A DNA stretch of 64,000 nucleotides from Aureisphaera galaxeae (lineage in GTDB: Bacteria > Bacteroidota > Bacteroidia > Flavobacteriales > Flavobacteriaceae), in NCBI RefSeq assembly GCF_028561275.1, contig NZ_JAQQTF010000002.1, forward strand, positions 838,812 to 902,811. The letters are read 5' to 3'. Within the stretch, counting starts at the first letter, position 1, and every line of letters starts with the position of its first letter. Positions 1 to 64,000 of this stretch are shown piece by piece. The notes under the pieces were generated by a model. It did not search any database. It saw nothing but the letters and a program-made list of their open reading frames with translations, and was not told where the DNA came from. A program made the position numbers and the translations under genes.

Positions 1-73
1 AACTGTTATACGTAGGTATACCCCATAACAATAGAATCGCAGCGATTGCGATAATTGGTATCCACTTTTTCAT
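1..73 (-). CDS. lemA: LemA family protein (N-terminus only, cut by window start)
   Basis: Read leftward from an ATG at 73, the visible 24 codons begin MKKWIPIIAIAAILLLWG and continue to PTYNS. This is a short basic start followed by one hydrophobic segment. LemA proteins begin with such a membrane anchor followed by a YN motif, and in Flavobacteria lemA commonly follows an M23 peptidase and a MerR regulator, as here. The rest lies outside the window. It lies 12 nt downstream of the MerR gene and is probably in the same operon. The name rests on the N-terminus and gene order only. Confidence 0.65.
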   Translation of the reverse strand, partial: MKKWIPIIAIAAILLLWGIPTYNS

Positions 74-85
74 AATTGGAAAGAT

Positions 86-415
86 TTAAAGTTGGTCTTT
101 AATTTTCAGTAATTCAGCTTTTACTGTTTCCAATTTACGAATAATCTCAAATTTGTCGAGGGTACGTTTTTTGTTTTCTTTTAAATGCGTTTTTGCACCG
201 TCCAACGTAAAGCCGCGTTCCTTCACCAAGTGATAGATAAGCTCTAAATTCTTTACGTCCTCTTGGGAGAACTTCCGATTTCCCTTGGCGTTCTTTTTTG
301 GCTGGAGTACATCGAACTCCTTTTCCCAAAAACGGATAAGAGAGGTATTCACCTCAAAAGCATTGGCGACCTCACCAATACTGTAATAACGTTTTTCGGG
401 CAGTTCTACGTGCAT
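86..415 (-). CDS. MerR family transcriptional regulator
   Basis: A 109-residue protein with an N-terminal winged helix of MerR type. YYSIGEVANAFEVNTSLIRFWEKEF (in part) spans about residues 10-35, followed by a coiled-coil dimerisation helix to the C-terminus. The motif IRFWEKEF replaces the usual IRYYE, which is common in flavobacterial MerR proteins beside M23 peptidases. No metal-binding cysteines or effector domain are visible, so the signal it senses is unknown. Its ATG shares one base with the stop of the upstream M23 gene (TAATG at 413-417), which suggests translational coupling in an M23-merR-lemA operon. Confidence 0.92.
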   Translation of the reverse strand: MHVELPEKRYYSIGEVANAFEVNTSLIRFWEKEFDVLQPKKNAKGNRKFSQEDVKNLELIYHLVKERGFTLDGAKTHLKENKKRTLDKFEIIRKLETVKAELLKIKDQL

Positions 416-1392
416 TAATCCAAAGATTGGTTTTCTTGTTGTGATTTCTTCAAGAGTTCTGCAAACTCTTCGGCGCTTAGGTTTCCGTAATAGAAATTAA
501 TAGGGTTGATTCGCTCGTTATCCTTAAAGATCTCATAGTGCAAGTGAGGTGCTTCACTTCGTCCCGTACTTCCTACAAAACCGATAAGATCACCACGTTT
601 TACCTTTTGGCCTTTCTTCACATTGTACTTATAAAGATGCGCATATAAACTTTGGTATCCAAATCCGTGGTCAATTCGGATGTGTTTTCCGTAACCAGAA
701 GCGGCATTATCGGCGCGGGTTACCACTCCATTTCCTGAAGCATATACGGGTGTGCCGCGCGGGGCAGTAAAGTCCATTCCCCAGTGAAATTTCCGCGCTT
801 TTGTAAATGGATCGGTTCTATATCCATATCCTGAGGCCATACGGGTAAGGTCTTCATTATTTACGGGTTGAATGGCAGGAATGGCCTCCAGTAACTGCTC
901 CTTTTCTTCAGCCAATTGGGTGATCTCATCCAATGATCGCGATTGTACCACAATCTGCTTGGTCAAAATGTCCAGTCGCTGGCTCGAATTAATGATAAGG
1001 TTGGAGTTGTCATACCCTTCCAGTTCCTTGTAGCGATTGATTCCTCCAAAACCAGCTTTTCGCTGCTCTTCGGGAATGGGATTCGCTTCAAAATATACGC
1101 GGTATAGATTATTGTCACGGTTGGCCAAATCTTCCAATACCTCTTCGGCTTGGGACATCTTACGATTCAAGATTTCATACTGAAACTCTAAATTCGCCAA
1201 TTCACGCTTCATGGACTTCTCTTTGGGAGTCTCTATCCCGGGAATATTGTATAGGATTAACACCCCTAGCAAACCAAATAGAATTGCAGCAACAAAGAAG
1301 AGTGCTACAAAACCAAATTTCCTACCTTTTTTGGGCTCTATTTTTCGGTAGGATAGCGTATCGCTATCGTAGTAATATTTTACCTTAGACAT
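415..1392 (-). CDS. M23 family metallopeptidase (LytM-type murein endopeptidase)
   Basis: A 325-residue cell-envelope protein. A basic N-terminus is followed by one transmembrane helix (about residues 27-50), then a coiled-coil region (about 60-180), then a LytM/peptidase M23 domain. The zinc ligands are visible: HxxxD at H203/D207 (HWGMD) and HxH at H283/H285 (HLHYE). With all ligands present it should be active on peptidoglycan cross-links in the periplasm. The anchor plus coiled coil resembles regulators or effectors of cell division. It heads the leftward operon and has a good flavobacterial promoter upstream (1454-1481). Confidence 0.93.
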   Translation of the reverse strand: MSKVKYYYDSDTLSYRKIEPKKGRKFGFVALFFVAAILFGLLGVLILYNIPGIETPKEKSMKRELANLEFQYEILNRKMSQAEEVLEDLANRDNNLYRVYFEANPIPEEQRKAGFGGINRYKELEGYDNSNLIINSSQRLDILTKQIVVQSRSLDEITQLAEEKEQLLEAIPAIQPVNNEDLTRMASGYGYRTDPFTKARKFHWGMDFTAPRGTPVYASGNGVVTRADNAASGYGKHIRIDHGFGYQSLYAHLYKYNVKKGQKVKRGDLIGFVGSTGRSEAPHLHYEIFKDNERINPINFYYGNLSAEEFAELLKKSQQENQSLD

Positions 1393-1425
1393 AAATAAAA
1401 AGTCCTATTTTTGCGGTTGATAGAA

Positions 1426-1450
1426 AGCGTTACCATATGTGTGTAACGCT
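1426..1450. repeat. Perfect 8-bp inverted repeat between M23 gene and alaS
   Basis: AGCGTTAC (1426-1433) and GTAACGCT (1443-1450) form a perfect inverted repeat with a 9-nt centre. It lies between a strong leftward -7 box (1454-1461) and a possible rightward -7 box TATTTTTG (1406-1413). It would fall in the 5' end of the leftward mRNA, and of the rightward one if that promoter is real. It could be a protein operator or an mRNA 5' hairpin; the sequence does not decide between them. Confidence 0.6.
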
Positions 1451-1453
1451 GGG

Positions 1454-1481
1454 CAAATTTAGAAATTGTTTGGCCACACAA
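1454..1481 (-). promoter_or_regulatory. Flavobacterial promoter of the M23-merR-lemA operon
   Basis: On the minus strand, TTG (1481-1479) is followed by 17 nt and then TAAATTTG (1461-1454), a perfect match to the Bacteroidota -33 TTG / -7 TAnnTTTG consensus. Transcription would start near 1447. Confidence 0.7.
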
Positions 1482-1509
1482 TATACGTAAATTCAATTAA
1501 TCGATTTTT

Positions 1510-4122
1510 ATGACTTCTTCTGAAATACGAAGCCAATTTTTGAAATTTTTCGAATCGAAAACACACGCTATTGTTCCTTCGGCACCCATGGTGATTAAGG
1601 ATGATCCTACGTTGATGTTCACCAATGCAGGGATGAATCAATTTAAGGAGTTCTTCTTGGGAAATAAGGAAGCGAAAAACAAGCGTGTAACCGATACCCA
1701 AAAGTGCCTTCGCGTAAGCGGAAAGCATAACGACTTGGAAGAAGTGGGGATGGATACCTATCACCACACCATGTTCGAAATGCTGGGGAACTGGAGTTTT
1801 GGCGATTATTTCAAGAAAGAAGCCATTGCTTGGGCCTGGGAATTCTTGACCGAAGTGGTAAAAATTGATAAGAATATCATTTACGTCACCATTTTTGAAG
1901 GAGATGATGCCGAAGGACTGGAACGCGACAATGAAGCCTATAACTTCTGGAAGGAACATATCGCCGAAGACCGTATCCTAAATGGAAGCAAGCACGATAA
2001 TTTCTGGGAAATGGGTGAACAAGGACCTTGCGGCCCCTGTTCCGAAATTCACGTAGATATTAGATCTGAAGAAGATAAGGCGAAATTGGACGGTGCTACC
2101 TTGGTAAATCAGGATCATCCTCAAGTGGTAGAAATCTGGAACTTGGTATTCATGCAATTTAATCGCAAGGCGGACAAGAGCCTTGAAAAGCTTCCCGAAC
2201 AACATGTAGATACTGGAATGGGCTTTGAGCGCCTTTGTATGGTACTGCAAGGAAAGCAGAGTAACTACGATACCGATGTATTTACCCCGCTTATCCGTGA
2301 GGTAGAAGCCATTACCAATACCAATTACGGTAAGGATGAGAAAGTGGATATTGCCATTCGTGTGATTAGCGATCACGTTCGCGCAGTAGCGTTTTCCATT
2401 GCCGATGGGCAATTGCCGAGCAATTCGGGAGCTGGATATGTAATCCGTCGTATCCTTCGTAGAGCGATTCGCTACGGATTTACATTTTTGGACAAAAAAG
2501 AGCCTTTTATCCATAAGTTGGTGCCTACCTTGGTAAAGCAAATGGGGAAGGCATTCCCAGAATTGGTTTCGGAAAAGAATCTTATCACCAACGTAATTCG
2601 TGAAGAGGAAGCTTCTTTCTTACGCACCTTGGATCAAGGATTGGTATTGTTGGAGAATGTAATTAAAAATACTGCGGAAAAAGAGATTTCTGGAGTAAAG
2701 GTCTTCGAATTGTACGATACCTACGGGTTCCCAAAAGACCTAACGGCTCTTATTCTTAGGGAACGTGGCTATGATTATGATGAAGATGGATTTCAGGCCG
2801 AGCTTCAGAAGCAGAAAGACCGTTCCCGTGCCGCTACCAAAGTGGAGACGGGCGATTGGGTGGTGCTAGAAGACGATTCTGAAGAAGAGTTCGTAGGGTA
2901 CGATATGTTAGAAACCAACGTAAAGATTACCCGTTACCGAAAAGTAGAAAGCAAGAAAGAAGGGGAGTTGTACCAGCTCGTATTCAATATGACACCTTTT
3001 TACCCCGAAGGTGGTGGACAGGTGGGTGACAAAGGATATTTGGAAGCTTCCAACGGAGAAGTGGTATATATTGTAGATACCAAGAAAGAGAATAACCTAA
3101 TTGTTCATTTTGCAAAGAACCTTCCACGTCATCCCGAAGAGAAGTTCAAAGCCGTGGTAGATAAACTGCAACGTGCTCGTACAGCCTCTAACCATACCGC
3201 TACGCACCTGTTGCATCAGGCATTACGTAATGTATTGGGAGATCACGTTACCCAAAAGGGATCTATGGTACATAGTAGGTATATGCGTTTCGATTTCTCG
3301 CATTTCAGTAAGGTGACCGATGAAGAACTGCGTCAGGTAGAGGATTTTGTGAATGCCCGAATTCGCGAGGGTATCGATTTGGAAGAGAAGCGCAACATTC
3401 CTTACCAACAAGCCATCGACGAAGGTGCCTTGGCACTGTTTGGTGAAAAGTATGGAGATACCGTGCGTGCGATCAAGTTTGGAAAATCCATGGAACTATG
3501 TGGGGGAACCCACGTAAGTTGTACCCAAGATATTTGGCATTTTATCATTACTTCTGAAAGTGCAGTGGCAAGCGGAATCCGTCGTATCGAAGCTATTACG
3601 GGCGATGCAGCTAAGGATTACTTCGTGAATAGAAGTGAAAGTTTGAAAGGCGTTCAGAAACTGTTGAACAATTCACAGGATCCTGTAAGTACCATTCAAA
3701 AATTGCAGGAAGAGAACAACGAAATGCAAAAGCAAATCCAGCAATTGCTGAAGGACAAGGCGAAGAACCTTAAAGGGGACTTAAAGTCCGAAATCACCGA
3801 GGTGAATGGTGTACAGTTCTTGGCCAAGGAATTGGATTTGGATGCTGGTGGAATGAAAGACCTCGCCTTCGAATTAGGAGGGGAACTGGAAAACCTATTC
3901 CTTATTTTTGGTTCCAATGCAGGCGGTAAAGCGTTGCTAACCTGTTATATTTCCAAAGATTTGGTAGGAAGCAAGGAGCTGAATGCAGGGCAAATTGTCC
4001 GTGAACTTGGAAAACACATCCAAGGTGGCGGAGGGGGACAACCTTTCTTCGCAACTGCTGGAGGAAAGAATCCTGCGGGAATACCCGAAGCACTGGCTGC
4101 GGCAAAGGCATACTTAAATTAA
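1510..4122 (+). CDS. alaS: Alanine--tRNA ligase
   Basis: An 870-residue class II aminoacyl-tRNA synthetase that charges tRNA-Ala in the cytoplasm. The N-terminal catalytic core (about 1-460) shows the class II motif 1 region ([20 protein letters not shown]) and a downstream [12 protein letters not shown] segment. The editing domain carries the zinc/hydrolysis ligands HTATH (H562, H566) and CGGTH (C664, H668). The C-terminal oligomerisation domain ends in the glycine-rich [16 protein letters not shown]. Length is normal for the family (about 875). It starts at ATG 1510 with no visible Shine-Dalgarno. The next gene (GSCFA) starts one base after its stop. Confidence 0.98.
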
Positions 4123-4123
4123 A

Positions 4124-5074
4124 TTGGACTTACAGACCCATATACGGTTAGTACCAGAAAAGAATCAGATCGATTACGATTCGCAACTACTGTTATTGGG
4201 ATCTTGCTTTACCGAACATATAGGAGCGCAACTGGAATATTTCAAGTTTCAGAACCTTCAGAATCCTTTCGGAATCCTTTTTAACCCGGTTTCCATTTCC
4301 AAATTGGTGACAAGGGCACTTACAGATGCATTTTTTACTGAAAAGGACATTTTCAAAAAAGATAGCGTTTGGCATTGTTTTGCGGTACATTCGCTGGTAT
4401 TCGATACGGAAAAGGAAGAATACCTGAAACGGTTGAATGAACTATTATCTGGTTTAAAAGAGACACTGATACAGAGTTCGCATATCATCTTCAGCTTAGG
4501 AACCGCTTGGGTACACCGCTTCAAAGAAACGAATGAGATTGTGGCCAATTGCCATAAGATTCCGCAAAAGGAATTTTCAAAGGAACTGTTGACAATGAAT
4601 GAAATTTCCAAATGTCTCGAGGAGATGGTTGTTGCCATTCAAAAAGTAAACCCCAAAGTACAAATACTCTTTACGGTATCGCCGGTACGGCACATTAAAG
4701 AAGGACTGCCGGAGAACAATTTGAGCAAGTCGCATCTTATTACAGCTATCCACGAAGTAGTCGCATCTACAGAAGCTACGCACTATTTTCCTTCCTATGA
4801 AATCATGATGGACGAGTTGCGCGATTATCGGTTTTATGAAAAAGATATGATCCATCCCAATGAAACGGCCATTGCCATCATCTGGGAGAAATTCAATTCA
4901 GTTTGGGTGGCCTCAGAAACACTACCTATTCAAAAAGAAATCGATACCATACAAAGAGGATTGGCGCATAAACCTTTTCATCCCCAAAGTACCGAACATC
5001 AGGTTTTTCTAGATAATCTCAAGGATAAAATAGTACGTCTTCAAGCACGATTACCACATCTATCTTTCTCATAA
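4124..5074 (+). CDS. GSCFA domain-containing protein (TTG start)
   Basis: A 316-residue protein of the GSCFA family, named after the motif seen here as LLLGSCFTEHIG (about residues 23-34). The family resembles SGNH/GDSL esterases: the G-S-C-F block holds the presumed nucleophile serine, and later blocks include SLGTAWVH and MIHPNETAI, which may carry the Asp/His. Substrate unknown. The start is a TTG one base after the alaS stop. No ATG upstream of the conserved GSCFT block fits, and the encoded MDLQTHIRL matches the usual N-terminus, so TTG is preferred. Probably translated from the alaS mRNA. Confidence 0.9.
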   Translation: MDLQTHIRLVPEKNQIDYDSQLLLLGSCFTEHIGAQLEYFKFQNLQNPFGILFNPVSISKLVTRALTDAFFTEKDIFKKDSVWHCFAVHSLVFDTEKEEYLKRLNELLSGLKETLIQSSHIIFSLGTAWVHRFKETNEIVANCHKIPQKEFSKELLTMNEISKCLEEMVVAIQKVNPKVQILFTVSPVRHIKEGLPENNLSKSHLITAIHEVVASTEATHYFPSYEIMMDELRDYRFYEKDMIHPNETAIAIIWEKFNSVWVASETLPIQKEIDTIQRGLAHKPFHPQSTEHQVFLDNLKDKIVRLQARLPHLSFS

Positions 5075-5079
5075 TAGGG

Positions 5080-5121
5080 CAATTGTCGTATTGAATTGCC
5101 TGTCGGGTTGTAGCACCTTTG
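5080..5121 (+). promoter_or_regulatory. Promoter module A, copy 1 (before DUF6252 lipoprotein)
   Basis: A 19-nt block, CAATTGTCGTATTGAATTG (5080-5098), contains the inverted repeat CAATT-N9-AATTG. After 14 nt comes GCACCTTTG (5113-5121), a variant -7 box, followed by nACC. The same block, gap and box occur at 5804-5845. The gene starts at 5152, giving a short 5' leader. Confidence 0.65.
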
Positions 5122-5151
5122 TACCCATACTAACTACAAAACCCAACAATT

Positions 5152-5688
5152 ATGAAAACCTTTAAAAGTGTATTATTTCTATTCCTCCTTTCAACGCTTA
5201 TAATTTCCTGTAGCAACGATGACGATGCTGGGGACAGTGGAACTACAGGTGGTGGAGGAGAGGCCTTTTCTGCTAAGATTGATGGAGCCGATTTTGCCGC
5301 TTCCACAAACCCGGCCACCCTTATCGGAGGAACCTTTACCACGACCAATGGGACTTCCCTACTAACAGGTCAAGGAAGCACTAACAACGGTGATTTTATC
5401 AATTTCTCCATCATTGATTTCAATGGTCCAGGAACGTATACCACAGGAGATAATATTAGCAACACCAACCAGATTCAGTATGGTGAACTGGTGGGGCAAA
5501 CGGCCAATGTTTGGGCATCCAATTTAGCATCTGCGTCTGTAGGGGGCCTGCAAGCAGGAGAGATTACGATTACCTCCCAAGATGACAATGGCGCAGAGGG
5601 AACCTTCTCTTTCGAAGGGTATAACGCAGCTGATATGTCGACTAAAATGATTAGCGAAGGACAATTCAAGATTTCCTTCGACAATTAA
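5152..5688 (+). CDS. DUF6252-like lipoprotein
   Basis: A 178-residue exported lipoprotein. It has a signal peptide with lipobox LIISC (Cys at about residue 20), then an acidic/glycine-rich linker (SNDDDAGDSGTTGGGGE), then a beta-rich domain. FSAKIDGADFAA and FNGPGTYTTGD are typical of the DUF6252 family of Bacteroidota lipoproteins. The acidic residues right after the Cys resemble the flavobacterial surface-export signal for lipoproteins, which is an inference. No enzymatic motif is seen. It is monocistronic, with its own promoter and a terminator downstream. Confidence 0.8.
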   Translation: MKTFKSVLFLFLLSTLIISCSNDDDAGDSGTTGGGGEAFSAKIDGADFAASTNPATLIGGTFTTTNGTSLLTGQGSTNNGDFINFSIIDFNGPGTYTTGDNISNTNQIQYGELVGQTANVWASNLASASVGGLQAGEITITSQDDNGAEGTFSFEGYNAADMSTKMISEGQFKISFDN

Positions 5689-5728
5689 GAGCATACAAGA
5701 ATCTCATACGTTGAGGTTTTTATGCGTG

Positions 5729-5767
5729 ACCGGGAGCAGGACCTAGTTCTGCTTTCGGTTTTTTTTT
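5729..5767 (+). terminator. Intrinsic terminator after DUF6252 lipoprotein
   Basis: Outer stem ACCG (5729-5732) with CGGT (5756-5759), inner arms AGCAGGAC and GTTCTGCT around a short loop, followed by nine T (5759-5767). Confidence 0.85.
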
Positions 5768-5803
5768 GTTGAAATATCTAATGCCCTAGTAATCAATATA
5801 CGT

Positions 5804-5845
5804 CAATTGCCTTATTGAATTGAAATCGATGGATTTGCACCTTTG
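5804..5845 (+). promoter_or_regulatory. Promoter module A, copy 2 (before beta-propeller gene)
   Basis: CAATTGCCTTATTGAATTG (5804-5822), 14-nt gap, GCACCTTTG (5837-5845), then AACC. Same block, spacing and -7 box as the copy at 5080. The -7 box overlaps the upstream TTG at 5843 that an ORF finder would pick, so the coding start must be the ATG at 5870. Confidence 0.65.
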
Positions 5846-5869
5846 AACCATCAACTTAAAACCAGAATT

Positions 5870-7729
5870 ATGAAAACTTCAACGTTAAAAAATGCGATCT
5901 TCCTTTGTGCCATCCTGTGCTTATCGCTAGCACATGCGCAAAGGGCAGAAGCTCCCGATTTTCAGTACGATGTTGGGGCCAAGATCAATGACATGACCCT
6001 AACCGAAGGGGGAACCATGGTAGTAGCTACTAATGATGGATTGGTAGGGATTAAACCAGGAAGTAACGATCTGCTATTCAACTTTACCGATTACGGGCGT
6101 GTAAAACCCGAGGAGCTCTTCTTCGTTCCTCGTGCACCTTATGTGGTGGTTGGGCAAACCGGATTCGGTGCCATGACGACCAAAAAAGCCGTGATTGACT
6201 ATATGTCCGGAAAGAAGCTCTTCAGTACCGAGGACAACGGTTGGAAAATGATCATGACCTGCGATGTTATGATGCCACAGAACAAATTGGTGGTGAGCGG
6301 GCAGCGCAGATCGAAAGAGCAATTTGCCTCGGCTGTTGCAGTGTATGACCTCAATACGGGACAGCAGGAAAGTTTTTTCAAATTTAAGGGATCTGAAACC
6401 GTAAGCGGAAGACCCCTTATGCTGAAAAGTGGACTCATCATTCCTACAACAAAAGCCCTTAAGAAAATCAATATGGAAACAGGGACTATGGAATGGAGTA
6501 CAAAGTCGGACGATATTAAATGGATGGTAGCCGATGAGACCGAGCAGGAAATCTACGGATTCGAAGTAGCTCCCAATGGAGGTAATACCAAAGTGCACAA
6601 AATTGGAGCCAACGGAAACCTGCTTTGGGAAGATCCGCACAAGGTGAAAGGGAAAGTGGTCAATTTCGAAATCCTTCCCCAAGGATTGGCCATAGTGAGT
6701 AACGTGGATAACTCAGGCAAGTCTAAACTAATGAAATTGGCTTCGGGCCGTTCCGAATCGAAAATCGCTTTCTTAAGTGCTTCGAATGGAGATGACCTTT
6801 GGGAGAAAGCACCCAAAACCAAAGGGTATGTACAGCATTTCTATATCATGGATGATGGTATCTTATTTGGAATTTACGAAGGGGGAATCAACAAGATTTC
6901 TTTTGAAGGAAAAACCCTTTTCAAGAAGCCTCTAAAGACTGGCGAAAACATCCTCACCATGGCAAATACACCTCAAGGATTGATCTATATTACCTCAGAA
7001 GATGCAAATATTGTAAATTTAGATACCGGGGAGCAGGTGTGGAGCAAACCGCTCAAGTACAAAAGAGCGGATGCCGTAGCATCGGATTACGATGAAAAAA
7101 ACCAGCGCTACCTTATTAGCGCAGACGAAAAACTATTTGCAGTGGATGCCAGCAGCGGAACCGTATCTACTTTGGCCGAATCTAAATTCGACGGGAAAGA
7201 AGACCCTACAGGTGTAGAAGTTAGGGACGGTGGAATTCTATTGACCAGCGACCAGAATATGATGCTTTTAAACTGGGAAGGAAACCAGAACTGGCATGAG
7301 TATCACAGAGCACCCGGCAAGAGTGCCTTTGGAGCCATTTTAATGGGGGCACTGGCGGTAGCTACTGCCGCAACGGCTACAGCATCCTATGCCGAAGCCA
7401 ACCGCAACCGCAACCGTCTTGGGTATTATACGTCCCGAGGTGAAGCTTATGCCAATATGGGCGATAGCATGGCGGCCGCATCGGGAGCATCTATCGCCGA
7501 AATGTTGAAACGCTTCAAAGCGACTTCGGCTACAGCGAATGCTCAGTTTGTATTGACCAAATTGGACGAAGGTGTTGGTTTGGTGAAACTAAACAAGGAT
7601 ACCGGAGCCAAGGAGAAAGAGATCATTCTTAAAGATAAAAAACCTGAATATACCGTAGACGATTTTGGAGGCGTGCTCTATTACAAAGCCGATTCCAATT
7701 CCATTTACGCCTATGATTTAACTAACTAG
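5870..7729 (+). CDS. Secreted PQQ-like beta-propeller repeat protein
   Basis: 619 residues from ATG 5870. It has a cleavable signal peptide (MKTSTLKNAIFLCAILCLSL to about AHAQ), then repeated beta-propeller blades with WD/PQQ-like motifs (GTMEWSTKSDD, GNLLWEDPHK, NGDDLWEKAPK, TGEQVWSKPLK). Near residues 485-507 there is a hydrophobic alanine-rich stretch (AILMGALAVATAATATASYA) that could be a membrane segment, followed by another blade-like C-terminus. No catalytic residues are recognised; such proteins often act as scaffolds or sensors in the envelope. The longer form starting at 5843 is rejected because it overlaps the -7 box. It shares a promoter module with the upstream DUF6252 gene. Confidence 0.8.
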   Translation: MKTSTLKNAIFLCAILCLSLAHAQRAEAPDFQYDVGAKINDMTLTEGGTMVVATNDGLVGIKPGSNDLLFNFTDYGRVKPEELFFVPRAPYVVVGQTGFGAMTTKKAVIDYMSGKKLFSTEDNGWKMIMTCDVMMPQNKLVVSGQRRSKEQFASAVAVYDLNTGQQESFFKFKGSETVSGRPLMLKSGLIIPTTKALKKINMETGTMEWSTKSDDIKWMVADETEQEIYGFEVAPNGGNTKVHKIGANGNLLWEDPHKVKGKVVNFEILPQGLAIVSNVDNSGKSKLMKLASGRSESKIAFLSASNGDDLWEKAPKTKGYVQHFYIMDDGILFGIYEGGINKISFEGKTLFKKPLKTGENILTMANTPQGLIYITSEDANIVNLDTGEQVWSKPLKYKRADAVASDYDEKNQRYLISADEKLFAVDASSGTVSTLAESKFDGKEDPTGVEVRDGGILLTSDQNMMLLNWEGNQNWHEYHRAPGKSAFGAILMGALAVATAATATASYAEANRNRNRLGYYTSRGEAYANMGDSMAAASGASIAEMLKRFKATSATANAQFVLTKLDEGVGLVKLNKDTGAKEKEIILKDKKPEYTVDDFGGVLYYKADSNSIYAYDLTN

Positions 7730-7778
7730 CCAATGGTTGAGTTGTGACCGCAGATGAGAGGAGTATTTGTGGTCGATT

Positions 7779-7811
7779 AAAAGGGGTCGCTTGTTGCGGC
7801 GGCCTCTTTTC
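7779..7811 (+). terminator. Terminator hairpin after beta-propeller gene
   Basis: AAAAGGGGTCGC (7779-7790) pairs with GCGGCCTCTTTT (7799-7810) in 12 bp including two G-U pairs, ending in TTTT. It lies inside the 5' extension of the next ORF, arguing that the next gene starts at 7836 and not at 7767. Confidence 0.7.
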
Positions 7812-7835
7812 AGAATAACGCATAATAAACTTTCA

Positions 7836-9308
7836 ATGATGAAAACACTTGTTCAAATTTTAGTAATCGTACTACTGTTGCCCGTAGCGGTAATGGGACA
7901 AACGAAGCGAAGCGATGCTACACCCTTAAATCCTTTTACGGTGCGGTACCACAAAAGTCAATTCAATTTAAAGGGTCCTGTAAAACAATACAATGACTGG
8001 TTGGGGACCTTCCATTTCAATGAAAAAGGATATCTGCTAAAGGATGAAAGCCTTTTGGGATTAACGACAGATTTTCATTACGATTCTTCTGGGAATCTTT
8101 ATAAGATCGTAAGCACCTATGCCGGAAGCCCCGTTACGTATAATGTGATTCTAGACTCCAACAAGAACGTATTAATTAAGGCTACCGCTTTGAACATTGG
8201 TGAAAAGTACACCTATGATTCCAAAGGGAATGTACTTGAGAAATATCGCTTGGAGGATAATGAACTGCAAAACCGCTATACCTATGACAGTCAGAATCGA
8301 CTGATTAGAAGTGATGGGTTTTACAATGCCATTAATGAAACTTCTACAACAACGTACAGTTATGCCAATGAAAGTGGATATCTTAAGGTAAGTTCCCATT
8401 ACAAATCTTCGAATCCCGAAAAAAAGGAGAACCGGTATGTGAGCTATTATAAAGATGGGGAGTACAGTGGGCAATCCAAGAATTCTGCCATGAAGTACGA
8501 TAAGCATGGAAATCCCTTATCGTATTTGGATAAATTTGGAAAGGTAAGTTCGGAAAAGAGTTACGTGTACTTTGGCGAAGAGCCTTCTTCTTCGACTAGT
8601 TCGGTGAGCACACCACAGGTGAACACTCCTTCCAGTGTATCTGCCACATCCAGTGGATCCGGATGTTCTGGCGATTGCCAAAATGGATGGGGATATAAGA
8701 CCTATGGAGACGATTATTACGAGGGATTCTGGAAGAATGGCCAACGTGATGGCTATGGAATGTATTATTGGACGGGTACCGGAAAGCACATCGGTTTTTG
8801 GAAGGAAGGTAAACAGGAAGGCTTTGGAGTGTACCTGGCCGACGGCGGAGATAGTAAAACCGGAATGTACAAGAACGGTAAAATGAATGGCAACGGTTAT
8901 TCTAAGATCAATGAAAAATGGGAGCGCGGATACTATGTGAATGGGTCGATTTCTACCCCTTATAATTTCTATGACAATAAGGTGGAGACCGGTTGTATTG
9001 CAGGAGATTGCCAAAACTCATACGGCCGCTACAAATGGTCCAATGGGGATGTATTTACTGGATACTTTAAAAATGGCGTGATGCACATGGGGTATTATTC
9101 CTTTGTCAGTGGCGATGCCTATGCAGGAATGTTCAATAGCAAGGGACAATTCCATGGAGGCGGTCGCTATTTCTTCAAGGACAAAGCCTATTACGGAGGG
9201 CTTTGGGATAACGGAAAATACCATGGTCGAGGGTATTACCACGACAAAGATTTGAAACAGCAGATTGGGGAATGGAGCCAAGGGGTACTCTCCCGTAATA
9301 TGAAGTAA
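7836..9308 (+). CDS. Secreted MORN-repeat protein with YD-like N-terminal repeats
   Basis: About 490 residues from ATG 7836 (or the adjacent ATG 7839). A signal peptide ends near AVMGQ. Residues about 40-240 contain YD/RHS-like strands (FHYDSSGNLYKI, YTYDSKGNVLEKY, YTYDSQNRLIRSDG). A Ser/Thr/Val-rich linker with a Cys pair (SGCSGDCQNGWG) follows. The C-terminal half has MORN repeats (YYEGFWKNGQRDGYGMYYW, HIGFWKEGKQEGFGVY, YYGGLWDNGKYHGRGYY). CxxDCQN recurs before the second MORN block (GCIAGDCQNSYG). MORN repeats usually make an elongated beta sheet for binding lipids or proteins; the role here is unknown. The joining of the two repeat classes is the odd feature. Confidence 0.8.
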   Translation: MMKTLVQILVIVLLLPVAVMGQTKRSDATPLNPFTVRYHKSQFNLKGPVKQYNDWLGTFHFNEKGYLLKDESLLGLTTDFHYDSSGNLYKIVSTYAGSPVTYNVILDSNKNVLIKATALNIGEKYTYDSKGNVLEKYRLEDNELQNRYTYDSQNRLIRSDGFYNAINETSTTTYSYANESGYLKVSSHYKSSNPEKKENRYVSYYKDGEYSGQSKNSAMKYDKHGNPLSYLDKFGKVSSEKSYVYFGEEPSSSTSSVSTPQVNTPSSVSATSSGSGCSGDCQNGWGYKTYGDDYYEGFWKNGQRDGYGMYYWTGTGKHIGFWKEGKQEGFGVYLADGGDSKTGMYKNGKMNGNGYSKINEKWERGYYVNGSISTPYNFYDNKVETGCIAGDCQNSYGRYKWSNGDVFTGYFKNGVMHMGYYSFVSGDAYAGMFNSKGQFHGGGRYFFKDKAYYGGLWDNGKYHGRGYYHDKDLKQQIGEWSQGVLSRNMK

Positions 9309-9320
9309 AATGTGGCTTAG

Positions 9321-9358
9321 AAAGGGCTTGTTTGGATACTGCCAGGCAAGCCCTTTAT
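9321..9358 (+). terminator. Terminator hairpin after MORN gene
   Basis: AAAGGGCTTG (9321-9330) and CAAGCCCTTT (9347-9356) form a perfect 10-bp stem. The T tract is short, so termination may be partial. Confidence 0.65.
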
Positions 9359-9410
9359 GGCTTTCTACATTATTTTGTAAATTAGAGTACAACTAACTAA
9401 CAACCATAAG

Positions 9411-11519
9411 ATGACCCCTAGAGTAATACGTATATGCTGCGTTTTGCTGCTTTCGTGCCATTTTATATGGGCGCAAGAGAAGGCCGCACAAATTGATAGT
9501 TTACATCTCGCCTTACAAGCAGCAAAAAATCCAACGGACGAAGCCACCATTATCAGAGACTTGGCAAAGAGTTATATGGAGGTGAATTTAGATTCTTCTA
9601 TTGTGCTTTATAAGCGATTGGAGGATATTGCCGATGCGCTCAAGGACGAAGAAATGAAAGCCAGGGCCCACTTTGGCTATGCGTGGGTGTATGACCACAA
9701 AACCCGTTTCGATTCGGTACAGCACTATTTGAAATTGGCCGAACCCATGATCGATCCTAAAGAGGATTATGACCTTCACAGTACCTATTTAATTTTGGAA
9801 GGACGTCGTGCTTTGGGCCTTGCCGAATATGAGGCTTCCGAAGAGATCTTTTTGGGAGCCATAAACTATATAGAATCTGAAGGCAACAAACCAGATCTCG
9901 CTATTTGTTATAACAATTTGGCTGTCATATACGATTATCTGGGACAGTTCGAAAAGGCCATCAACATGCATATTCTTTCGGCCAATATTGCCGAAGAATT
10001 TGGCGATGTAAATGGAGTAGCTAAATCTTATAATAATATTGGTTTGGTGCATCATAGTCTTAAGGAATATGATAAAGCAAAAGAATATTTTCTGAAATCC
10101 ATAGCATTAAAGAAGGAGGTGGGCAATATCGTAGGTACGGTTTCTTCCTATCATAATCTTGGTAACGTGTACCGTAGGCATGGCATTAAATTGCTGAGCA
10201 TGGAGAAATTGGATACCGCCAAGATGTACTATCAAAATGCACTGCGGCTTAGCGAAGAATCCAATTACGATCGTGGGGTTACCATTTCCTATATCAATCT
10301 TGCGTTGATCAACACCACCGTTGAAGAATTTGATGAAGGAATACGATACGGGAAACTGGCTTTGAAGCGTGCCGAAGAATTGAATGACATGAATTCCATG
10401 ATGACGGCTTCCATTAATCTGGGAGATACCTACCAGTTCAAAAAGGAATATGAAGAAGCTGAGAAGTATCTCGTTCAAGGATTGGATATTGCCACCCGTA
10501 TAAAGGACGTGAACATTAGAAGGCGTACCATGTATTTATTGAGCCGTTTGCACCAAAGACAAGGCAATTACAAAGAGGCTTTGAGTTATTATAAGGCACG
10601 GGTTGCCCTGTCCGATTCGGTAGCTTCTGTCGATGTAAAGAACAAAGTGAACGAGTTGGAAACCAAGTACCAAACGGAGAAAAAGGAAAAGGAAATCCTT
10701 ACCCAACGGGCAGAACTGGCCGAAAAGGACTTGCAGGTCCGTAGAAAGAACACTTGGATCTTTGGAGGCTTCGGATTGGCCTTGGTACTGGGATTATTGG
10801 GGTATTTATTATTCAACCAACAAAAACTGAAAAACCGTCAGCTCAAGAAAGAAGGTGAATTGAAGGCCGCGCTTGCTAAGATCGAAACCCAAAATAAGCT
10901 TCAGGAACAACGATTGCGTATTTCCAGGGATTTACATGATAATATCGGCTCCCAGCTTACATTCGTAACTTCTTCTGTAGACAACCTCAAATTCAAAATG
11001 AAAGGGGGAGATGAAAAAGTGACGGAAAAACTGGGTGCTATTAGTGAATTTACGACCCAGACCATATACGAATTGAGGGATACCATTTGGGCCATGAACA
11101 AGACGGAGATCAGTTTCGAAGACCTTCAGGCGCGTATCGCCAACTTTATGGATAAAGCCGGAGGGGCCAGCGATCGAGTGGTATTCAATTTTAATGTGGC
11201 CGATGGAATTTCCAAAGAAACGGAGCTTACGTCGATTCAAGGAATGAACGTGTATCGTATTATTCAAGAAGCAGTGAACAACGCCCTAAAGTATGCGGAA
11301 GCGAGTGAAATAGATGTGGCCCTTTCAAAAACCAATGATGAAGAAATGGTTGTAAGGATAACCGATAATGGAAAAGGGTTCGATATGGATACGGTTGAAA
11401 GGGGTAATGGTTTGGCGAATATGAAAAAAAGGGCACGGGATCTTAATGGTGGGGTTGAGGTGACTTCAGAAGTAGGCAAGGGAACAAAAGTCAATTTGCA
11501 GTTTAAATACGGCAAATGA
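9411..11519 (+). CDS. TPR-containing sensor histidine kinase (NarL-family partner)
   Basis: 702 residues. A signal peptide (to about IWAQ) precedes a periplasmic sensor region of tetratricopeptide repeats (about 30-400; for example AICYNNLAVIYDYLGQFEKA and GVAKSYNNIGLVHHSLKEYD). A coiled coil leads into one transmembrane helix (about 448-466). Then comes a HisKA_3 dimerisation domain with the phospho-accepting histidine H509 in RDLHDNIGSQL, and a HATPase domain with DNGKGFD and GNGLANM boxes. It should autophosphorylate in response to an unknown signal and pass phosphate to the LuxR-type regulator encoded two genes downstream. Length and architecture are standard for Bacteroidota TPR kinases. 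Confidence 0.92.
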   Translation: MTPRVIRICCVLLLSCHFIWAQEKAAQIDSLHLALQAAKNPTDEATIIRDLAKSYMEVNLDSSIVLYKRLEDIADALKDEEMKARAHFGYAWVYDHKTRFDSVQHYLKLAEPMIDPKEDYDLHSTYLILEGRRALGLAEYEASEEIFLGAINYIESEGNKPDLAICYNNLAVIYDYLGQFEKAINMHILSANIAEEFGDVNGVAKSYNNIGLVHHSLKEYDKAKEYFLKSIALKKEVGNIVGTVSSYHNLGNVYRRHGIKLLSMEKLDTAKMYYQNALRLSEESNYDRGVTISYINLALINTTVEEFDEGIRYGKLALKRAEELNDMNSMMTASINLGDTYQFKKEYEEAEKYLVQGLDIATRIKDVNIRRRTMYLLSRLHQRQGNYKEALSYYKARVALSDSVASVDVKNKVNELETKYQTEKKEKEILTQRAELAEKDLQVRRKNTWIFGGFGLALVLGLLGYLLFNQQKLKNRQLKKEGELKAALAKIETQNKLQEQRLRISRDLHDNIGSQLTFVTSSVDNLKFKMKGGDEKVTEKLGAISEFTTQTIYELRDTIWAMNKTEISFEDLQARIANFMDKAGGASDRVVFNFNVADGISKETELTSIQGMNVYRIIQEAVNNALKYAEASEIDVALSKTNDEEMVVRITDNGKGFDMDTVERGNGLANMKKRARDLNGGVEVTSEVGKGTKVNLQFKYGK

Positions 11520-11558
11520 CGTATATTTCTCAAGGCAGCGGATACCTACCTTTACAGA

Positions 11559-11813
11559 ATGAAAGTAGTGACAGGAATCCCCATTCTATTGGTTGTTAGC
11601 GTAGCTTCTATCTGTTTGTTTATGATAGGGCTATTTCGATTTCAAAACCATAGATTACAACAAGTGTTTTTGAATAGAACACAAAGAATAAATGAAATGA
11701 TTACGCAACACAGCCATCAGATACAGTACCGAGAGAAGGGATTGAATGCTTACGACTTTCTACTTCGAAATCTGAAAGAAGCATTGCGAATTCAAAAGGA
11801 CATCGAATTATGA
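11559..11813 (+). CDS. Small single-pass membrane protein between kinase and regulator
   Basis: 84 residues. The N-terminus is hydrophobic (IPILLVVSVASICLFMIGLF, about 7-26), followed by a basic helical tail with likely coiled-coil character (LNRTQRINEMITQHSHQIQYREK). It resembles no enzyme I know. Its last codons overlap the regulator's start (ATGA at 11810-11813), so it is very likely co-translated with the regulator. Position suggests an accessory role in the two-component system, which is inference. It could be an uncleaved signal anchor or a remnant. Confidence 0.7.
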   Translation: MKVVTGIPILLVVSVASICLFMIGLFRFQNHRLQQVFLNRTQRINEMITQHSHQIQYREKGLNAYDFLLRNLKEALRIQKDIEL

Positions 11814-12460
11814 ATATTAAAGTGGCCATTGTAGACGATAATACTTTCCTTATTCATGCGATTAAGGAAAAGCTGTCTTTTTTCGACGATGTGGTGGTAA
11901 AACATACTTCCTTGAATGGAAGTGAATTATTGACCAAATTGGAAGAAAACCATAATCTCGATGTCATCCTCATGGATATAGAAATGCCTGTGTTGAATGG
12001 CATAGAGGCTACGCAAGTCGTAAAGCAAAAGTATCCTCAGATTAAAATCATTATGCTTACGGCTTTCGATAATGACGAGCATATCTTCAATTCCATTAAA
12101 GCCGGTGCCGATGGTTATTTGTTGAAGGAAATAGATCCCGAGGGATTGTATAATGGAATAAAAGAAACCCTGAATGGCGGTGCCGCTATGAATCCTTCCA
12201 TAGCATTAAAAACCTTGAAGTTACTCCGCAACCCGCTCAATATCGAAAACCAAAAGGATAAAGAAGAGATTTCCCTTTCCAAACGGGAAGTCGAAGTGTT
12301 GGAGCAGCTGAGTACCGGACTAAGCTATACCAGCATCGCAGACAATCTCTTTTTATCACCCAGTACGGTTCGAAAACATATTGAAAACATCTACAAAAAG
12401 TTGCAGGTACACAGTAAAATAGAAGCTGTTCAAAAGGCTAAAAATCACAATATTATCTAA
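11810..12460 (+). CDS. NarL/LuxR-family response regulator
   Basis: 216 residues. The N-terminal receiver domain has acidic pocket residues D9/D10 and phosphoacceptor D56 in VILMDIEMPVLNG, with the conserved T and K of the fold (MLTAFDND, GYLLKE). The C-terminal LuxR-type helix-turn-helix reads SKREVEVLEQLSTGLSYTSI followed by STVRKHIENIYKKL. It should bind DNA on phosphorylation by the TPR kinase. It starts within the stop of the small membrane protein. No target is evident in the window. Confidence 0.94.
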   Translation: MNIKVAIVDDNTFLIHAIKEKLSFFDDVVVKHTSLNGSELLTKLEENHNLDVILMDIEMPVLNGIEATQVVKQKYPQIKIIMLTAFDNDEHIFNSIKAGADGYLLKEIDPEGLYNGIKETLNGGAAMNPSIALKTLKLLRNPLNIENQKDKEEISLSKREVEVLEQLSTGLSYTSIADNLFLSPSTVRKHIENIYKKLQVHSKIEAVQKAKNHNII

Positions 12461-12461
12461 A

Positions 12462-12488
12462 TAAAAAACCCCCTCTATTGAGGGGGCT
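12462..12488. terminator. Bidirectional terminator between response regulator and metK
   Basis: CCCCCTC (12469-12475), loop TATT, GAGGGGG (12480-12486). On the minus strand the stem is followed by six T, so it is a strong terminator for metK; on the plus strand the tail is not T-rich, so it is weaker for the regulator operon. Confidence 0.85.
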
Positions 12489-12511
12489 GTATCTATTATA
12501 ATGATCAGGTT

Positions 12512-13768
12512 CTAAAGTCCAAAAGCGGCTTTTACCTTATCTACGTAATCTAATTTTTCCCAGGTGAACAATTCTACCTCAACCGTTTTCTTTTCTCCGT
12601 TAGGGGTGGTAAATGTTTTGGAAACCACTTCATTGATTCGTCCCATATGGCCATAGGCTGCTGTTTCTGAATACATAGGCTGACGTAGCTTTAAACGTTC
12701 TTCAATAGCGGCAGGGCGCATGTCGAAAATCTCAGAAACTTTGTTTGCAATCTCACCGTCGGTCATATCCACATTAGAAGTGTCATAGGTATCCACAAAG
12801 ATTCCCATAGGCTCAACCACACCGATTGCGTAACTTACCTGCACCAACACTTCATCACACAATCCAGCAGCTACTAGGTTTTTGGCAATATGCCTTGTGG
12901 CATACGCTGCAGAGCGGTCTACTTTACTAGGGTCTTTTCCACTAAAAGCACCACCTCCGTGAGCACCTTTTCCTCCGTAAGTATCTACAATGATCTTACG
13001 TCCGGTCAATCCGGTATCCCCGTGAGGACCTCCTATTACAAACTTCCCAGTAGGGTTAATGTGATAGGTTATATCGTCATTAAACAAGGCTTGGATCTCT
13101 GGCTTGGATTGCGCCTTAATTCTAGGGATTAAAATATTAATAATGTCGTCCTTAATTTGAGCCAACATCCTTTCATCGTCTGTATCAAATTCGTCATGCT
13201 GGGTAGATACTACAATAGAGTCGATACGCGCTGGTCTATTGTCATTGTCGTATTCTATGGTTACCTGACTTTTAGAGTCAGGGCGCAAGTATCCAATTTC
13301 ACTTCCGTCGCGACGCATGGCAGCCAGCTCTTTTAGGATGCGGTGGGATAGGTCCAACGCCAAGGGCATAAAATTGTCAGTTTCGCGCGTAGCATAACCA
13401 AACATCATTCCTTGGTCCCCGGCACCTTGTTCTTCTTTAGATTCACGATCCACCCCACGGTTAATGTCATCACTCTGTTCGTGAATGGCAGAAAGCACAC
13501 CGCAACTATTTCCGTCGAACTGATATTCACCTTTAGTATAACCAATACGGTTAATCACGTCCCTAGCGATCTTTTGTACATCTAGGTATATGTTAGACTT
13601 TACCTCTCCGGCCAGTACTACCTGTCCTGTGGTTACCAAGGTTTCGCAGGCTACTTTCGATTGGGGATCGAAGGCCAAGAAATTATCGATTAATGCATCA
13701 CTAATCTGATCTGCAACTTTATCTGGGTGTCCTTCAGATACACTTTCTGAAGTAAATAAATATGCCAT
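12512..13768 (-). CDS. metK: S-adenosylmethionine synthase
   Basis: 418 residues, making SAM from methionine and ATP in the cytosol. Family signatures are intact: [14 protein letters not shown] near the N-terminus, the hexapeptide GAGDQG in [12 protein letters not shown], the P-loop-like [20 protein letters not shown], and a C-terminal methionine-binding region. Length is somewhat above the E. coli enzyme (384) because of short insertions, which is normal in Bacteroidota. A 124-nt leader upstream looks like a SAM-II-like riboswitch with its own terminator, so the gene appears feedback-controlled by its product. It is monocistronic. Confidence 0.98.
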
Positions 13769-13779
13769 ACAATGGTTTT

Positions 13780-13834
13780 AAAAAAATAACTTCTGTTTAG
13801 AGGTAAGATTTGACGAGAATGGGTCGGGAAGTTA
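13780..13834 (-). terminator. Expression platform (terminator/antiterminator) of the metK riboswitch
   Basis: On the minus strand TAACTTC (13834-13828) can pair with GAAGTTA (13793-13787), followed by seven T (13786-13780). Between the arms lies GTCAAATCTTACCTC (13814-13800). It is complementary to GAGGACAGATTTGAC (13886-13872) in the aptamer, with 4 + 9 paired bases around a 2x2 mismatch. That alternative pairing uses the aptamer's 5' strand and would block the terminator. Confidence 0.72.
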
Positions 13835-13835
13835 A

Positions 13836-13890
13836 CACTGCCTTTAGCATTTTTTCTCGAGGTTGCAATCAGTCAAATCTGTCCTCAAAT
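13836..13890 (-). ncRNA. SAM-II-like (SAM-II/SAM-V) riboswitch aptamer upstream of metK
   Basis: The minus-strand leader reads GAGG, then ACAGATTTGACTG, then ATTGCAA, then CCTC, then an A-rich linker and ATGCTAAAGGCAGTG. GAGG/CCTC form stem P1. GATTTgAC, ATTGCAA and GCTAAA are the conserved cores I recall for SAM-II/SAM-V aptamers. ACTG in the loop can pair with CAGT after GCTAAAGG, as the pseudoknot of this class requires. Placement directly before metK fits. The class call is by recall, not by a covariance-model search. Confidence 0.7.
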
Positions 13891-13898
13891 TGTGACGG

Positions 13899-13927
13899 CA
13901 AATGTAAGCATTCTCGCAAAACTACAA
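13899..13927 (-). promoter_or_regulatory. metK promoter
   Basis: Minus strand TTG (13927-13925), 18-nt gap, TACATTTG (13906-13899): a full consensus flavobacterial promoter. Start of transcription near 13892, just before the aptamer. Confidence 0.7.
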
Positions 13928-13934
13928 AAGCTTT

Positions 13935-14459
13935 TTACTGTTTCTGAAGCACAGCTCTTTGCACGGTTGTTATGGGGTAGGAAATAACCTCTGTTTGCTC
14001 CTCTCCCTCAGCATAGGTTACATTTTTTCGATCCTTGGGTGCGAAGACAATTTCGAATACCATATGGTCCTTTTCAAACGTGATGAATGTGGTCAACAAA
14101 TTACCTCCTACTTCGAAGAGGGCGTACATTCTATTGTCAATAACCTTATCGTCCAAAATGATACCGTTATTCTCATCTACCGCATAGATTCCCTTTTTTG
14201 GGTCCTTTTCAATAAGGGTATAGTTGCGTTCCTGTCGTTTATCTCCCGCGCCATATACCAAAATATAGTTGTAAACACCTGTAGAATCGGTTTCGGTAAG
14301 ATGAAACTCCATAGGAATGTCTTGTTTCCCTCGTTCAGCATCTATGTGAAGTGTTCCAGTATAGATACCCAGATAATCGTTTGGGAATTGAAGGGTTTCT
14401 TGAGCTTGAACTAAGATTCCATTCAATAGAAGGAATAGGAAAAAGGGAAGGGATTTCAT
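13935..14459 (-). CDS. Secreted hypothetical protein
   Basis: 174 residues with a clear signal peptide (MKSLPFFLFLLLNGILVQAQ). The mature part is predicted to be beta-rich: YLGIYTGTLHIDAERGKQDI, then MEFHLTETDSTGVYNYILVYG, repeated short strands and no cysteines. The pattern resembles small lipocalin-like or YbjN-like exported proteins of Flavobacteria, but I cannot name a family. It ends 8 nt before the metK promoter and may be a separate transcript. No enzyme motif is visible. Confidence 0.75.
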   Translation of the reverse strand: MKSLPFFLFLLLNGILVQAQETLQFPNDYLGIYTGTLHIDAERGKQDIPMEFHLTETDSTGVYNYILVYGAGDKRQERNYTLIEKDPKKGIYAVDENNGIILDDKVIDNRMYALFEVGGNLLTTFITFEKDHMVFEIVFAPKDRKNVTYAEGEEQTEVISYPITTVQRAVLQKQ

Positions 14460-14549
14460 GAATATGGTATTGTGAAAATTAAAAATAGGACTTTAATCTA
14501 AATATTTACAATATCTTCGAGATCAAGAGTTAGAATATTAGAGATTATT

Positions 14550-14750
14550 ATGTCTATAAAGAAATACAAAGATCCTTGGTTTTATATCGCTACGATCGGA
14601 ATTTGCCTATACGGACTGATTTTTTGGATTAACTATGATTTCGAATATCTATCCGATATAATTTTCACGGTTCTAGTAGGAGCAACACTACTTATTTTGC
14701 TAATTTTCTCAGTGAGCGGATTAGTAAAATCGAGAAAAGAGCGAAAATAA
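14550..14750 (+). CDS. Small two-helix membrane protein
   Basis: 66 residues with two predicted transmembrane helices (WFYIATIGICLYGLIFWI, about 10-27; IIFTVLVGATLLILLIFSV, about 37-55) and a basic C-terminal tail (KSRKERK). It has no recognised domain. It sits just upstream of the ilv leader promoter, and its stop (14748-14750) is followed within 4 nt by the -33 TTG of that promoter. The coding call rests on composition and a sensible topology; function unknown. Confidence 0.6.
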   Translation: MSIKKYKDPWFYIATIGICLYGLIFWINYDFEYLSDIIFTVLVGATLLILLIFSVSGLVKSRKERK

Positions 14751-14753
14751 ATT

Positions 14754-14784
14754 TTGATTTCTAAAAAACTTTTCCAAACATTTG
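14754..14784 (+). promoter_or_regulatory. ilv operon promoter
   Basis: TTG (14754-14756), 20-nt gap, AACATTTG (14777-14784), a near-consensus -7 box. About 40 nt here are nearly identical to the thr promoter at 22902-22931. Transcription would start at about 14790, on the leader peptide's ATG. Confidence 0.75.
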
Positions 14785-14789
14785 TATAG

Positions 14790-14840
14790 ATGAATATCCA
14801 AAATGTCATTACTGTCATTATTAACATTGTCATTCCATGA
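14790..14840 (+). CDS. Ile/Val-rich leader peptide 1 of the ilv operon
   Basis: A 16-codon ORF, MNIQNVITVIINIVIP, with six Ile, three Val and no Leu codons. It is followed by GGGACGG (14847-14853), which can pair (6 of 7) with CCTTCCC of the terminator, and by a strong terminator hairpin. This is the layout of ribosome-mediated attenuation. Stalling at Ile or Val codons when their charged tRNAs are scarce would favour antitermination. The ATG lies only 6 nt after the -7 box, so the mRNA may be leaderless. Confidence 0.82.
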   Translation: MNIQNVITVIINIVIP

Positions 14841-14886
14841 CGATGCGGGACGGTATTCATTGATATTATAACAAAATAATATATCG

Positions 14887-14920
14887 AAAAAGCCTTCCCA
14901 GAAAACGGGAAGGCTTTTTT
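14887..14920 (+). terminator. Attenuator terminator 1 (ilv)
   Basis: AAAAAGCCTTCCC (14887-14899) and GGGAAGGCTTTTT (14907-14919) form a perfect 13-bp stem with loop AGAAAAC and a T tract to 14920. Confidence 0.9.
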
Positions 14921-14932
14921 GTTGGAATACAT

Positions 14933-14989
14933 ATGAAGCATACAATTGTCATTACTGTCATTATTATCGTCTCGCCCTTCCGGCGCTGA
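14933..14989 (+). CDS. Ile/Val-rich leader peptide 2 of the ilv operon
   Basis: An 18-codon ORF, MKHTIVITVIIIVSPFRR, with five Ile and three Val codons. It begins 13 nt after attenuator 1's T tract, with no visible promoter between. It shares the 20-nt string TGTCATTACTGTCATTATTA with leader 1. Its last codons and stop overlap GCGCTGAT (14983-14990), the antiterminator strand of the second attenuator. A ribosome that reaches the stop would therefore cover that strand and allow termination. Confidence 0.82.
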   Translation: MKHTIVITVIIIVSPFRR

Positions 14990-15010
14990 TGCAGACAGTC
15001 ATGACCCATT

Positions 15011-15047
15011 AAAAAGACCTGTATCAGCGCGATACAGGTCTTTTTTT
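15011..15047 (+). terminator. Attenuator terminator 2 (ilv)
   Basis: AAAAAGACCTGTATC (15011-15025), loop AGCGC, GATACAGGTCTTTTT (15031-15045): a perfect 15-bp stem followed by T to 15047. ATCAGCGC (15023-15030) is the exact complement of GCGCTGAT (14983-14990), giving an 8-bp antiterminator. Confidence 0.9.
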
Positions 15048-15210
15048 ATGCCCAATACATAAAAGTGAACATCGGAATGAAAATGAATTTAAATAACTGT
15101 AAATCAATTAAATAAATCAAAACCAATTGAAATTAGACATCTTCCAAAACGTAAAAAACGAAATCTCACTGCGTGAAGGATGGTCTACTTTCGATCTAAT
15201 TTAACAAGTC

Positions 15211-16104
15211 ATGTATTACGATCAGGAAACACAAGTGTATTTAGACGGTGCTTGGATCAAAGCAAGCGAAGCACAAACAGGACTCTATTCCCAAACCCTT
15301 CATTATGGCAATGGGGTCTTCGAAGGAATCCGGGCGTACCAAACCGACGACGGTCCGCAGATTTTTAAAGCCAAAGAGCATTACGAACGTTTTCTGTACT
15401 CTGCGGAGGTCATGCACATTCCCTGTCCTTATTCGGTGGATGAATTGATCAAATTGAGCTATGAACTCTTAGATAAGAATGGTTTCGAAGATGCCTACAT
15501 CCGCCCATTGTTGTACCAAGGAGAGATGATGACTTTACAACCCGCCGAGAAATCGCACCTATTGCTGTGCGCTTGGGAATGGGGCAAGTATTTAGGAACT
15601 AAAGAAGTGAGGCTCATGACCTCTTCGTATCAGAGACCCAATCCGAAATCCACCCACATTCAGGCAAAACTCGTTGGTCACTATACCAATTCTATCATGG
15701 CCACGACCGAAGCTAAGGCTAATGGATATGATGAAGCCCTGTTGTTGGATCAGTACGGTTATGTGGCCGAAGGGCCGGGAGCCAATTTTTTCTACGAAAA
15801 GAATGGCGTGCTCTATACCTGTCCATTAGGGAATATCCTTTCAGGAATCACTCGACAAACGGTTTTCGAAATGGCCGAGGAACTGGAAATCGTAATCCTA
15901 GAGAAACATTTTACGCCTAGCGATGTATACAAAGCCGATGGTGCCTTCTTCACGGGAACCGCTGCGGAGATAGCTCCCATAAAGTCCTTGGATGGCAAGG
16001 AATTCAACAAACCTTGGAAAGAAACCTTGGGATATCGCCTTTCGGAATTGTACCAAAAGCTCGTACGGGCACATACTACTCACTTTTTTGAACCCGCATA
16101 CTAA
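15211..16104 (+). CDS. ilvE: Branched-chain amino acid aminotransferase
   Basis: 297 residues, a class IV (fold type IV) PLP aminotransferase making Ile, Val and Leu from their 2-keto acids. Typical blocks are [14 protein letters not shown] near the N-terminus, [10 protein letters not shown], the [13 protein letters not shown] segment holding the candidate PLP lysine, and [13 protein letters not shown]. First gene of ilvEDBNCA. It lies about 160 nt after attenuator terminator 2, and no good second promoter is seen in that gap. Its stop shares a base with the ilvD start (TAATG). Confidence 0.95.
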
Positions 16105-17780
16105 TGGAACTCAACAAATACAGCAAAACAGTAACCCAGGATCCCACGCAACCAGCAGCCCAAGCCATGTTGCACGCCATAGGACTCACGCGTGAGGATT
16201 TCGAAAAGCCATTTGTAGGGATTGCCAGTACGGGATACGAGGGAAATCCGTGCAATATGCACTTAAACGATTTGGCGAAACGCGCTAAAGAAGGAACCCA
16301 GAATGAAGGATTGGTCGGACTTATTTTCAACACCATTGGGGTAAGCGATGGCATTTCCATGGGAACTCCGGGAATGCGTTATTCATTGCCTTCTAGGGAC
16401 ATTATTGCCGATTCCATGGAAACGGTGGTGCAGGCCATGAGTTATGACGGACTCATTACGGTCGTAGGCTGCGACAAGAATATGCCCGGTGCTTTAATGG
16501 CCATGATCCGACTCAATCGCCCTTCCATTCTTGTGTATGGGGGAACTATTGATTCTGGTTGCCACAATGGAAAGAAACTGGACGTGGTTTCTGCATTTGA
16601 AGCATGGGGAAGCAAAGTAGCAGGCACCATTACCGAAACCGAATACCAACAAGTGGTAGAAAAAGCCTGTCCAGGAGCGGGAGCTTGTGGCGGGATGTAC
16701 ACGGCCAATACGATGGCTTCAGCCATTGAAGCATTGGGGATGGCATTGCCCTACAATGCCTCCAATCCTGCTTTAAGTGACGAGAAAAAGAATGAATCGG
16801 TAGCTGCGGGAGAAGCCATGCGAACTTTATTGGAAAAGGACATCAAACCTAGTGATATAGTCACCCGAAAGTCACTGGAAAATGCAGTTCGATTGGTGAC
16901 GGTGCTCGGTGGATCTACCAATGCAGTGCTTCACTTCTTGGCAATTGCCAGAGCTGCGGACATTCCCTTTACCCTGAGGGATTTTCAGGCCATAAGCGAT
17001 AGCACACCTTTCTTGGCCGATTTAAAACCTAGCGGAAAATATCTGATGGAAGACATTCACGAACTGGGTGGAATTCCCGCCGTGCTAAAATACCTCCTTA
17101 GAAAAGGATTGTTGCATGGAGATTGTCTAACGGTTACCGGTAAAACCTTGGCCGAAAATGTAATCGATGCACCCAATCTTCCTGAAGGGCAGGATGTAAT
17201 TCATCCTGTTGAAAAACCCATTAAACCTTCTGGGCATCTTCAAATGTTGTTCGGAAATCTAGCCGCAGAAGGCTGTGTGGCCAAGATTACAGGAAAAGAA
17301 GGGCTAAAGTTTACGGGCAAAGCCAAAGTATTCAATAGCGAGTTTGAAGTAAACCTGGGCATAGCCGAAGGAAAAGTAGAAAAAGGGGATGTAGTAGTCA
17401 TCCGGTACGAAGGCCCCAAAGGAGGGCCCGGAATGCCCGAAATGTTGAAGCCTACTGCTGCCATTATGGGAGCGGGATTGGGGAAAGAAGTTGCCCTCAT
17501 TACCGATGGCCGCTTTTCAGGAGGAACCCATGGTTTTGTAGTGGGACATATCACCCCAGAAGCTCAAGAGGGAGGAACCCTCGCCTTGGTTGAAAATGGG
17601 GATGAAATCACTATCGATGCTGAGCAGAATTCAATTCAGTTGCACGTAAGCGACGCAGAATTGGCTGCCCGAAAGGAAAACTGGACGGCACCACCGCTCA
17701 AATTCAGAAAAGGAGTACTGTACAAATACGCAAAAACGGTTTCATCGGCCTCACAAGGCTGTGTAACCGATGAGTTTTAA
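16104..17780 (+). CDS. ilvD: Dihydroxy-acid dehydratase
   Basis: 558 residues, the iron-sulfur dehydratase that forms 2-keto acids in Ile and Val synthesis. The cluster cysteines are visible in GCDKNMPG and [16 protein letters not shown]; the C-terminal domain shows [12 protein letters not shown] and [17 protein letters not shown]. Length is normal for the family (about 560). It overlaps the ilvE stop by one base and is followed by ilvB after 23 nt. Confidence 0.98.
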
Positions 17781-17803
17781 TCTTCACATCTAAAAATAAA
17801 ATT

Positions 17804-19537
17804 ATGGAATTACAAACCGTAACTCAAACCAAGACTTCAAAGGCTACCAAAACCCATATGGCAGGAAGCGAAGCGGTCGTTCATTGTTTATTGGCCGAAG
17901 GTGTGGAGACTGTCTATGGCTATCCTGGCGGAGCCATTATGCCCGTATACGATGAGTTTTATAAATACCAAGATCAACTCCAACATATTTTAACCCGACA
18001 CGAACAAGGGGCTACCCATGCCGCGCAGGGCTATGCCCGAATTTCAGGAAAAGTAGGGGTTGCTATTGCTACTTCGGGTCCAGGAGCTACCAATCTCATT
18101 ACAGGAATTGCAGATGCGATGATCGATTCTACACCCATGGTTTGCATCACCGGGCAGGTAGGAGCACACCTTTTGGGCACAGATGCCTTTCAGGAAACCG
18201 ATATCATCGGTATTTCTACACCGGTAACCAAATGGAATTATCAGATAACGAAGGCTTCAGAAATTCCCGAAATCTTTGCCAAAGCCTTTTATATTGCTCA
18301 AAGCGGAAGACCGGGACCGGTATTGATCGATATTACCAAGAATGCGCAGTTCGAAAGTTTCGATTTCGCCTATGAAAAATGTTCGGCCATTCGAAGTTAC
18401 CACCCCGTTCCTCAATGCGACCCGAATGCACTGCAGGAAGCGGCAGATCTGATCAATAACGCCAAAAAGCCCTTCATTGTTTGGGGACAGGGCGTGATTT
18501 TAGGCAAGGCCGAAGAGGAATTGAAAACCATGGTCGAAAAAACGGGAGTTCCAGCTGCTTGGACCATTTTAGGGGCTTCGGCTATTCCTACTGCTCATCC
18601 GTTAAATGTTGGGATGGTAGGAATGCATGGGAACTATGCGCCCAATATCTTGACTAACGAATGTGATGTGCTGATAGCTATTGGTATGCGATTCGATGAT
18701 CGTGTAACCGGAGATTTAAATACCTATGCCAAGCAGGCCAAGATCATTCATTTTGAAATCGATCCAGCTGAAATCAATAAAAACGTTCCTGTTGATGTGG
18801 CTGTATTGGGAGACGCCAAGACCACACTTTCAGAACTTATACCCTTACTACAACCTAATGAACATACTGCTTGGCGACAACGTTTTACCGAATTGCAGGC
18901 CGTAGAGCAGGAAAAGGTCATTCAGAATGATCTATTCCCAACTAAGGAAGGATTAACCATGGGTGAGGTAATGCTTGCCATTAACAAAGAAAGTGAAGGC
19001 AAGGCTGCCATTGTAAGTGATGTGGGACAGCATCAGATGATTGCCTGTCGTTATGCCGAGTTCAACGAAACACGAAGTAATATCACTTCTGGTGGATTAG
19101 GAACCATGGGCTTTGCCCTACCAGCAGCTATTGGAGCCAAAATGGCGGCTCCCGAAAGAGAAGTTATTGCCGTGATTGGCGATGGGGGATACCAAATGAC
19201 CATTCAGGAACTGGGAACCATCTTTCAGAATAGAACACCCGTAAAGATTGTGGTGCTTAACAATGAGTTTTTGGGAATGGTACGGCAGTGGCAGCAGTTG
19301 TTTTTCGAAAAGCGCTACGCCTCAACCGAAATGACCAATCCCGATTTTGTGAGTATTGCCAAAGGCTATCACATAGAAGCGGATAGAGTCACAAAACGAG
19401 AAGAATTGCATGAAGCAGTTCGTGATATGATTCAATTTGAAGGACCGTACTTCTTGGAAGTATGTGTAGAAAAGGAAGACAATGTATTCCCAATGATTCC
19501 GTCGGGAGCATCAGTATCCGATATCCGATTGGAATAA
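17804..19537 (+). CDS. ilvB: Acetolactate synthase, large (catalytic) subunit
   Basis: 577 residues, the TPP-dependent enzyme condensing pyruvate with pyruvate or 2-ketobutyrate. The N-terminal domain begins after about 20 variable residues with GSEAVVHCLLAEGVETVYGYPGGAIMP (in part), containing the catalytic glutamate region RHEQGATHAAQGYARISG. The C-terminal TPP motif is GDGGYQMTIQELGTIFQ with VVLNNEFLGMVRQWQ. Acts with IlvN, encoded next. All key blocks are intact. Confidence 0.98.
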   Translation: MELQTVTQTKTSKATKTHMAGSEAVVHCLLAEGVETVYGYPGGAIMPVYDEFYKYQDQLQHILTRHEQGATHAAQGYARISGKVGVAIATSGPGATNLITGIADAMIDSTPMVCITGQVGAHLLGTDAFQETDIIGISTPVTKWNYQITKASEIPEIFAKAFYIAQSGRPGPVLIDITKNAQFESFDFAYEKCSAIRSYHPVPQCDPNALQEAADLINNAKKPFIVWGQGVILGKAEEELKTMVEKTGVPAAWTILGASAIPTAHPLNVGMVGMHGNYAPNILTNECDVLIAIGMRFDDRVTGDLNTYAKQAKIIHFEIDPAEINKNVPVDVAVLGDAKTTLSELIPLLQPNEHTAWRQRFTELQAVEQEKVIQNDLFPTKEGLTMGEVMLAINKESEGKAAIVSDVGQHQMIACRYAEFNETRSNITSGGLGTMGFALPAAIGAKMAAPEREVIAVIGDGGYQMTIQELGTIFQNRTPVKIVVLNNEFLGMVRQWQQLFFEKRYASTEMTNPDFVSIAKGYHIEADRVTKREELHEAVRDMIQFEGPYFLEVCVEKEDNVFPMIPSGASVSDIRLE

Positions 19538-19562
19538 TTATAAAACAGCTAAAGAAAACGAT

Positions 19563-20096
19563 ATGAGTTCAGAAGAAAAGAAACTGTACACTGTTTCCAT
19601 TTATACCGAAAACAACGTGGGATTGCTGAATCGTATTTCGGCCATTTTTCAACGTCGGCACATCAATATTGAAAGTATCAACACTTCCATTTCTGAAATT
19701 GAAGGGGTATCCCGATGGACCATTGTGGTGAAGGTGACCGAACCACAGATTCAGAAGATTATTGGTCAGATAGAAAAGCAGGTCGATGTCATTCGGGCCT
19801 ATTATCATATGGATGAAGAAACCATTTATCAGGAGTGTTGCCTTTTCAAAATTCAGAGTGATCTCTTTTTCGAAGATCCTAACATTCAGAAAATCATTTC
19901 GGCAAGCAATGTGCGCATTGTCACTGTAGAGCGCGAGTTTTTTGTACTCGAAAAAGCCGGGCGCAGAAGCGAAATAGAATCCCTATACCAACAACTAAAA
20001 CCTTTTGGGATTATGCAATTTGTACGTTCAGCACGTATTGCCATTACCAAGGAATCCTTAAACATTAGTCCATTACTAACCGCATTTCAAGCATAA
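19563..20096 (+). CDS. ilvN: Acetolactate synthase, small (regulatory) subunit
   Basis: 177 residues. An N-terminal ACT domain ([20 protein letters not shown], then [15 protein letters not shown]) binds the feedback inhibitor valine; a second ACT-like C-terminal domain follows. Length is typical of the IlvH/IlvN class (about 160-180). It is 25 nt downstream of ilvB and completes the holoenzyme, so the pathway has both allosteric and attenuation control. Confidence 0.96.
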
Positions 20097-20106
20097 TAAT
20101 AAAACG

Positions 20107-21606
20107 ATGAAAAATTATTTCAATACCCTCTCATTACGTGAACAATTGGCTCAATTGGGACAGTGCCGATTTATGGAAGCTTCCGAATTTCAGGATGGCA
20201 TTAAAGCCCTCGAGAACAAAAAAGTGGTCATTGTAGGATGCGGTGCCCAAGGCCTGAATCAAGGAATGAACATGCGCGACTCTGGCCTGGATGTTTCCTA
20301 TGCGCTCCGTGCTTCTTCCATTGCAGAAAAAAGACCTTCCTATCAAAACGCAACGAACAATGGATTTGAAGTGGGAACCTATGAAGAATTAATTCCCTCG
20401 GCCGATTTGGTTTGTAATCTAACACCGGATAAGCAACATACGAGTGTGGTGAATGCCGTAATGCCGCTTATGAAACAAGGCGCCACATTGTCCTACTCAC
20501 ATGGCTTCAATATTGTGGAAGAAGGCATGCAGGTGCGTGAAGATATTACCGTAATCATGGTGGCTCCCAAATGTCCCGGAAGTGAAGTGCGCGAAGAATA
20601 CAAACGAGGATTTGGAGTGCCAACTTTGATTGCTGTACATCCACAGAACGATCCTGAAGGAAAAGGATGGGATCAAGCCAAAGCCTACGCCTTTGCCACA
20701 GGAGGGCATAGAGCGGGTGTTTTGGAATCATCCTTCGTGGCTGAGGTAAAGAGCGATCTTATGGGAGAGCAGACCATTCTATGTGGCGTGTTGCAAACAG
20801 CATCGATCCTTTGTTTTGATAAAATGGTAGCCTTGGGAGTGGAAAAGGGATATGCTGCTAAGCTCATTCAGTATGGTTGGGAAACCATTACCGAAGCCCT
20901 AAAACATGGAGGAATTACCCACATGATGGATCGTCTTTCCAATGGAGCGAAGATAAGAGCCTATCAACTTTCGGAAGAGTTACGAACCTTACTTACGCCA
21001 TTGTTTGAAAAGCATATGGACGATATCATAAGCGGAAGATTTTCTTCTGGAATGATGGCCGATTGGGCCAATGACGATGCCGATTTATTACGTTGGAGAG
21101 CTGCTACGGCAGAAACGGCTTTCGAAAAGACAGAAATCACCGCTGAACATATTTCAGAACAAACCTATTTCGATCATGGTACTTTGATGGTCGCCTTTGT
21201 GAAGGCGGGTGTAGAATTGGCTTTCGATACCATGGTAGCTTCCGGAATCATTGCAGAATCGGCCTACTACGAGTCGTTACACGAATTACCGCTTATTGCA
21301 AATACAGTAGCCCGCAAGAAGCTCTACGAGATGAACAGGATCATTTCCGATACCGCAGAATACGGTTGCTATTTATTCGATCATGCTGCCAAACCATTGT
21401 TGGCCGAATTCATGGAGCAAATCAGTTTAGAAGATATAGGTAGGGATCGTGATGCTGAAAATATCGATAATGTGGAGCTTATTGAAGTGAATGAAGCCAT
21501 TGCGTCTCATGAGATCGAAACTGTAGGCAAGACATTGAGAAGTGCTATGACCAATATGAAGGCGATCAACATCGCTGCTCAGGAAGAACTGGTTGCTGTT
21601 GGCTAA
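20107..21606 (+). CDS. ilvC: Ketol-acid reductoisomerase, class II (long form)
   Basis: 499 residues, matching the long class II KARI of E. coli and plants rather than the 330-residue class I. The Rossmann NAD(P)H motif is [21 protein letters not shown] (in part); the metal and substrate residues lie in [19 protein letters not shown] and in the duplicated helical C-terminal domain. It reduces and isomerises acetolactate. It overlaps the ilvA start by one base (TAATG). Confidence 0.97.
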
Positions 21607-22868
21607 TGGAAGTCGTTTCTATATATCGACCTACAGTTACCGCTGTAGAAGAGGCAGCTTCTTTATTGGAGGGCGTAGTGGTAAAAACACCACTACTGAA
21701 AAGCCAACGACACTCCCGCTTGTTCGGGGGTGACGTGTATCTGAAACGGGAAGACCTTCAGCCTGTCCGATCCTATAAAATCCGTGGAGCCTATCATAAA
21801 ATGGCCACTTTGGTAGGATTGGAACGGGAACAGGGTGTCATCTGTGCCAGTGCTGGGAATCATGCCCAAGGGGTGGCCTTGTCCTGTAAATTGCTCAAAG
21901 TAAAAGGAACCATTTATATGCCCGCTACCACACCCATGCAGAAGATTGAGCAGGTCCAGCATTTTGGTGAAGGGTACGTAGAAGTTTGTCTCGAAGGGGA
22001 TACCTTCGATGATGCGTACGGAGCAGCAATGCTCGTTTCAAAGGCAGAGAAAAAGACATTCATCCATCCGTTTGATGATGAAAAGGTGATTGAAGGCCAG
22101 GGTACTATTGGATTGGAGATTTTAGAGCAATCGTCGGAGCCCTTGGACTATGTCTTTGTACCTGTCGGCGGTGGCGGATTGGCTGCAGGATTGAGCAGTG
22201 TTTTTCAACAATTGTCACCTTCAACCAAAATCATTGGGGTAGAACCGGAAGGTGCTCCTGCCATGAAAAGATCGATAGAGCAGGGAAAGAATGTGTATTT
22301 ACCGCAGATCGAAAAATTTGTGGACGGTGCTGCAGTAAAGCAGGTGGGAGAACGAAACTTTCAGATATGTAAGGATACCTTACATGAAGTGATTACGGTT
22401 CCCGAAGGAAAGATTTGTGAAACCTTGTTGGAATTGTACAACAAGGATGGCATTATCGTAGAACCAGCGGGAGCATTGAGTGTGGCTGCCTTAGACTACT
22501 ATTCCGAAGAAATTAAAGGGAAAAAGGTGGCCTGTGTGGTCAGTGGTAGTAATAACGATATTACTCGAACCGCTGAAATTAAAGAAAGGGCCTTGCTCTA
22601 TGCCAACGTGAAACATTATTTCATAGTGAAGTTTCCACAACGAGCAGGTGCTTTGCGACAATTCCTTACGCAGGTGTTGGGTCCGGAGGATGATATTACC
22701 TATTTCGAGTATACTAAGAAGACAAATCGGTCTACCGGTTCGGCGGTGGTAGGGTTGGAGTTGAAGTCACCCGAAGATTTTGAACCCTTGGTAGCGCGCA
22801 TGAAAGCCCATCAATTTTATCAGGATTATCTAAACGACAAGCCCGAATTGTTCCAGTTTTTGGTATGA
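21606..22868 (+). CDS. ilvA: Threonine ammonia-lyase, biosynthetic
   Basis: 420 residues. The PLP fold type II domain has the Schiff-base lysine in the motif VRSYKIRGAYHKM, the phosphate loop in SAGNHAQGVA and VGGGGLAAGL. A C-terminal ACT-like regulatory domain (about 330-420: YFIVKFPQRAGALRQFL) gives isoleucine feedback in this family. It makes 2-ketobutyrate for isoleucine. Last gene of the ilv operon. No terminator is seen before the thr promoter, so read-through into the thr leader is possible. A second, shorter paralogue without the ACT domain is at 40088. Confidence 0.95.
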   Translation: MEVVSIYRPTVTAVEEAASLLEGVVVKTPLLKSQRHSRLFGGDVYLKREDLQPVRSYKIRGAYHKMATLVGLEREQGVICASAGNHAQGVALSCKLLKVKGTIYMPATTPMQKIEQVQHFGEGYVEVCLEGDTFDDAYGAAMLVSKAEKKTFIHPFDDEKVIEGQGTIGLEILEQSSEPLDYVFVPVGGGGLAAGLSSVFQQLSPSTKIIGVEPEGAPAMKRSIEQGKNVYLPQIEKFVDGAAVKQVGERNFQICKDTLHEVITVPEGKICETLLELYNKDGIIVEPAGALSVAALDYYSEEIKGKKVACVVSGSNNDITRTAEIKERALLYANVKHYFIVKFPQRAGALRQFLTQVLGPEDDITYFEYTKKTNRSTGSAVVGLELKSPEDFEPLVARMKAHQFYQDYLNDKPELFQFLV

Positions 22869-22901
22869 TTTAGAAATATTCGAAAAATAACCCACGAAAT
22901 T

Positions 22902-22931
22902 TTGATTTCTAAAATTCTTTTCAAACATTTG
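22902..22931 (+). promoter_or_regulatory. thr operon promoter
   Basis: TTG (22902-22904), 19-nt gap, AACATTTG (22924-22931). From AAATTTTGATTTCTAAAA through AAACATTTGTAT the sequence matches the ilv promoter, apart from one 1-nt indel and two or three substitutions. Confidence 0.75.
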
Positions 22932-22940
22932 TATGGAACA

Positions 22941-22991
22941 ATGAAGCATATCATTACAAATACCACCACGACAACTACCGGCACTAGCTGA
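22941..22991 (+). CDS. thrL: Threonine-rich leader peptide of the thr operon
   Basis: A 16-codon ORF, MKHIITNTTTTTTGTS, with eight Thr and two Ile codons, comparable in composition to E. coli ThrL. GGGATGG (22997-23003) just after the stop can pair (6 of 7) with CCTTCCC (23031-23037) as antiterminator. It begins with the same MKH as ilv leader 2, and the downstream region aligns with the ilv attenuator 1 region. Confidence 0.85.
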   Translation: MKHIITNTTTTTTGTS

Positions 22992-23026
22992 CGGCAGGGA
23001 TGGTATTGTTTTATATAACAAAATAG

Positions 23027-23056
23027 AAGGCCTTCCCGAAACGGAAGGCTTTTTTT
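23027..23056 (+). terminator. Attenuator terminator of thr operon
   Basis: AAGGCCTTCC (23027-23036), loop CGAAAC, GGAAGGCTTT (23043-23052), T tract to 23056. Confidence 0.9.
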
Positions 23057-23101
23057 ATGCCATAAAAGAAACTAAATGATGAATCAACAACATATACAAT
23101 C

Positions 23102-25540
23102 ATGGAAGTACTAAAGTTTGGGGGGACTTCAGTCGCCAATTCGGAAAACATCCAAAAGGTGATCGCTATTTTGGAAGCGAAAAGCAAGGACAAAGCCCTT
23201 GTGGTAGTGGTTTCCGCATTGGGAGGTATCACCGATACCTTATTTCAAGCCGGTGAAAAGGCCAATGCCAAGGATGAAGATTACAAAGAAGTATTAAGGC
23301 AGATAAAGGATCGGCATTTGCGAACGGCCAACGAATTGGGATTGAGCTACGATGCGCAGGAACGTTTGCAAGAGCTGTTGAAAGATTTACAAACTATCGT
23401 GCAAGGGATTTATCTCATCAATGAGTTTTCAGATAAAACCAAGGACAAGGTGTTGAGTTTTGGAGAAGTGCTTTCTTCCTATATGATTTCGGAAGCTTTG
23501 AAGGCGAAAGTGCCAGCTTCTCAATTAAAGGACAGTCGGGAATTGATCGTAACCGATTCCCACTTCACGCAGGCCCAAGTCCAAACCGAAACGACTGAAA
23601 AGAACATTCAGGCGTTCTTCAAAAACAGTAATGCAAGAGTTACCATCATGCCGGGTTTTGTTTCCCTAAATGAAGCTGGTGATGCTACTACCTTGGGTCG
23701 CGGAGGTTCCGACTATACAGCAGCCATCCTGGCTGCCGCATTAAATGCTTCGGTTTTGGAAATCTGGACCGATGTAAGCGGAATGTTCACCGCCAATCCT
23801 AAATGGGTAAAGCAAGCATTCCCCATCAAAAAACTATCCTATCCAGAGGCAATGGAATTGTCCCACTTCGGAGCCAAGGTTCTGTATCCACCTACTATTC
23901 GTCCTGTATTGGAACAGAAAATCCCGATCATCATTAAAAACACTTTCGATCCGGATGCTGTTGGAACGTATATTCATGATGAAGTGCAAAGTCAAAATGG
24001 CCCCGTAAAAGGAATCAGTCATTTGCCAGATATTGCCTTGCTCACCTTAGAAGGCAATGGCATGGTTGGCATTCCTGGCATTTCCCGACGCTTATTCGAA
24101 GCGCTTTCTTCTGTTAAGGTGAACGTCGTTATGATCACCCAAGCTTCTTCAGAGCATTCTATTTGCTTGGCCATTAAAAGCGAGGATGTCACTACTGCTT
24201 CCGAGGCAATTAATGGCGAATTTGCCTATGAAATTTCCTTAGGCACTATCGATCCTATCATTTCCGAGGATGACCATGCGATCATCTCGGTAATTGGGGA
24301 TGGCCTAAAAAATTATCAAGGCGTAAGTGGAAAAATGTTCAGTTCCTTAGGCAAGAACAATGTGAATATCCGGGCCATTGCTCAAGGAGCTTCCGAGCGG
24401 AATATATCGGCCGTTATTGCCCGGCGTGACGTGAAGAAAGCATTGAATACCCTTCATTACCGCTTTTTTGAACGCCAAGTGAAGTCCTTGAATCTATTCA
24501 TTGTTGGAGTTGGGAATGTGGGACATCGTCTATTGGCGCAGATAAAACAGCAACAGGAATATCTGTATGAGCATTTGTTTTTGAATTTGAAAGTGACCGG
24601 ATTGAGCAATTCCCGAAAAATGGTCTTTAATGAGGCGGGAATCGATCTTTCCCAATGGGAATCCTTGTTGAACGATGGAGAAACCAAGAGTGAAGAGGCT
24701 TGGCAAGCGAGTATTCGGGAAATGAACTTACGAAACAGTGTGTTTGTAGATATTACGGCTAATGCAGATGTGGCGGCTAGTTATGACTTTTATTTGAAGG
24801 AAAGTATCGCCATTGTAGCCTGTAATAAGATTGCCTGTTCTTCAGAATATACTAAGTATCAGGAATTGAAGGAGCTTTCTAGAAAGTACAATGCTCCTTT
24901 TTTGTTTGAAACCAATGTAGGAGCGGGATTGCCAGTGATCAATACCTTGAAAAACTTGATCAATTCGGGAGATAAAATAACTTCTATTCAAGCCGTATTA
25001 TCGGGTAGTCTCAATTTTGTATTCAATAATTTTTCTTCAGACAATACCTTTTATGATATTGTAAAACAAGCCCAGGATGAAGGCTACACCGAACCAGACC
25101 CAAGAATTGATTTGAGTGGGGTAGATGTGGCCCGAAAGATATTGATCTTGGCTCGAGAGAGTGGAAATGAAATCGATTTGGAAGACATAGAAAACACCTC
25201 CTTTCTTCCAAAAGCTTCTAATGAAGCCGATTCAGTAAACGACTTCTATGAAACCTTGAAGGACGAGGCTAAACATTTTGATGTGCTGTTCGAGAAAGCC
25301 AATAGTCAAGGAAAACGATTGAAGTATGTGGCGCAATTCAATAATGGAAAGGCTTCTGTTGGATTGAAAGAAGTTGCGCTGGAAAGCCCTTTCTATAATT
25401 TAGACGGAAAAGATAATATTGTCCTGTTTTATACCGAACGTTATGCCGATCAGCCACTCATTATCAAAGGAGCAGGAGCAGGGGCCGATGTAACGGCTTC
25501 GGGATTGTTTGGGGATATCATCAGTTTAGGAAAGAAATAA
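23102..25540 (+). CDS. thrA: Bifunctional aspartokinase / homoserine dehydrogenase I
   Basis: 812 residues. The aspartokinase domain (about 1-300) starts MEVLKFGGTSVANSE and contains GRGGSDYTAAI. ACT domains follow (about 310-460: MVGIPGISRRLFEALSSVKV and ISVIGDGLKNYQGVSGKMF). The C-terminal homoserine dehydrogenase (about 465-812) has a Rossmann loop FIVGVGNVGHRLL and the catalytic region ETNVGAGLPVI...GSLNFVF. It performs the first and third steps from aspartate toward threonine. Length matches E. coli ThrA (820). First gene of thrABC, behind a Thr/Ile attenuator. A separate homoserine dehydrogenase at 35288 serves the methionine side. Confidence 0.98.
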   Translation: MEVLKFGGTSVANSENIQKVIAILEAKSKDKALVVVVSALGGITDTLFQAGEKANAKDEDYKEVLRQIKDRHLRTANELGLSYDAQERLQELLKDLQTIVQGIYLINEFSDKTKDKVLSFGEVLSSYMISEALKAKVPASQLKDSRELIVTDSHFTQAQVQTETTEKNIQAFFKNSNARVTIMPGFVSLNEAGDATTLGRGGSDYTAAILAAALNASVLEIWTDVSGMFTANPKWVKQAFPIKKLSYPEAMELSHFGAKVLYPPTIRPVLEQKIPIIIKNTFDPDAVGTYIHDEVQSQNGPVKGISHLPDIALLTLEGNGMVGIPGISRRLFEALSSVKVNVVMITQASSEHSICLAIKSEDVTTASEAINGEFAYEISLGTIDPIISEDDHAIISVIGDGLKNYQGVSGKMFSSLGKNNVNIRAIAQGASERNISAVIARRDVKKALNTLHYRFFERQVKSLNLFIVGVGNVGHRLLAQIKQQQEYLYEHLFLNLKVTGLSNSRKMVFNEAGIDLSQWESLLNDGETKSEEAWQASIREMNLRNSVFVDITANADVAASYDFYLKESIAIVACNKIACSSEYTKYQELKELSRKYNAPFLFETNVGAGLPVINTLKNLINSGDKITSIQAVLSGSLNFVFNNFSSDNTFYDIVKQAQDEGYTEPDPRIDLSGVDVARKILILARESGNEIDLEDIENTSFLPKASNEADSVNDFYETLKDEAKHFDVLFEKANSQGKRLKYVAQFNNGKASVGLKEVALESPFYNLDGKDNIVLFYTERYADQPLIIKGAGAGADVTASGLFGDIISLGKK

Positions 25541-25541
25541 T

Positions 25542-26465
25542 ATGGAACGATTACACATATTTTCACCAGCCACGGTGGCTAATGTTTCTTGCGGATTCGA
25601 TGCTATGGGATTTGCCTTGCAACAATTGGGGGATGAAATGACATTTCAGAAAACCTCAGATAAAGGCGAAGTAGTCATTACTAAGATTGAAGGAGCCAAA
25701 CTTCCTTTTGAAACCGAAAGGAATGCGGCTGGCTTTGTCGCCCAAAAGATGTTGGAAGATGCCAAGGCCGACTTCGGTTTGGAAATTGAAATAATAAAGA
25801 AATACAAACCCGGAAGCGGATTGGGAAGCAGTGCCGCTAGCAGTGCAGGATCGGCCTATGCGGTAAATCAGTTTTTAGATGGAAAATTTTCGCAATTAGA
25901 ATTGGTAAAATACGGGATGCTAGGAGAAGAAGTGGCCTGCGGTGCACAAATTGCGGATAATGTTTCGGCTGCGTTGTATGGCGGATTCGTACTTATTCGC
26001 AGTTATGACCCTTTGGAGATTGTTTCCATTCCTACACCGGAGGATTTGTTCGTAACTGTCTTACATCCTCAAATAGAACTGAAAACCGAGGACGGACGCA
26101 ATGTGCTGCCCAAAAAGGTACCACTAAAAGATGCTGTGAAACAATGGTCCAATGTAGGAGGATTAATCAGTGGATTGTATACCAGCGATTATGAATTGAT
26201 CGGTCGTTCGTTAGAAGATATCATCGTAGAACCTGCACGTAAGTTATTTATTCCCCATTTCGATGCGGTAAAGGAAGCGGCTGTCGCCAGTGGAGCGGTA
26301 GGCGCCGGAATTTCAGGCTCAGGGCCATCCATTTTTGCTTTGTCCAAAGGAAAGGAACAGGCGCAGAAGACAGCTCATTTTATGGACGAAGTTTACAAAG
26401 GCAAAGGAATAGAGTATAACATTTATGTTTCCAGTATCGGAAACCAAGGAACCAGAATTATCTAA
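25542..26465 (+). CDS. thrB: Homoserine kinase
   Basis: 307 residues, GHMP kinase family. The N-terminal SPATVANVSCGFDAMGFAL block and the ATP loop KPGSGLGSSAASSAGSAYAV (about residues 85-105) are diagnostic; the C-terminal motif GAVGAGISGSGPSIFAL closes the active site. It phosphorylates homoserine. It starts one base after the thrA stop and is followed by thrC after 2 nt, a tightly packed operon. Confidence 0.97.
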   Translation: MERLHIFSPATVANVSCGFDAMGFALQQLGDEMTFQKTSDKGEVVITKIEGAKLPFETERNAAGFVAQKMLEDAKADFGLEIEIIKKYKPGSGLGSSAASSAGSAYAVNQFLDGKFSQLELVKYGMLGEEVACGAQIADNVSAALYGGFVLIRSYDPLEIVSIPTPEDLFVTVLHPQIELKTEDGRNVLPKKVPLKDAVKQWSNVGGLISGLYTSDYELIGRSLEDIIVEPARKLFIPHFDAVKEAAVASGAVGAGISGSGPSIFALSKGKEQAQKTAHFMDEVYKGKGIEYNIYVSSIGNQGTRII

Positions 26466-26467
26466 CC

Positions 26468-27769
26468 ATGATATATTACAGCTTAAATCATAATGCACCT
26501 AAAGTCAGTTTTCGGGAAGCCGTTGTAAACGGTTTGGCTCCCGATAAAGGATTGTATTTTCCGTCGGAGATCAAGTCTTTGCCTGATGCCTTTTTTGAAA
26601 AGATCGAGGAAATGGACCATGCGGAAATAGCTTTTGAAGCCATTAAACAATTTGTTGGTGAAGACATTCCTGAAAATGATTTAAAAGACATCGTTCGTGA
26701 GGTGCTTTCTTTCGATTTTCCAGTAAACGAAGTAGAAGAGAGGGTTCATGTTTTGGAACTCTATCACGGTCCCACGTTGGCATTCAAGGACGTTGGAGCA
26801 CGTTTTATGGCCCGTTGCTTGGGATATTTCAATAAAAACAAGGACACTCGAGAAAAAGTGACGGTTTTGGTAGCCACTTCTGGGGATACGGGAGGCGCTG
26901 TAGCCAGCGGATTCTATGAAGTGGAAGGTGTAGAAGTGGTGATCTTGTATCCCAGTGGAAAGGTGAGCGATATTCAGGAAAAGCAGTTGACCACTTTAGG
27001 CAAGAATATTTCTGCTATTGAAGTGGAAGGAACCTTTGACGACTGTCAGGCCATGGTGAAAAAGGCCTTTCTGGATCGTGAGTTTGAAGGCAAGCGAACT
27101 CTGACTTCGGCTAATTCCATCAATGTGGCTCGATGGCTACCACAGATGTTCTATTACTTCTTTGCTTATAAGACGTTGAAGTCGCAAGGAAGAGACATCG
27201 TATTTTCAGTACCTAGCGGTAATTTCGGAAATATCTGTGCTGGGATGATGGCTCAAAAATTAGGGCTGCCAGTGCATCATTTCGTGACGGGTACCAATGC
27301 CAACAAAATCGTTCCGGACTACTTAAAAACGGGCAATTATATTACTCAACCTTCTGTAGCAACCATTTCCAATGCCATGGATGTGGGTGCGCCGAGTAAC
27401 TTTGTTCGTATTCAACAGATTTACGATAATGACTTAGAGACACTACGATCCCATCTTTCGGGATATAGCTATTCTGATGATGAAACCCGGGAAGCCATGC
27501 AGTACCTTTTCAAAAGTCATGATTATATCGCCGATCCTCATGGAGCCATAGGGTATTTGGCACTGAAGGAATTTTTGCAAGAAAATGATAATTCGATAGG
27601 CGTATTTCTAGAAACGGCACATCCGGTAAAGTTCTTGGATGTCATTCCTGAGAACATCGCTTCTCAGATTCAATTACCCGAACCGATCCAAGCGTTGTTG
27701 CATAAAGAAAAAAAGGCCGAGAAAATCTCGACCTATCAACAATTAAAAAGATGGTTAATACTTAACTAA
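26468..27769 (+). CDS. thrC: Threonine synthase
   Basis: 433 residues, PLP fold type II. The PLP lysine lies in YHGPTLAFKDVGARFMARCL; ATSGDTGGAVA binds the cofactor phosphate. Length fits the E. coli-type class (428). It converts phosphohomoserine to threonine. The last 60 nt of its coding sequence contain, on the opposite strand, a hairpin plus T7 that looks like the terminator of the convergent leu operon. Confidence 0.97.
   Translation: MIYYSLNHNAPKVSFREAVVNGLAPDKGLYFPSEIKSLPDAFFEKIEEMDHAEIAFEAIKQFVGEDIPENDLKDIVREVLSFDFPVNEVEERVHVLELYHGPTLAFKDVGARFMARCLGYFNKNKDTREKVTVLVATSGDTGGAVASGFYEVEGVEVVILYPSGKVSDIQEKQLTTLGKNISAIEVEGTFDDCQAMVKKAFLDREFEGKRTLTSANSINVARWLPQMFYYFFAYKTLKSQGRDIVFSVPSGNFGNICAGMMAQKLGLPVHHFVTGTNANKIVPDYLKTGNYITQPSVATISNAMDVGAPSNFVRIQQIYDNDLETLRSHLSGYSYSDDETREAMQYLFKSHDYIADPHGAIGYLALKEFLQENDNSIGVFLETAHPVKFLDVIPENIASQIQLPEPIQALLHKEKKAEKISTYQQLKRWLILN
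27708..27733 (-). terminator. Terminator of leuACDB embedded in the 3' end of thrC
   Basis: Minus strand GGTCGAGA (27733-27726), loop TTT, TCTCGGCC (27722-27715), then seven T (27714-27708): an 8-bp stem with one G-T pair, 62 nt past the leuB stop. It lies wholly within thrC codons. Confidence 0.75.
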
Positions 27770-27794
27770 CAAAACTTAACTTATCTATTGTAAT

Positions 27795-28913
27795 CTAAAT
27801 TATCGTAGACTGACCTAAGTGAATATTGGTAAAGTTGAGGTTGGAATCATCGGGATTCAGGAGGTAATCTTCAATAAAATCACCTACGCGATCTGTGGTA
27901 ATATTTACATTCCCGGGATTTAGATCGGGCGTAGTAATATCTAATTCCAATGCTTTTTCCACGGCATCCGTAATTAAGCTGGCCTCTTCGTGCAATCCGA
28001 AATGTTCTAACAACATTCCAGCACTCAAAATGGAAGCGATAGGATTGGCTATTCCTTTTCCAGCACCTTGGGGGAAAGAACCGTGAATGGGCTCAAAGAG
28101 GCCAATGTCCCCACCAATGGAGGCAGAAGCCAATAGGCCTATAGATCCTCCAATGACACTGGCTTCATCACTAATAATATCACCAAACATATTTCCTGTT
28201 AGGATCACATCGAATTGCTTCGGGTTTAATATCAATTGCATAGCGGCGTTGTCCACAAACAGGAAGTCCAGCTCCACATCGGGATATTCAGTTCCTATTT
28301 CGGTCACTACTTTACGCCAAAGGCGTGAACTTTCTAATACATTGGCTTTGTCTACCAAGGTTACTTTCTTCTTGCGACCTAGAGCCGCTTTAAAAGCTAA
28401 ATGAGTAATGCGTTCAATTTCTTCGCGAGTGTAGAGACAAAGATCGGAGGCTTCGGTGCCTTCCTTGTTTTGCTTCTTTTCTCCGAAGTAGATACCACCC
28501 GTTAATTCCCGATAGATACTAATGTCTGTACCTTTAATATTTTCCACTTTAAGCGGAGATTTATCCAGCAAGGTATCATAGGCTTTTACAGGCCGAATGT
28601 TGGCAAAAAGCCCTAATTCCTTACGTAATTTGAGCAATCCTTGTTCAGGACGAACGGGTGCCGAAGGATCGTTATCGTATTTGGGATCCCCAATGGATCC
28701 AAATAAAATAGCATCACTTGCCTTACAAAGCGCCAAGGTTTCATCGGGTAGAGGCGATCCAGTTTTATCTATGGCAATGGCCCCAACGGGAGCTGATCTA
28801 AATACAAACTCATGATCGAATGTCAAGGCAATGGCCTTTAAGGCTTTGATAGATTGTTGGGTTACTTCGGGCCCAATTCCGTCTCCTGCTAATACTGCAA
28901 TGTTTAGTTTCAT
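27795..28913 (-). CDS. leuB: 3-isopropylmalate dehydrogenase
   Basis: 372 residues, beta-decarboxylating dehydrogenase of leucine synthesis. Seen are LAGDGIGPEVTQQ at the N-terminus, the substrate loop RPEQGLLKLRKEL...NIRPV, the RELTGGIYFGEK block and the metal-binding GNMFGDIISDEAS; the NAD-binding GSFPQGAGKGIANPIASIL is present. Last gene of the leftward leuACDB operon, 18 nt after leuD and convergent with thrC. Confidence 0.97.
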   Translation of the reverse strand: MKLNIAVLAGDGIGPEVTQQSIKALKAIALTFDHEFVFRSAPVGAIAIDKTGSPLPDETLALCKASDAILFGSIGDPKYDNDPSAPVRPEQGLLKLRKELGLFANIRPVKAYDTLLDKSPLKVENIKGTDISIYRELTGGIYFGEKKQNKEGTEASDLCLYTREEIERITHLAFKAALGRKKKVTLVDKANVLESSRLWRKVVTEIGTEYPDVELDFLFVDNAAMQLILNPKQFDVILTGNMFGDIISDEASVIGGSIGLLASASIGGDIGLFEPIHGSFPQGAGKGIANPIASILSAGMLLEHFGLHEEASLITDAVEKALELDITTPDLNPGNVNITTDRVGDFIEDYLLNPDDSNLNFTNIHLGQSTII

Positions 28914-28931
28914 GCTACTATTTTAATGTGT

Positions 28932-29516
28932 TTAGGGCCTTGCGGCTTCAAATGCTTCTATTTTGTCCAATTTGCTCAGTAGGAAATCGATGTCGTCGTA
29001 TCCATTGAGCAAACACGTTTTTTTATAAGGGTCTATGTCGAAGGTTTCTTCAAGTTCATCTTCCACCGAAATGACTTGGTTTTCCAAATCGACCGTTATT
29101 TGGGTATTGGGATTGCTTTTAATGATGGAAAACAGTTCCTGAAGGAATTCTTCAGAAACCTGTACGGGTAGCAGTCCATTGTTCAGTGCATTACCTTTAA
29201 AGATATCGGCAAAGAAACTGGAAACTACTACGCGGAATCCATATCCCACCAAGGCCCAAGCAGCATGCTCTCGGCTTGATCCGCAACCGAAGTTGGTTCC
29301 GGCTACTAGGATGCTTCCGGTATATTTTGAATCGTTCAGTACGAAAGATTCATTGATGCTTTCATCTTTATGGAAGCGCCAATCCCGAAATACATTATCG
29401 CCAAATCCTTTTTTATCGGTCGCCTTCAAAAAACGGGCAGGAATGATCTGATCAGTATCTACATGCTCAATTTCCAATGGAATGGCGGTCGATGTAAGTG
29501 TGTTGAATTTTTCCAT
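28932..29516 (-). CDS. leuD: 3-isopropylmalate dehydratase, small subunit
   Basis: 194 residues, aconitase swivel domain. Diagnostic blocks are [35 protein letters not shown] and [13 protein letters not shown]. It pairs with LeuC. Its start codon overlaps the leuC stop by one base, so the two subunits are likely made in step. Confidence 0.97.
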
Positions 29517-30898
29517 TAGTTCAATTGTTTTGTAATGTCCACAATCTTTCCTTCTATTGCTGTTGCAGCTGCTACCAAGGGACTTGCCAAGATGGTTCGT
29601 GCTCCCTGTCCTTGTCTTCCTTCAAAATTTCTGTTAGACGTTGAGACGCAATACTCGCCTGCTGGAATCTTATCGTCGTTCATGGCTAGACAAGCCGAAC
29701 ATCCAGGTTGGCGTAATTGAAATCCGGCGTCTTCAAAAATGTCACGTAGTCCTTCATCTATAATCTGCGCTTCTACTTGCTTGCTTCCCGGAACCAACCA
29801 AGCCGTCACATTTTCTGCTTTTTGTTTTCCTTTTATGAAAGAGGCAGCTACGCGAAAATCTTCTATTCGCGAGTTGGTGCAGCTTCCAATGAATACATAA
29901 TTAATGGGTGTATCCAGTAACTGTCCGCCCGCTTCAAATCCCATATAGGCCAAGGATTTTTGGAAGGAAGCATCTTTTTGTTCAGGAATGTGTTCGTTGA
30001 TTTTTATGCCCATGCCCGGATTGGTTCCGTAGGTCACCATGGGTAGAATATCCTGGGCATCGAACACATATTCTTTATCAAATTTGGCACCTTCATCGGT
30101 TGGTAAGGTCTTCCAATAAGCAATTTTCACTTCCAAGGCTTCACCCTTCGGAGCGAACTTGCGTCCTTTTACATATTCGAAAGTGGTTTCGTCGGGCGCA
30201 ATCATTCCGCCACGAGCTCCCATTTCAATGCTCATATTGCATACGGTCATACGCCCCTCCATGCTCATGTTTTCGAAAACATCTCCCGCATATTCACAGA
30301 AATATCCAGTACCGGCATTGGTGCCGATCTGGGAAATGATATAAAGGATCACATCTTTGGGCAATACACCATTTTTAAGGGTTCCGTTTACCGTAACCCG
30401 CATTTTTTTAGGTTTCTTCAGCAATAAGCATTGACTGGCAAATACCTGTGCCACCTGACTCGTCCCGATACCAAAGGCAATACTGCCAAAGGCACCGTGG
30501 GTTGAGGTGTGGCTGTCCCCACAAACCATTGTCATTCCCGGTCGTGTAATACCCAATTCGGGAGCCATTACGTGGACAATTCCGTTGTATTGATGTCCCA
30601 ATTCGTAAAGGGTAATACCATTCTTTTCACAGTTTTTGGAGAGTTGTTCCAACTGGTGTCTGGACAATGGGTCCTTTACGGGCTTATCTTGATCTAAGGT
30701 AGGCGTGTTATGATCGGCCGTGGCGACAATCTGCTCTGGCCTTAAAATAGGAATCCCACGCTCTTCCAATGCTTGGAAGGCCTGCGGGCTGGTTACCTCA
30801 TGGATGAGGTGTTGGTCTATATATAGCATCTGGGGGCCATTTTCTATGGCATCTACTACATGGGCATCCCAGACCTTATCGAACAAAGTTTTCTTCAT
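29516..30898 (-). CDS. leuC: 3-isopropylmalate dehydratase, large subunit
   Basis: 460 residues, aconitase family. The [4Fe-4S] ligands are in [14 protein letters not shown] and [32 protein letters not shown] is the other signature. Length is normal (about 466). It isomerises 2-isopropylmalate with LeuD. 21 nt separate it from leuA upstream. Confidence 0.97.
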
Positions 30899-30919
30899 AG
30901 CTATAAGCTTCTCGAACGT

Positions 30920-32092
30920 TTAAGCGCTAAGTTCTTGGAAAATGTTAGAAGTTTCAATGATTTCGTGAATGTCATCGTCCGCAATTTCCTTCTTGCGATC
31001 GGCAAAATTCAAGAAATTCTCATACACCTCGTCCAATTGTAATTTGGTCAATTCATATCCTACTTTTCGAGCGCGGTAGGCCAAAGCAGCACGTCCACTT
31101 CTAGCGGTAAGTACAATGGCCGATTCGGTAACGCCCACACTTTTCGGATCGATGATCTCGTAGGTTTCACGATTCTTAATCACTCCATCCTGGTGAATCC
31201 CCGAACTGTGTGCAAAGGCATTGGATCCTACAATGGCTTTATTGGGCTGGGTGTAAATTCCCATATGCTTGGAAACCATTTGACTGGTTTCATACAGCAA
31301 TTGGGTTTGTACGTTGGTATGAAGGTCTAAGTAAGGATGTTGTTTTAGGATCATTACGACCTCTTCCAATGCGGTATTTCCTGCCCGTTCCCCTATACCA
31401 TTAATGGTGCATTCTATCTGTCTTGCACCATGAATGGCTCCTTCTATGGAGTTGGCCGTGGCCAATCCTAGGTCGTTATGACAATGGCAGGAAAGAATAG
31501 CCTTTTCTATGCCCTTCACGTTTTCCTTGAGGTACTTTATTTTGGCTCCGTATTCACTCGGAAGACAATACCCTGTGGTGTCCGGAATGTTCAGAACGGT
31601 GGCTCCACCTTTAATGGCGGCTTCGCACACTCTTGCGAGGTATTCATTCTCCGTACGGCCTGCATCTTCGGCATAAAATTCGACATCCTCTACAAAGGTT
31701 TTGGCATATCGTACGGCTTCGAAGGCGCGTTCTATGATTTCCTGCCTAGTAGATTTGAATTTGTGCTTTATGTGCGAATCCGAAGTTCCGATCCCGGTAT
31801 GGATTCTTGGTTTTTTCGCCTTTTTCAGTGCTTCCGCAGCTGTTTCTATGTCTTTCCGCACCGCACGTGTCAGTCCACATACAGTGGCATTTTGTACTAC
31901 TTCGGAAACGGCCTGAACACTTTTAAAGTCGCCAGGACTGGAAATTGGAAACCCAGCCTCGATCACGTCAACACCCAACAAATCCAGCTGTTGTGCGATG
32001 ATGATTTTTTGATCTGTATTCAGTTTACAACCGGGAACCTGTTCTCCGTCGCGAAGTGTCGTATCGAAAATTTGAATTTGTTGTTTCGACAT
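30920..32092 (-). CDS. leuA: 2-isopropylmalate synthase, short form without regulatory domain
   Basis: 390 residues. The TIM-barrel catalytic domain is complete: [12 protein letters not shown], the HxH metal site in [21 protein letters not shown]. It is followed by the subdomain [21 protein letters not shown], after which the protein ends. The C-terminal LeuA allosteric dimer domain that gives leucine inhibition in the longer enzymes (about 510-560 residues) is missing. Position at the head of leuACDB supports isopropylmalate synthase rather than citramalate synthase. No leader peptide or attenuator is seen upstream. Confidence 0.93.
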
Positions 32093-32241
32093 TTTTGAAG
32101 GATAATTTTCTATTTGTAGTACGAATTTATATTTTGGATTACTGAAGGCGGGATTTTTACGGTTTCGGTTTACGGTGTTAAAAGCACAATTATTTTTTGT
32201 AAATAACTGAAAATTAATTAGTTGAATAATATTTTTCTGCT

Positions 32242-33783
32242 ATGCCCAAAACCCAAAAAGATAATTTGTTCGATCTGGTAAAATCTTTATCCAAATCTGA
32301 AAAACGGCAATTCAAATTGTATGTGGGTCGATTGGGAGTGAATGAGGATGCCAAATTCATGCGGCTTTTTCAGATCCTAGAGAAGCAAACCACCTATAAC
32401 GAGGCCCAGATTTTGAAAAGCGGCACCATCACCAAAAATCAGCTTTCTAACATCAAAGCCCATTTGTACAAACAGCTTTTGGTAAGCCTTCGCTTAAATC
32501 CTTCGCACCAGAACGTTCGGATTCATCTCAGGGAACAATTAGATTTCGCTACGATCCTATATCATAAAGGACTTTACAATCAGAGTTTGAAGATTTTAGA
32601 TCGTGCCAAGAACCTGGCACTTCAAAATGAAGAAAAGAACATTGCCTACGAGATCATTGAGTTGGAAAAGGTGATAGAATCACAGTATATCACCCGTAGC
32701 ATTAGCAACCGTGCCGATCAACTTACCATAGAAGCACGGGATGTAAGTCAACTGAATGTAATCGCCAGTAAATTGAGTAACCTTTCCCTGCAACTATACG
32801 GCATTTTCCTGAAGAAAGGCTATGTAAAGAACGACGAAGAATACAAGATCATCACCCAGTATTTTCATGATCGCATGCCTAAATTCGATGTGGAGCAATT
32901 AGGGTTTCGGGAAAAGTTATGGTTGAACAAAGCATATCTCTGGTATAGTTTCCTGATTCAGGATTTCAGATCTTGTTATAAGTATTCTTTGAAATGGACC
33001 GAGCTTTTCCATAGCCATCCCGAAATGATCACTTTGAATCCCGTTTTCTATTTACGCGGAATGCAATATCTGTTAGAGGCCTTGTTCTATATCAAGGACA
33101 TTGGCCGATTTAAGGAAACGTTGGAAAAGCTAGAAATGGCGGTCGCTTCGGATTCCTTTCCCAAAAGCGAGAACATAGAAAGTCTTATCTTTTTACATCT
33201 GTATTCGCATAAGATCAACCTTCATTTTATGGAAGGTAAATTTGAAGAGGGATTACCCTTGGTAAAGGAAGTTTTAGAAGGCATCGACGAACATCGGGAT
33301 ACGATTGACGAGCACCATATTATGATTTTGTACTACAAGATTGCCTGCTTGTACTTTGGTGCTGGACGCAATAAAATGTGCATAGAATACCTTCAGAAAA
33401 TCATTTGCAACAAGTCCCTTCAAATGAGGGAAGATTTACTGTGTTTTTCCCGAATTCTCAACCTCGTGGCGCACTATGAAGCAGGAGAAGATTATCATTT
33501 GGAGCGCCTCATAAAGAGTACCTATAAATTCCTTATTAAGATGGAAGATTTGTATCAGGTTCAGAAGGAAATGATACGATTTTTGAGAGGACTGGGCGAT
33601 ATTTATCCACATCAGTTGAAGAATGAATTCCAAAAATTATACGATCAATTGAAGCAATATGAAGACGATCCTTACGAACGTCGCAGCTTCCTGTACCTCG
33701 ATATTTTATCGTGGTTGGAGAGCCATATCACGGGCAAATCCATCCCCGAAATTATTCAGGGAAAAGCCATGGCCGTGAAATAA
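32242..33783 (+). CDS. Hypothetical alpha-helical (TPR-like) cytoplasmic protein
   Basis: 513 residues, no signal peptide. The N-terminus (NLFDLVKSLSKSEKRQFKLY) is basic and helical; the rest looks like helical hairpin repeats (YHKGLYNQSLKILDRAKNLA; YYKIACLYFGAGRNKMCIEY). Large families of this kind in Flavobacteriaceae are annotated only as hypothetical. It is divergent from leuA with about 150 nt between. Its ending just before a SAM-I leader is probably chance. Function unknown. Confidence 0.8.
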   Translation: MPKTQKDNLFDLVKSLSKSEKRQFKLYVGRLGVNEDAKFMRLFQILEKQTTYNEAQILKSGTITKNQLSNIKAHLYKQLLVSLRLNPSHQNVRIHLREQLDFATILYHKGLYNQSLKILDRAKNLALQNEEKNIAYEIIELEKVIESQYITRSISNRADQLTIEARDVSQLNVIASKLSNLSLQLYGIFLKKGYVKNDEEYKIITQYFHDRMPKFDVEQLGFREKLWLNKAYLWYSFLIQDFRSCYKYSLKWTELFHSHPEMITLNPVFYLRGMQYLLEALFYIKDIGRFKETLEKLEMAVASDSFPKSENIESLIFLHLYSHKINLHFMEGKFEEGLPLVKEVLEGIDEHRDTIDEHHIMILYYKIACLYFGAGRNKMCIEYLQKIICNKSLQMREDLLCFSRILNLVAHYEAGEDYHLERLIKSTYKFLIKMEDLYQVQKEMIRFLRGLGDIYPHQLKNEFQKLYDQLKQYEDDPYERRSFLYLDILSWLESHITGKSIPEIIQGKAMAVK

Positions 33784-33798
33784 AATTTCAAAAAAAAT

Positions 33799-33830
33799 TT
33801 GGAGAATTCAATTTTGTGTCGCAATCTTTG
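33799..33830 (+). promoter_or_regulatory. Promoter of SAM-I leader 1
   Basis: TTG (33799-33801), 21-nt gap, AATCTTTG (33823-33830), one mismatch from TAnnTTTG. It starts transcription about 25 nt before the aptamer. Confidence 0.6.
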
Positions 33831-33860
33831 TACACACAAAGTTCAAATCTTTATTGAAAT

Positions 33861-33982
33861 GTTATCAAGAAAGGTGGAGGGATTAGACCCTTTGAAGCCT
33901 TAGCAACCCTTAGCTTGCGATTATCCAATCAAAAACTAAGAAGGTGCTACATTCTACGCCAGAATTTCTGGGGATAGATAAC
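33861..33982 (+). ncRNA. SAM-I (S-box) riboswitch, copy 1
   Basis: P1 is GTTATC (33861-33866) with GATAAC (33977-33982). Inside are the S-box signatures AAGAAAGGTGGAGGGA, GACCC, TTGAAGCCTTAGCAACCC and AAGGTGCTACATTC. Downstream, GACCCA (33987-33992) can pair with TGGGTC (34006-34011), followed by a T-rich run: a possible terminator, though weak. It controls the trans-sulfuration/hom operon. Confidence 0.93.
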
Positions 33983-34107
33983 GCAAGACCCATGTCCTTC
34001 CGATTTGGGTCCTATTTTCTTAATAACATTTTTCTATTAAAGTTCGTCTCAAGACGCATTTTGACTTTTTGGTTTAATCAATTTATTAACTCAAAAAAAT
34101 TAGAAAA

Positions 34108-35277
34108 ATGAGTGCTACAAAAATTATCCATTCCATCCCAAGCGATCCGCTAACAGGAGCCATCAGCGTACCGGTGTATCAAACCTCGACCTTTATTCAA
34201 GAGGCTCCGGGTGTAAACAAGGGATACGACTATGCAAGAAGTAACAATCCTACACGGGCAACCCTCGAAAACGTGGTGGCCCAATTGGAAGGAGGCGACG
34301 GGGCTTTTGCCTTTGCCACAGGATTGGCGGCCATAGATGCCGTTTTAAAACAACTATCGGCTGGCGACGAAATTGTGGCCGTAGACGATATCTACGGTGG
34401 CGCTTACCGATTGTTTACCCACGTGTACGAGAAATTGGGAATATCTATCAAGTATGTGGATACCACCGATGCCGAAAACGTTGCCAATGCCGTGAGCAGT
34501 AAAACCAAATTCATTTGGATCGAATCGCCTACCAACCCAACGTTGAAGGTTTCGGATATTTCAGCTATATCCGAGATCGCCAAAAGTGTAGGCGCCTTAT
34601 TGGTTGTAGACAACACCTTTGCCAGCCCCATTGCCCAACAACCCCTTTCACTAGGAGCAGACATCATTATTCATAGTGGAACCAAATACATTGGAGGACA
34701 TAGTGATTTGGTTGCAGGATTGGTAGTGACCAAGACTCCAGAACTTTCAGAAAAGATCAAGTTCATTCAGAATGCGTCCGGTGGAATTTTGGGCCCATGG
34801 GATTGTTTCTTGACGATTCGCGGTATTGAAACTTTGGAGATTCGCTACAAACGACAGTGCGAAAACGCTCAGAAAGTGGCTGAATACCTTCAGCAACATG
34901 AAGCGGTAGCGGAAGTATATTTCCCTGGATTGGTTTCACATAAAAATCATGAGATTGCCAAGCGCCAGCAAAATGGGCTGTTCGGAGGCATCGTGTCCTT
35001 TACGTTGAAAGATGATACGGTAGAGGCGGCCAATGCTTTTGTCACGTCTACGGAATATTTCAAATTGGCCGAAAGTTTGGGGGGCGTAAAAAGTTTGTTG
35101 TGTCACCCTCCCCAAATGACACATGCCTCTGTACCCAGGGAAAGGAGATTGGAAGCTGGGATCAAGGATTCACTCGTTAGACTGTCCTGCGGTATCGAAG
35201 ATGCTGTAGACCTCATTTTGGATTTGGAAAAGGCCTTCGAAATTGCTTCGAAGTCTAAACAAGTTGAACTCGTTTAA
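34108..35277 (+). CDS. Cys/Met-metabolism PLP enzyme (cystathionine gamma-synthase / homoserine sulfhydrylase type)
   Basis: 389 residues, the trans-sulfuration PLP family. Blocks are GYDYARSNNPTRATLE, FATGLAAIDAVL, ESPTNPTLKV, VDNTFASPI and the PLP lysine K193 in SGTKYIGGHSD. Length (about 390) fits cystathionine gamma-synthase, gamma-lyase or O-succinylhomoserine sulfhydrylase better than the roughly 430-residue O-acetylhomoserine sulfhydrylases. The SAM riboswitch and the downstream homoserine dehydrogenase point to methionine synthesis, not degradation. Exact substrate cannot be read from the sequence. First gene of this SAM-controlled operon. Confidence 0.9.
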   Translation: MSATKIIHSIPSDPLTGAISVPVYQTSTFIQEAPGVNKGYDYARSNNPTRATLENVVAQLEGGDGAFAFATGLAAIDAVLKQLSAGDEIVAVDDIYGGAYRLFTHVYEKLGISIKYVDTTDAENVANAVSSKTKFIWIESPTNPTLKVSDISAISEIAKSVGALLVVDNTFASPIAQQPLSLGADIIIHSGTKYIGGHSDLVAGLVVTKTPELSEKIKFIQNASGGILGPWDCFLTIRGIETLEIRYKRQCENAQKVAEYLQQHEAVAEVYFPGLVSHKNHEIAKRQQNGLFGGIVSFTLKDDTVEAANAFVTSTEYFKLAESLGGVKSLLCHPPQMTHASVPRERRLEAGIKDSLVRLSCGIEDAVDLILDLEKAFEIASKSKQVELV

Positions 35278-35287
35278 TTCCCGGATC

Positions 35288-36430
35288 ATGAGCGCACAGA
35301 CAGAAGAGATCGTAAAGTCGAAGATCGACTTAAAACAGATTCAGAAAAAGAAAATAAACATCGCCATCTTTGGTCATGGGAACGTAGGAGGGAAGTTGGT
35401 CGATCAGATCATTGCCGAAAAAGCAGAGATTTCCAGAAGGAGAAATTTGGAGATCAACGTATTCGCAGTGGCTAATTCTTCCACCGTGCTACTTCAGAAG
35501 GAAGGAGTTACCGCCCAATGGAAATATGACAAGCTGGAACAGGGGGAAGCCTATCCCGTTTCCAAAATCATCAACTTTGCCCAAGAGCATAAATTGGAGA
35601 ATCTTGTTGCGGTAGACAATACTCCGAGCAAGGATTTTGTGGAAAATTATCCGTTGTTCATTCAGAATGGATTTCACTTGGTGTCTTCCAATAAAATCGG
35701 AAATACCAAATCCTTGGATTTTTACAATGACCTACGAAAGGAATTGAACCGTTATGACAAGGAGTATTTGTACGAAACCAATGTAGGAGCGGGCTTACCG
35801 TTGATAGATACCATTAAGTTATTACACCTTTCCGGGGAAAATATTACGCGAATTAAGGGTGTGTTTTCGGGATCGCTGAGCTATATCTTCAATATTTTTT
35901 CTGAAGAAGAAGTGCCTTTCAGCAAGGTGATACACAGTGCTATTTCCAACGGATTAACCGAACCTGACCCAAGAGAAGATCTTTGTGGCAACGATGTGGG
36001 AAGAAAATTGCTAATTTTGGCGCGTGAATTGGATTTGCATAATGAATTGGAAGATGTTTCCATTCAGAATCTGATCCCAAAAGAGTTACGAAATGTTTCT
36101 AAAGAAGACTTTTTGGAACGAATTGGGGAATTGGACGTGCCATTTCACATAAAGAAAAAGAACCAAGCCAAAGATCATGTGCTGCGCTATGTTGGCGATC
36201 TGCACGGAGACCTATCCGAAGACGATGGGGCCAAATTGGATGTACAATTGGTGTCGGTTCCTAAAAATTCGGTGTTGGGGCAATTAAAGGGAAGCGATTC
36301 CCTCTTCGAGATCTATACTGAAAATTACGGAACCAGTCCTATCGTAATTCAAGGTGCAGGCGCGGGAGCAGACGTAACCGCACGTGGTGTATTTGGCGAT
36401 ATATTACGATTAAGCGATAAATTAAATTAA
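35288..36430 (+). CDS. hom: Homoserine dehydrogenase, monofunctional (methionine branch)
   Basis: 380 residues from ATG 35288; an earlier in-frame start at 35243 overlaps the previous gene and is not used. After about 20 residues comes the NAD(P) loop NIAIFGHGNVGGKLVDQI, then the catalytic block YETNVGAGLPLIDTIK...GVFSGSLSYIFN and the C-terminal GAGAGADVTARGVFGD. No kinase and no C-terminal ACT domain is present. It is a paralogue of the dehydrogenase half of ThrA (23102), but sits under SAM control, supplying homoserine for methionine. Confidence 0.93.
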   Translation: MSAQTEEIVKSKIDLKQIQKKKINIAIFGHGNVGGKLVDQIIAEKAEISRRRNLEINVFAVANSSTVLLQKEGVTAQWKYDKLEQGEAYPVSKIINFAQEHKLENLVAVDNTPSKDFVENYPLFIQNGFHLVSSNKIGNTKSLDFYNDLRKELNRYDKEYLYETNVGAGLPLIDTIKLLHLSGENITRIKGVFSGSLSYIFNIFSEEEVPFSKVIHSAISNGLTEPDPREDLCGNDVGRKLLILARELDLHNELEDVSIQNLIPKELRNVSKEDFLERIGELDVPFHIKKKNQAKDHVLRYVGDLHGDLSEDDGAKLDVQLVSVPKNSVLGQLKGSDSLFEIYTENYGTSPIVIQGAGAGADVTARGVFGDILRLSDKLN

Positions 36431-37231
36431 ATGACGAAAGATTTGGGAAAAGTAGCCATCATTGGATGTGGAAACCTTGGGAAATCCATTCTCAACGGTT
36501 TGTTGGAAGGGGAAACGTTTGCAGCGGAACAATTGATAGCTACCAAGCGCAATTTAGCGAGTTTACAGGAGTATGAAGAAAAGGGAGTAACCATTACTTC
36601 CGATAATGGAAAAGCGATTGCCGATTCCCAATTGGTAGTGCTGGCCTTAAAGCCGCACCAGATGCTGCCTTTTTTGAAAGAATTCGAGGAGGTCTTTACC
36701 AAAGATCACATTGTAGTTTCCTTGGCCACAGGAATCACCATAGCGCAGTTGGAGTCGGGCCTTAAAGAACCGGGAACGGTCTTTAGGGCCATGCCCAATA
36801 CGGCGACCACTATTTTAGAATCCATTACTTGTGTATGTGCCAATAACGATAATGAAGCGCATAAGAAATTAGTCACCACACTTTTCGACGAATTGGGTGA
36901 GACGGTTTTCATTAATGAAGATTTAATGGAGTCGGCTACGGTGTTGGGAGCTTGTGGAATTGCCTTTGTGCTTCGGTTTATTAGAGCCATGGTGCAAGGG
37001 GGAATTCAGATTGGATTTAGTGCCGAAGTGGCTGGTAAGATTGTGAATCAGACGGTAAAGGGTGCTGCAGAATTATTGATGCAAAATGGGGAACATCCCG
37101 AATTTGAAATCGATAAGGTAACGACCCCAAGGGGTTGTACCATCGCTGGATTGAATGAAATGGAACACAATGGATTTAGCTCGGCCCTTATCAAAGGAAT
37201 CGTAGCTTCCTATCAAAAGATTGAAAAGTAG
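36431..37231 (+). CDS. proC: Pyrroline-5-carboxylate reductase
   Basis: 266 residues, the last step of proline synthesis. Rossmann motif VAIIGCGNLGKSILNGLL at the N-terminus; ALKPHQM, ATGITIAQLE, RAMPNTA and the C-terminal TTPRGCTIAGLNEME are family blocks. It abuts the hom stop with no gap, so it is co-transcribed with a methionine operon, with no obvious metabolic reason. It might act on a related imine, but the signature is that of ProC. Confidence 0.94.
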   Translation: MTKDLGKVAIIGCGNLGKSILNGLLEGETFAAEQLIATKRNLASLQEYEEKGVTITSDNGKAIADSQLVVLALKPHQMLPFLKEFEEVFTKDHIVVSLATGITIAQLESGLKEPGTVFRAMPNTATTILESITCVCANNDNEAHKKLVTTLFDELGETVFINEDLMESATVLGACGIAFVLRFIRAMVQGGIQIGFSAEVAGKIVNQTVKGAAELLMQNGEHPEFEIDKVTTPRGCTIAGLNEMEHNGFSSALIKGIVASYQKIEK

Positions 37232-37236
37232 TAAAT

Positions 37237-37659
37237 ATGAAAGTAATACTGGACCGAATTAATGACGATTACCTTTTCGAAGGAAAAGGGAAAACCGGAG
37301 TCCCCATCCGAATAGACAACACCTCCCAAGAAGGAGCGGCGGGAGCAAGTCCTATGGAACTCCTGTTAATGGGAGTAGGAGGGTGTAGCGCCATCGATGT
37401 CATTGCCATTCTTAAGAAACAGAAGCAGGAAATTACTGGCTATCATATGGAAGTAGAAGGGTTCCGAAAAGAAGTAAAACAGGCCAAGCCGTTCGAATCT
37501 ATTGTGGTACGGATTTTCTTAGAAGGTAATATAGATCCCAAGAAAGCAAAGCGCGCTGGAGAGCTTAGTTTCGACAAGTATTGTTCGGTATCCATAACCC
37601 TAGAGGGTAGCGTGAGTGTTTCTCACGAAATTCTCATAAATGGGGAATCCATTGATTAG
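37237..37659 (+). CDS. OsmC family peroxidase-like protein
   Basis: 140 residues, OsmC/Ohr fold. The first reactive cysteine lies in LLMGVGGCSAIDVIAILKK and the second in SFDKYCSVSITLEG, so both redox cysteines are kept. Members reduce organic peroxides or act on thiols; its place in a sulfur-metabolism operon fits a thiol-linked role. It is 5 nt after proC. Confidence 0.9.
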   Translation: MKVILDRINDDYLFEGKGKTGVPIRIDNTSQEGAAGASPMELLLMGVGGCSAIDVIAILKKQKQEITGYHMEVEGFRKEVKQAKPFESIVVRIFLEGNIDPKKAKRAGELSFDKYCSVSITLEGSVSVSHEILINGESID

Positions 37660-37669
37660 TTTTCTAGTA

Positions 37670-37686
37670 TATTTATCGAGTAAATA
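37670..37686. promoter_or_regulatory. Palindrome over the Rrf2 gene's -7 region (possible operator)
   Basis: TATTTA-TCGAG-TAAATA is a perfect inverted repeat. It overlaps a -7-like box TATATTTA (37668-37675) and lies 9 nt before the Rrf2 start. This is the position expected for autoregulation; the assignment is a guess. Confidence 0.4.
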
Positions 37687-37694
37687 GACCAAAT

Positions 37695-38111
37695 ATGTTA
37701 TCCCGCAAAACAAAATACGGACTTAAAGCATTAAGTTTTTTAGCCAAACAAGAAGATGAAAAACCGGTTCAGATCTCGGTGATTTCGGAAGCAGAGAATA
37801 TCTCCCAGAAGTTTTTGGAGAGTATTCTGCTTAGTATGCGGAAGACGGGATTTCTAGGTTCCAAAAAAGGAAAAGGAGGCGGTTACTATCTCTTGAAGAA
37901 GCCGGAGGAAATTTCCATAGCCGCTGTATACCGTATTTTGGAAGGTCCCATTGCTATGGTGCCCTGTGTGAGCCTAAACTTTTACGAAAAGTGCCACGAC
38001 TGTCCGGACGAGCATCAATGTAGCGTGCATAGATTAATGGTACAGGTACGCGACAATACACTTTCTATCCTAGAAAATACCACCCTAGAAGACTTCGTTA
38101 AGGAGAATTAA
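37695..38111 (+). CDS. Rrf2 family transcriptional regulator
   Basis: 138 residues. An N-terminal winged helix (MLSRKTKYGLKALSFLAKQE; ISEAENISQKFLESIL; the wing SKKGKGGGYYL) is typical of Rrf2. The C-terminal half has C-x9-C-x2-C-x5-C (PCVSLNFYEKCHDCPDEHQC), one Cys more than the three Cys of IscR-type [2Fe-2S] sensors. It could bind a cluster or act as a cysteine-metabolism regulator of the CymR kind. It lies between the hom/osmC genes and cysH, so sulfur assimilation genes are plausible targets. Confidence 0.9.
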   Translation: MLSRKTKYGLKALSFLAKQEDEKPVQISVISEAENISQKFLESILLSMRKTGFLGSKKGKGGGYYLLKKPEEISIAAVYRILEGPIAMVPCVSLNFYEKCHDCPDEHQCSVHRLMVQVRDNTLSILENTTLEDFVKEN

Positions 38112-38121
38112 TGGATTTCCC

Positions 38122-38174
38122 TTGCTCATTAAATGTAAGATTGTATTTTTGTTTATCCTATTAAGTCGATAGGA
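38122..38174 (+). promoter_or_regulatory. cysH promoter with downstream inverted repeat
   Basis: TTG (38122-38124), 19-nt gap, TATTTTTG (38144-38151), a consensus promoter. TCCTAT (38156-38161) and ATAGGA (38169-38174) form an inverted repeat right at the expected start of transcription, a candidate operator for the adjacent Rrf2 regulator. Confidence 0.65.
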
Positions 38175-38184
38175 ATAATATAAT

Positions 38185-38817
38185 ATGAAAAAAATCACAC
38201 CTCAAAACCTGAGTCTATTCAACCGCAACCTACGTCATGAATCCCCTAACGACATAGTTGATTTTGCCCTAGAGATTTCCGAAAACCCCATCGTCACCAC
38301 TAGTTTTGGAGCCTATTCTGCCGCTATTTTGCATGCCTGTACACAAAACAGACCCGAAATTCCAGTGATTTGGTGCGATACGGGCTATAATACACCTGCC
38401 ACATATCATCATGTACAGACGCTTACAGAACGTCTACAATTAAACCTAGATATTTTCACCCCCAAGTTGACCACAGCCTTTTTGGATCATACCTTGGGCC
38501 GACCCGAATGGGACAATCCCAATCATGATCTTTTTTCAGAACAAGTAAAACTGGAACCTTTTAAACGGGCAATCGAGCAGTATAAACCTGATGTTTGGTT
38601 CAGTAATGTTCGAAAGGGGCAGACCCAATTTCGTGACTCGTTGGATATATTAAGCCTTACCGAAACAGGAATCCTTAAAGTGAGTCCTTTTTATAATTAC
38701 AGCGACGACGAGGTAACCGCTTACATTAAAAAACATCAACTCCCATTGGAATTCGACTATTTCGATCCCGTAAAGGCGCTTTCTCATAGGGAATGCGGCA
38801 TACATTTGGGAAAATAA
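38185..38817 (+). CDS. cysH: Phosphoadenylyl-sulfate reductase family protein
   Basis: 210 residues, PAPS reductase fold. TTSFGAYSAAILHAC is the nucleotide loop (PP-loop-like), followed by IPVIWCDTGYNTPATYHH and WFSNVRKGQTQFRDSL; the catalytic cysteine lies in the C-terminal ECGIHLG. The Cys pair and CxxC that hold the iron-sulfur cluster of APS reductases are absent, which favours PAPS as substrate. It is shorter than E. coli CysH (244). No cysD, cysN, cysC or sulfite reductase lies beside it. Confidence 0.88.
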   Translation: MKKITPQNLSLFNRNLRHESPNDIVDFALEISENPIVTTSFGAYSAAILHACTQNRPEIPVIWCDTGYNTPATYHHVQTLTERLQLNLDIFTPKLTTAFLDHTLGRPEWDNPNHDLFSEQVKLEPFKRAIEQYKPDVWFSNVRKGQTQFRDSLDILSLTETGILKVSPFYNYSDDEVTAYIKKHQLPLEFDYFDPVKALSHRECGIHLGK

Positions 38818-38828
38818 TGGACATAGGG

Positions 38829-38859
38829 TTGCGTATAACAATTTTATGCCTTTACTTTG
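38829..38859 (+). promoter_or_regulatory. Promoter of SAM-I leader 2
   Basis: TTG (38829-38831), 20-nt gap, TTACTTTG (38852-38859), one mismatch from the -7 consensus. It starts transcription about 20 nt before the aptamer and separates metH from cysH. Confidence 0.6.
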
Positions 38860-38885
38860 TCCACAGTTCATTAAAAGACTGATTT

Positions 38886-39004
38886 GTTATCAAGAAAGGT
38901 GGAGGGAATAGACCCTTTGAAACCTTAGCAACCCTTAGTTCACGCTGATTCTTATCAGTATCTAAGAAGGTGCTACATTCTATCCCGCTGTGGGAATAGA
39001 TAAC
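38886..39004 (+). ncRNA. SAM-I (S-box) riboswitch, copy 2
   Basis: P1 is GTTATC (38886-38891) with GATAAC (38999-39004). Core strings AAGAAAGGTGGAGGGA, GACCCTTTGAAACC, TTAGCAACCC and AAGGTGCTACATTC match copy 1 almost base for base. The 80 nt after it contain a T-rich run (TTTATTTTTTCTT) preceded by TTTCCC, which could pair with GGGAA in the last aptamer hairpin. No clean terminator is seen, so the mode of control is unclear. It controls the metH-metF operon. Confidence 0.93.
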
Positions 39005-39083
39005 GCAAAACCAATTTCCCTTTATTTTTTCTTGATGGCATTTCTTATTTGATAGGTTAGTTTACTTATTCAAAAAAATTGCT

Positions 39084-40091
39084 ATGAAAGAAAAATTGCA
39101 TCAAGCACTCGAAGAACGCATCCTCATCCTAGATGGAGCTATGGGCACCATGCTACAGCGGTATAATTTCACCGAAGAGGATTTCCGTGGAGAGCGGTTT
39201 AAGGATTTTCATAAACCCGTGAAGGGAAATAATGACCTTTTATCCTTAACCCAACCCAAAGCCATTGCCGAAGTACATGCGAAGTACTTCGCCGCTGGTG
39301 CGGACATTGTAGAAACCAACACCTTTTCTGGGACAACCATTGCCATGGCCGATTACGACATGGAAGATTTGGTGTACGAACTCAATTACGAGAGTGCTAA
39401 GATTGCCAAGAAGGTGGCCGACGAGTTCACCCAAAAAGAACCGCACAAACCCCGTTTTGTGGCGGGAGCTATGGGTCCTACCAATAAGACGGCCAGTCTT
39501 TCCCCCGATGTAAATGACCCTGGCTTTAGGGCCATATCTTTTGATGAATTACGCATTGCCTATAAACAACAAGCAGAAGCCCTTTTAGATGGTGGTTCAG
39601 ATATTTTATTGGTGGAAACGATTTTCGATACGCTCAATGCCAAAGCCGCACTTTTTGCTATAGAAGAAGTAAAGGACGAACGCGGTATAGAAGTTCCCAT
39701 CATGGTAAGCGGAACCATTACCGATGCTTCCGGAAGAACCCTTTCCGGTCAGACAGCAGAAGCGTTTTTAATATCCATATCGCATATTCCTATTCTAAGT
39801 GTTGGATTCAATTGTGCTTTGGGGGCAAAACAGCTTACCCCGCACTTAGAGGTTGTGGCGCATCGTACTCCATTTGCCATTTCGGCATATCCCAATGCGG
39901 GATTACCTAATGCCTTTGGGGAGTACGATGAAAGTCCCGAACAAATGGCGGCTCAGATCAAGGAATATCTCGACAAGAAATTAATTAATATCATTGGCGG
40001 TTGTTGTGGTACTACACCACCCCATATAAAAGCCATTGCCGATTTGGCAAAGCAATACGAACCCAGACCTTTGACCTTACCCGTTGCATGA
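39084..40091 (+). CDS. metH: Methionine synthase part 1: homocysteine S-methyltransferase domain
   Basis: 335 residues, corresponding to the N-terminal homocysteine/zinc domain of MetH. Start ILDGAMGTMLQRY, ADIVETNTFSGT, zinc cysteines in VGFNCALGA and IIGGCCGTTPPHI. It lacks the folate, cobalamin and activation domains, which are encoded separately at 41041. Such splitting of MetH is frequent in Flavobacteria. Its stop overlaps the start of the dehydratase gene (ATGA, 40088-40091). Confidence 0.94.
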   Translation: MKEKLHQALEERILILDGAMGTMLQRYNFTEEDFRGERFKDFHKPVKGNNDLLSLTQPKAIAEVHAKYFAAGADIVETNTFSGTTIAMADYDMEDLVYELNYESAKIAKKVADEFTQKEPHKPRFVAGAMGPTNKTASLSPDVNDPGFRAISFDELRIAYKQQAEALLDGGSDILLVETIFDTLNAKAALFAIEEVKDERGIEVPIMVSGTITDASGRTLSGQTAEAFLISISHIPILSVGFNCALGAKQLTPHLEVVAHRTPFAISAYPNAGLPNAFGEYDESPEQMAAQIKEYLDKKLINIIGGCCGTTPPHIKAIADLAKQYEPRPLTLPVA

Positions 40092-41029
40092 TTCCTGTTA
40101 AAAATGACATAGAAACTGCCTGTAAGCAGGTATGGGCCTTTGCGCACCGTACTCCCGTATTGCAATCTACCTTGTTGAATGATTTGGCAGGCTGCGAAGT
40201 GTTTTTCAAATGCGAGAACCTTCAGAAAATGGGAGCCTTTAAAATGCGTGGTGCACTTAATGCCATTGGGAACCTGTCCGATGCCCATAAAAAAGCTGGC
40301 GTTGTGACCCATTCTTCAGGGAATTTCGGTCAGGCAGTAGCATTGGCGGCCAAAAACTTGGGGGTTACGGCTTATATCGTAATGCCTAAGAATGCACCTG
40401 AAGTGAAAAAGAATGCTGTAAAAGCTTACGATGGCATTATTACAGAATGCGAATCGACTTTGGCAGCGCGTGAGTCCACTTCTCAAAGGATTAAGGAGGA
40501 AACAGGAGCTACATTCTTGCACCCTTCCAACGACATTGATGTCATTTTGGGAAATGCAACCTCAGGGGTCGAATTATTGCAAGACCATCCCGATTTGGAT
40601 GTGCTTATGACTCCCGTGGGAGGTGGCGGATTGGTAGCAGGGACGGCCTTGGCCGCACACTACTTTGGAAAGGATTGTAAAGTGATTGGAGGAGAGCCTT
40701 TTAATGCAGATGACGCCTATCGTTCTCTTCAATCTGGAAAAATTGAAACCAATGAAACCACCGATACCATTGCCGATGGACTGAGAACCCATCTAGGCGA
40801 TAAGAACTTCCCAATTATTAAGGAATTGGTGTCGGAAATCATTCGGGTGGAGGAACAAGAGATTATAGATGCGCTCCAACTTATTTGGGAACGCATGAAA
40901 ATAGTGATCGAACCCTCCTGTGCCGTTCCCTTTGCGGCCCTATTACGGGAAAAAGATCGATTTAAGAATAAGAAAGTTGGAATCATCCTTTCGGGTGGTA
41001 ATATAGATGTGAAGAATTTACCTTTTTGA
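40088..41029 (+). CDS. Threonine/serine dehydratase or serine racemase-like PLP enzyme
   Basis: 313 residues from ATG 40088; the longer ORF from 40001 overlaps metH and is rejected. Fold type II PLP: the Schiff-base lysine lies in [29 protein letters not shown] binds phosphate, [14 protein letters not shown] binds the ring, and [13 protein letters not shown] ends it. There is no C-terminal ACT domain, unlike IlvA at 21606, so it resembles catabolic threonine dehydratases and serine racemases. It sits between the two halves of methionine synthase, coupled to both. The link to methionine synthesis is not understood. Confidence 0.9.
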
Positions 41030-41035
41030 AAGGAG
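41029..41035 (+). promoter_or_regulatory. Shine-Dalgarno sequence of metH part 2
   Basis: AAAGGAG (41029-41035) lies 5 nt before ATG 41041. It supports 41041 over the TTG at 41026. Clear Shine-Dalgarno sites are rare in this window. Confidence 0.55.
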
Positions 41036-41040
41036 CATTC

Positions 41041-43710
41041 ATGGAAACAGAGAAAAGATATTTGAAGTTATCGGGATTAGAACCCTTGATCATCACCCCA
41101 GAAAGCAATTTCATCAATGTGGGGGAGCGTACCAATGTGGCGGGATCCCGGAAATTCCTTCGATTGATCAAGGAAGAGAATTTTGAAGAGGCATTGACCA
41201 TTGCTCGTCACCAAGTAGAAGGAGGCGCACAGATCATCGATATAAATATGGACGATGGGCTTATCGATGGAAAAGAAGCCATGGTCAAGTTCCTGAACCT
41301 CGTCGTGGCCGAACCAGATATAGCCCGAGTACCGATCATGATCGATAGTTCGAAATGGGAAATCATTGAAGCTGGACTGCAAGTCGTGCAGGGAAAGTGC
41401 GTGGTGAATTCCATAAGTTTGAAGGAAGGGGAAGAGGAATTTATTCGTCAGGCAAAACTCATAAAACGATATGGTGCCGCTGTAATCATTATGGCCTTTG
41501 ATGAAGTAGGGCAAGCAGACACCTATGAGCGCCGTATCGAAATCGCCGAACGAAGTTATCGCATTTTGGTAGATCAAGTAAAATTTGCCCCAGAAGACAT
41601 CATCTTCGACCTAAATATTTTCCCAGTTGCTACAGGAATGGAAGAGCACCGAAAGAATGCGACCGATTTCATAGAAGGAACCCGTTGGGTACGTCAAAAC
41701 CTGCCACACTGTAGTGTGAGTGGGGGAGTGAGCAATGTGTCCTTCAGTTTCCGCGGGAACAATACTGTTAGGGAGGCCATGCATTCTGCCTTCTTGTACC
41801 ATGCTATAGAAGCGGGAATGAACATGGGAATCGTAAACCCAGCGATGTTGGAAGTTTACGACGACATTCCGAAGGATCTATTAGAGCATGTAGAGGATGT
41901 TTTGTTAGACCGACGTGACGATGCTACGGAACGTCTTCTCGAATTTGCCGAAACGGTAAAAGGCGTTAAAAAAGAAAAAGTCATAGATCTGTCTTGGCGC
42001 GAAGAACCCTTGCAGGATCGTATTACCCGTGCCTTAGTAAAAGGTATCGATGAATTTATCATAGAAGATGTAGAGGAAGCACGTCAAACTTCAGAAAGAC
42101 CCATTCAGGTGATCGAAGGGCAACTGATGACGGGGATGAACGTGGTAGGTGATCTTTTCGGAAGCGGGAAAATGTTCCTGCCCCAAGTGGTGAAGTCGGC
42201 TCGGGTAATGAAAAAGGCAGTAGCTTACTTAGAACCTTTCATTGCGGCCGAGAAGGATGAAGCTACCTCCTCTAACGGTAAAATTTTGATGGCGACTGTA
42301 AAAGGAGATGTGCACGATATAGGAAAGAACATTGTATCGGTAGTACTGGCCTGTAACAACTACGAGATTGTAGACCTTGGAGTCATGGTTCCACCAGAAA
42401 GGATCATTGCTGAGGCAAAAGAGCATCAAGTAGATATTATTGGATTGAGTGGGCTCATTACACCATCTTTAGACGAAATGGTTTTCTTGGCCAAGGAAAT
42501 GCAGCGACAGGATTTCGAAGTTCCCTTGTTAATTGGAGGAGCTACCACCAGTAAGGCACACACCGCTGTAAAGATCGATCCGCAGTATCAACATGCCGTA
42601 ATACATGTAAATGATGCTTCAAGAGCTGTCACCGTGGTTGGCGATTTGCTTCAGAAAGACAAAAAGGAGTCATATATAACGGGTTTGAAACAGGATTATG
42701 CCGATTTCCGGGAAGGATTCTTAAATCGTCAAAAGACGAAGACCTATGTGACGATTGAAGAAGCTCGTGAAAATAAGTATGCCATTGATTGGGAAAAATC
42801 GGAGATCGTAAAACCCAATGCCTTGGGCATTCAAAAGATAGAAGATTTCAATTTAGAATTATTGAAGGACTATATCGATTGGACACCCTTCTTCAGAAGT
42901 TGGGATCTACACGGACGCTTCCCGAATATCCTCGAAGATGAAGTAGTGGGGCAACAGGCGACCGATCTCTTTTTGGATGCTGGGAATATGCTTCAAAAAA
43001 TCATCGACGAAAAATTGCTGAAAGCAAACGCCATTTTTGGCCTTTTCGAAGCCCAAACAGTGGAAGATGACGATATTTTGGTACGTCACGATTCCAAAGA
43101 GTATACGTTTAGAACGCTTCGTCAACAGAGTAAAAAAGCAACAGGAAGACCCAATTTGGCCTTGGCAGACTTTGTTGCTCCCAAGGAATCGGGCAAACAA
43201 GATTATATGGGCTGTTTTTGTGTTTCGGCCGGTTTTGGAACGGAAGAACTCGCCCAATCCTATGAAAAAGAAAATGATGATTACAACAGTATTATGGTAA
43301 AGGCCTTGGCCGACCGTTTGGCCGAAGCCTTCGCCGAATACTTGCACGAACAGGTAAGGAAGACCCATTGGGGCTATGCCAGTGAGGAGAACCTTACCAA
43401 CGAATCCTTAATTAAAGAAGAATACAAGGGGATTCGCCCTGCCCCAGGATATCCTGCTTGTCCGGATCACTTGGAAAAATTGACCATTTGGAAATTATTG
43501 CAGGTGGAAGAAGAAATAGGGGTGAAGCTCACGGAAAACTTGGCCATGTGGCCAGCCGCTTCTGTTTCTGGATATTATTTCGGAAGTCCAGAATCCCGAT
43601 ACTTCGGATTGGGGAAAATAAAAGAAGACCAAATCACCGATTTTGCCAAACGAAAAGGCATTTCGGATGCAGAAGCCACCAAATGGCTTCGAACCAATAT
43701 TGCAGATTAG
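41041..43710 (+). CDS. metH: Methionine synthase part 2: folate, cobalamin and reactivation domains
   Basis: 889 residues from ATG 41041. Pterin-binding domain (about 20-300: [37 protein letters not shown]), B12 cap and binding domain with the cobalt-ligand motif DVHDIGKN in [20 protein letters not shown] (about 415-435), then the AdoMet reactivation domain (about 590-889) with [14 protein letters not shown]. Together with part 1 it methylates homocysteine from methyl-tetrahydrofolate, so the organism should use cobalamin. Its stop abuts the metF start. Confidence 0.96.
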
Positions 43711-44667
43711 ATGAAAGTAACAGAACATATAGCCAAAGCGAATGGAAACACCCAGTTTTCTTTCGAAATTCTTCCTCCGTTGAAAGGACAGAACATAACC
43801 TCCATTTTCGAAAGTATCGATCCGTTAATGGAATTCAATCCCCCGTTTATAGATGTTACCTATCACCGGGAAGAATATGTATATAAGGAAATGGATAATG
43901 GATTGCTAAAGAAGCAGGTAGTCCGTAAGCGTCCCGGTACGGTTGGGATTTGTGCTGCCATTCAGAATAAATACAATGTAGACGCCATTCCGCATATACT
44001 CTGCGGAGGATTTTCTAAGGAGGATACAGAAAACTTCTTGATCGATCTTAATTTCTTGGGTATCGATAATGTAATGGCTTTGCGTGGTGATGCCGTGAAG
44101 AGCGAAACCTACTTTACCCCTGAAAAAGATGGGCACAACTACGCTAGCGAATTGGTAAGCCAAATCTCCGATTTGAACAATGGACAGTATCTGGATGAGG
44201 AAATTCAGAATCAGGCACAAACCGATTTCTGCATTGGGGTGGCGGGTTATCCCGAAAAACATATGGAAGCTCCGAGTTTGGATAGCGATATTCATTTTCT
44301 GAAGAAAAAAATCAAAAAAGGGGCTACTTATATCGTCACCCAGATGTTTTTCGACAATAAGCGCTATTTTGAATTTGTAGATAAGTGTCGTGCCGAAGGC
44401 ATTACCGTACCTATCATTCCAGGTCTTAAGCCGATTGCCACCAAAAAACAACTGAATCTAATTCCGCATCGTTTTAGTCTAGAACTACCCGATGATCTCA
44501 TCATGGCTGTGGTAAAATGCAAGGACAACAAGGAAGTGCGGCAAGTGGGGATCGAATGGTGCTTGGAACAAAGTAAGGAATTGGTGAAAGCTGGAGTGCC
44601 AGTATTGCACTACTATTCCATGGGAAAAAGTGATAATATTAAGGCAATTGCCTCCCAGATTTTTTAA
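43711..44667 (+). CDS. metF: 5,10-Methylenetetrahydrofolate reductase
   Basis: 318 residues, FAD-dependent TIM barrel making methyl-tetrahydrofolate for MetH. Blocks seen are FSFEILPPLKGQNI (catalytic Glu), DVTYHREE, HILCGGFSKEDTENFL, NVMALRGDAVK and GCAG-like IGVAGYPEKHMEAP. Last gene of the SAM-controlled metH operon, directly behind metH part 2. The following PagL-like gene has its own promoter. Confidence 0.97.
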   Translation: MKVTEHIAKANGNTQFSFEILPPLKGQNITSIFESIDPLMEFNPPFIDVTYHREEYVYKEMDNGLLKKQVVRKRPGTVGICAAIQNKYNVDAIPHILCGGFSKEDTENFLIDLNFLGIDNVMALRGDAVKSETYFTPEKDGHNYASELVSQISDLNNGQYLDEEIQNQAQTDFCIGVAGYPEKHMEAPSLDSDIHFLKKKIKKGATYIVTQMFFDNKRYFEFVDKCRAEGITVPIIPGLKPIATKKQLNLIPHRFSLELPDDLIMAVVKCKDNKEVRQVGIEWCLEQSKELVKAGVPVLHYYSMGKSDNIKAIASQIF

Positions 44668-44680
44668 ATTCTTATTTTTG
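44648..44680 (+). promoter_or_regulatory. Promoter of PagL-like gene 1, giving a nearly leaderless mRNA
   Basis: TTG (44648-44650), 22-nt gap, TATTTTTG (44673-44680), full -7 consensus. The gene's ATG is at 44686, where transcription should begin. Confidence 0.65.
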
Positions 44681-44685
44681 CCCGC

Positions 44686-45780
44686 ATGTTGCGGTATGTG
44701 ATCGTATTGTGTTTGTTCCCCTGGACACTTTTTTCACAAGAAAACCAAAGGGAAACCAGTTATTGGGATGGCCAGTATTACTACGGGTATATGCTCCGTC
44801 ACAATAAAAACGTGGCCCATTTGGTGACCAACCAACCCAACGGGTTTATCCTCTCTTATAACCGCAGGACTAATGGTGAAAAGTATTGGCAACGCGCCTA
44901 TAATTATCCTGAATGGGGCGCCTCCTTTATTTATCAGGATTTCAATACCGATGTACTGGAAAGAAATTTTGGGCTTTACGGTCACTATAATTTCTTTTTT
45001 CTGAATCGGAATCTTACCCTTCGATTGGGACAGGGAATTGCCTACAATACGAACCCTTTCGATATAGACACCAATTTTAAGAACACAGCCTTTGGAAGTC
45101 ACTTTATGGCTTCCACCTATGTCATGCTCAACTTTCAGAAGCAACGGATTGTTGATGGTTTGGGGATTCGGGCTGGATTGGTGTTTGTGCACCATTCCAA
45201 CGGAAGTTTTAAAGCACCCAACACAGGAACCAATATATTGGCGGCCAATCTTGGGATTTCCTATGATTTCGATGCTGAAACTGAAATCGACTTTGTGGAA
45301 GAAGATTTGGTGGAGGATTTTTCAGAAAAGATTACCTACAACTTTGTTATTCGTGGAGGGCTGAACGAAGGAGACATTGTTGGATTGGGACAGCACCCCT
45401 TTATGGTACTCACCGCCTTTGCCGATAAACGATTGAATTACAAAAGCACCATACAGTTTGGAGTGGAAGCCTTCTTTTCAAAATTCTTGGAAAAGGAAAT
45501 CGAATACCGAGCCTTGGCTTTTAATAGTAGCACTTTGAATGGTGATGAGGATTACAAGCGCGTAGGGATATTTGCTGGACATGAATTTAGACTTGGCGAT
45601 TTGGCCATTCCCACGCAATTGGGATATTATCTGTATTGGCCGTACGAATACGAATTGAGGGTATACTCTCGAGTGGGTGTAAAATACTATGTAACCGATC
45701 AATGGTTTGGTGTGGCAACGGTGAAGACCCACGCTGCCAATGCGGAAGCGATAGAATTTGGAATAGGAATACGATTATAA
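44686..45780 (+). CDS. Acyloxyacyl hydrolase / PagL-like outer-membrane protein, copy 1
   Basis: 364 residues, signal peptide ending at LFSQ, then a beta-rich mature protein with aromatic-ended strands, as in outer-membrane barrels. The HxS motif of PagL lipid A 3-O-deacylases is present in VFVHHSNGSFKAPNTGTN; the third catalytic acid of Pseudomonas PagL is not evident. The family is annotated as acyloxyacyl hydrolase in Bacteroidota. The gene is directly followed (no gap) by a DUF2807 lipoprotein, and the pair is repeated downstream. Confidence 0.82.
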   Translation: MLRYVIVLCLFPWTLFSQENQRETSYWDGQYYYGYMLRHNKNVAHLVTNQPNGFILSYNRRTNGEKYWQRAYNYPEWGASFIYQDFNTDVLERNFGLYGHYNFFFLNRNLTLRLGQGIAYNTNPFDIDTNFKNTAFGSHFMASTYVMLNFQKQRIVDGLGIRAGLVFVHHSNGSFKAPNTGTNILAANLGISYDFDAETEIDFVEEDLVEDFSEKITYNFVIRGGLNEGDIVGLGQHPFMVLTAFADKRLNYKSTIQFGVEAFFSKFLEKEIEYRALAFNSSTLNGDEDYKRVGIFAGHEFRLGDLAIPTQLGYYLYWPYEYELRVYSRVGVKYYVTDQWFGVATVKTHAANAEAIEFGIGIRL

Positions 45781-46533
45781 ATGAAAAAGTTACTCCTTTT
45801 AATAGCGACAGTTTTCTTTATGGCTTGCGATAGCGAGGATGCTTTGGATTGCTTCCAAACCAAAGGGGATACCATTACTACCGAATTTACTGTGGCGGCT
45901 TTTTCAAAAATCCGTATCGAAGACGATGTGTCTTTGATCATTCGTCAAGGCGATGTACAGGAAGTACTTATTGAAACTGGAGAAAACCTTTTGAATGATG
46001 TTTCCGTCAGGGTAGAAGGGGGAACTTTGATCGTAAAGGATGGCAACCGTTGCAATTTTGTCCGGGATTTTGGAATTACCAAGGCTATTGTTACGACGCC
46101 TGTTCTTACCGAAATTAGAAATAGCAGCGAATTCCATGTGGTTGGTGAGGGTGTGCTTCGCTTCCCTTTTTTGGAATTGATAAGTAATACCGAGGGTGGT
46201 ATTGAAGATTCCAGAAAGAGTGGAGATTTCACCATGACTATAGATTGCCAAGATTTCCGGGTAGATGCCAATGGCTACAGTGGTTTTTACATCGATGGAT
46301 TTGCCGAAAAGGCGAGTATCGCATTTCAGGATGAGGTGCCACGTTTTGAAGGGCCAGACCTTATTATAAATGATCTTAGGATACTGCACAGAAGCGCCAA
46401 TAAAATGATCGTAAACCCGCAAGAACGCATCCGTGGACAGATTTTAAGTACTGGCGATGTTATTTCTTTGAACAGGCCTCCTATAGTAGACGTAGAAGAA
46501 ATTTATACAGGTCGCTTAATATTTCAAGATTAG
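45781..46533 (+). CDS. DUF2807 (head GIN domain) lipoprotein, copy 1
   Basis: 250 residues. Lipoprotein signal with lipobox FMAC (Cys at about residue 16) and an acidic DSED after it. The mature part is a right-handed beta-helix-like DUF2807 domain: FSKIRIEDDVSLIIRQGDV, VLIETGENLLNDV, LTEIRNSSEFHV. Start abuts the PagL-like stop, so the two are translationally linked. Copy 2 at 47672 is a clear paralogue, and the motifs DSED, ETGENLLND, EIRNSS and YTGRLI are shared. Confidence 0.85.
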   Translation: MKKLLLLIATVFFMACDSEDALDCFQTKGDTITTEFTVAAFSKIRIEDDVSLIIRQGDVQEVLIETGENLLNDVSVRVEGGTLIVKDGNRCNFVRDFGITKAIVTTPVLTEIRNSSEFHVVGEGVLRFPFLELISNTEGGIEDSRKSGDFTMTIDCQDFRVDANGYSGFYIDGFAEKASIAFQDEVPRFEGPDLIINDLRILHRSANKMIVNPQERIRGQILSTGDVISLNRPPIVDVEEIYTGRLIFQD

Positions 46534-46535
46534 TG

Positions 46536-46543
46536 TATATTTG
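46536..46543 (+). promoter_or_regulatory. -7 box before PagL-like gene 2
   Basis: TATATTTG, a perfect -7 match, begins 3 nt after the preceding stop. The -33 element is weak. It overlaps the GTG start at 46533 that an ORF finder would choose, supporting ATG 46560. Confidence 0.55.
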
Positions 46544-46559
46544 CGCCATTCGAATTATT

Positions 46560-47669
46560 ATGAAGAATACCTTTTTCGTTGTAGTTTTTTTGTTGCTGGG
46601 AGTGGTTGTACATTCACAGGAAAAACCACCCAATGTTTTTGAGATCGAGGCCGATGCTTACTATGGAAGTATTTTGGAACACAACCCAGACATCGCCCAC
46701 CTCATTACTGAACATCCGCAGGGATTGATTCTTAGCTATAACCGAAAAACTTTTGGCTATAGGGAAGCAGAACGCCGTTACAATTATCCCGATTGGGGAT
46801 TTACCTTTACCTATCAGGATTTCAACAATCCAGTTTTGGGAGAAAACTACGGTTTGTACGCCCATATGAATTGGTATTTCCTGAATCGTAACCTTGTTTT
46901 CCGTATGGGACAAGGTGTTGCTTATACTACCAATCCTTACGATCCAGAAACCAACTTCGAGAATAATGCATTTGGTTCGGATTTTTTAAGTACTACTTTC
47001 CTTAAACTGAACTATGTAAGGGAGAACCTTTGGGAAGGACTAGGGTTTCATGCTGGGTTCAGTATCATTCACTACAGTAATGCCAATTTCAGGGCTCCCA
47101 ATAACAGTACCAATACATGGGCATTTAATGCTGGGCTAAGCTATCTTTTCGACCACGAAAACGTACCCCAATATATGGATATTGAGGATGGGCCAAGTAA
47201 TGAACATGCAGAACGCATTAAGTACAACTTGATATTCCGTTACGGATGGAACGAAAGTGACGTAGTAGGACAGGGACAATTCCCGTTTTGGGCAGTTTCC
47301 GCCTACGCCGATAAGCGAATTAATTACAAGAGTACCCTGCAATTAGGGGTAGATTATTTCGACTCTAAGTTCTTGGAAGAGTTCATTCGCTATAGAACCG
47401 TTGCGTTCCCCGAAGATGGGCTTACGGGAGATGAAGATTACCGCAGGGCTGGAATATTTGTGGGACATGAGCTGAACTTCTATAAGACCGCATTCGTATC
47501 ACAAATTGGATACTATGTATATTGGCCTTACGAATTCGAAAATAGATGGTACAACCGTTTAGGGTTGAAGCGCTACGTGTATAAAGACAAATTATTTGCT
47601 ATCGTAACAGTGAAAGCACATTGGGCGAAAGCAGAAGGTGTTGAATTTGGAATTGGGGTACGATTATAA
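46560..47669 (+). CDS. Acyloxyacyl hydrolase / PagL-like outer-membrane protein, copy 2
   Basis: 369 residues from ATG 46560, signal peptide ending near VVHSQ. It aligns along its whole length with copy 1: ILSYNRKTFG, YNYPDWGFTFTYQDFN, YFLNRNLVFRMGQGVAY, the HxS motif in IIHYSNANFRAPNNSTN, and GDEDYRRAGIFVGHE. It is a tandem duplicate that has diverged considerably, so the duplication is old or the copies specialised. It is followed after 2 nt by the second DUF2807 lipoprotein. Confidence 0.82.
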   Translation: MKNTFFVVVFLLLGVVVHSQEKPPNVFEIEADAYYGSILEHNPDIAHLITEHPQGLILSYNRKTFGYREAERRYNYPDWGFTFTYQDFNNPVLGENYGLYAHMNWYFLNRNLVFRMGQGVAYTTNPYDPETNFENNAFGSDFLSTTFLKLNYVRENLWEGLGFHAGFSIIHYSNANFRAPNNSTNTWAFNAGLSYLFDHENVPQYMDIEDGPSNEHAERIKYNLIFRYGWNESDVVGQGQFPFWAVSAYADKRINYKSTLQLGVDYFDSKFLEEFIRYRTVAFPEDGLTGDEDYRRAGIFVGHELNFYKTAFVSQIGYYVYWPYEFENRWYNRLGLKRYVYKDKLFAIVTVKAHWAKAEGVEFGIGVRL

Positions 47670-47671
47670 TT

Positions 47672-48427
47672 ATGAAAAGATTCTTAGGTTGCATATTAGT
47701 GGCGGTGCTCTTTTTAGGGTGCGATAGCGAGGACGGATTAAACTGCTTTCAAGCGGCTGGGGATATTGTCCAAGAAGAATTCGAAGTACTTCCTTTCGAA
47801 AGGATTTTGGTACGCGAACGTGTACAACTCATTCTTAAAGAAGGGCCTTTCCAAAAAGTAGTGGTTGAAACCGGTGAAAACCTGTTGAACGATATCGTTG
47901 TAGAATCACGCAATAATCTATTGAGTGTTAAAAACGACAATGGTTGTAATTTGGTACGCGATTACGGTATTACCAAGGTATTTGTTACTTCACCCAATAT
48001 TTCTGAAATAAGAAACAGTTCTGGATTAGCCGTATTGAGTGACGGAACCTTAACCTACCCAGAGCTTACGCTAATTTCTGAAGATCAAGATAACGAGGAC
48101 GAATTCCATATTGATGGGGATTTCCGCATCCAGTTCGAAGGAGGTATTTTGAATATTGCTTCCAGTGGTATTTCCAATTATTACTTAAGTGGTACTGCCG
48201 AGGAAGCCAATTTCAATTTGTTTGACGGGGACGCAAGGGTAGAGGCGGAAAACTTGCTTATTGAAGATCTTAATATCTTTCACAGAAGTACCCAGAAAAT
48301 GATTGTATACCCTATCAATTCCATTCAAGGGGAGATTAGAAGTCTGGGAGATGTGATTGCCAAGAACCGTCCTGTGATTGTATCGGTTGAAGAGTTTTAT
48401 ACCGGGCGATTGATTATTGAGGACTAG
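47672..48427 (+). CDS. DUF2807 (head GIN domain) lipoprotein, copy 2
   Basis: 251 residues. Lipobox FLGC with DSEDGLNCFQ after it, nearly the same as copy 1 (DSEDALDCFQ), then a DUF2807 beta-helix (FERILVRERVQLILKEG, VVVETGENLLNDI, SEIRNSSGLAV). Function unknown; DUF2807 proteins are often surface-exposed lipoproteins. Its 3' end overlaps the convergent gldA by 14 bp. Confidence 0.85.
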   Translation: MKRFLGCILVAVLFLGCDSEDGLNCFQAAGDIVQEEFEVLPFERILVRERVQLILKEGPFQKVVVETGENLLNDIVVESRNNLLSVKNDNGCNLVRDYGITKVFVTSPNISEIRNSSGLAVLSDGTLTYPELTLISEDQDNEDEFHIDGDFRIQFEGGILNIASSGISNYYLSGTAEEANFNLFDGDARVEAENLLIEDLNIFHRSTQKMIVYPINSIQGEIRSLGDVIAKNRPVIVSVEEFYTGRLIIED

Positions 48428-49313
48428 TCAATTCTACGAACAGTTTTTCCAACGTCGTATTTTTTTGATGTAACTGAAGAATCTTCAGTCCGTTGTCATG
48501 TGCAAAATCGAATACCTTACCTCGCATATCTTCATCGGTATTAAAATATAGATGATACACAAAGCCTTCTTTGTTTTCTACCTTGTCTATATGACCTAGG
48601 CGCTGTAAAGCGACTTCTTCTACGCGGTAATCGAATTCCACTTCTACGATCTGTTGCTTGCCCTCTTTGAGATCATTCAGAGATTTATCTAAGACGATTT
48701 CACCTTTATTTATAATAATGACACGATCGCAGATCGCTTCTACCTCCTGCATGATGTGGGTAGACAACAGTACGGTCTTTTCTTTGCCCACGGTTTTAAT
48801 GAGTTCCCGAATTTCAATCAGCTGATTTGGGTCGAGTCCAGTAGTGGGTTCATCCAAAATAAGTACTTCTGGATTGTGAAGTAGTGCATTGGCCAGTCCG
48901 ACACGTTGACGATATCCTTTAGAAAGTTGCTCAATCCGTTTGTGGGCCTCTGGCGTTAGTCCCGTAAGTTCAATTACTTTATCTACTTCCGATTTGGAAA
49001 CGCCGTACACTTCAGCATTAAAACCCAGATACTCCCGCACGTACATTTCCAAGTACAGAGGATTATGTTCGGGAAGGTATCCAATGCTTTTCTGAACTTC
49101 TTTGTCTTCATTAGAAACGGCATGACCATTTACCGAAGCTTGTCCGTCCGAAGCTTTCAAATACGTAGTCAATATTTTCATGAGGGTCGATTTTCCAGCC
49201 CCATTGGGACCCAAAAATCCAACAATCTCTCCTTTTTTAATGGAGAATGAAATTTCGTTCAGCGCCTTCTGCGCTCCGTAAAACTTGGTGATTTTGGCTA
49301 CTTCTATGGACAT
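48414..49313 (-). CDS. gldA: Gliding motility ABC transporter ATP-binding subunit GldA
   Basis: 299 residues, ABC ATPase. Walker A GPNGAGKST (about 35-43), signature LSKGYRQR, Walker B VLILDEPTTGLDP, H-loop LSTHIMQE. The C-terminal extension of about 80 residues and overall sequence fit GldA, which works with the membrane proteins GldF and GldG. Those genes are not in the window. GldA is linked to gliding and T9SS-related functions in Flavobacteria. It is convergent with, and overlaps, the DUF2807 gene. Confidence 0.92.
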   Translation of the reverse strand: MSIEVAKITKFYGAQKALNEISFSIKKGEIVGFLGPNGAGKSTLMKILTTYLKASDGQASVNGHAVSNEDKEVQKSIGYLPEHNPLYLEMYVREYLGFNAEVYGVSKSEVDKVIELTGLTPEAHKRIEQLSKGYRQRVGLANALLHNPEVLILDEPTTGLDPNQLIEIRELIKTVGKEKTVLLSTHIMQEVEAICDRVIIINKGEIVLDKSLNDLKEGKQQIVEVEFDYRVEEVALQRLGHIDKVENKEGFVYHLYFNTDEDMRGKVFDFAHDNGLKILQLHQKNTTLEKLFVELTSPQ

Positions 49314-49359
49314 AGGCTACGAAGATAATGCTAGATATTCATAAAAACGTAAAAAAATA

Positions 49360-49389
49360 TTGCATGTTTTAAAACATTGTGTACATTAG
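49360..49389 (+). promoter_or_regulatory. pheA leader promoter
   Basis: TTG (49360-49362), 19-nt gap, TACATTAG (49382-49389), one mismatch in the -7 box. Start near 49395, 12 nt before the leader peptide. Confidence 0.6.
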
Positions 49390-49406
49390 CATTAACAAAT
49401 GAAACA

Positions 49407-49478
49407 ATGAAACGATTTTTTACATTTTACAACTTTTGGTTTTTCTATTTCCACGGAGGTAGCCGGGTTGTTATGTAG
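49407..49478 (+). CDS. pheL: Phenylalanine-rich leader peptide of the pheA operon
   Basis: A 23-codon ORF starting MKR and containing the run FFTFYNFWFFYF: seven Phe, two Tyr and one Trp. The last codons overlap CCGGGTT (49463-49469), which is complementary over 7 bp to AACCCGG (49507-49513) of the terminator. Ribosomes finishing the peptide would hide CCGGGTT and let the terminator form; ribosomes stalled at Phe codons would leave it free to antiterminate. Confidence 0.85.
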   Translation: MKRFFTFYNFWFFYFHGGSRVVM

Positions 49479-49504
49479 TTAATTGTAAACGATTATATAA
49501 AATG

Positions 49505-49534
49505 AAAACCCGGACAGATGTTCCGGGTTTTTTT
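49505..49534 (+). terminator. Attenuator terminator of the pheA operon
   Basis: AAAACCCGGA (49505-49514), loop CAGATGT, TCCGGGTTTT (49522-49531), T tract to 49534: a perfect 10-bp stem. Confidence 0.9.
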
Positions 49535-49559
49535 ATGGTCCAACTTAAATGATAGAATT

Positions 49560-50429
49560 ATGAAAATTGCAATTCAAGGAATCGAGGGGTCCTTCCATGA
49601 TGAGGCCGTTCAGAAACTCTTCCCAAACGAAGAAATTGAACTGGTAAAATGCGATAGTTTCGATGCCGTTACCCAAAGTGTGAAGCACGACAAAGCACAA
49701 TTAGGGGTTTTGGCTATAGAAAACAGCATTGCCGGTTCCATCTTACCGAATTATAACCTTATTGAAGCAGGCGGCTTCGAAATTTATGATGAGGTCTTTC
49801 TGAACATTCAGATGTATCTCATGTCTCTGGAGAGCGAGTCCATCATCGATATTTTCGAGGTACATTCGCATCCCGTGGCACTCCTACAGTGTAAAGATTA
49901 CCTCCGAAAGTTTCCACCGCAATTTAAGATCATAGAGGGAAAGGATACGGCGAGCGAAGCCAAGCGAATCAAGGAAAATAACCTGAAAGGCGTGGCAGCC
50001 ATTGCCGGAAAACAGGTGGCCGATCGTTACGGATTGAAGATTTTGGATAGCAATATTCAGGATATCAAAGAAAACCAAACCCGCTTTGTGCTTATTGGTA
50101 AGCGAGGCGAGACCTTCAGTAAAAAGACACCCAATAAAGCAAGTTTGAAATTTGTGTTGGGAAGCGAAGTGGGAACACTGAGCAAGGCCTTAGAGGTTAT
50201 GGCCGGACACCAATTAAACTTAACGAAAATACAATCACTACCCTTATTGGGAACTCCTTGGAAATATGCGTTCTTTGTGGACGTAATTTTCGAATCGCCA
50301 CAGCAATTTTACGGTGCTATGGACGACTTAGAAGGAGTAGTAAAGGAATTGAAAATTATAGGCACTTACACACAAAACAGAAAGAATGTGCCTAGTGAAC
50401 TGACAAACGTTTTAGAACATGGAGAATAA
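49560..50429 (+). CDS. pheA: Prephenate dehydratase
   Basis: 289 residues from ATG 49560; the ORF can be extended to 49518, but that overlaps the attenuator terminator. The catalytic domain (about 1-185) has IQGIEGSFHDEA, LAIENSIAGSI and the TRF motif in NQTRFVLIG. The C-terminal ACT domain (GTLSKALEVMAGHQLNLTKI) binds phenylalanine; the usual ESRP motif reads QSLP here. No fused chorismate mutase is present; that activity is in the next gene, which overlaps by 11 bp. Confidence 0.95.
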   Translation: MKIAIQGIEGSFHDEAVQKLFPNEEIELVKCDSFDAVTQSVKHDKAQLGVLAIENSIAGSILPNYNLIEAGGFEIYDEVFLNIQMYLMSLESESIIDIFEVHSHPVALLQCKDYLRKFPPQFKIIEGKDTASEAKRIKENNLKGVAAIAGKQVADRYGLKILDSNIQDIKENQTRFVLIGKRGETFSKKTPNKASLKFVLGSEVGTLSKALEVMAGHQLNLTKIQSLPLLGTPWKYAFFVDVIFESPQQFYGAMDDLEGVVKELKIIGTYTQNRKNVPSELTNVLEHGE

Positions 50430-51501
50430 GAAGGAATTACGGAATTGGTTGAATGCGATGGAGCTCGCACATCCCTTGGTTATTGCGGGACCTTGCAGCG
50501 CCGAAACCGAAGAACAGGTCTTGACGATCGCACATCAATTAAAGGATACCGATGCTACTGTATTACGAGCGGGTATCTGGAAACCACGAACCCGTCCGGG
50601 TAATTTTGAAGGGGTAGGAGCCTTAGGGCTAAAGTGGTTACAAAAGGCCAAGGAAGAAACAGGCATGATGATTACCACAGAGGTAGCCAATGCCAATCAT
50701 GTGGATTTGGCACTAAAACACGATGTGGACATCCTTTGGATTGGGGCAAGGACCACGGTTTCTCCATTCATTGTTCAGGAGATTGCTGAGGCCCTTCGGG
50801 GGACCGATAAACCCGTATTGGTGAAGAATCCGGTAAATCCCGATTTGGCTCTTTGGCTGGGTGCAGTAGAGCGTTTCCATAGCGCCGATGTGCAGAACTT
50901 GGGAGTGATTCATAGAGGATTTTCTACCTATGAAAAAACGCGTTATCGCAATAATCCGGAATGGCAAATTCCCATCGATTTACAAAACCGTTTTCCAGAC
51001 TTACCATTGATTTTGGACCCATCGCACATCGCAGGACGTCGCGATATCATTTTCGACCTCTGCCAAACGGCCTTGGACCTCAATTACGATGGCCTTATGG
51101 TAGAAACGCATCACGATCCCGATAATGCTTGGAGCGATGCCAAACAGCAAATTAAACCTGATGTACTGGATCAAATGACAGTAGATTTACGAATTCGAAA
51201 AGAAGAGGGTGATGCCATAGAGTTTCAGAACAAATTAGCAACTGCCCGTACCAAGATCGATGTGGTAGACCATCAATTGATCGAAATGCTAGGCAAGCGC
51301 ATGCGCATTAGCGATGAGATCGGAGCATTGAAGAAGAAAAACAATGTGGCGATCCTCCAAACCAAACGATGGAATGAAATCCTTGGGAAGATGATTCTAC
51401 AAGGAGAAGAACAGAATTTAAGCGAAGAATTTATCTTGAAGGTGTTTAAAGCGGTTCACCAAGAATCGATTAACCACCAAAAGAAAGTAATCAGCGAATA
51501 A
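50419..51501 (+). CDS. Bifunctional DAHP synthase / chorismate mutase
   Basis: 360 residues. The N-terminal type I-beta DAHP synthase (about 1-265: LVIAGPCSAETEEQ, RAGIWKPRTRPGNFEG, HRGFSTYEKTRYRNNPEW (in part), LDPSHIAGRR) makes the first shikimate intermediate. The C-terminal AroQ-type chorismate mutase (about 270-355: TKIDVVDHQLIEMLGKRMRI, IGALKKKN) makes prephenate. The fusion is typical of Bacteroidota. It overlaps pheA, so both are under the Phe attenuator. No tyrA or aminotransferase lies between them. Confidence 0.95.
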   Translation: MENKKELRNWLNAMELAHPLVIAGPCSAETEEQVLTIAHQLKDTDATVLRAGIWKPRTRPGNFEGVGALGLKWLQKAKEETGMMITTEVANANHVDLALKHDVDILWIGARTTVSPFIVQEIAEALRGTDKPVLVKNPVNPDLALWLGAVERFHSADVQNLGVIHRGFSTYEKTRYRNNPEWQIPIDLQNRFPDLPLILDPSHIAGRRDIIFDLCQTALDLNYDGLMVETHHDPDNAWSDAKQQIKPDVLDQMTVDLRIRKEEGDAIEFQNKLATARTKIDVVDHQLIEMLGKRMRISDEIGALKKKNNVAILQTKRWNEILGKMILQGEEQNLSEEFILKVFKAVHQESINHQKKVISE

Positions 51502-51506
51502 ATGAG

Positions 51507-51531
51507 AGGCCTCCCAACGGAGGCCTTTTTT
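51507..51531 (+). terminator. Terminator of the pheA operon
   Basis: AGGCCTCC (51507-51514), loop CAAC, GGAGGCCT (51519-51526), T tract to 51531. Confidence 0.9.
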
Positions 51532-51628
51532 ATGGATGTTTCCCTCAATGAAGATTGGGGTTGCCTCAATACTGGTTTTTTTAGAGCGATGGGGATGCTA
51601 GGTTTGTGTAAATGTAAATTATGATCTC

Positions 51629-52192
51629 ATGAAAACACTACTACTTGCCATTGCCATGCTCGCCCCAATGTTTCTTGAAGCACAAAATTCGGAAGCAGGA
51701 ATCCTTTCAACGATACAAGAACTCTATGATGAGATAGATAATGAAAAGGTTAACAACTCAGAAGTTGACATAGCGCCCATTTTGTTGGATGAGATTGTAA
51801 TTACGGGGTATGCTATGCAAATTTGTACAGTAAGGTATAGTTGCAGTAGCTTATTGATTGAATGTAATGAAACTTCGGAAGAAGAATCGACGGAAGAGGA
51901 AGTGTCTACGGAAGAAGTTGATGAACTAGAGAATCATTTTTCCGGTACTTCGAAGGTGAGGGTGTTTCCCAATCCATCAAGCGGAGTCTTCCATTTGAAA
52001 TTGTTACCAAATTACAAAAAGGTTTCGGTTAACATTCACAATGTGCTGGGGCAACAAGTTCACGCTTTCGAATCTAGGAATTTCGATAGCCAAGTTCCCA
52101 TCGATTTATCAGCCCAACCCGCAGGAATTTATTTGGCGAACGTAGTAGCCGATGGGAAAAGGCTGAAAACCCACAAACTCATAAAACAATAA
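51629..52192 (+). CDS. Small T9SS type A sorting-domain protein
   Basis: 187 residues. Signal peptide (MKTLLLAIAMLAPMFLEAQ), a short middle region with EIVITGYAMQICTVRYSC and three closely spaced Cys, a Glu/Thr-rich linker (about 88-110), then a type A type IX secretion signal (about 118-187: VRVFPNPSSGVFHLKL, VNIHNVLGQQV, LSAQPAGIYLANVVADGKRL). The cargo part is only about 70 residues and has no known domain. It should be exported through T9SS to the cell surface or medium. Confidence 0.88.
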   Translation: MKTLLLAIAMLAPMFLEAQNSEAGILSTIQELYDEIDNEKVNNSEVDIAPILLDEIVITGYAMQICTVRYSCSSLLIECNETSEEESTEEEVSTEEVDELENHFSGTSKVRVFPNPSSGVFHLKLLPNYKKVSVNIHNVLGQQVHAFESRNFDSQVPIDLSAQPAGIYLANVVADGKRLKTHKLIKQ

Positions 52193-52218
52193 AAAAGGAG
52201 GCCAACGGCCTCCTTTTT
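52192..52218. terminator. Bidirectional terminator
   Basis: AAAAAGGAGGCC (52192-52203), loop AAC, GGCCTCCTTTTT (52207-52218). It is symmetrical and serves the T9SS gene (+) and the convergent hypothetical gene (-). Confidence 0.9.
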
Positions 52219-52230
52219 CCAGAACATTTA

Positions 52231-53046
52231 TTATCCGATATCGCCTGGATTTAAGTCTCTGGGTCGAGCATATTTGCAGACCCATATCTTTTTCAATTCT
52301 TCTATGATTTCTTCTTCCTCCCAGAGGAAACAAATAATGAAGACATAACAAACCACACGGATAATAATTTTGAAAACCTTTACCCAACGGAATCCCCAAA
52401 AGTGAACGAGATCGGTATCATCAATATGACCAAAGTCCCCATCATTGAAAAGATAGGGGGCTACTTCTTGTAATTGTTCCTTATCTATGAAGGAGCGCCC
52501 TTGGTCTAGATTTTGCCGGAAATGTTCGAATTGCTGTAACGAGTGATAGAAATCGTTGAACAAGGCGTCAATTCCTTGTTCATGACCTAGGTCGAGATAA
52601 TAAATCATGGCTCTGGCACCCCAAGTAGCATTCATTGCAGAAATGGTGTCATCCTCGATCGTAAGCTGAATATAACGATCTATCATAGACTTGCGGAATT
52701 TGGGGAAGGTTTCCCGAGACGTAATGTAGTCGTTTAAGGGTTCGTGAATATTCTTTGCAGAGGCGCTTTTCAGTAATTTCTTGGCCATTTTTACCCCTCC
52801 GTCAAGAGTGTTGAGTAAGGCACAGTTAAAAGCATGGTCCTGATTCCTAAAGTATTGAGCCACACCCTCCGGCTGCGCCAAAGCCTTAGCTTTTTCCGCA
52901 CGTTTATAGGCGAAATCGGATTGATTAAAACGGTCCAGTACTTTATCCAGAACATCGTGCAGGGCAAAAACATCGCGTACAAATTCCTTTTTCTTGCGGC
53001 CAATGTCCAGCCCCTTCAAAATAATTAAAGCTTCTTTTAGATCCAT
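52231..53046 (-). CDS. Hypothetical protein with C-terminal membrane segment
   Basis: 271 residues from ATG 53046 (MDLKEALIILKGLDIGRKKK); an upstream ATG at 53148 adds a hydrophobic, Cys-rich tail that looks non-coding. Mostly charged and helical (LDKVLDRFNQSDFAYKRAEKA), with one hydrophobic stretch near the C-terminus (IIIRVVCYVFIICFLW, about 230-245) followed by an acidic tail. I do not recognise a family. It could be tail-anchored. Confidence 0.65.
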   Translation of the reverse strand: MDLKEALIILKGLDIGRKKKEFVRDVFALHDVLDKVLDRFNQSDFAYKRAEKAKALAQPEGVAQYFRNQDHAFNCALLNTLDGGVKMAKKLLKSASAKNIHEPLNDYITSRETFPKFRKSMIDRYIQLTIEDDTISAMNATWGARAMIYYLDLGHEQGIDALFNDFYHSLQQFEHFRQNLDQGRSFIDKEQLQEVAPYLFNDGDFGHIDDTDLVHFWGFRWVKVFKIIIRVVCYVFIICFLWEEEEIIEELKKIWVCKYARPRDLNPGDIG

Positions 53047-53249
53047 AATGTAAGTTTTAAAGATTAATACTATATACCCCTTGAATTCGATTTTTAAAAT
53101 GCTTTGATGGTATGTAATACTAAGACAGCAGCTACAGGGTTGCATCAAAAGGGGGAAGGGGAAAGACCTAATGGGTACATAGGCAGTTGGTGCAACTTAA
53201 CTCATGTATGTATCTGACATACAATATATTATAATATTGATCTGGAATC

Positions 53250-53290
53250 AACGGGGATTTGCTCCTTTTCCCTGAAGGGTTTTCCCCGTT
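53250..53290. repeat. Unexplained inverted repeat in the 52231/53344 intergenic region
   Basis: AACGGGG (53250-53256) and CCCCGTT (53284-53290) are perfect inverse complements around a 27-nt centre that itself contains CCCTGAAGGG. The surrounding 53047-53343 holds no convincing gene; GTTGCA/TGCAAC near 53136-53196 is another weak inverted pair. Purpose unknown. Confidence 0.35.
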
Positions 53291-53312
53291 TCCTGCAATG
53301 GCAGTTTTGGGC

Positions 53313-53336
53313 AAAAAAAAGAGGCCCGAAGGCCTC
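53313..53336 (-). terminator. Terminator of the 53344 gene
   Basis: Minus strand GAGGCC (53336-53331), loop TTCG, GGCCTC (53326-53321), then eight T (53320-53313). Confidence 0.85.
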
Positions 53337-53343
53337 CTTTTCA

Positions 53344-53802
53344 TTACGGTTGTATTTTCCGTTTAAATATATAGCGGGTGATAAAGATCCCTTGATTATC
53401 ACCTTCGCCTGCGTCACTTTCTACCGCACTTGTTACGTGGGCTAGGTCCCATCCTTCGGCTAGCATGGCGTTTATCTTCGATTCGATCAGGGCGTCATTG
53501 GACGCGATGTTCTGAAAACGAATTCCCCCAAGGTTGTAGAAGTTCAATAACTTGGTTTCATCAAAATCTTTAACACGGATTTTTTTTCTTTTAGATTTGT
53601 TCCTGCCGTTGTCATCTTCGGTCTGGGTGGACGTAAATTCTTCGAAGTTTCGCTCTACATTGGCAGAAATAAGTCGGGATCGTCCCAATCCGTTGGGAAC
53701 AATGGATTCTACACTGGTTACTACTTTTACTTCGTACTCCTGTGCGTTCATAGCGAAGGTCATGATGCCGGTGAGTGCTAGCATTAGAATGGTTTTTCTC
53801 AT
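53344..53802 (-). CDS. Secreted hypothetical protein
   Basis: 152 residues from ATG 53802, giving a clean signal peptide (MRKTILMLALTGIMTFAMNAQ); the ATG at 53850 adds 16 residues before it and is less likely. The mature part reads VKVVTSVESIVPNGLGRSRL, then a basic stretch (GRNKSKRKKIRVKD), then a domain ending in MLAEGWDLAHVTSAVESD and ITRYIFKRK, resembling the small DUF4177-like fold in which variable-length strands follow a GW motif. That resemblance is tentative. Monocistronic with its own terminator. Confidence 0.7.
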   Translation of the reverse strand: MRKTILMLALTGIMTFAMNAQEYEVKVVTSVESIVPNGLGRSRLISANVERNFEEFTSTQTEDDNGRNKSKRKKIRVKDFDETKLLNFYNLGGIRFQNIASNDALIESKINAMLAEGWDLAHVTSAVESDAGEGDNQGIFITRYIFKRKIQP

Positions 53803-53963
53803 AAGTTGTGGTTTTAGAGGATTAATGAACAAAAGAAAGGCGTTTTTCATAGAATGAAATGAGCAAAGTCATTTTCGACCGTTAATTCTTAGAAATCAGC
53901 TTTTCAATGTAATTCATAAAAAAGGTTTCCGAACTCTTCAACAACTTTCTTGCCAAAAGTGGT

Positions 53964-53971
53964 TACTTTTG
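53964..53971 (+). promoter_or_regulatory. -7 box before rsgA
   Basis: TACTTTTG matches TAnnTTTG and lies 15 nt before ATG 53987. It overlaps the TTG at 53969 that would extend the ORF, so 53987 is preferred. The -33 element is weak. Confidence 0.55.
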
Positions 53972-53986
53972 TTTTTCTTGAAAACT

Positions 53987-54940
53987 ATGCGAGGAACCGT
54001 TTATAAATCAACAGGAAGCTGGTACAATGTAAAGGCAGAAAACGGCACCTTTTACGAATGTCGTATTAAAGGGAGGTTTCGCATGCAAGGAATTAAGAGT
54101 ACCAATCCTATTGCGGTGGGCGATCATGTGGAATTCGATGTGGAAACCAAAGGGGATGAAACGGTGGGAATCATTTATCGTATCGAAGAGCGGGAAAATT
54201 ACATCATCCGCAAAAGTGTTAATCTGTCCAAGCAGACCCATATCATTGCCGCCAATATCGATGTGGCTTTTTTATTGGTCACCCTCAACAATCCTCCTAC
54301 GTTTACGACCTTCATCGATCGTTTTTTGATCACGGCCGAAGCCTATGATATAGAGGCCGTTTTGTTGTTCAATAAAAGCGATGCATATACGCAGGAAGAG
54401 TTGATCGAAATTAAATTTTTGGCCGATTTGTATCGAAGAATTGGCTATACCTGCATTGGCATTTCTGCTACCGAAAAGAAGAACATCGAAAAGATCAAGT
54501 CGTTGATGGAAGGTAAGGTATGCATGTTTTCGGGGCATAGTGGCGTTGGGAAATCGACCTTAGTAAATGCTTTGGAGCCCGGCCTTAACCTGAAGACCTC
54601 GGCCATAAGTGAACAGCATCAACAAGGCCAGCACACCACCACCTTTGCCGAGATGTACGATCTTTCCTTTGGAGCACAGATTATTGATACTCCGGGAATA
54701 AAAGGCTTTGGTGTGGTAGAAATGGATAAAGAAGAGTTGGGCGATTATTTTCCAGAATTTTTCAAGTTGAAGGAACATTGCAAGTTCAATAACTGTTTGC
54801 ATCTGGAAGAACCCAAATGTGCCGTAAAAGATGCGCTGGAAAAAGGAGAGCTCGCTTGGTCCCGCTACAAAAGTTATCTTCAGATTTTGGAAGGGGACGA
54901 AGAACAATACAGAAAGGATATTTATGGAGACGAATCCTAA
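53987..54940 (+). CDS. rsgA: Ribosome small-subunit-dependent GTPase A
   Basis: 317 residues from ATG 53987. N-terminal OB fold (MRGTVYKSTGSWYNVKAENG), then the circularly permuted GTPase domain: G4 (LLFNKSDAYT) precedes G1 (GHSGVGKST, residues 183-191) and G3 (DTPGIKGFG). The C-terminal zinc finger has EHCKFNNCLHLEEPKC. It helps mature the 30S subunit. dtd follows closely after 12 nt, probably on the same mRNA. Confidence 0.96.
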   Translation: MRGTVYKSTGSWYNVKAENGTFYECRIKGRFRMQGIKSTNPIAVGDHVEFDVETKGDETVGIIYRIEERENYIIRKSVNLSKQTHIIAANIDVAFLLVTLNNPPTFTTFIDRFLITAEAYDIEAVLLFNKSDAYTQEELIEIKFLADLYRRIGYTCIGISATEKKNIEKIKSLMEGKVCMFSGHSGVGKSTLVNALEPGLNLKTSAISEQHQQGQHTTTFAEMYDLSFGAQIIDTPGIKGFGVVEMDKEELGDYFPEFFKLKEHCKFNNCLHLEEPKCAVKDALEKGELAWSRYKSYLQILEGDEEQYRKDIYGDES

Positions 54941-54952
54941 TCGTTTTAATCT

Positions 54953-55405
54953 ATGAGAGCCGTTATTCAACGTGTAAAAGAAGCCTCGGTAACTGTAGGC
55001 GGAAAAATCATTTCAAATATCGACCAAGGGTATCTTATCTTATTGGGAATCGAAGCGGCAGATGGTAAGGAAGATATCGATTGGTTGTCTGCTAAAATTG
55101 CTGGGCTTCGTGTTTTTGGTGATGAAAATGGAGCCATGAATTTATCCATTCAGGATGTAGATGGGGAGGTCATTGTGGTGAGTCAATTTACCCTGCACGC
55201 CAGCACAAAAAAAGGAAAACGTCCTTCCTTTATTAAAGCTGCTCGGCCCGAACAAGCGATCCCTTTATATGAATCCTTCGTTTCCGAATTGGGAAAACAT
55301 TTGGGTAAAGAAGTGCAAACGGGAGCGTTTGGAGCCATGATGGATGTCCAGTTAATAAATGACGGACCCGTAACCATTAGCATCGATACAAAAAATAAGG
55401 AATAG
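54953..55405 (+). CDS. dtd: D-aminoacyl-tRNA deacylase
   Basis: 150 residues, standard length. MRAVIQRVKEASVTVGGKI at the N-terminus, the SQFTLHA active-site motif, and the cross-subunit GPVTIS motif near the C-terminus (seen as NDGPVTISIDT). It removes D-amino acids and glycine mischarged on tRNA, a proofreading partner to AlaRS and others. Co-transcribed with rsgA. Confidence 0.96.
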   Translation: MRAVIQRVKEASVTVGGKIISNIDQGYLILLGIEAADGKEDIDWLSAKIAGLRVFGDENGAMNLSIQDVDGEVIVVSQFTLHASTKKGKRPSFIKAARPEQAIPLYESFVSELGKHLGKEVQTGAFGAMMDVQLINDGPVTISIDTKNKE

Positions 55406-55476
55406 CTTTTTTCTTACATAGGATTTTTATAGATTCGCAATACTTCCCTCTTTATAATTAACTTACGGTTTATTGT

Positions 55477-57372
55477 ATGAAATTTATACTCTCAGTGTTG
55501 CTAGGTGTAATTTCTATGGTGTGCATTTCTCAGAATATGTACAGGGCCGATGAAATTCCGACCGAACTAAAAGAAAACGCCAATAGTGTCATCCGCAAGG
55601 AGACCACGGCTATAGAAATCGCTACTCCTAAAAAGCTGGTGCTTCGCAATAAATTGGTGATCACCATTCTCAACAAAAATGGGAATAGACATATAAATCC
55701 TACAGTTCCTTACGACAATGCTTCTAAAGTAAAAAGTGCAGAGGCTCGCATTTACGATGCGGAAGGGGAGGAAATCGAAAAATTCAAAAAGAAAGATTTT
55801 CTCGATATAAGTGCTGTTTCAGGGGGTACGCTTTATTCAGACAATAGGATGTTGGTCTTTAGTTACACTCCCGACGACTATCCCTATACCATTGTGTTTG
55901 AATACGAAACCGAGACGGGAAATACGGCACTTATTCCGCCATTTATTCCATTGGCACGATACAATAGTAGTGTGATGGAAAGTATTTATTCCATAACCTA
56001 CGGAGAGGGAATTAAAATGCGCCAAAAAATCACCGATCCTTCCAATGAAATCATAAAGACAGAACAACCAGGAAGTATCTTTTTATCTTCCAAAGGCATT
56101 GAAGCCATAGAACCCGAATACCATAGTCCGAGCTTGGACAGTAAAATACCTTCAGCGTTTTTCGCTTTGGATGCTTTTTATCTACAGGGTGTTCCTGGGG
56201 GTGGAAAGGATTGGGCCGAATTTGGAACGTGGATGGATACGAAATTGCTGCAGGATGTACGGGACTTACCGGCAGCTACCAAAACCAAGATCAAGAACCT
56301 TGTGGCCAACGCAACCACTGTAGAGGAGAAGGCAAGGATCGTGTATGAGTACGTTCAGAAAAATACCCGATACATTAGTGTTCAGATAGGTATTGGAGGT
56401 TGGAAACCCATGGCAGCTTCGGAGGTGGACAAATTGGGTTATGGTGATTGTAAAGCTCTGACCAATTATACCAAATCCTTATTGGATGAGGTAGGGGTTA
56501 CCTCTTATTACTCTATAGTCTATGGGGACCGTCAGAAAAGGAATATTGAATCGGACTTTACTTCATTGCAAGGGAATCATATGATTCTAGCCGTTCCCAA
56601 TGACGATGAAACTATATGGTTGGAGTGTACCAGTCAGACCGTGCCTTTCGGATTTATTGCCAACTTCACAGACGATAGGGATGTGCTTATGGTGACACCC
56701 GAAGGAGGGAAAATTGCGCATACCACAGTCTATCCCTATCATGAAAATACGTTGAAAACCACAGGAAAATGCGTATTGCATGATAGTGGTAATATTTCGG
56801 TAAAAGTGAATATGGAGTCCGGAGGAACGCAGTATAGCCAACGCCACGAAATCGAGAGCAAAACAAAGGACGAAAAAGACGAACATTACAAAGAGTACTG
56901 GGATTACGTAGATAATATCACCTTGAAATCAGTAGCCTTCGATAACAATAAGGAAGCAGTGAAGCTTTCCGAAACAATTGAATTCGATGCAAGATCCTAT
57001 ACGAGCACTGCTGGGGAGAATCTAATTTTTCCAGTGAACGTATTGAACCGTTTTACCTACATTCCGAAACGCTACAAAAACAGAAAGTTCCCGCTATATA
57101 TTTCACGAGGATTTGTGGATGAGGATGAAGTATCCATTGAACTTCCCCCTGGATTTGGGGTTACTTCACTGCCGGAACCCATTCAATTGGAAACCAAATT
57201 TGGGATGTATACTTCGCAGCTTACGGAAACCGAACCAGGGAAGTACAAATACCAAAGAAAGTTTGAAATACACGAAGGGGAATTTCCGAAAGAGGAATAC
57301 GAGAACTACCGAAAGTTCATGAAAAAAGTAGCCAGACACGATAACCAAAAGATAATTCTAACCAAACTATAA
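55477..57372 (+). CDS. DUF3857/transglutaminase-like secreted protein, copy 1 (Cys present)
   Basis: 631 residues, signal peptide to about CISQN. N-terminal DUF3857 domain (about 55-220: KKLVLRNKLVITILNKNG, SKVKSAEARIYDAEGEEIEK), a transglutaminase-core region (about 265-400) with the candidate catalytic Cys in LGYGDCKALTNYTKSLLDEV and a His in NHMILAV, then a C-terminal DUF3858-like beta domain (about 480-631). The third acidic position reads WLECT rather than WLDxT. First of three tandem paralogues; function in Flavobacteria is unknown, but an envelope location is clear. Confidence 0.85.
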   Translation: MKFILSVLLGVISMVCISQNMYRADEIPTELKENANSVIRKETTAIEIATPKKLVLRNKLVITILNKNGNRHINPTVPYDNASKVKSAEARIYDAEGEEIEKFKKKDFLDISAVSGGTLYSDNRMLVFSYTPDDYPYTIVFEYETETGNTALIPPFIPLARYNSSVMESIYSITYGEGIKMRQKITDPSNEIIKTEQPGSIFLSSKGIEAIEPEYHSPSLDSKIPSAFFALDAFYLQGVPGGGKDWAEFGTWMDTKLLQDVRDLPAATKTKIKNLVANATTVEEKARIVYEYVQKNTRYISVQIGIGGWKPMAASEVDKLGYGDCKALTNYTKSLLDEVGVTSYYSIVYGDRQKRNIESDFTSLQGNHMILAVPNDDETIWLECTSQTVPFGFIANFTDDRDVLMVTPEGGKIAHTTVYPYHENTLKTTGKCVLHDSGNISVKVNMESGGTQYSQRHEIESKTKDEKDEHYKEYWDYVDNITLKSVAFDNNKEAVKLSETIEFDARSYTSTAGENLIFPVNVLNRFTYIPKRYKNRKFPLYISRGFVDEDEVSIELPPGFGVTSLPEPIQLETKFGMYTSQLTETEPGKYKYQRKFEIHEGEFPKEEYENYRKFMKKVARHDNQKIILTKL

Positions 57373-57375
57373 ATT

Positions 57376-59223
57376 ATGAGAAACCCTATCCTTTTGTTGA
57401 TTTGCTTCTTGACCTTTACAGCTGCTGTACAAGGGCAGGATTATAAGTTCGGGAAAGCCATTAAAAATGATGTATTGTTAAAGCAGGATGTAAAGTTTCC
57501 AGAGGCTAATGCCGTGGTGCTTTTTCGCGAAGTAACCGTCTTTTTGGGTTCCGAAGTAGAAGTATACGAAAGAATTAAAATATTTAATGAAGAAGGGTAT
57601 GATCATGCTACGGTAAGGATTCCTTATCCCGATGTGAAAAGGGTAAAGGGAGCCACTTACAATTTGGTGAATGGTGCTGTGGAGAAAACCGAACTTGATA
57701 AGAACCTAATCTTTACCGATGAAGAGATTAAGGGTGTGAAAATTAAGAAGTTTTCTTTCCCTAATGTAAATGCTGGCTCGGTAATAGAATTTTCCTATCG
57801 AACCGATAGAGGGACCTTTGCTAATATTCATTTGCAGCACGACATTCCTATTAAAAGGGAGAAAATCCATGTCACCAACAATACTGGGGCAGGCGTTGAA
57901 ATTTTACAGAACCCAAGAGCATTCCTGGATGTGGCAAGGGTGGAAGAAGGAAAGACCACCAATTTCATTGCAAATAATGTTCCCGCATTGGAGCATGAGA
58001 ACTACGTTTACGATATGGATGTATATCGTTCGTTCCTGAAAATTAATGTAACCGCTTTTGGGGATTTCTATAAGTTCAACAATTGGAAATCCTTAGGAGG
58101 TAAAATCATTTCCGTCGATTATTTTTCGCAAGGAATGAAGGCGAAAAAGTTCTACAGGGATGACATAGAAGCCGCACTGGGAGGAGAGATCGATCAGCTT
58201 AAAAAGGCAAGAATCGTTTACAATTTATTGCGTGATAAGGTAAAATGGAACGAAAACTACGGATATATTCCGGATCAATCCGTTCGCGAAACCTACAAAA
58301 AAGGGGAAGGCGGCTTGGATGATATCAATATTCTTTTGGTATCCATGTTGGAAAGTGTGGGGATCGATGCCGCTCCGGTTTTAGTATCTACCAAGAGGAA
58401 TGGAATTCCATTAAGTGCCAGTGGAAGTGCATTCAATGGCGTATTGGCCTCGGCTGTTATAGCAGGTAAAACATACCTGTTAGACGGTGCTCATCATAAT
58501 TCGCGTTTCGACTATTTGGCCTCTCACTTCTTGAACTGGCAAGGACTACGAATTTTTCAGGACCATAGCTTCGACTGGGTGACGTTGGAGAATAACAATG
58601 TCTCGGCCAAGAACATCATTGGGCAAGCTTCCATCGACGAGGATCTCATGATTTCTGGAAACGTTCGGGAAAGACATAGTGGGTACTATGGTATTTACAA
58701 GGACTCGGAAATTGAAGATCTAGGGGAAAACAAGATTGAAACCATTTTAGATTACGATGCAGATGGTTTGGAAGTGAACGAAGTGAAAGCAGATGCCAAA
58801 AAAGAGGGTATTGTAGATGTTTCTTTTGCCTTTGAAATGGAAAATGCGATCGATGAAATCGACGGCAAACTCTATTTCTCTCCTTTGTTATTTACAGCCA
58901 TTCCTGAAAACCCCTTTCAAAAAGAAGAACGTAAGTACTCCATCGATTTCGAATATTTGCTGAAGGACCAAACGATGATGACCATTAAGATTCCTGAAGG
59001 ATATCAGGTAGAATCTTTGCCCGAAGCCATCAAGTTCTCCCTGCCTGATAATATGGGGTCCTTTATTTACCGTATTTCCGCTCAGGGGACCAACATTCAG
59101 GTACAATGTGCTTTTCAAATCAATACACCCCTTATGCCTTACGATACCTATGATAGTTTGAAAGAATTTTTCAAAGTGCGTATGGACAAGGAAACGGAAA
59201 AAGTAGTACTTTCAAAAGTGTAA
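57376..59223 (+). CDS. DUF3857/transglutaminase-like secreted protein, copy 2 (Cys lost)
   Basis: 615 residues, signal peptide to about AVQGQ. Same domain order as copy 1: DUF3857 (IKIFNEEGYDHATVRIPYPDV, VKGATYNLVNGAVEKTEL), transglutaminase-like region (YNLLRDKVKWNENYGYIPDQ), C-terminal beta domain. At the place of GDCKAL in copy 1 it has GGLDDI, and the His position is replaced, so a catalytic role as a transglutaminase is unlikely. It starts 3 nt after copy 1 stops. Confidence 0.85.
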   Translation: MRNPILLLICFLTFTAAVQGQDYKFGKAIKNDVLLKQDVKFPEANAVVLFREVTVFLGSEVEVYERIKIFNEEGYDHATVRIPYPDVKRVKGATYNLVNGAVEKTELDKNLIFTDEEIKGVKIKKFSFPNVNAGSVIEFSYRTDRGTFANIHLQHDIPIKREKIHVTNNTGAGVEILQNPRAFLDVARVEEGKTTNFIANNVPALEHENYVYDMDVYRSFLKINVTAFGDFYKFNNWKSLGGKIISVDYFSQGMKAKKFYRDDIEAALGGEIDQLKKARIVYNLLRDKVKWNENYGYIPDQSVRETYKKGEGGLDDINILLVSMLESVGIDAAPVLVSTKRNGIPLSASGSAFNGVLASAVIAGKTYLLDGAHHNSRFDYLASHFLNWQGLRIFQDHSFDWVTLENNNVSAKNIIGQASIDEDLMISGNVRERHSGYYGIYKDSEIEDLGENKIETILDYDADGLEVNEVKADAKKEGIVDVSFAFEMENAIDEIDGKLYFSPLLFTAIPENPFQKEERKYSIDFEYLLKDQTMMTIKIPEGYQVESLPEAIKFSLPDNMGSFIYRISAQGTNIQVQCAFQINTPLMPYDTYDSLKEFFKVRMDKETEKVVLSKV

Positions 59224-59232
59224 AAAACCTTA

Positions 59233-61119
59233 ATGTTTCGCCTTAAACACATTGTTGTTCTATGTAGTTTCCTATGGCCATGCCTAATGTGGTCTCAGCA
59301 TAAGGAAATGCCTAAAGTTACCAAGGAACAACTATTGGAAAAACAGGATGATGTGTTTAAGGATGAACCGGCTAAGATTATCTATCGCGATATCTTTTTC
59401 GAATTCGGGAATATACTGAAGGTCCGTGAAGCCCGAAAGATATACAATAACGATGGATTGGATTATTCCGATTTGGAGATTCCTTATGAGGAAGTAGAGG
59501 TGTTGGAAGCCAAAACATACAATCTGGTAGACGATGAGATTGTCATCACAGAGGTTTTGGATAAGCAAATACTGAAGAAGGAAGTCACCGAAGACGATAC
59601 AGACGTCATCATCCCTTTCCCTAACGTTAGGGAAGGCTCTATTATCGAAATATTCTATATCGTTGAGGATATTGGGATGTGGTCCATTTTTTACCAGAGT
59701 TCCTTGCCTATAGAAGATTTTCATTTGTCTTTTTCCAATCCGACACCCGTGGCATTGACCCTTTCCAAAAACGGATACTCTCCGATAGAGTTGGATGTGA
59801 ATAAAAAGGGTAAGTTCCTTTATTATACAGGAAAGGATATTCCACCCTTACGGGATGAAGGTTACCTGGGGAGTCTTAATAATTATAGAGGCCGTCTTTT
59901 CATAGAAGTGCTATTGAACTATCGCCGTCAGAAATTGAAAGATTGGGGCGATATAGCCAAGTATTTCAATTCTGTGTATTGGGGAGGTAGGAAGAATAGC
60001 TCCAGAAGGAATTTTAAGGAGCTGCTTTCCGACGGGAATAGCCTTCGTAAGGTAGTGGCGGAAGTGGTGGGTGCAGAAACTGATCCGAAGAAAAGAGCGG
60101 AAAAAATATTCACCTATGTTCGCGATAGGATGGAATGGGATGGCTATTATCGGGATTTCAGTTTTTCTACAAAGAAAGTGCACAGGGATGAGGAGGGGAG
60201 TGCAGGAGCCATTAATGTGTTATTAACGACCATGCTTCGTGAAGCAGGATTGGATGCAAATCTAATGATGATAGCCTCCAAGAACCGTGGGTTTATTCAT
60301 TTTATAACCAAAAACCTATTCAATTATATTGTGGTTCACGTGAACATAGACGGAACCTTTTATTTGTTGGATGCATCACGAAAGAAATCGGGATTTGGGG
60401 AGCTTCCCATTCATTTCCTGAATGGAGATGGACTTCTTTTATATACTGGACGAGGCCATGCCCTTGTTTCTACCCAGGCCCGCATGAAATCGCAAAGCTC
60501 ACAAGTAATTGATGTCACCATAGATCCAGAGGAAATGAGCGTAAGCGCTGATGTGAAAAAACGCATATCCGGCTATTTTGCCCGTGGGCATAGAGACGAT
60601 TACGAAGAAACTCAAGAAAAAGGGTATGTGGATGATTTGCAGGAGTCCCGTGATTTCCTCTCCATATCCAATATGGTTGTGAAAGAAATGGACAATCCCG
60701 ATCGCCCTTTGAGTATTTTCTACAATCTGGAATGGGAAGAATATATGGAAGAAATTAATGGGGATCTCTATTTTAAACCGCTACTGTATTTTGGATGGGA
60801 AGAAAACCGATTAAAGCAGGAAGAACGTATATATCCGCTTGATTTTGGCTTTCCTTCTGCTCGAAAAGTAAAGATGAATTTTAAGATTCCCGATGGTTAT
60901 GAAGTAAAAAGCCTATTGGATCCAGTGGCCATTACTACCCCAGATAATTTAGCTTCATTATCCTTTAATTGTGCATTGAAGGGAAATCAAATTGAAGTAT
61001 CTTTGAACCTGAATATTAATCAAGGGATTATCCCAACGGAGTATTATCCAAGTGTGAAAGAAATATTTGCGAAATACACCGAAGTATCAGATTCGAAAAT
61101 CGTCCTTACAAAATCCTAG
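59233..61119 (+). CDS. DUF3857/transglutaminase-like secreted protein, copy 3 (Cys lost)
   Basis: 628 residues, signal peptide to about MWSQ. Closer to copy 2 than to copy 1 (ARKIYNNDGLDYSDLEIPYEEV, VLEAKTYNLVDDEI, FTYVRDRMEWDGYYRDFSFS). The Cys region reads GSAGAINVLL and has no cysteine; FNYIVVHV replaces the His block, while the acid remains (FYLLDAS). Likely a binding rather than catalytic protein. Only 9 nt separate it from copy 2 and 2 nt from the MazG-like gene, so the cluster may be co-transcribed with the latter. Confidence 0.85.
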   Translation: MFRLKHIVVLCSFLWPCLMWSQHKEMPKVTKEQLLEKQDDVFKDEPAKIIYRDIFFEFGNILKVREARKIYNNDGLDYSDLEIPYEEVEVLEAKTYNLVDDEIVITEVLDKQILKKEVTEDDTDVIIPFPNVREGSIIEIFYIVEDIGMWSIFYQSSLPIEDFHLSFSNPTPVALTLSKNGYSPIELDVNKKGKFLYYTGKDIPPLRDEGYLGSLNNYRGRLFIEVLLNYRRQKLKDWGDIAKYFNSVYWGGRKNSSRRNFKELLSDGNSLRKVVAEVVGAETDPKKRAEKIFTYVRDRMEWDGYYRDFSFSTKKVHRDEEGSAGAINVLLTTMLREAGLDANLMMIASKNRGFIHFITKNLFNYIVVHVNIDGTFYLLDASRKKSGFGELPIHFLNGDGLLLYTGRGHALVSTQARMKSQSSQVIDVTIDPEEMSVSADVKKRISGYFARGHRDDYEETQEKGYVDDLQESRDFLSISNMVVKEMDNPDRPLSIFYNLEWEEYMEEINGDLYFKPLLYFGWEENRLKQEERIYPLDFGFPSARKVKMNFKIPDGYEVKSLLDPVAITTPDNLASLSFNCALKGNQIEVSLNLNINQGIIPTEYYPSVKEIFAKYTEVSDSKIVLTKS

Positions 61120-61121
61120 AA

Positions 61122-61448
61122 ATGGACTTGCAAAATGCCCAATTAGTTGTAGATAAGTGGATCAAAGAACACGGGGTTCGCTACTTTAACGAACTCACCA
61201 ATATGGCTCAACTCACCGAAGAAGTAGGGGAGGTGGCCCGAATCATAGCTCGGCGTTATGGCGAACAGAGCGAAAAGGAAAGCGATAAGGACAAAGACCT
61301 AGGAGAGGAACTGGCCGATGTGGTTTTCGTGGTGCTTTGTTTGGCCAATCAGACAGGGGTCGACTTACAGACAGCTTTCGATAAAAAGATGGATAAGAAG
61401 ACCAAACGCGATCACGACCGTCACCATAACAATGAAAAGCTGAAGTAA
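61122..61448 (+). CDS. MazG-like nucleotide pyrophosphohydrolase
   Basis: 108 residues, all-alpha NTP pyrophosphatase. The metal-binding acidic motifs EEVGEVARIIARRYGEQ (ExxE) and LGEELADVVFVVLCLANQTG (ExxD) are present; a lysine/aspartate-rich loop (SEKESDKDKDLGE) links them and the C-terminus is basic (KKTKRDHDRHH). It hydrolyses nucleoside triphosphates, perhaps in house-cleaning. Stop and next start share one base (TAATG). Confidence 0.92.
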   Translation: MDLQNAQLVVDKWIKEHGVRYFNELTNMAQLTEEVGEVARIIARRYGEQSEKESDKDKDLGEELADVVFVVLCLANQTGVDLQTAFDKKMDKKTKRDHDRHHNNEKLK

Positions 61449-61690
61449 TGTTCAAAAGGATTGTAACCCATCCCGGATTTTGGCGGTCCGTGTTATTTCT
61501 TAGTTTCATGTACCTGCTCATCCTATTGGTGGTGCAATGGTTCATGACAGGGCTATCTTCTAATTTTATTACACTTTTATTGCAATCCAACAAAGTTTGG
61601 ATGGTACCCATTGCCGGATTCATTGCCGGATTTATGGTGAGCTACGGTAAATTTTGGGCACGATTGAAACGTCAGGATCAGCGAAAATGA
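61448..61690 (+). CDS. Small membrane protein before aroA
   Basis: 80 residues with two predicted transmembrane helices (VLFLSFMYLLILLVVQWF, about 15-32; VWMVPIAGFIAGFMVSYG, about 50-67) and a basic C-terminus (ARLKRQDQRK). Its start overlaps the mazG-like stop and its stop overlaps the aroA start (ATGA, 61687-61690), so it is translated within this operon. No known family; function unknown. Confidence 0.75.
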   Translation: MFKRIVTHPGFWRSVLFLSFMYLLILLVVQWFMTGLSSNFITLLLQSNKVWMVPIAGFIAGFMVSYGKFWARLKRQDQRK

Positions 61691-62922
61691 AAGCAACGCT
61701 ACAGCATTCCAAAAACTTGGTAGAGAAAGCTACCATTAAGGTCACAGGTTCCAAAAGCGAGTCCAATCGTTTATTGGTGCTTCAGGCATTATATCCACAA
61801 TGTTCGATTGCCAATCTTTCCCAAAGCGACGATACCGTGGCATTGGGCAAAGGAATCCATATAGAAAAAGGAACGGTAGATATACACCATGCTGGTACCG
61901 CCATGCGCTTTCTTACCGCTTTTTTCGCTTCTCGAGAAGGAAGGGAAATTGTATTAACGGGGAGTCAGCGTATGCAAGAACGGCCCATTGGTGTACTCGT
62001 AGATGCCTTGAAGCAGTTAGGAGCAGATATAACATACACTAAGAATGAGGGGTTTCCGCCCTTATTGATTAAAGGAAAACAACTTGCCCAAAACGAAGTT
62101 TCCATTCAGGCCAATGTAAGTAGTCAGTACATTTCTGCCTTAATGTTAATCGCACCTTCCTTGCCTGACGGGTTGAATATCCTATTGGAGGGAAAGGTGA
62201 CTTCTGTTCCCTATATTGAAATGACCCTTTCCTTATTGCATGAATTGGGTGTGGAAGGTCATTTTTCTGAAAATACCATCTCCATTGCTCCTATGTCAGC
62301 TGGAAAAAGTACGACCATTACCGTAGAAAGCGATTGGAGTTCTGCCTCGTACTTTTATAGTATCGTGGCCCTTTCCCATAATCTTTCGGTGACCTTGCAC
62401 AGCTATAAACGAAATAGTTTACAAGGGGATGCTGCCTTATCTAAATTGTACGAATCCTTTGGAGTTGGGACTGCGTTTAACGAAGAAAACGCCACCATGA
62501 CCCTTTCAAAATCAGACGGCGAACTGCCCAAGTCGGTCAATTTCAATCTTGTGAAAACCCCAGATATAGCGCAAACTATTGCCGTTACCTGCTTTGGTTT
62601 GGGTATGGGTTGTACACTTACGGGTTTGCATACGCTCAAAATAAAAGAGACAGATCGCTTGGTTGCCTTGAAGAATGAACTGGAAAAGCTCGGAGCAACA
62701 ATAAGCATAACGGATGAATCCTTAGAACTTTACCCTAGAACTTCTATCCAAGAAAATGTTTCCATAGCCACATATCACGATCATCGTATGGCCATGGCTT
62801 TTGCTCCATTGGCGCTACGTGTGCCCATCTCCATTTTAGATAGTGGAGTGGTAAGCAAATCCTTTCCCACTTTTTGGGAAGACCTTTCAAAATTGGGGTT
62901 TGTAATAAATTTCGAAGAATAA
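61687..62922 (+). CDS. aroA: 3-Phosphoshikimate 1-carboxyvinyltransferase (EPSP synthase)
   Basis: 411 residues from ATG 61687; an upstream in-frame start at 61654 lies within the preceding gene and is not needed. Motifs: GSKSESNRLLVLQAL at the substrate site, HAGTAMRFLTAFFA, LTGSQRMQERPIGVLVDAL, PDIAQTIAVTCF, KIKETDRLVALKNEL, DHRMAMAFAP. It joins shikimate-3-phosphate to PEP, the penultimate step to chorismate. Somewhat shorter than E. coli AroA (427). Separate from the pheA operon about 10 kb upstream. Confidence 0.96.
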   Translation: MKATLQHSKNLVEKATIKVTGSKSESNRLLVLQALYPQCSIANLSQSDDTVALGKGIHIEKGTVDIHHAGTAMRFLTAFFASREGREIVLTGSQRMQERPIGVLVDALKQLGADITYTKNEGFPPLLIKGKQLAQNEVSIQANVSSQYISALMLIAPSLPDGLNILLEGKVTSVPYIEMTLSLLHELGVEGHFSENTISIAPMSAGKSTTITVESDWSSASYFYSIVALSHNLSVTLHSYKRNSLQGDAALSKLYESFGVGTAFNEENATMTLSKSDGELPKSVNFNLVKTPDIAQTIAVTCFGLGMGCTLTGLHTLKIKETDRLVALKNELEKLGATISITDESLELYPRTSIQENVSIATYHDHRMAMAFAPLALRVPISILDSGVVSKSFPTFWEDLSKLGFVINFEE

Positions 62923-62934
62923 ACGTCCATTTAC

Positions 62935-62966
62935 TTGACAACCCCTATTTCGAGATCGTATATTTG
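62935..62966 (+). promoter_or_regulatory. queA promoter
   Basis: TTG (62935-62937), 21-nt gap, TATATTTG (62959-62966): a full consensus promoter, 30 nt before the ATG at 62996. Confidence 0.75.
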
Positions 62967-62995
62967 CGCTCTTTTAAAATAAAACGATACGAACT

Positions 62996-64000
62996 ATGGG
63001 AATGAAATTATCCAACTTCAACTTTGAGCTACCTCAGGAGCTATTAGCAGAATATCCTGCTCCAAATAGAGACGAAGCTCGATTAATGGTACTGAACCGT
63101 AAAGACCAGACCATTGAACACAAAATGTTCAAGGATTTGATCGATTATTTTGAAGAGGATGATGTGTTGGTTCTTAACAATACAAAGGTATTTCCGGCAC
63201 GTTTGTTCGGTAACAAGGAAAAAACAGGAGCCAGAATCGAAGTTTTCCTTTTACGTGAATTGAACAGCGAAACCCGTCTTTGGGATGTGTTGGTAGACCC
63301 AGCCCGAAAGATTCGAATTGGAAATAAACTATACTTCGGTGAGGATGAATCATTAGTAGCTGAGGTAATCGATAATACGACTTCACGAGGGAGAACCCTG
63401 CGATTCTTGTTCGATGGGTCCTACGAAGAATTCCGTAATAAACTAACGGAATTGGGTGAAACTCCACTGCCTAAATACATCAAAAGAGATGTAGAGCCAG
63501 AAGATGCGGATAGATATCAAACCATCTTTGCCAAAAACGAAGGTGCCGTAGCAGCGCCAACCGCTGGTTTGCACTTTTCCAAGCACTTGCTGAAGCGTTT
63601 GGAAATAAAAGGAGTGAATTTTGCCGAGGTAACACTTCACGTGGGCTTGGGAACCTTTAGCCCTGTAGAAGTGGAAGACCTTTCCAAGCATAAGATGGAC
63701 AGTGAAGAAATCATCATCGATGAAAGGGCTGTGGACATCATTAACCATGGAATCGACAGTAAACGTAAGGTATGTGCTGTAGGTACAACTGTAATGCGAT
63801 CTTTGGAAAGTTCGGTTTCTTCCAACAATACACTAAATTCCTATGCGGGATGGACCAATAAGTTCATTTTCCCTCCTTATGATTTCAGTATTGCAAATTG
63901 TATGGTGACCAACTTCCATACACCAAAATCTACCCTGCTCATGATGGTTTCTGCCTTTGCAGGACATGAATTTGTAAAAGAGGCCTATGCAGAAGCAATC
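62996..64000 (+). CDS. queA: S-adenosylmethionine:tRNA ribosyltransferase-isomerase (3' end cut by window)
   Basis: 335 codons are visible with no stop; the family is about 350 residues, so only a short C-terminal piece is missing. It begins [18 protein letters not shown] (ATG 62996, or 63002 giving MKLSN). Signatures are [46 protein letters not shown]-like [14 protein letters not shown], and the C-terminal [18 protein letters not shown]. It transfers ribose from SAM to preQ1 on tRNA in queuosine synthesis. It has its own promoter. Confidence 0.96.

Follow-up and report, generated by a model that had tools for sequence, protein, structure and literature searches.

Attenuation, the textbook example of gene control through the position of a ribosome, is usually depicted with a single gate. 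The enteric ilvGMEDA, thr, his and trp operons are controlled by leader-peptide attenuators, one per operon, and tandem T-boxes exist as well. For mefA/msrD, two attenuators with the leader peptides MefAL and MsrDL have been described that respond to one macrolide signal from one promoter, which the authors considered a double lock avoiding basal expression (PMC10314930). A double lock made of two same-signal attenuators is thus already known. The leader of Salmonella mgtCBR is reported to harbour two leader ORFs with the signals ATP and proline, which act additively, and tandem riboswitches have been found before metE (PMC3641672). Several Gammaproteobacteria have a rimP leader for which a tandem second terminator and a possible antiterminator were noted (PMC2965389). 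Leader-peptide attenuation before amino-acid operons has furthermore been proposed from transcript data of F. psychrophilum (PMC9723704). In Streptomyces ilvB, changes of leader codons were reported to have no effect (PMC1262725), so that the anatomy of a leader alone is no proof of its mechanism.

Here we analysed a stretch of 64,000 nucleotides from Aureisphaera galaxeae (the window), in which a leader region precedes an operon with the gene order ilvE-D-B-N-C-A (NCBIfam). This region quite probably consists of two ribosome-mediated transcription attenuators in series, which would respond to one signal, charged tRNA-Ile and tRNA-Val, and multiply their read-through. Its parts, their pairing, conservation and order, and the absence of a visible inner promoter, are read from sequence and folding models.

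The ilv leader region in the window

Two short ORFs with runs of codons for the product of the operon, as expected for leader-peptide attenuators, are located upstream of ilvE (Table 1). Direct reading agreed with the earlier note on their codons, namely six Ile and three Val in leader 1, five Ile and three Val in leader 2 and no Leu in either. By sequence and folding, each leader ORF is followed by an intrinsic terminator ahead of the first gene, and both modules are far more stable than their shuffles (z of -6.0 and -6.1). In module 2, the stop codon of the leader (14987-14989) lies inside strand 2 of the antiterminator, where the consensus of 33 loci is TGATACAG. Leaders 1 and 2 have a 20-base identical stretch, TGTCATTACTGTCATTATTA (14804-14823 and 14947-14966), perhaps the result of a duplication or conversion.

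Table 1. Features of the ilv leader region and operon, in positions of the window.
Feature	Position	Strand	Details
Candidate promoter P1	14752-14784	+	TTTTG (14752-14756) and AACATTTG (14777-14784), by eye
Leader peptide 1	14790-14840	+	MNIQNVITVIINIVIP, then stop; module 1 alignment, 34 loci
Antiterminator strand 2, module 1	14847-14858	+	GGGACGGTATTC
Terminator 1 (strands 3 and 4)	14886-14920	+	class GCCTTCC/GGAAGGC
Leader peptide 2	14933-14989	+	MKHTIVITVIIIVSPFRR, then stop; module 2 alignment, 33 loci
Antiterminator strand 2, module 2	14983-14994	+	GCGCTGATGCAG
Terminator 2	15011-15047	+	stem 15011-15045, T-run to 15047; class CCTGTATC/GATACAGG
Candidate promoter/operator P2	15065-15198	+	dyad 15088-15113, -7-like TACTTTCG 15186-15193; profile conservation
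ilvE, first structural gene	15211-16104	+	NCBIfam TIGR01122
ilvD, ilvB, ilvN, ilvC, ilvA	16104-22868	+	NCBIfam

A generic scan, which disallows stems that run into the T-run, returned neither a sigma-70-type promoter nor a terminator at the locus. When positions 14700-15215 were compared with Rfam, no family reached its gathering score, and no known T-box or riboswitch family was found. Thr_leader (RF00506) gave one plus-strand match per module with 34 and 35 bits, below the gathering cut-off of 55. Elsewhere in the window we observed a SAM-II riboswitch (13834-13892) upstream of a probable metK (12512-13768, minus strand, by eye) and two SAM-I riboswitches (33859-33984 and 38884-39006).

In the candidate promoter P1, AACATTTG contains five of the six fixed bases of the Bacteroidetes -7 box TAnnTTTG. 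At this locus, our promoter script chose another box with five of six bases, 34 nt upstream, and flagged no TTG. A 42-base stretch at P1 recurs with 90% identity before thrA, which also lies in the window. This gene (23102) is preceded by a single Thr/Ile leader, MKHIITNTTTTTTGTS, and one terminator (22897-23054), with the promoter stretch common to ilv; a single leader-peptide attenuator thus appears to be in use at another operon of this genome. The -7 box of Bacteroidetes is described as spanning -12 to -5 (PMC9723704), and by this rule the +1 would be at 14789, one base before the ATG of leader 1. Leader 1 would then be nearly leaderless, and leader 2 would need internal initiation. As leaderless mRNAs are reported to make up only 5.5% in F. 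psychrophilum (PMC9723704), such a leader 1 would be unusual.

The earlier note had claimed two attenuators in series behind one promoter-like site before leader 1, with none visible between them. The sequence supports this part of the note, as the best -7 match before leader 2 in the window has four of six bases, consistent with a serial arrangement; the steeper switch that the note expected is a prediction. Of 49 tandem loci, 48 have a -7-like box with at least five of six bases no more than 45 nt before leader 1 (25 with TTG upstream), compared to 21 of 51 later leaders (two with TTG). Any ATG has such a box in 36% of cases and one with TTG in 6.5%; later leaders are therefore near background for promoter-like boxes. 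In L022, the first leader is doubtful and a perfect -7 box is located 10 nt upstream of the second; in L023, a box also precedes the second leader (by eye). L022 and L023 are probably not serial. A perfect box was also found 34 nt before leader 2 of L195.

Conservation in the family and spread in the Bacteroidota

We searched 199 genomes of the family, nearly one per genus, of which 154 harbour ilvD. Upstream regions were taken for 130 of these (24 were left out), and 129 were counted, one being without upstream bases. Our detector of Ile/Val leaders followed by a terminator found no module in 67 regions, one in 46, two in 15 and three in one, which are undercounts: second modules were missed in G140, G094 and G174, and G051 and G151 scored zero and still match covariance model 1. 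In total, 79 modules were found, compared to five on the reverse strand and one in 1290 dinucleotide shuffles of the 129 regions, and we rejected a chance origin of the modules.

Most terminators belong to two classes, GCCTTCC and CCTGTATC, for which covariance models were built; training included some of the loci searched. Among the matches listed, down to an E of about 3e-8 for model 1 and 1.4e-7 for model 2, module 1 was found in 57 and module 2 in 40 of the 199 genomes. Both models matched in 21 genomes, from which G188 was removed as a single place matched by both. The earlier note had suggested an alignment across relatives as a check, and both modules indeed occur together in the remaining 20 of 199 genomes among the matches listed, with module 1 before module 2 in 20 of 20 and a gap of 6-155 nt. 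L282 (G126:C11) has an Ile-rich leader before a lone ilvA-like gene (by eye); its model-1 match was in range and left out.

Furthermore, we applied the detector to the best 80 of 169 named ilvE loci, some with short upstream DNA and two (L040 and L073) labelled as other phyla, and found two modules in 27 (among them the doubtful L022), three in one, one in 41 and none in 11. Among the records with at least two modules are some named as Flavobacteriaceae, Crocinitomicaceae and Chryseobacterium, and, from the Cytophagales, Roseivirga and Pontibacter. At the level of the order, 30 loci were reduced to 17 by leaving out seven repeat genomes and six genomes of 0.6 Mb; one of these 17 is itself a repeat, and five of the 17 have two modules. 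Three modules were found in Aequorivita (L068) and G093, and also in L066 and L071 if TTG is taken as the start codon of the first leader (by eye). The second and third modules look near-identical in Aequorivita and relatives, suggesting a local duplication.

On an ilvE tree of 73 loci, which leaves out the seven of the 80 with less than 300 bases upstream, the tandem state requires 13 changes, compared to a mean of 22.6 and a minimum of 17 after shuffling (0 of 200 as low). The tandem state is thus clustered on the tree, with gains and losses inseparable. The ilv operon of Bacteroidota could tentatively be seen as run by evolvable arrays, a reading to which we give somewhat less than even weight: one to three equal-signal gates would be gained by local duplication and lost again, their number would set leak and gain by selection, and the near-identical Aequorivita modules would represent a recent step. 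The same doubled or tripled layout in other Bacteroidota suggests that chains of equal switches tune gene output.

Serial attenuation as a general habit was rejected: ThrA was matched in 49 genomes, and in the upstream regions read for 30 of these we found a single Thr leader in two and a tandem in none. Among other leaders, L280 (356578-356683, G044:C1) and L281 (287632-287737, G152:C3) have the Asn-rich peptides MRNNNNNNNFNNPNA and MTINNNNNNFNNPNF and a terminator before a gatA-like gene, the first 300 residues encoded by the gene of L280 scoring 266.8 bits with NCBIfam gatA, whose cut-off is 481.1. These leaders may form an Asn-sensing attenuator for the Asp-tRNA(Asn) amidotransferase. A His-rich leader was seen before a hisG-like gene in L287 (G063:C38; gene by eye).

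Antiterminator pairing and predicted mechanism

An antiterminator was found in each module, as in the earlier note, and its pair counts (6 of 7 and 8 of 8) turned out to be too low. In our folds, strand 3 of module 1 forms 10 pairs with the RNA from 14847 on, enclosing a helper hairpin, and strand 3 of module 2 forms 13 pairs with the RNA from 14983 on. The folds were repeated with a masking ribosome, which was assumed to cover 12 nt beyond the codon in its A site. With the ribosome on any Ile or Val codon of the window leaders, strand 2 is free and strand 3 keeps its 10 (module 1) and 13 (module 2) upstream pairs, compared to two and none at the stop codon. In the 49 tandem loci, the means are 9.4 and 11.1 pairs with the ribosome on Ile/Val codons and 0.7 and 1.4 at the stop, a contrast that is partly trivial because less RNA is free at the stop. 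Shuffled upstream RNA gave 4.8 and 6.1 pairs compared to 9.7 and 11.7 observed, and the observed number exceeded the mean of the shuffled control in 49 of 49 and 50 of 51 cases. In the folding models, terminator and antiterminator thus compete, and a ribosome that has reached the stop codon masks the latter.

We also compared how well each strand 3 pairs with its own and with the partner antiterminator in the 49 tandem loci, using the last two modules of triple loci. The own antiterminator was stronger in 74 of 98 tests, with mean pairing energies of -9.6 kcal/mol for own, -6.4 for partner and -5.6 for shuffled tails; own pairing was in the best 5% of shuffles for only 52% of the 98 modules. 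When strand 3 was taken from foreign lineages, pairing changed from -9.6 to -7.4 kcal/mol for first and from -9.3 to -6.7 kcal/mol for last modules, and at only 45% of loci did 10% or less of the foreign strands pair equally well. In module 2, whose structure was derived from the same alignment as tested, 52 cells keep a pair with both sides changed. Column shuffles gave 17.3 such cells, with none of 500 reaching the observed number, and slid structures gave 6-18. Five of the nine compensated pairs are in the 1:2 hairpin, and the terminator has compensatory changes as well. The consensus fold of module 1 contains the terminator only.

Ribosome stalling, termination and a multiplied response are what we infer from these parts. 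Polymerase would start at P1, and a ribosome that reaches the stop codon of leader 1 would cover strand 2, so that terminator 1 forms. A ribosome stalled on Ile or Val codons would leave strand 2 to pair with strand 3, and polymerase would continue. Leader 2 would then repeat the test, only on read-through RNA. As read-through would be the product of two probabilities, the basal leak would be squared down and the fold-induction multiplied. The earlier note had proposed an AND-like logic; since both leaders read the same amino acids, we replace this by the multiplication of one signal.

Alternative explanations and comparison with known systems

Below both attenuators, we found a conserved element (P2) that contains TTGAACATCAT, a dyad around ACTGATAATCAGT, and TAATTTCGA, and that is mostly located between -170 and -30 relative to the first gene. 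Its profile matches 84 of the 129 upstream regions at E of 0.01 or less, 60 of them outside the training set and 39 in regions without a detected attenuator; at E up to 10 it matches 110, several of which are expected by chance. In a search of 41 whole genomes, in which some matches are training rows, 21 of 25 matches at E below 1e-3 are just before ilvD or ilvE; of the other four, one is on another contig (G008) and three are elsewhere. An identity as structured RNA was rejected, as RNAalifold gave no consensus structure. The element may be the promoter-operator region of an unnamed regulator, a candidate that we draw from its sequence. In L004 (contig C17), a DNA match near the element adjoins another gene.

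Because of the -7-like box below both attenuators, part of the transcripts may bypass both, and nothing else makes the magnitude of a serial effect as uncertain. Most ilv transcription could even come from P2 under a transcription factor, with the serial attenuators controlling a minor share. The wide occurrence of the profile, also where no attenuator was detected, its position before ilvD or ilvE and the missing RNA structure would fit such a promoter. However, we saw no TTG -33 beside the TACTTTCG box in the window (by eye), and, as an argument, tandem attenuators would hardly be kept if they controlled little. We regard a dominant P2 as rather unlikely. We are similarly doubtful that the second attenuator serves solely to lock out leak a second time, giving very low basal expression with no gain in fold-change or steepness. 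The two leader peptides that answer one drug in mefA/msrD are a precedent for it (PMC10314930), and many relatives manage without a series, having no module (67 of 129) or one (46 of 129) by the undercounting detector. In contrast, leader codons, antiterminator and masking geometry are maintained in each module separately, as in a gate that must also open on starvation. A double lock and a multiplied response differ mainly in the measured response.

That the two leaders sense different things (Ile versus Val, or different tRNA species), integrating two signals as in Salmonella mgtCBR, appears improbable. Val codon choice does differ somewhat: GTC makes up 47% of Val codons in first and 65% in later leaders (10% in ilvD and 12% in the genes of the window), and GTG 24% and 9%. 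However, the mean numbers per leader are alike (5.7 Ile in both, 2.5 and 2.0 Val), and in the window, Ile and Val are encoded by no codons other than ATT, ATC and GTC in both leaders. A preference for GTC might favour a scarce tRNA; the bias may reflect this or the pairing of strand 1, and the data fit both alike. Leu codons, absent from the window leaders, are present in first leaders (28 of 49) and later leaders (29 of 51) of the tandem loci, a point against the reading that we prefer.

The reading that we prefer is two attenuators in series multiplying one signal. A natural series of one, two or three equal gates in related species would permit a direct test of the multiplied response, of its cost in maximal output and of why some lineages keep two. 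In addition, the Bacteroidota, with genes without Shine-Dalgarno sites, would be suited to studying how transcription and translation are coupled.

Attenuators of Bacteroidetes/Chlorobi were reportedly covered by a comparative study of 2004. In the literature that we covered in part, no same-signal attenuator series before an amino-acid operon was found, which is weak evidence. The window locus resembles the enteric attenuators in a leader ORF rich in the product amino acids, the 1:2, 2:3 and 3:4 pairing, an intrinsic terminator and a biosynthetic operon downstream. It differs from them in having two attenuators in a row, no Leu codons and a first leader that is probably nearly leaderless. Tandem riboswitches and T-boxes likewise place two sensing terminators in series, but there the RNA senses a metabolite or tRNA directly, without a leader peptide. 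For the rimP leader, we found no mention of an amino-acid leader peptide (PMC2965389). With mgtCBR, the locus has in common that a single leader RNA carries two leader ORFs, each of which governs elongation, whereas the signals there are different and additive and the structures are unlike intrinsic terminators. The 5′ regions of F. psychrophilum also belong to amino-acid operons of the Flavobacteriaceae, and we found no serial layout described for them (PMC9723704). Another close system is mefA/msrD, with two ribosome-mediated attenuators and their terminators on one transcript, from one promoter and for the same signal. There, the second attenuator follows mefA and acts on msrD only, whereas here both are in one leader and would control the whole operon. 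As far as we found, what is new is a same-signal series within a single leader of an amino-acid operon, its occurrence in several Bacteroidota lineages, and its extension to triple arrays.
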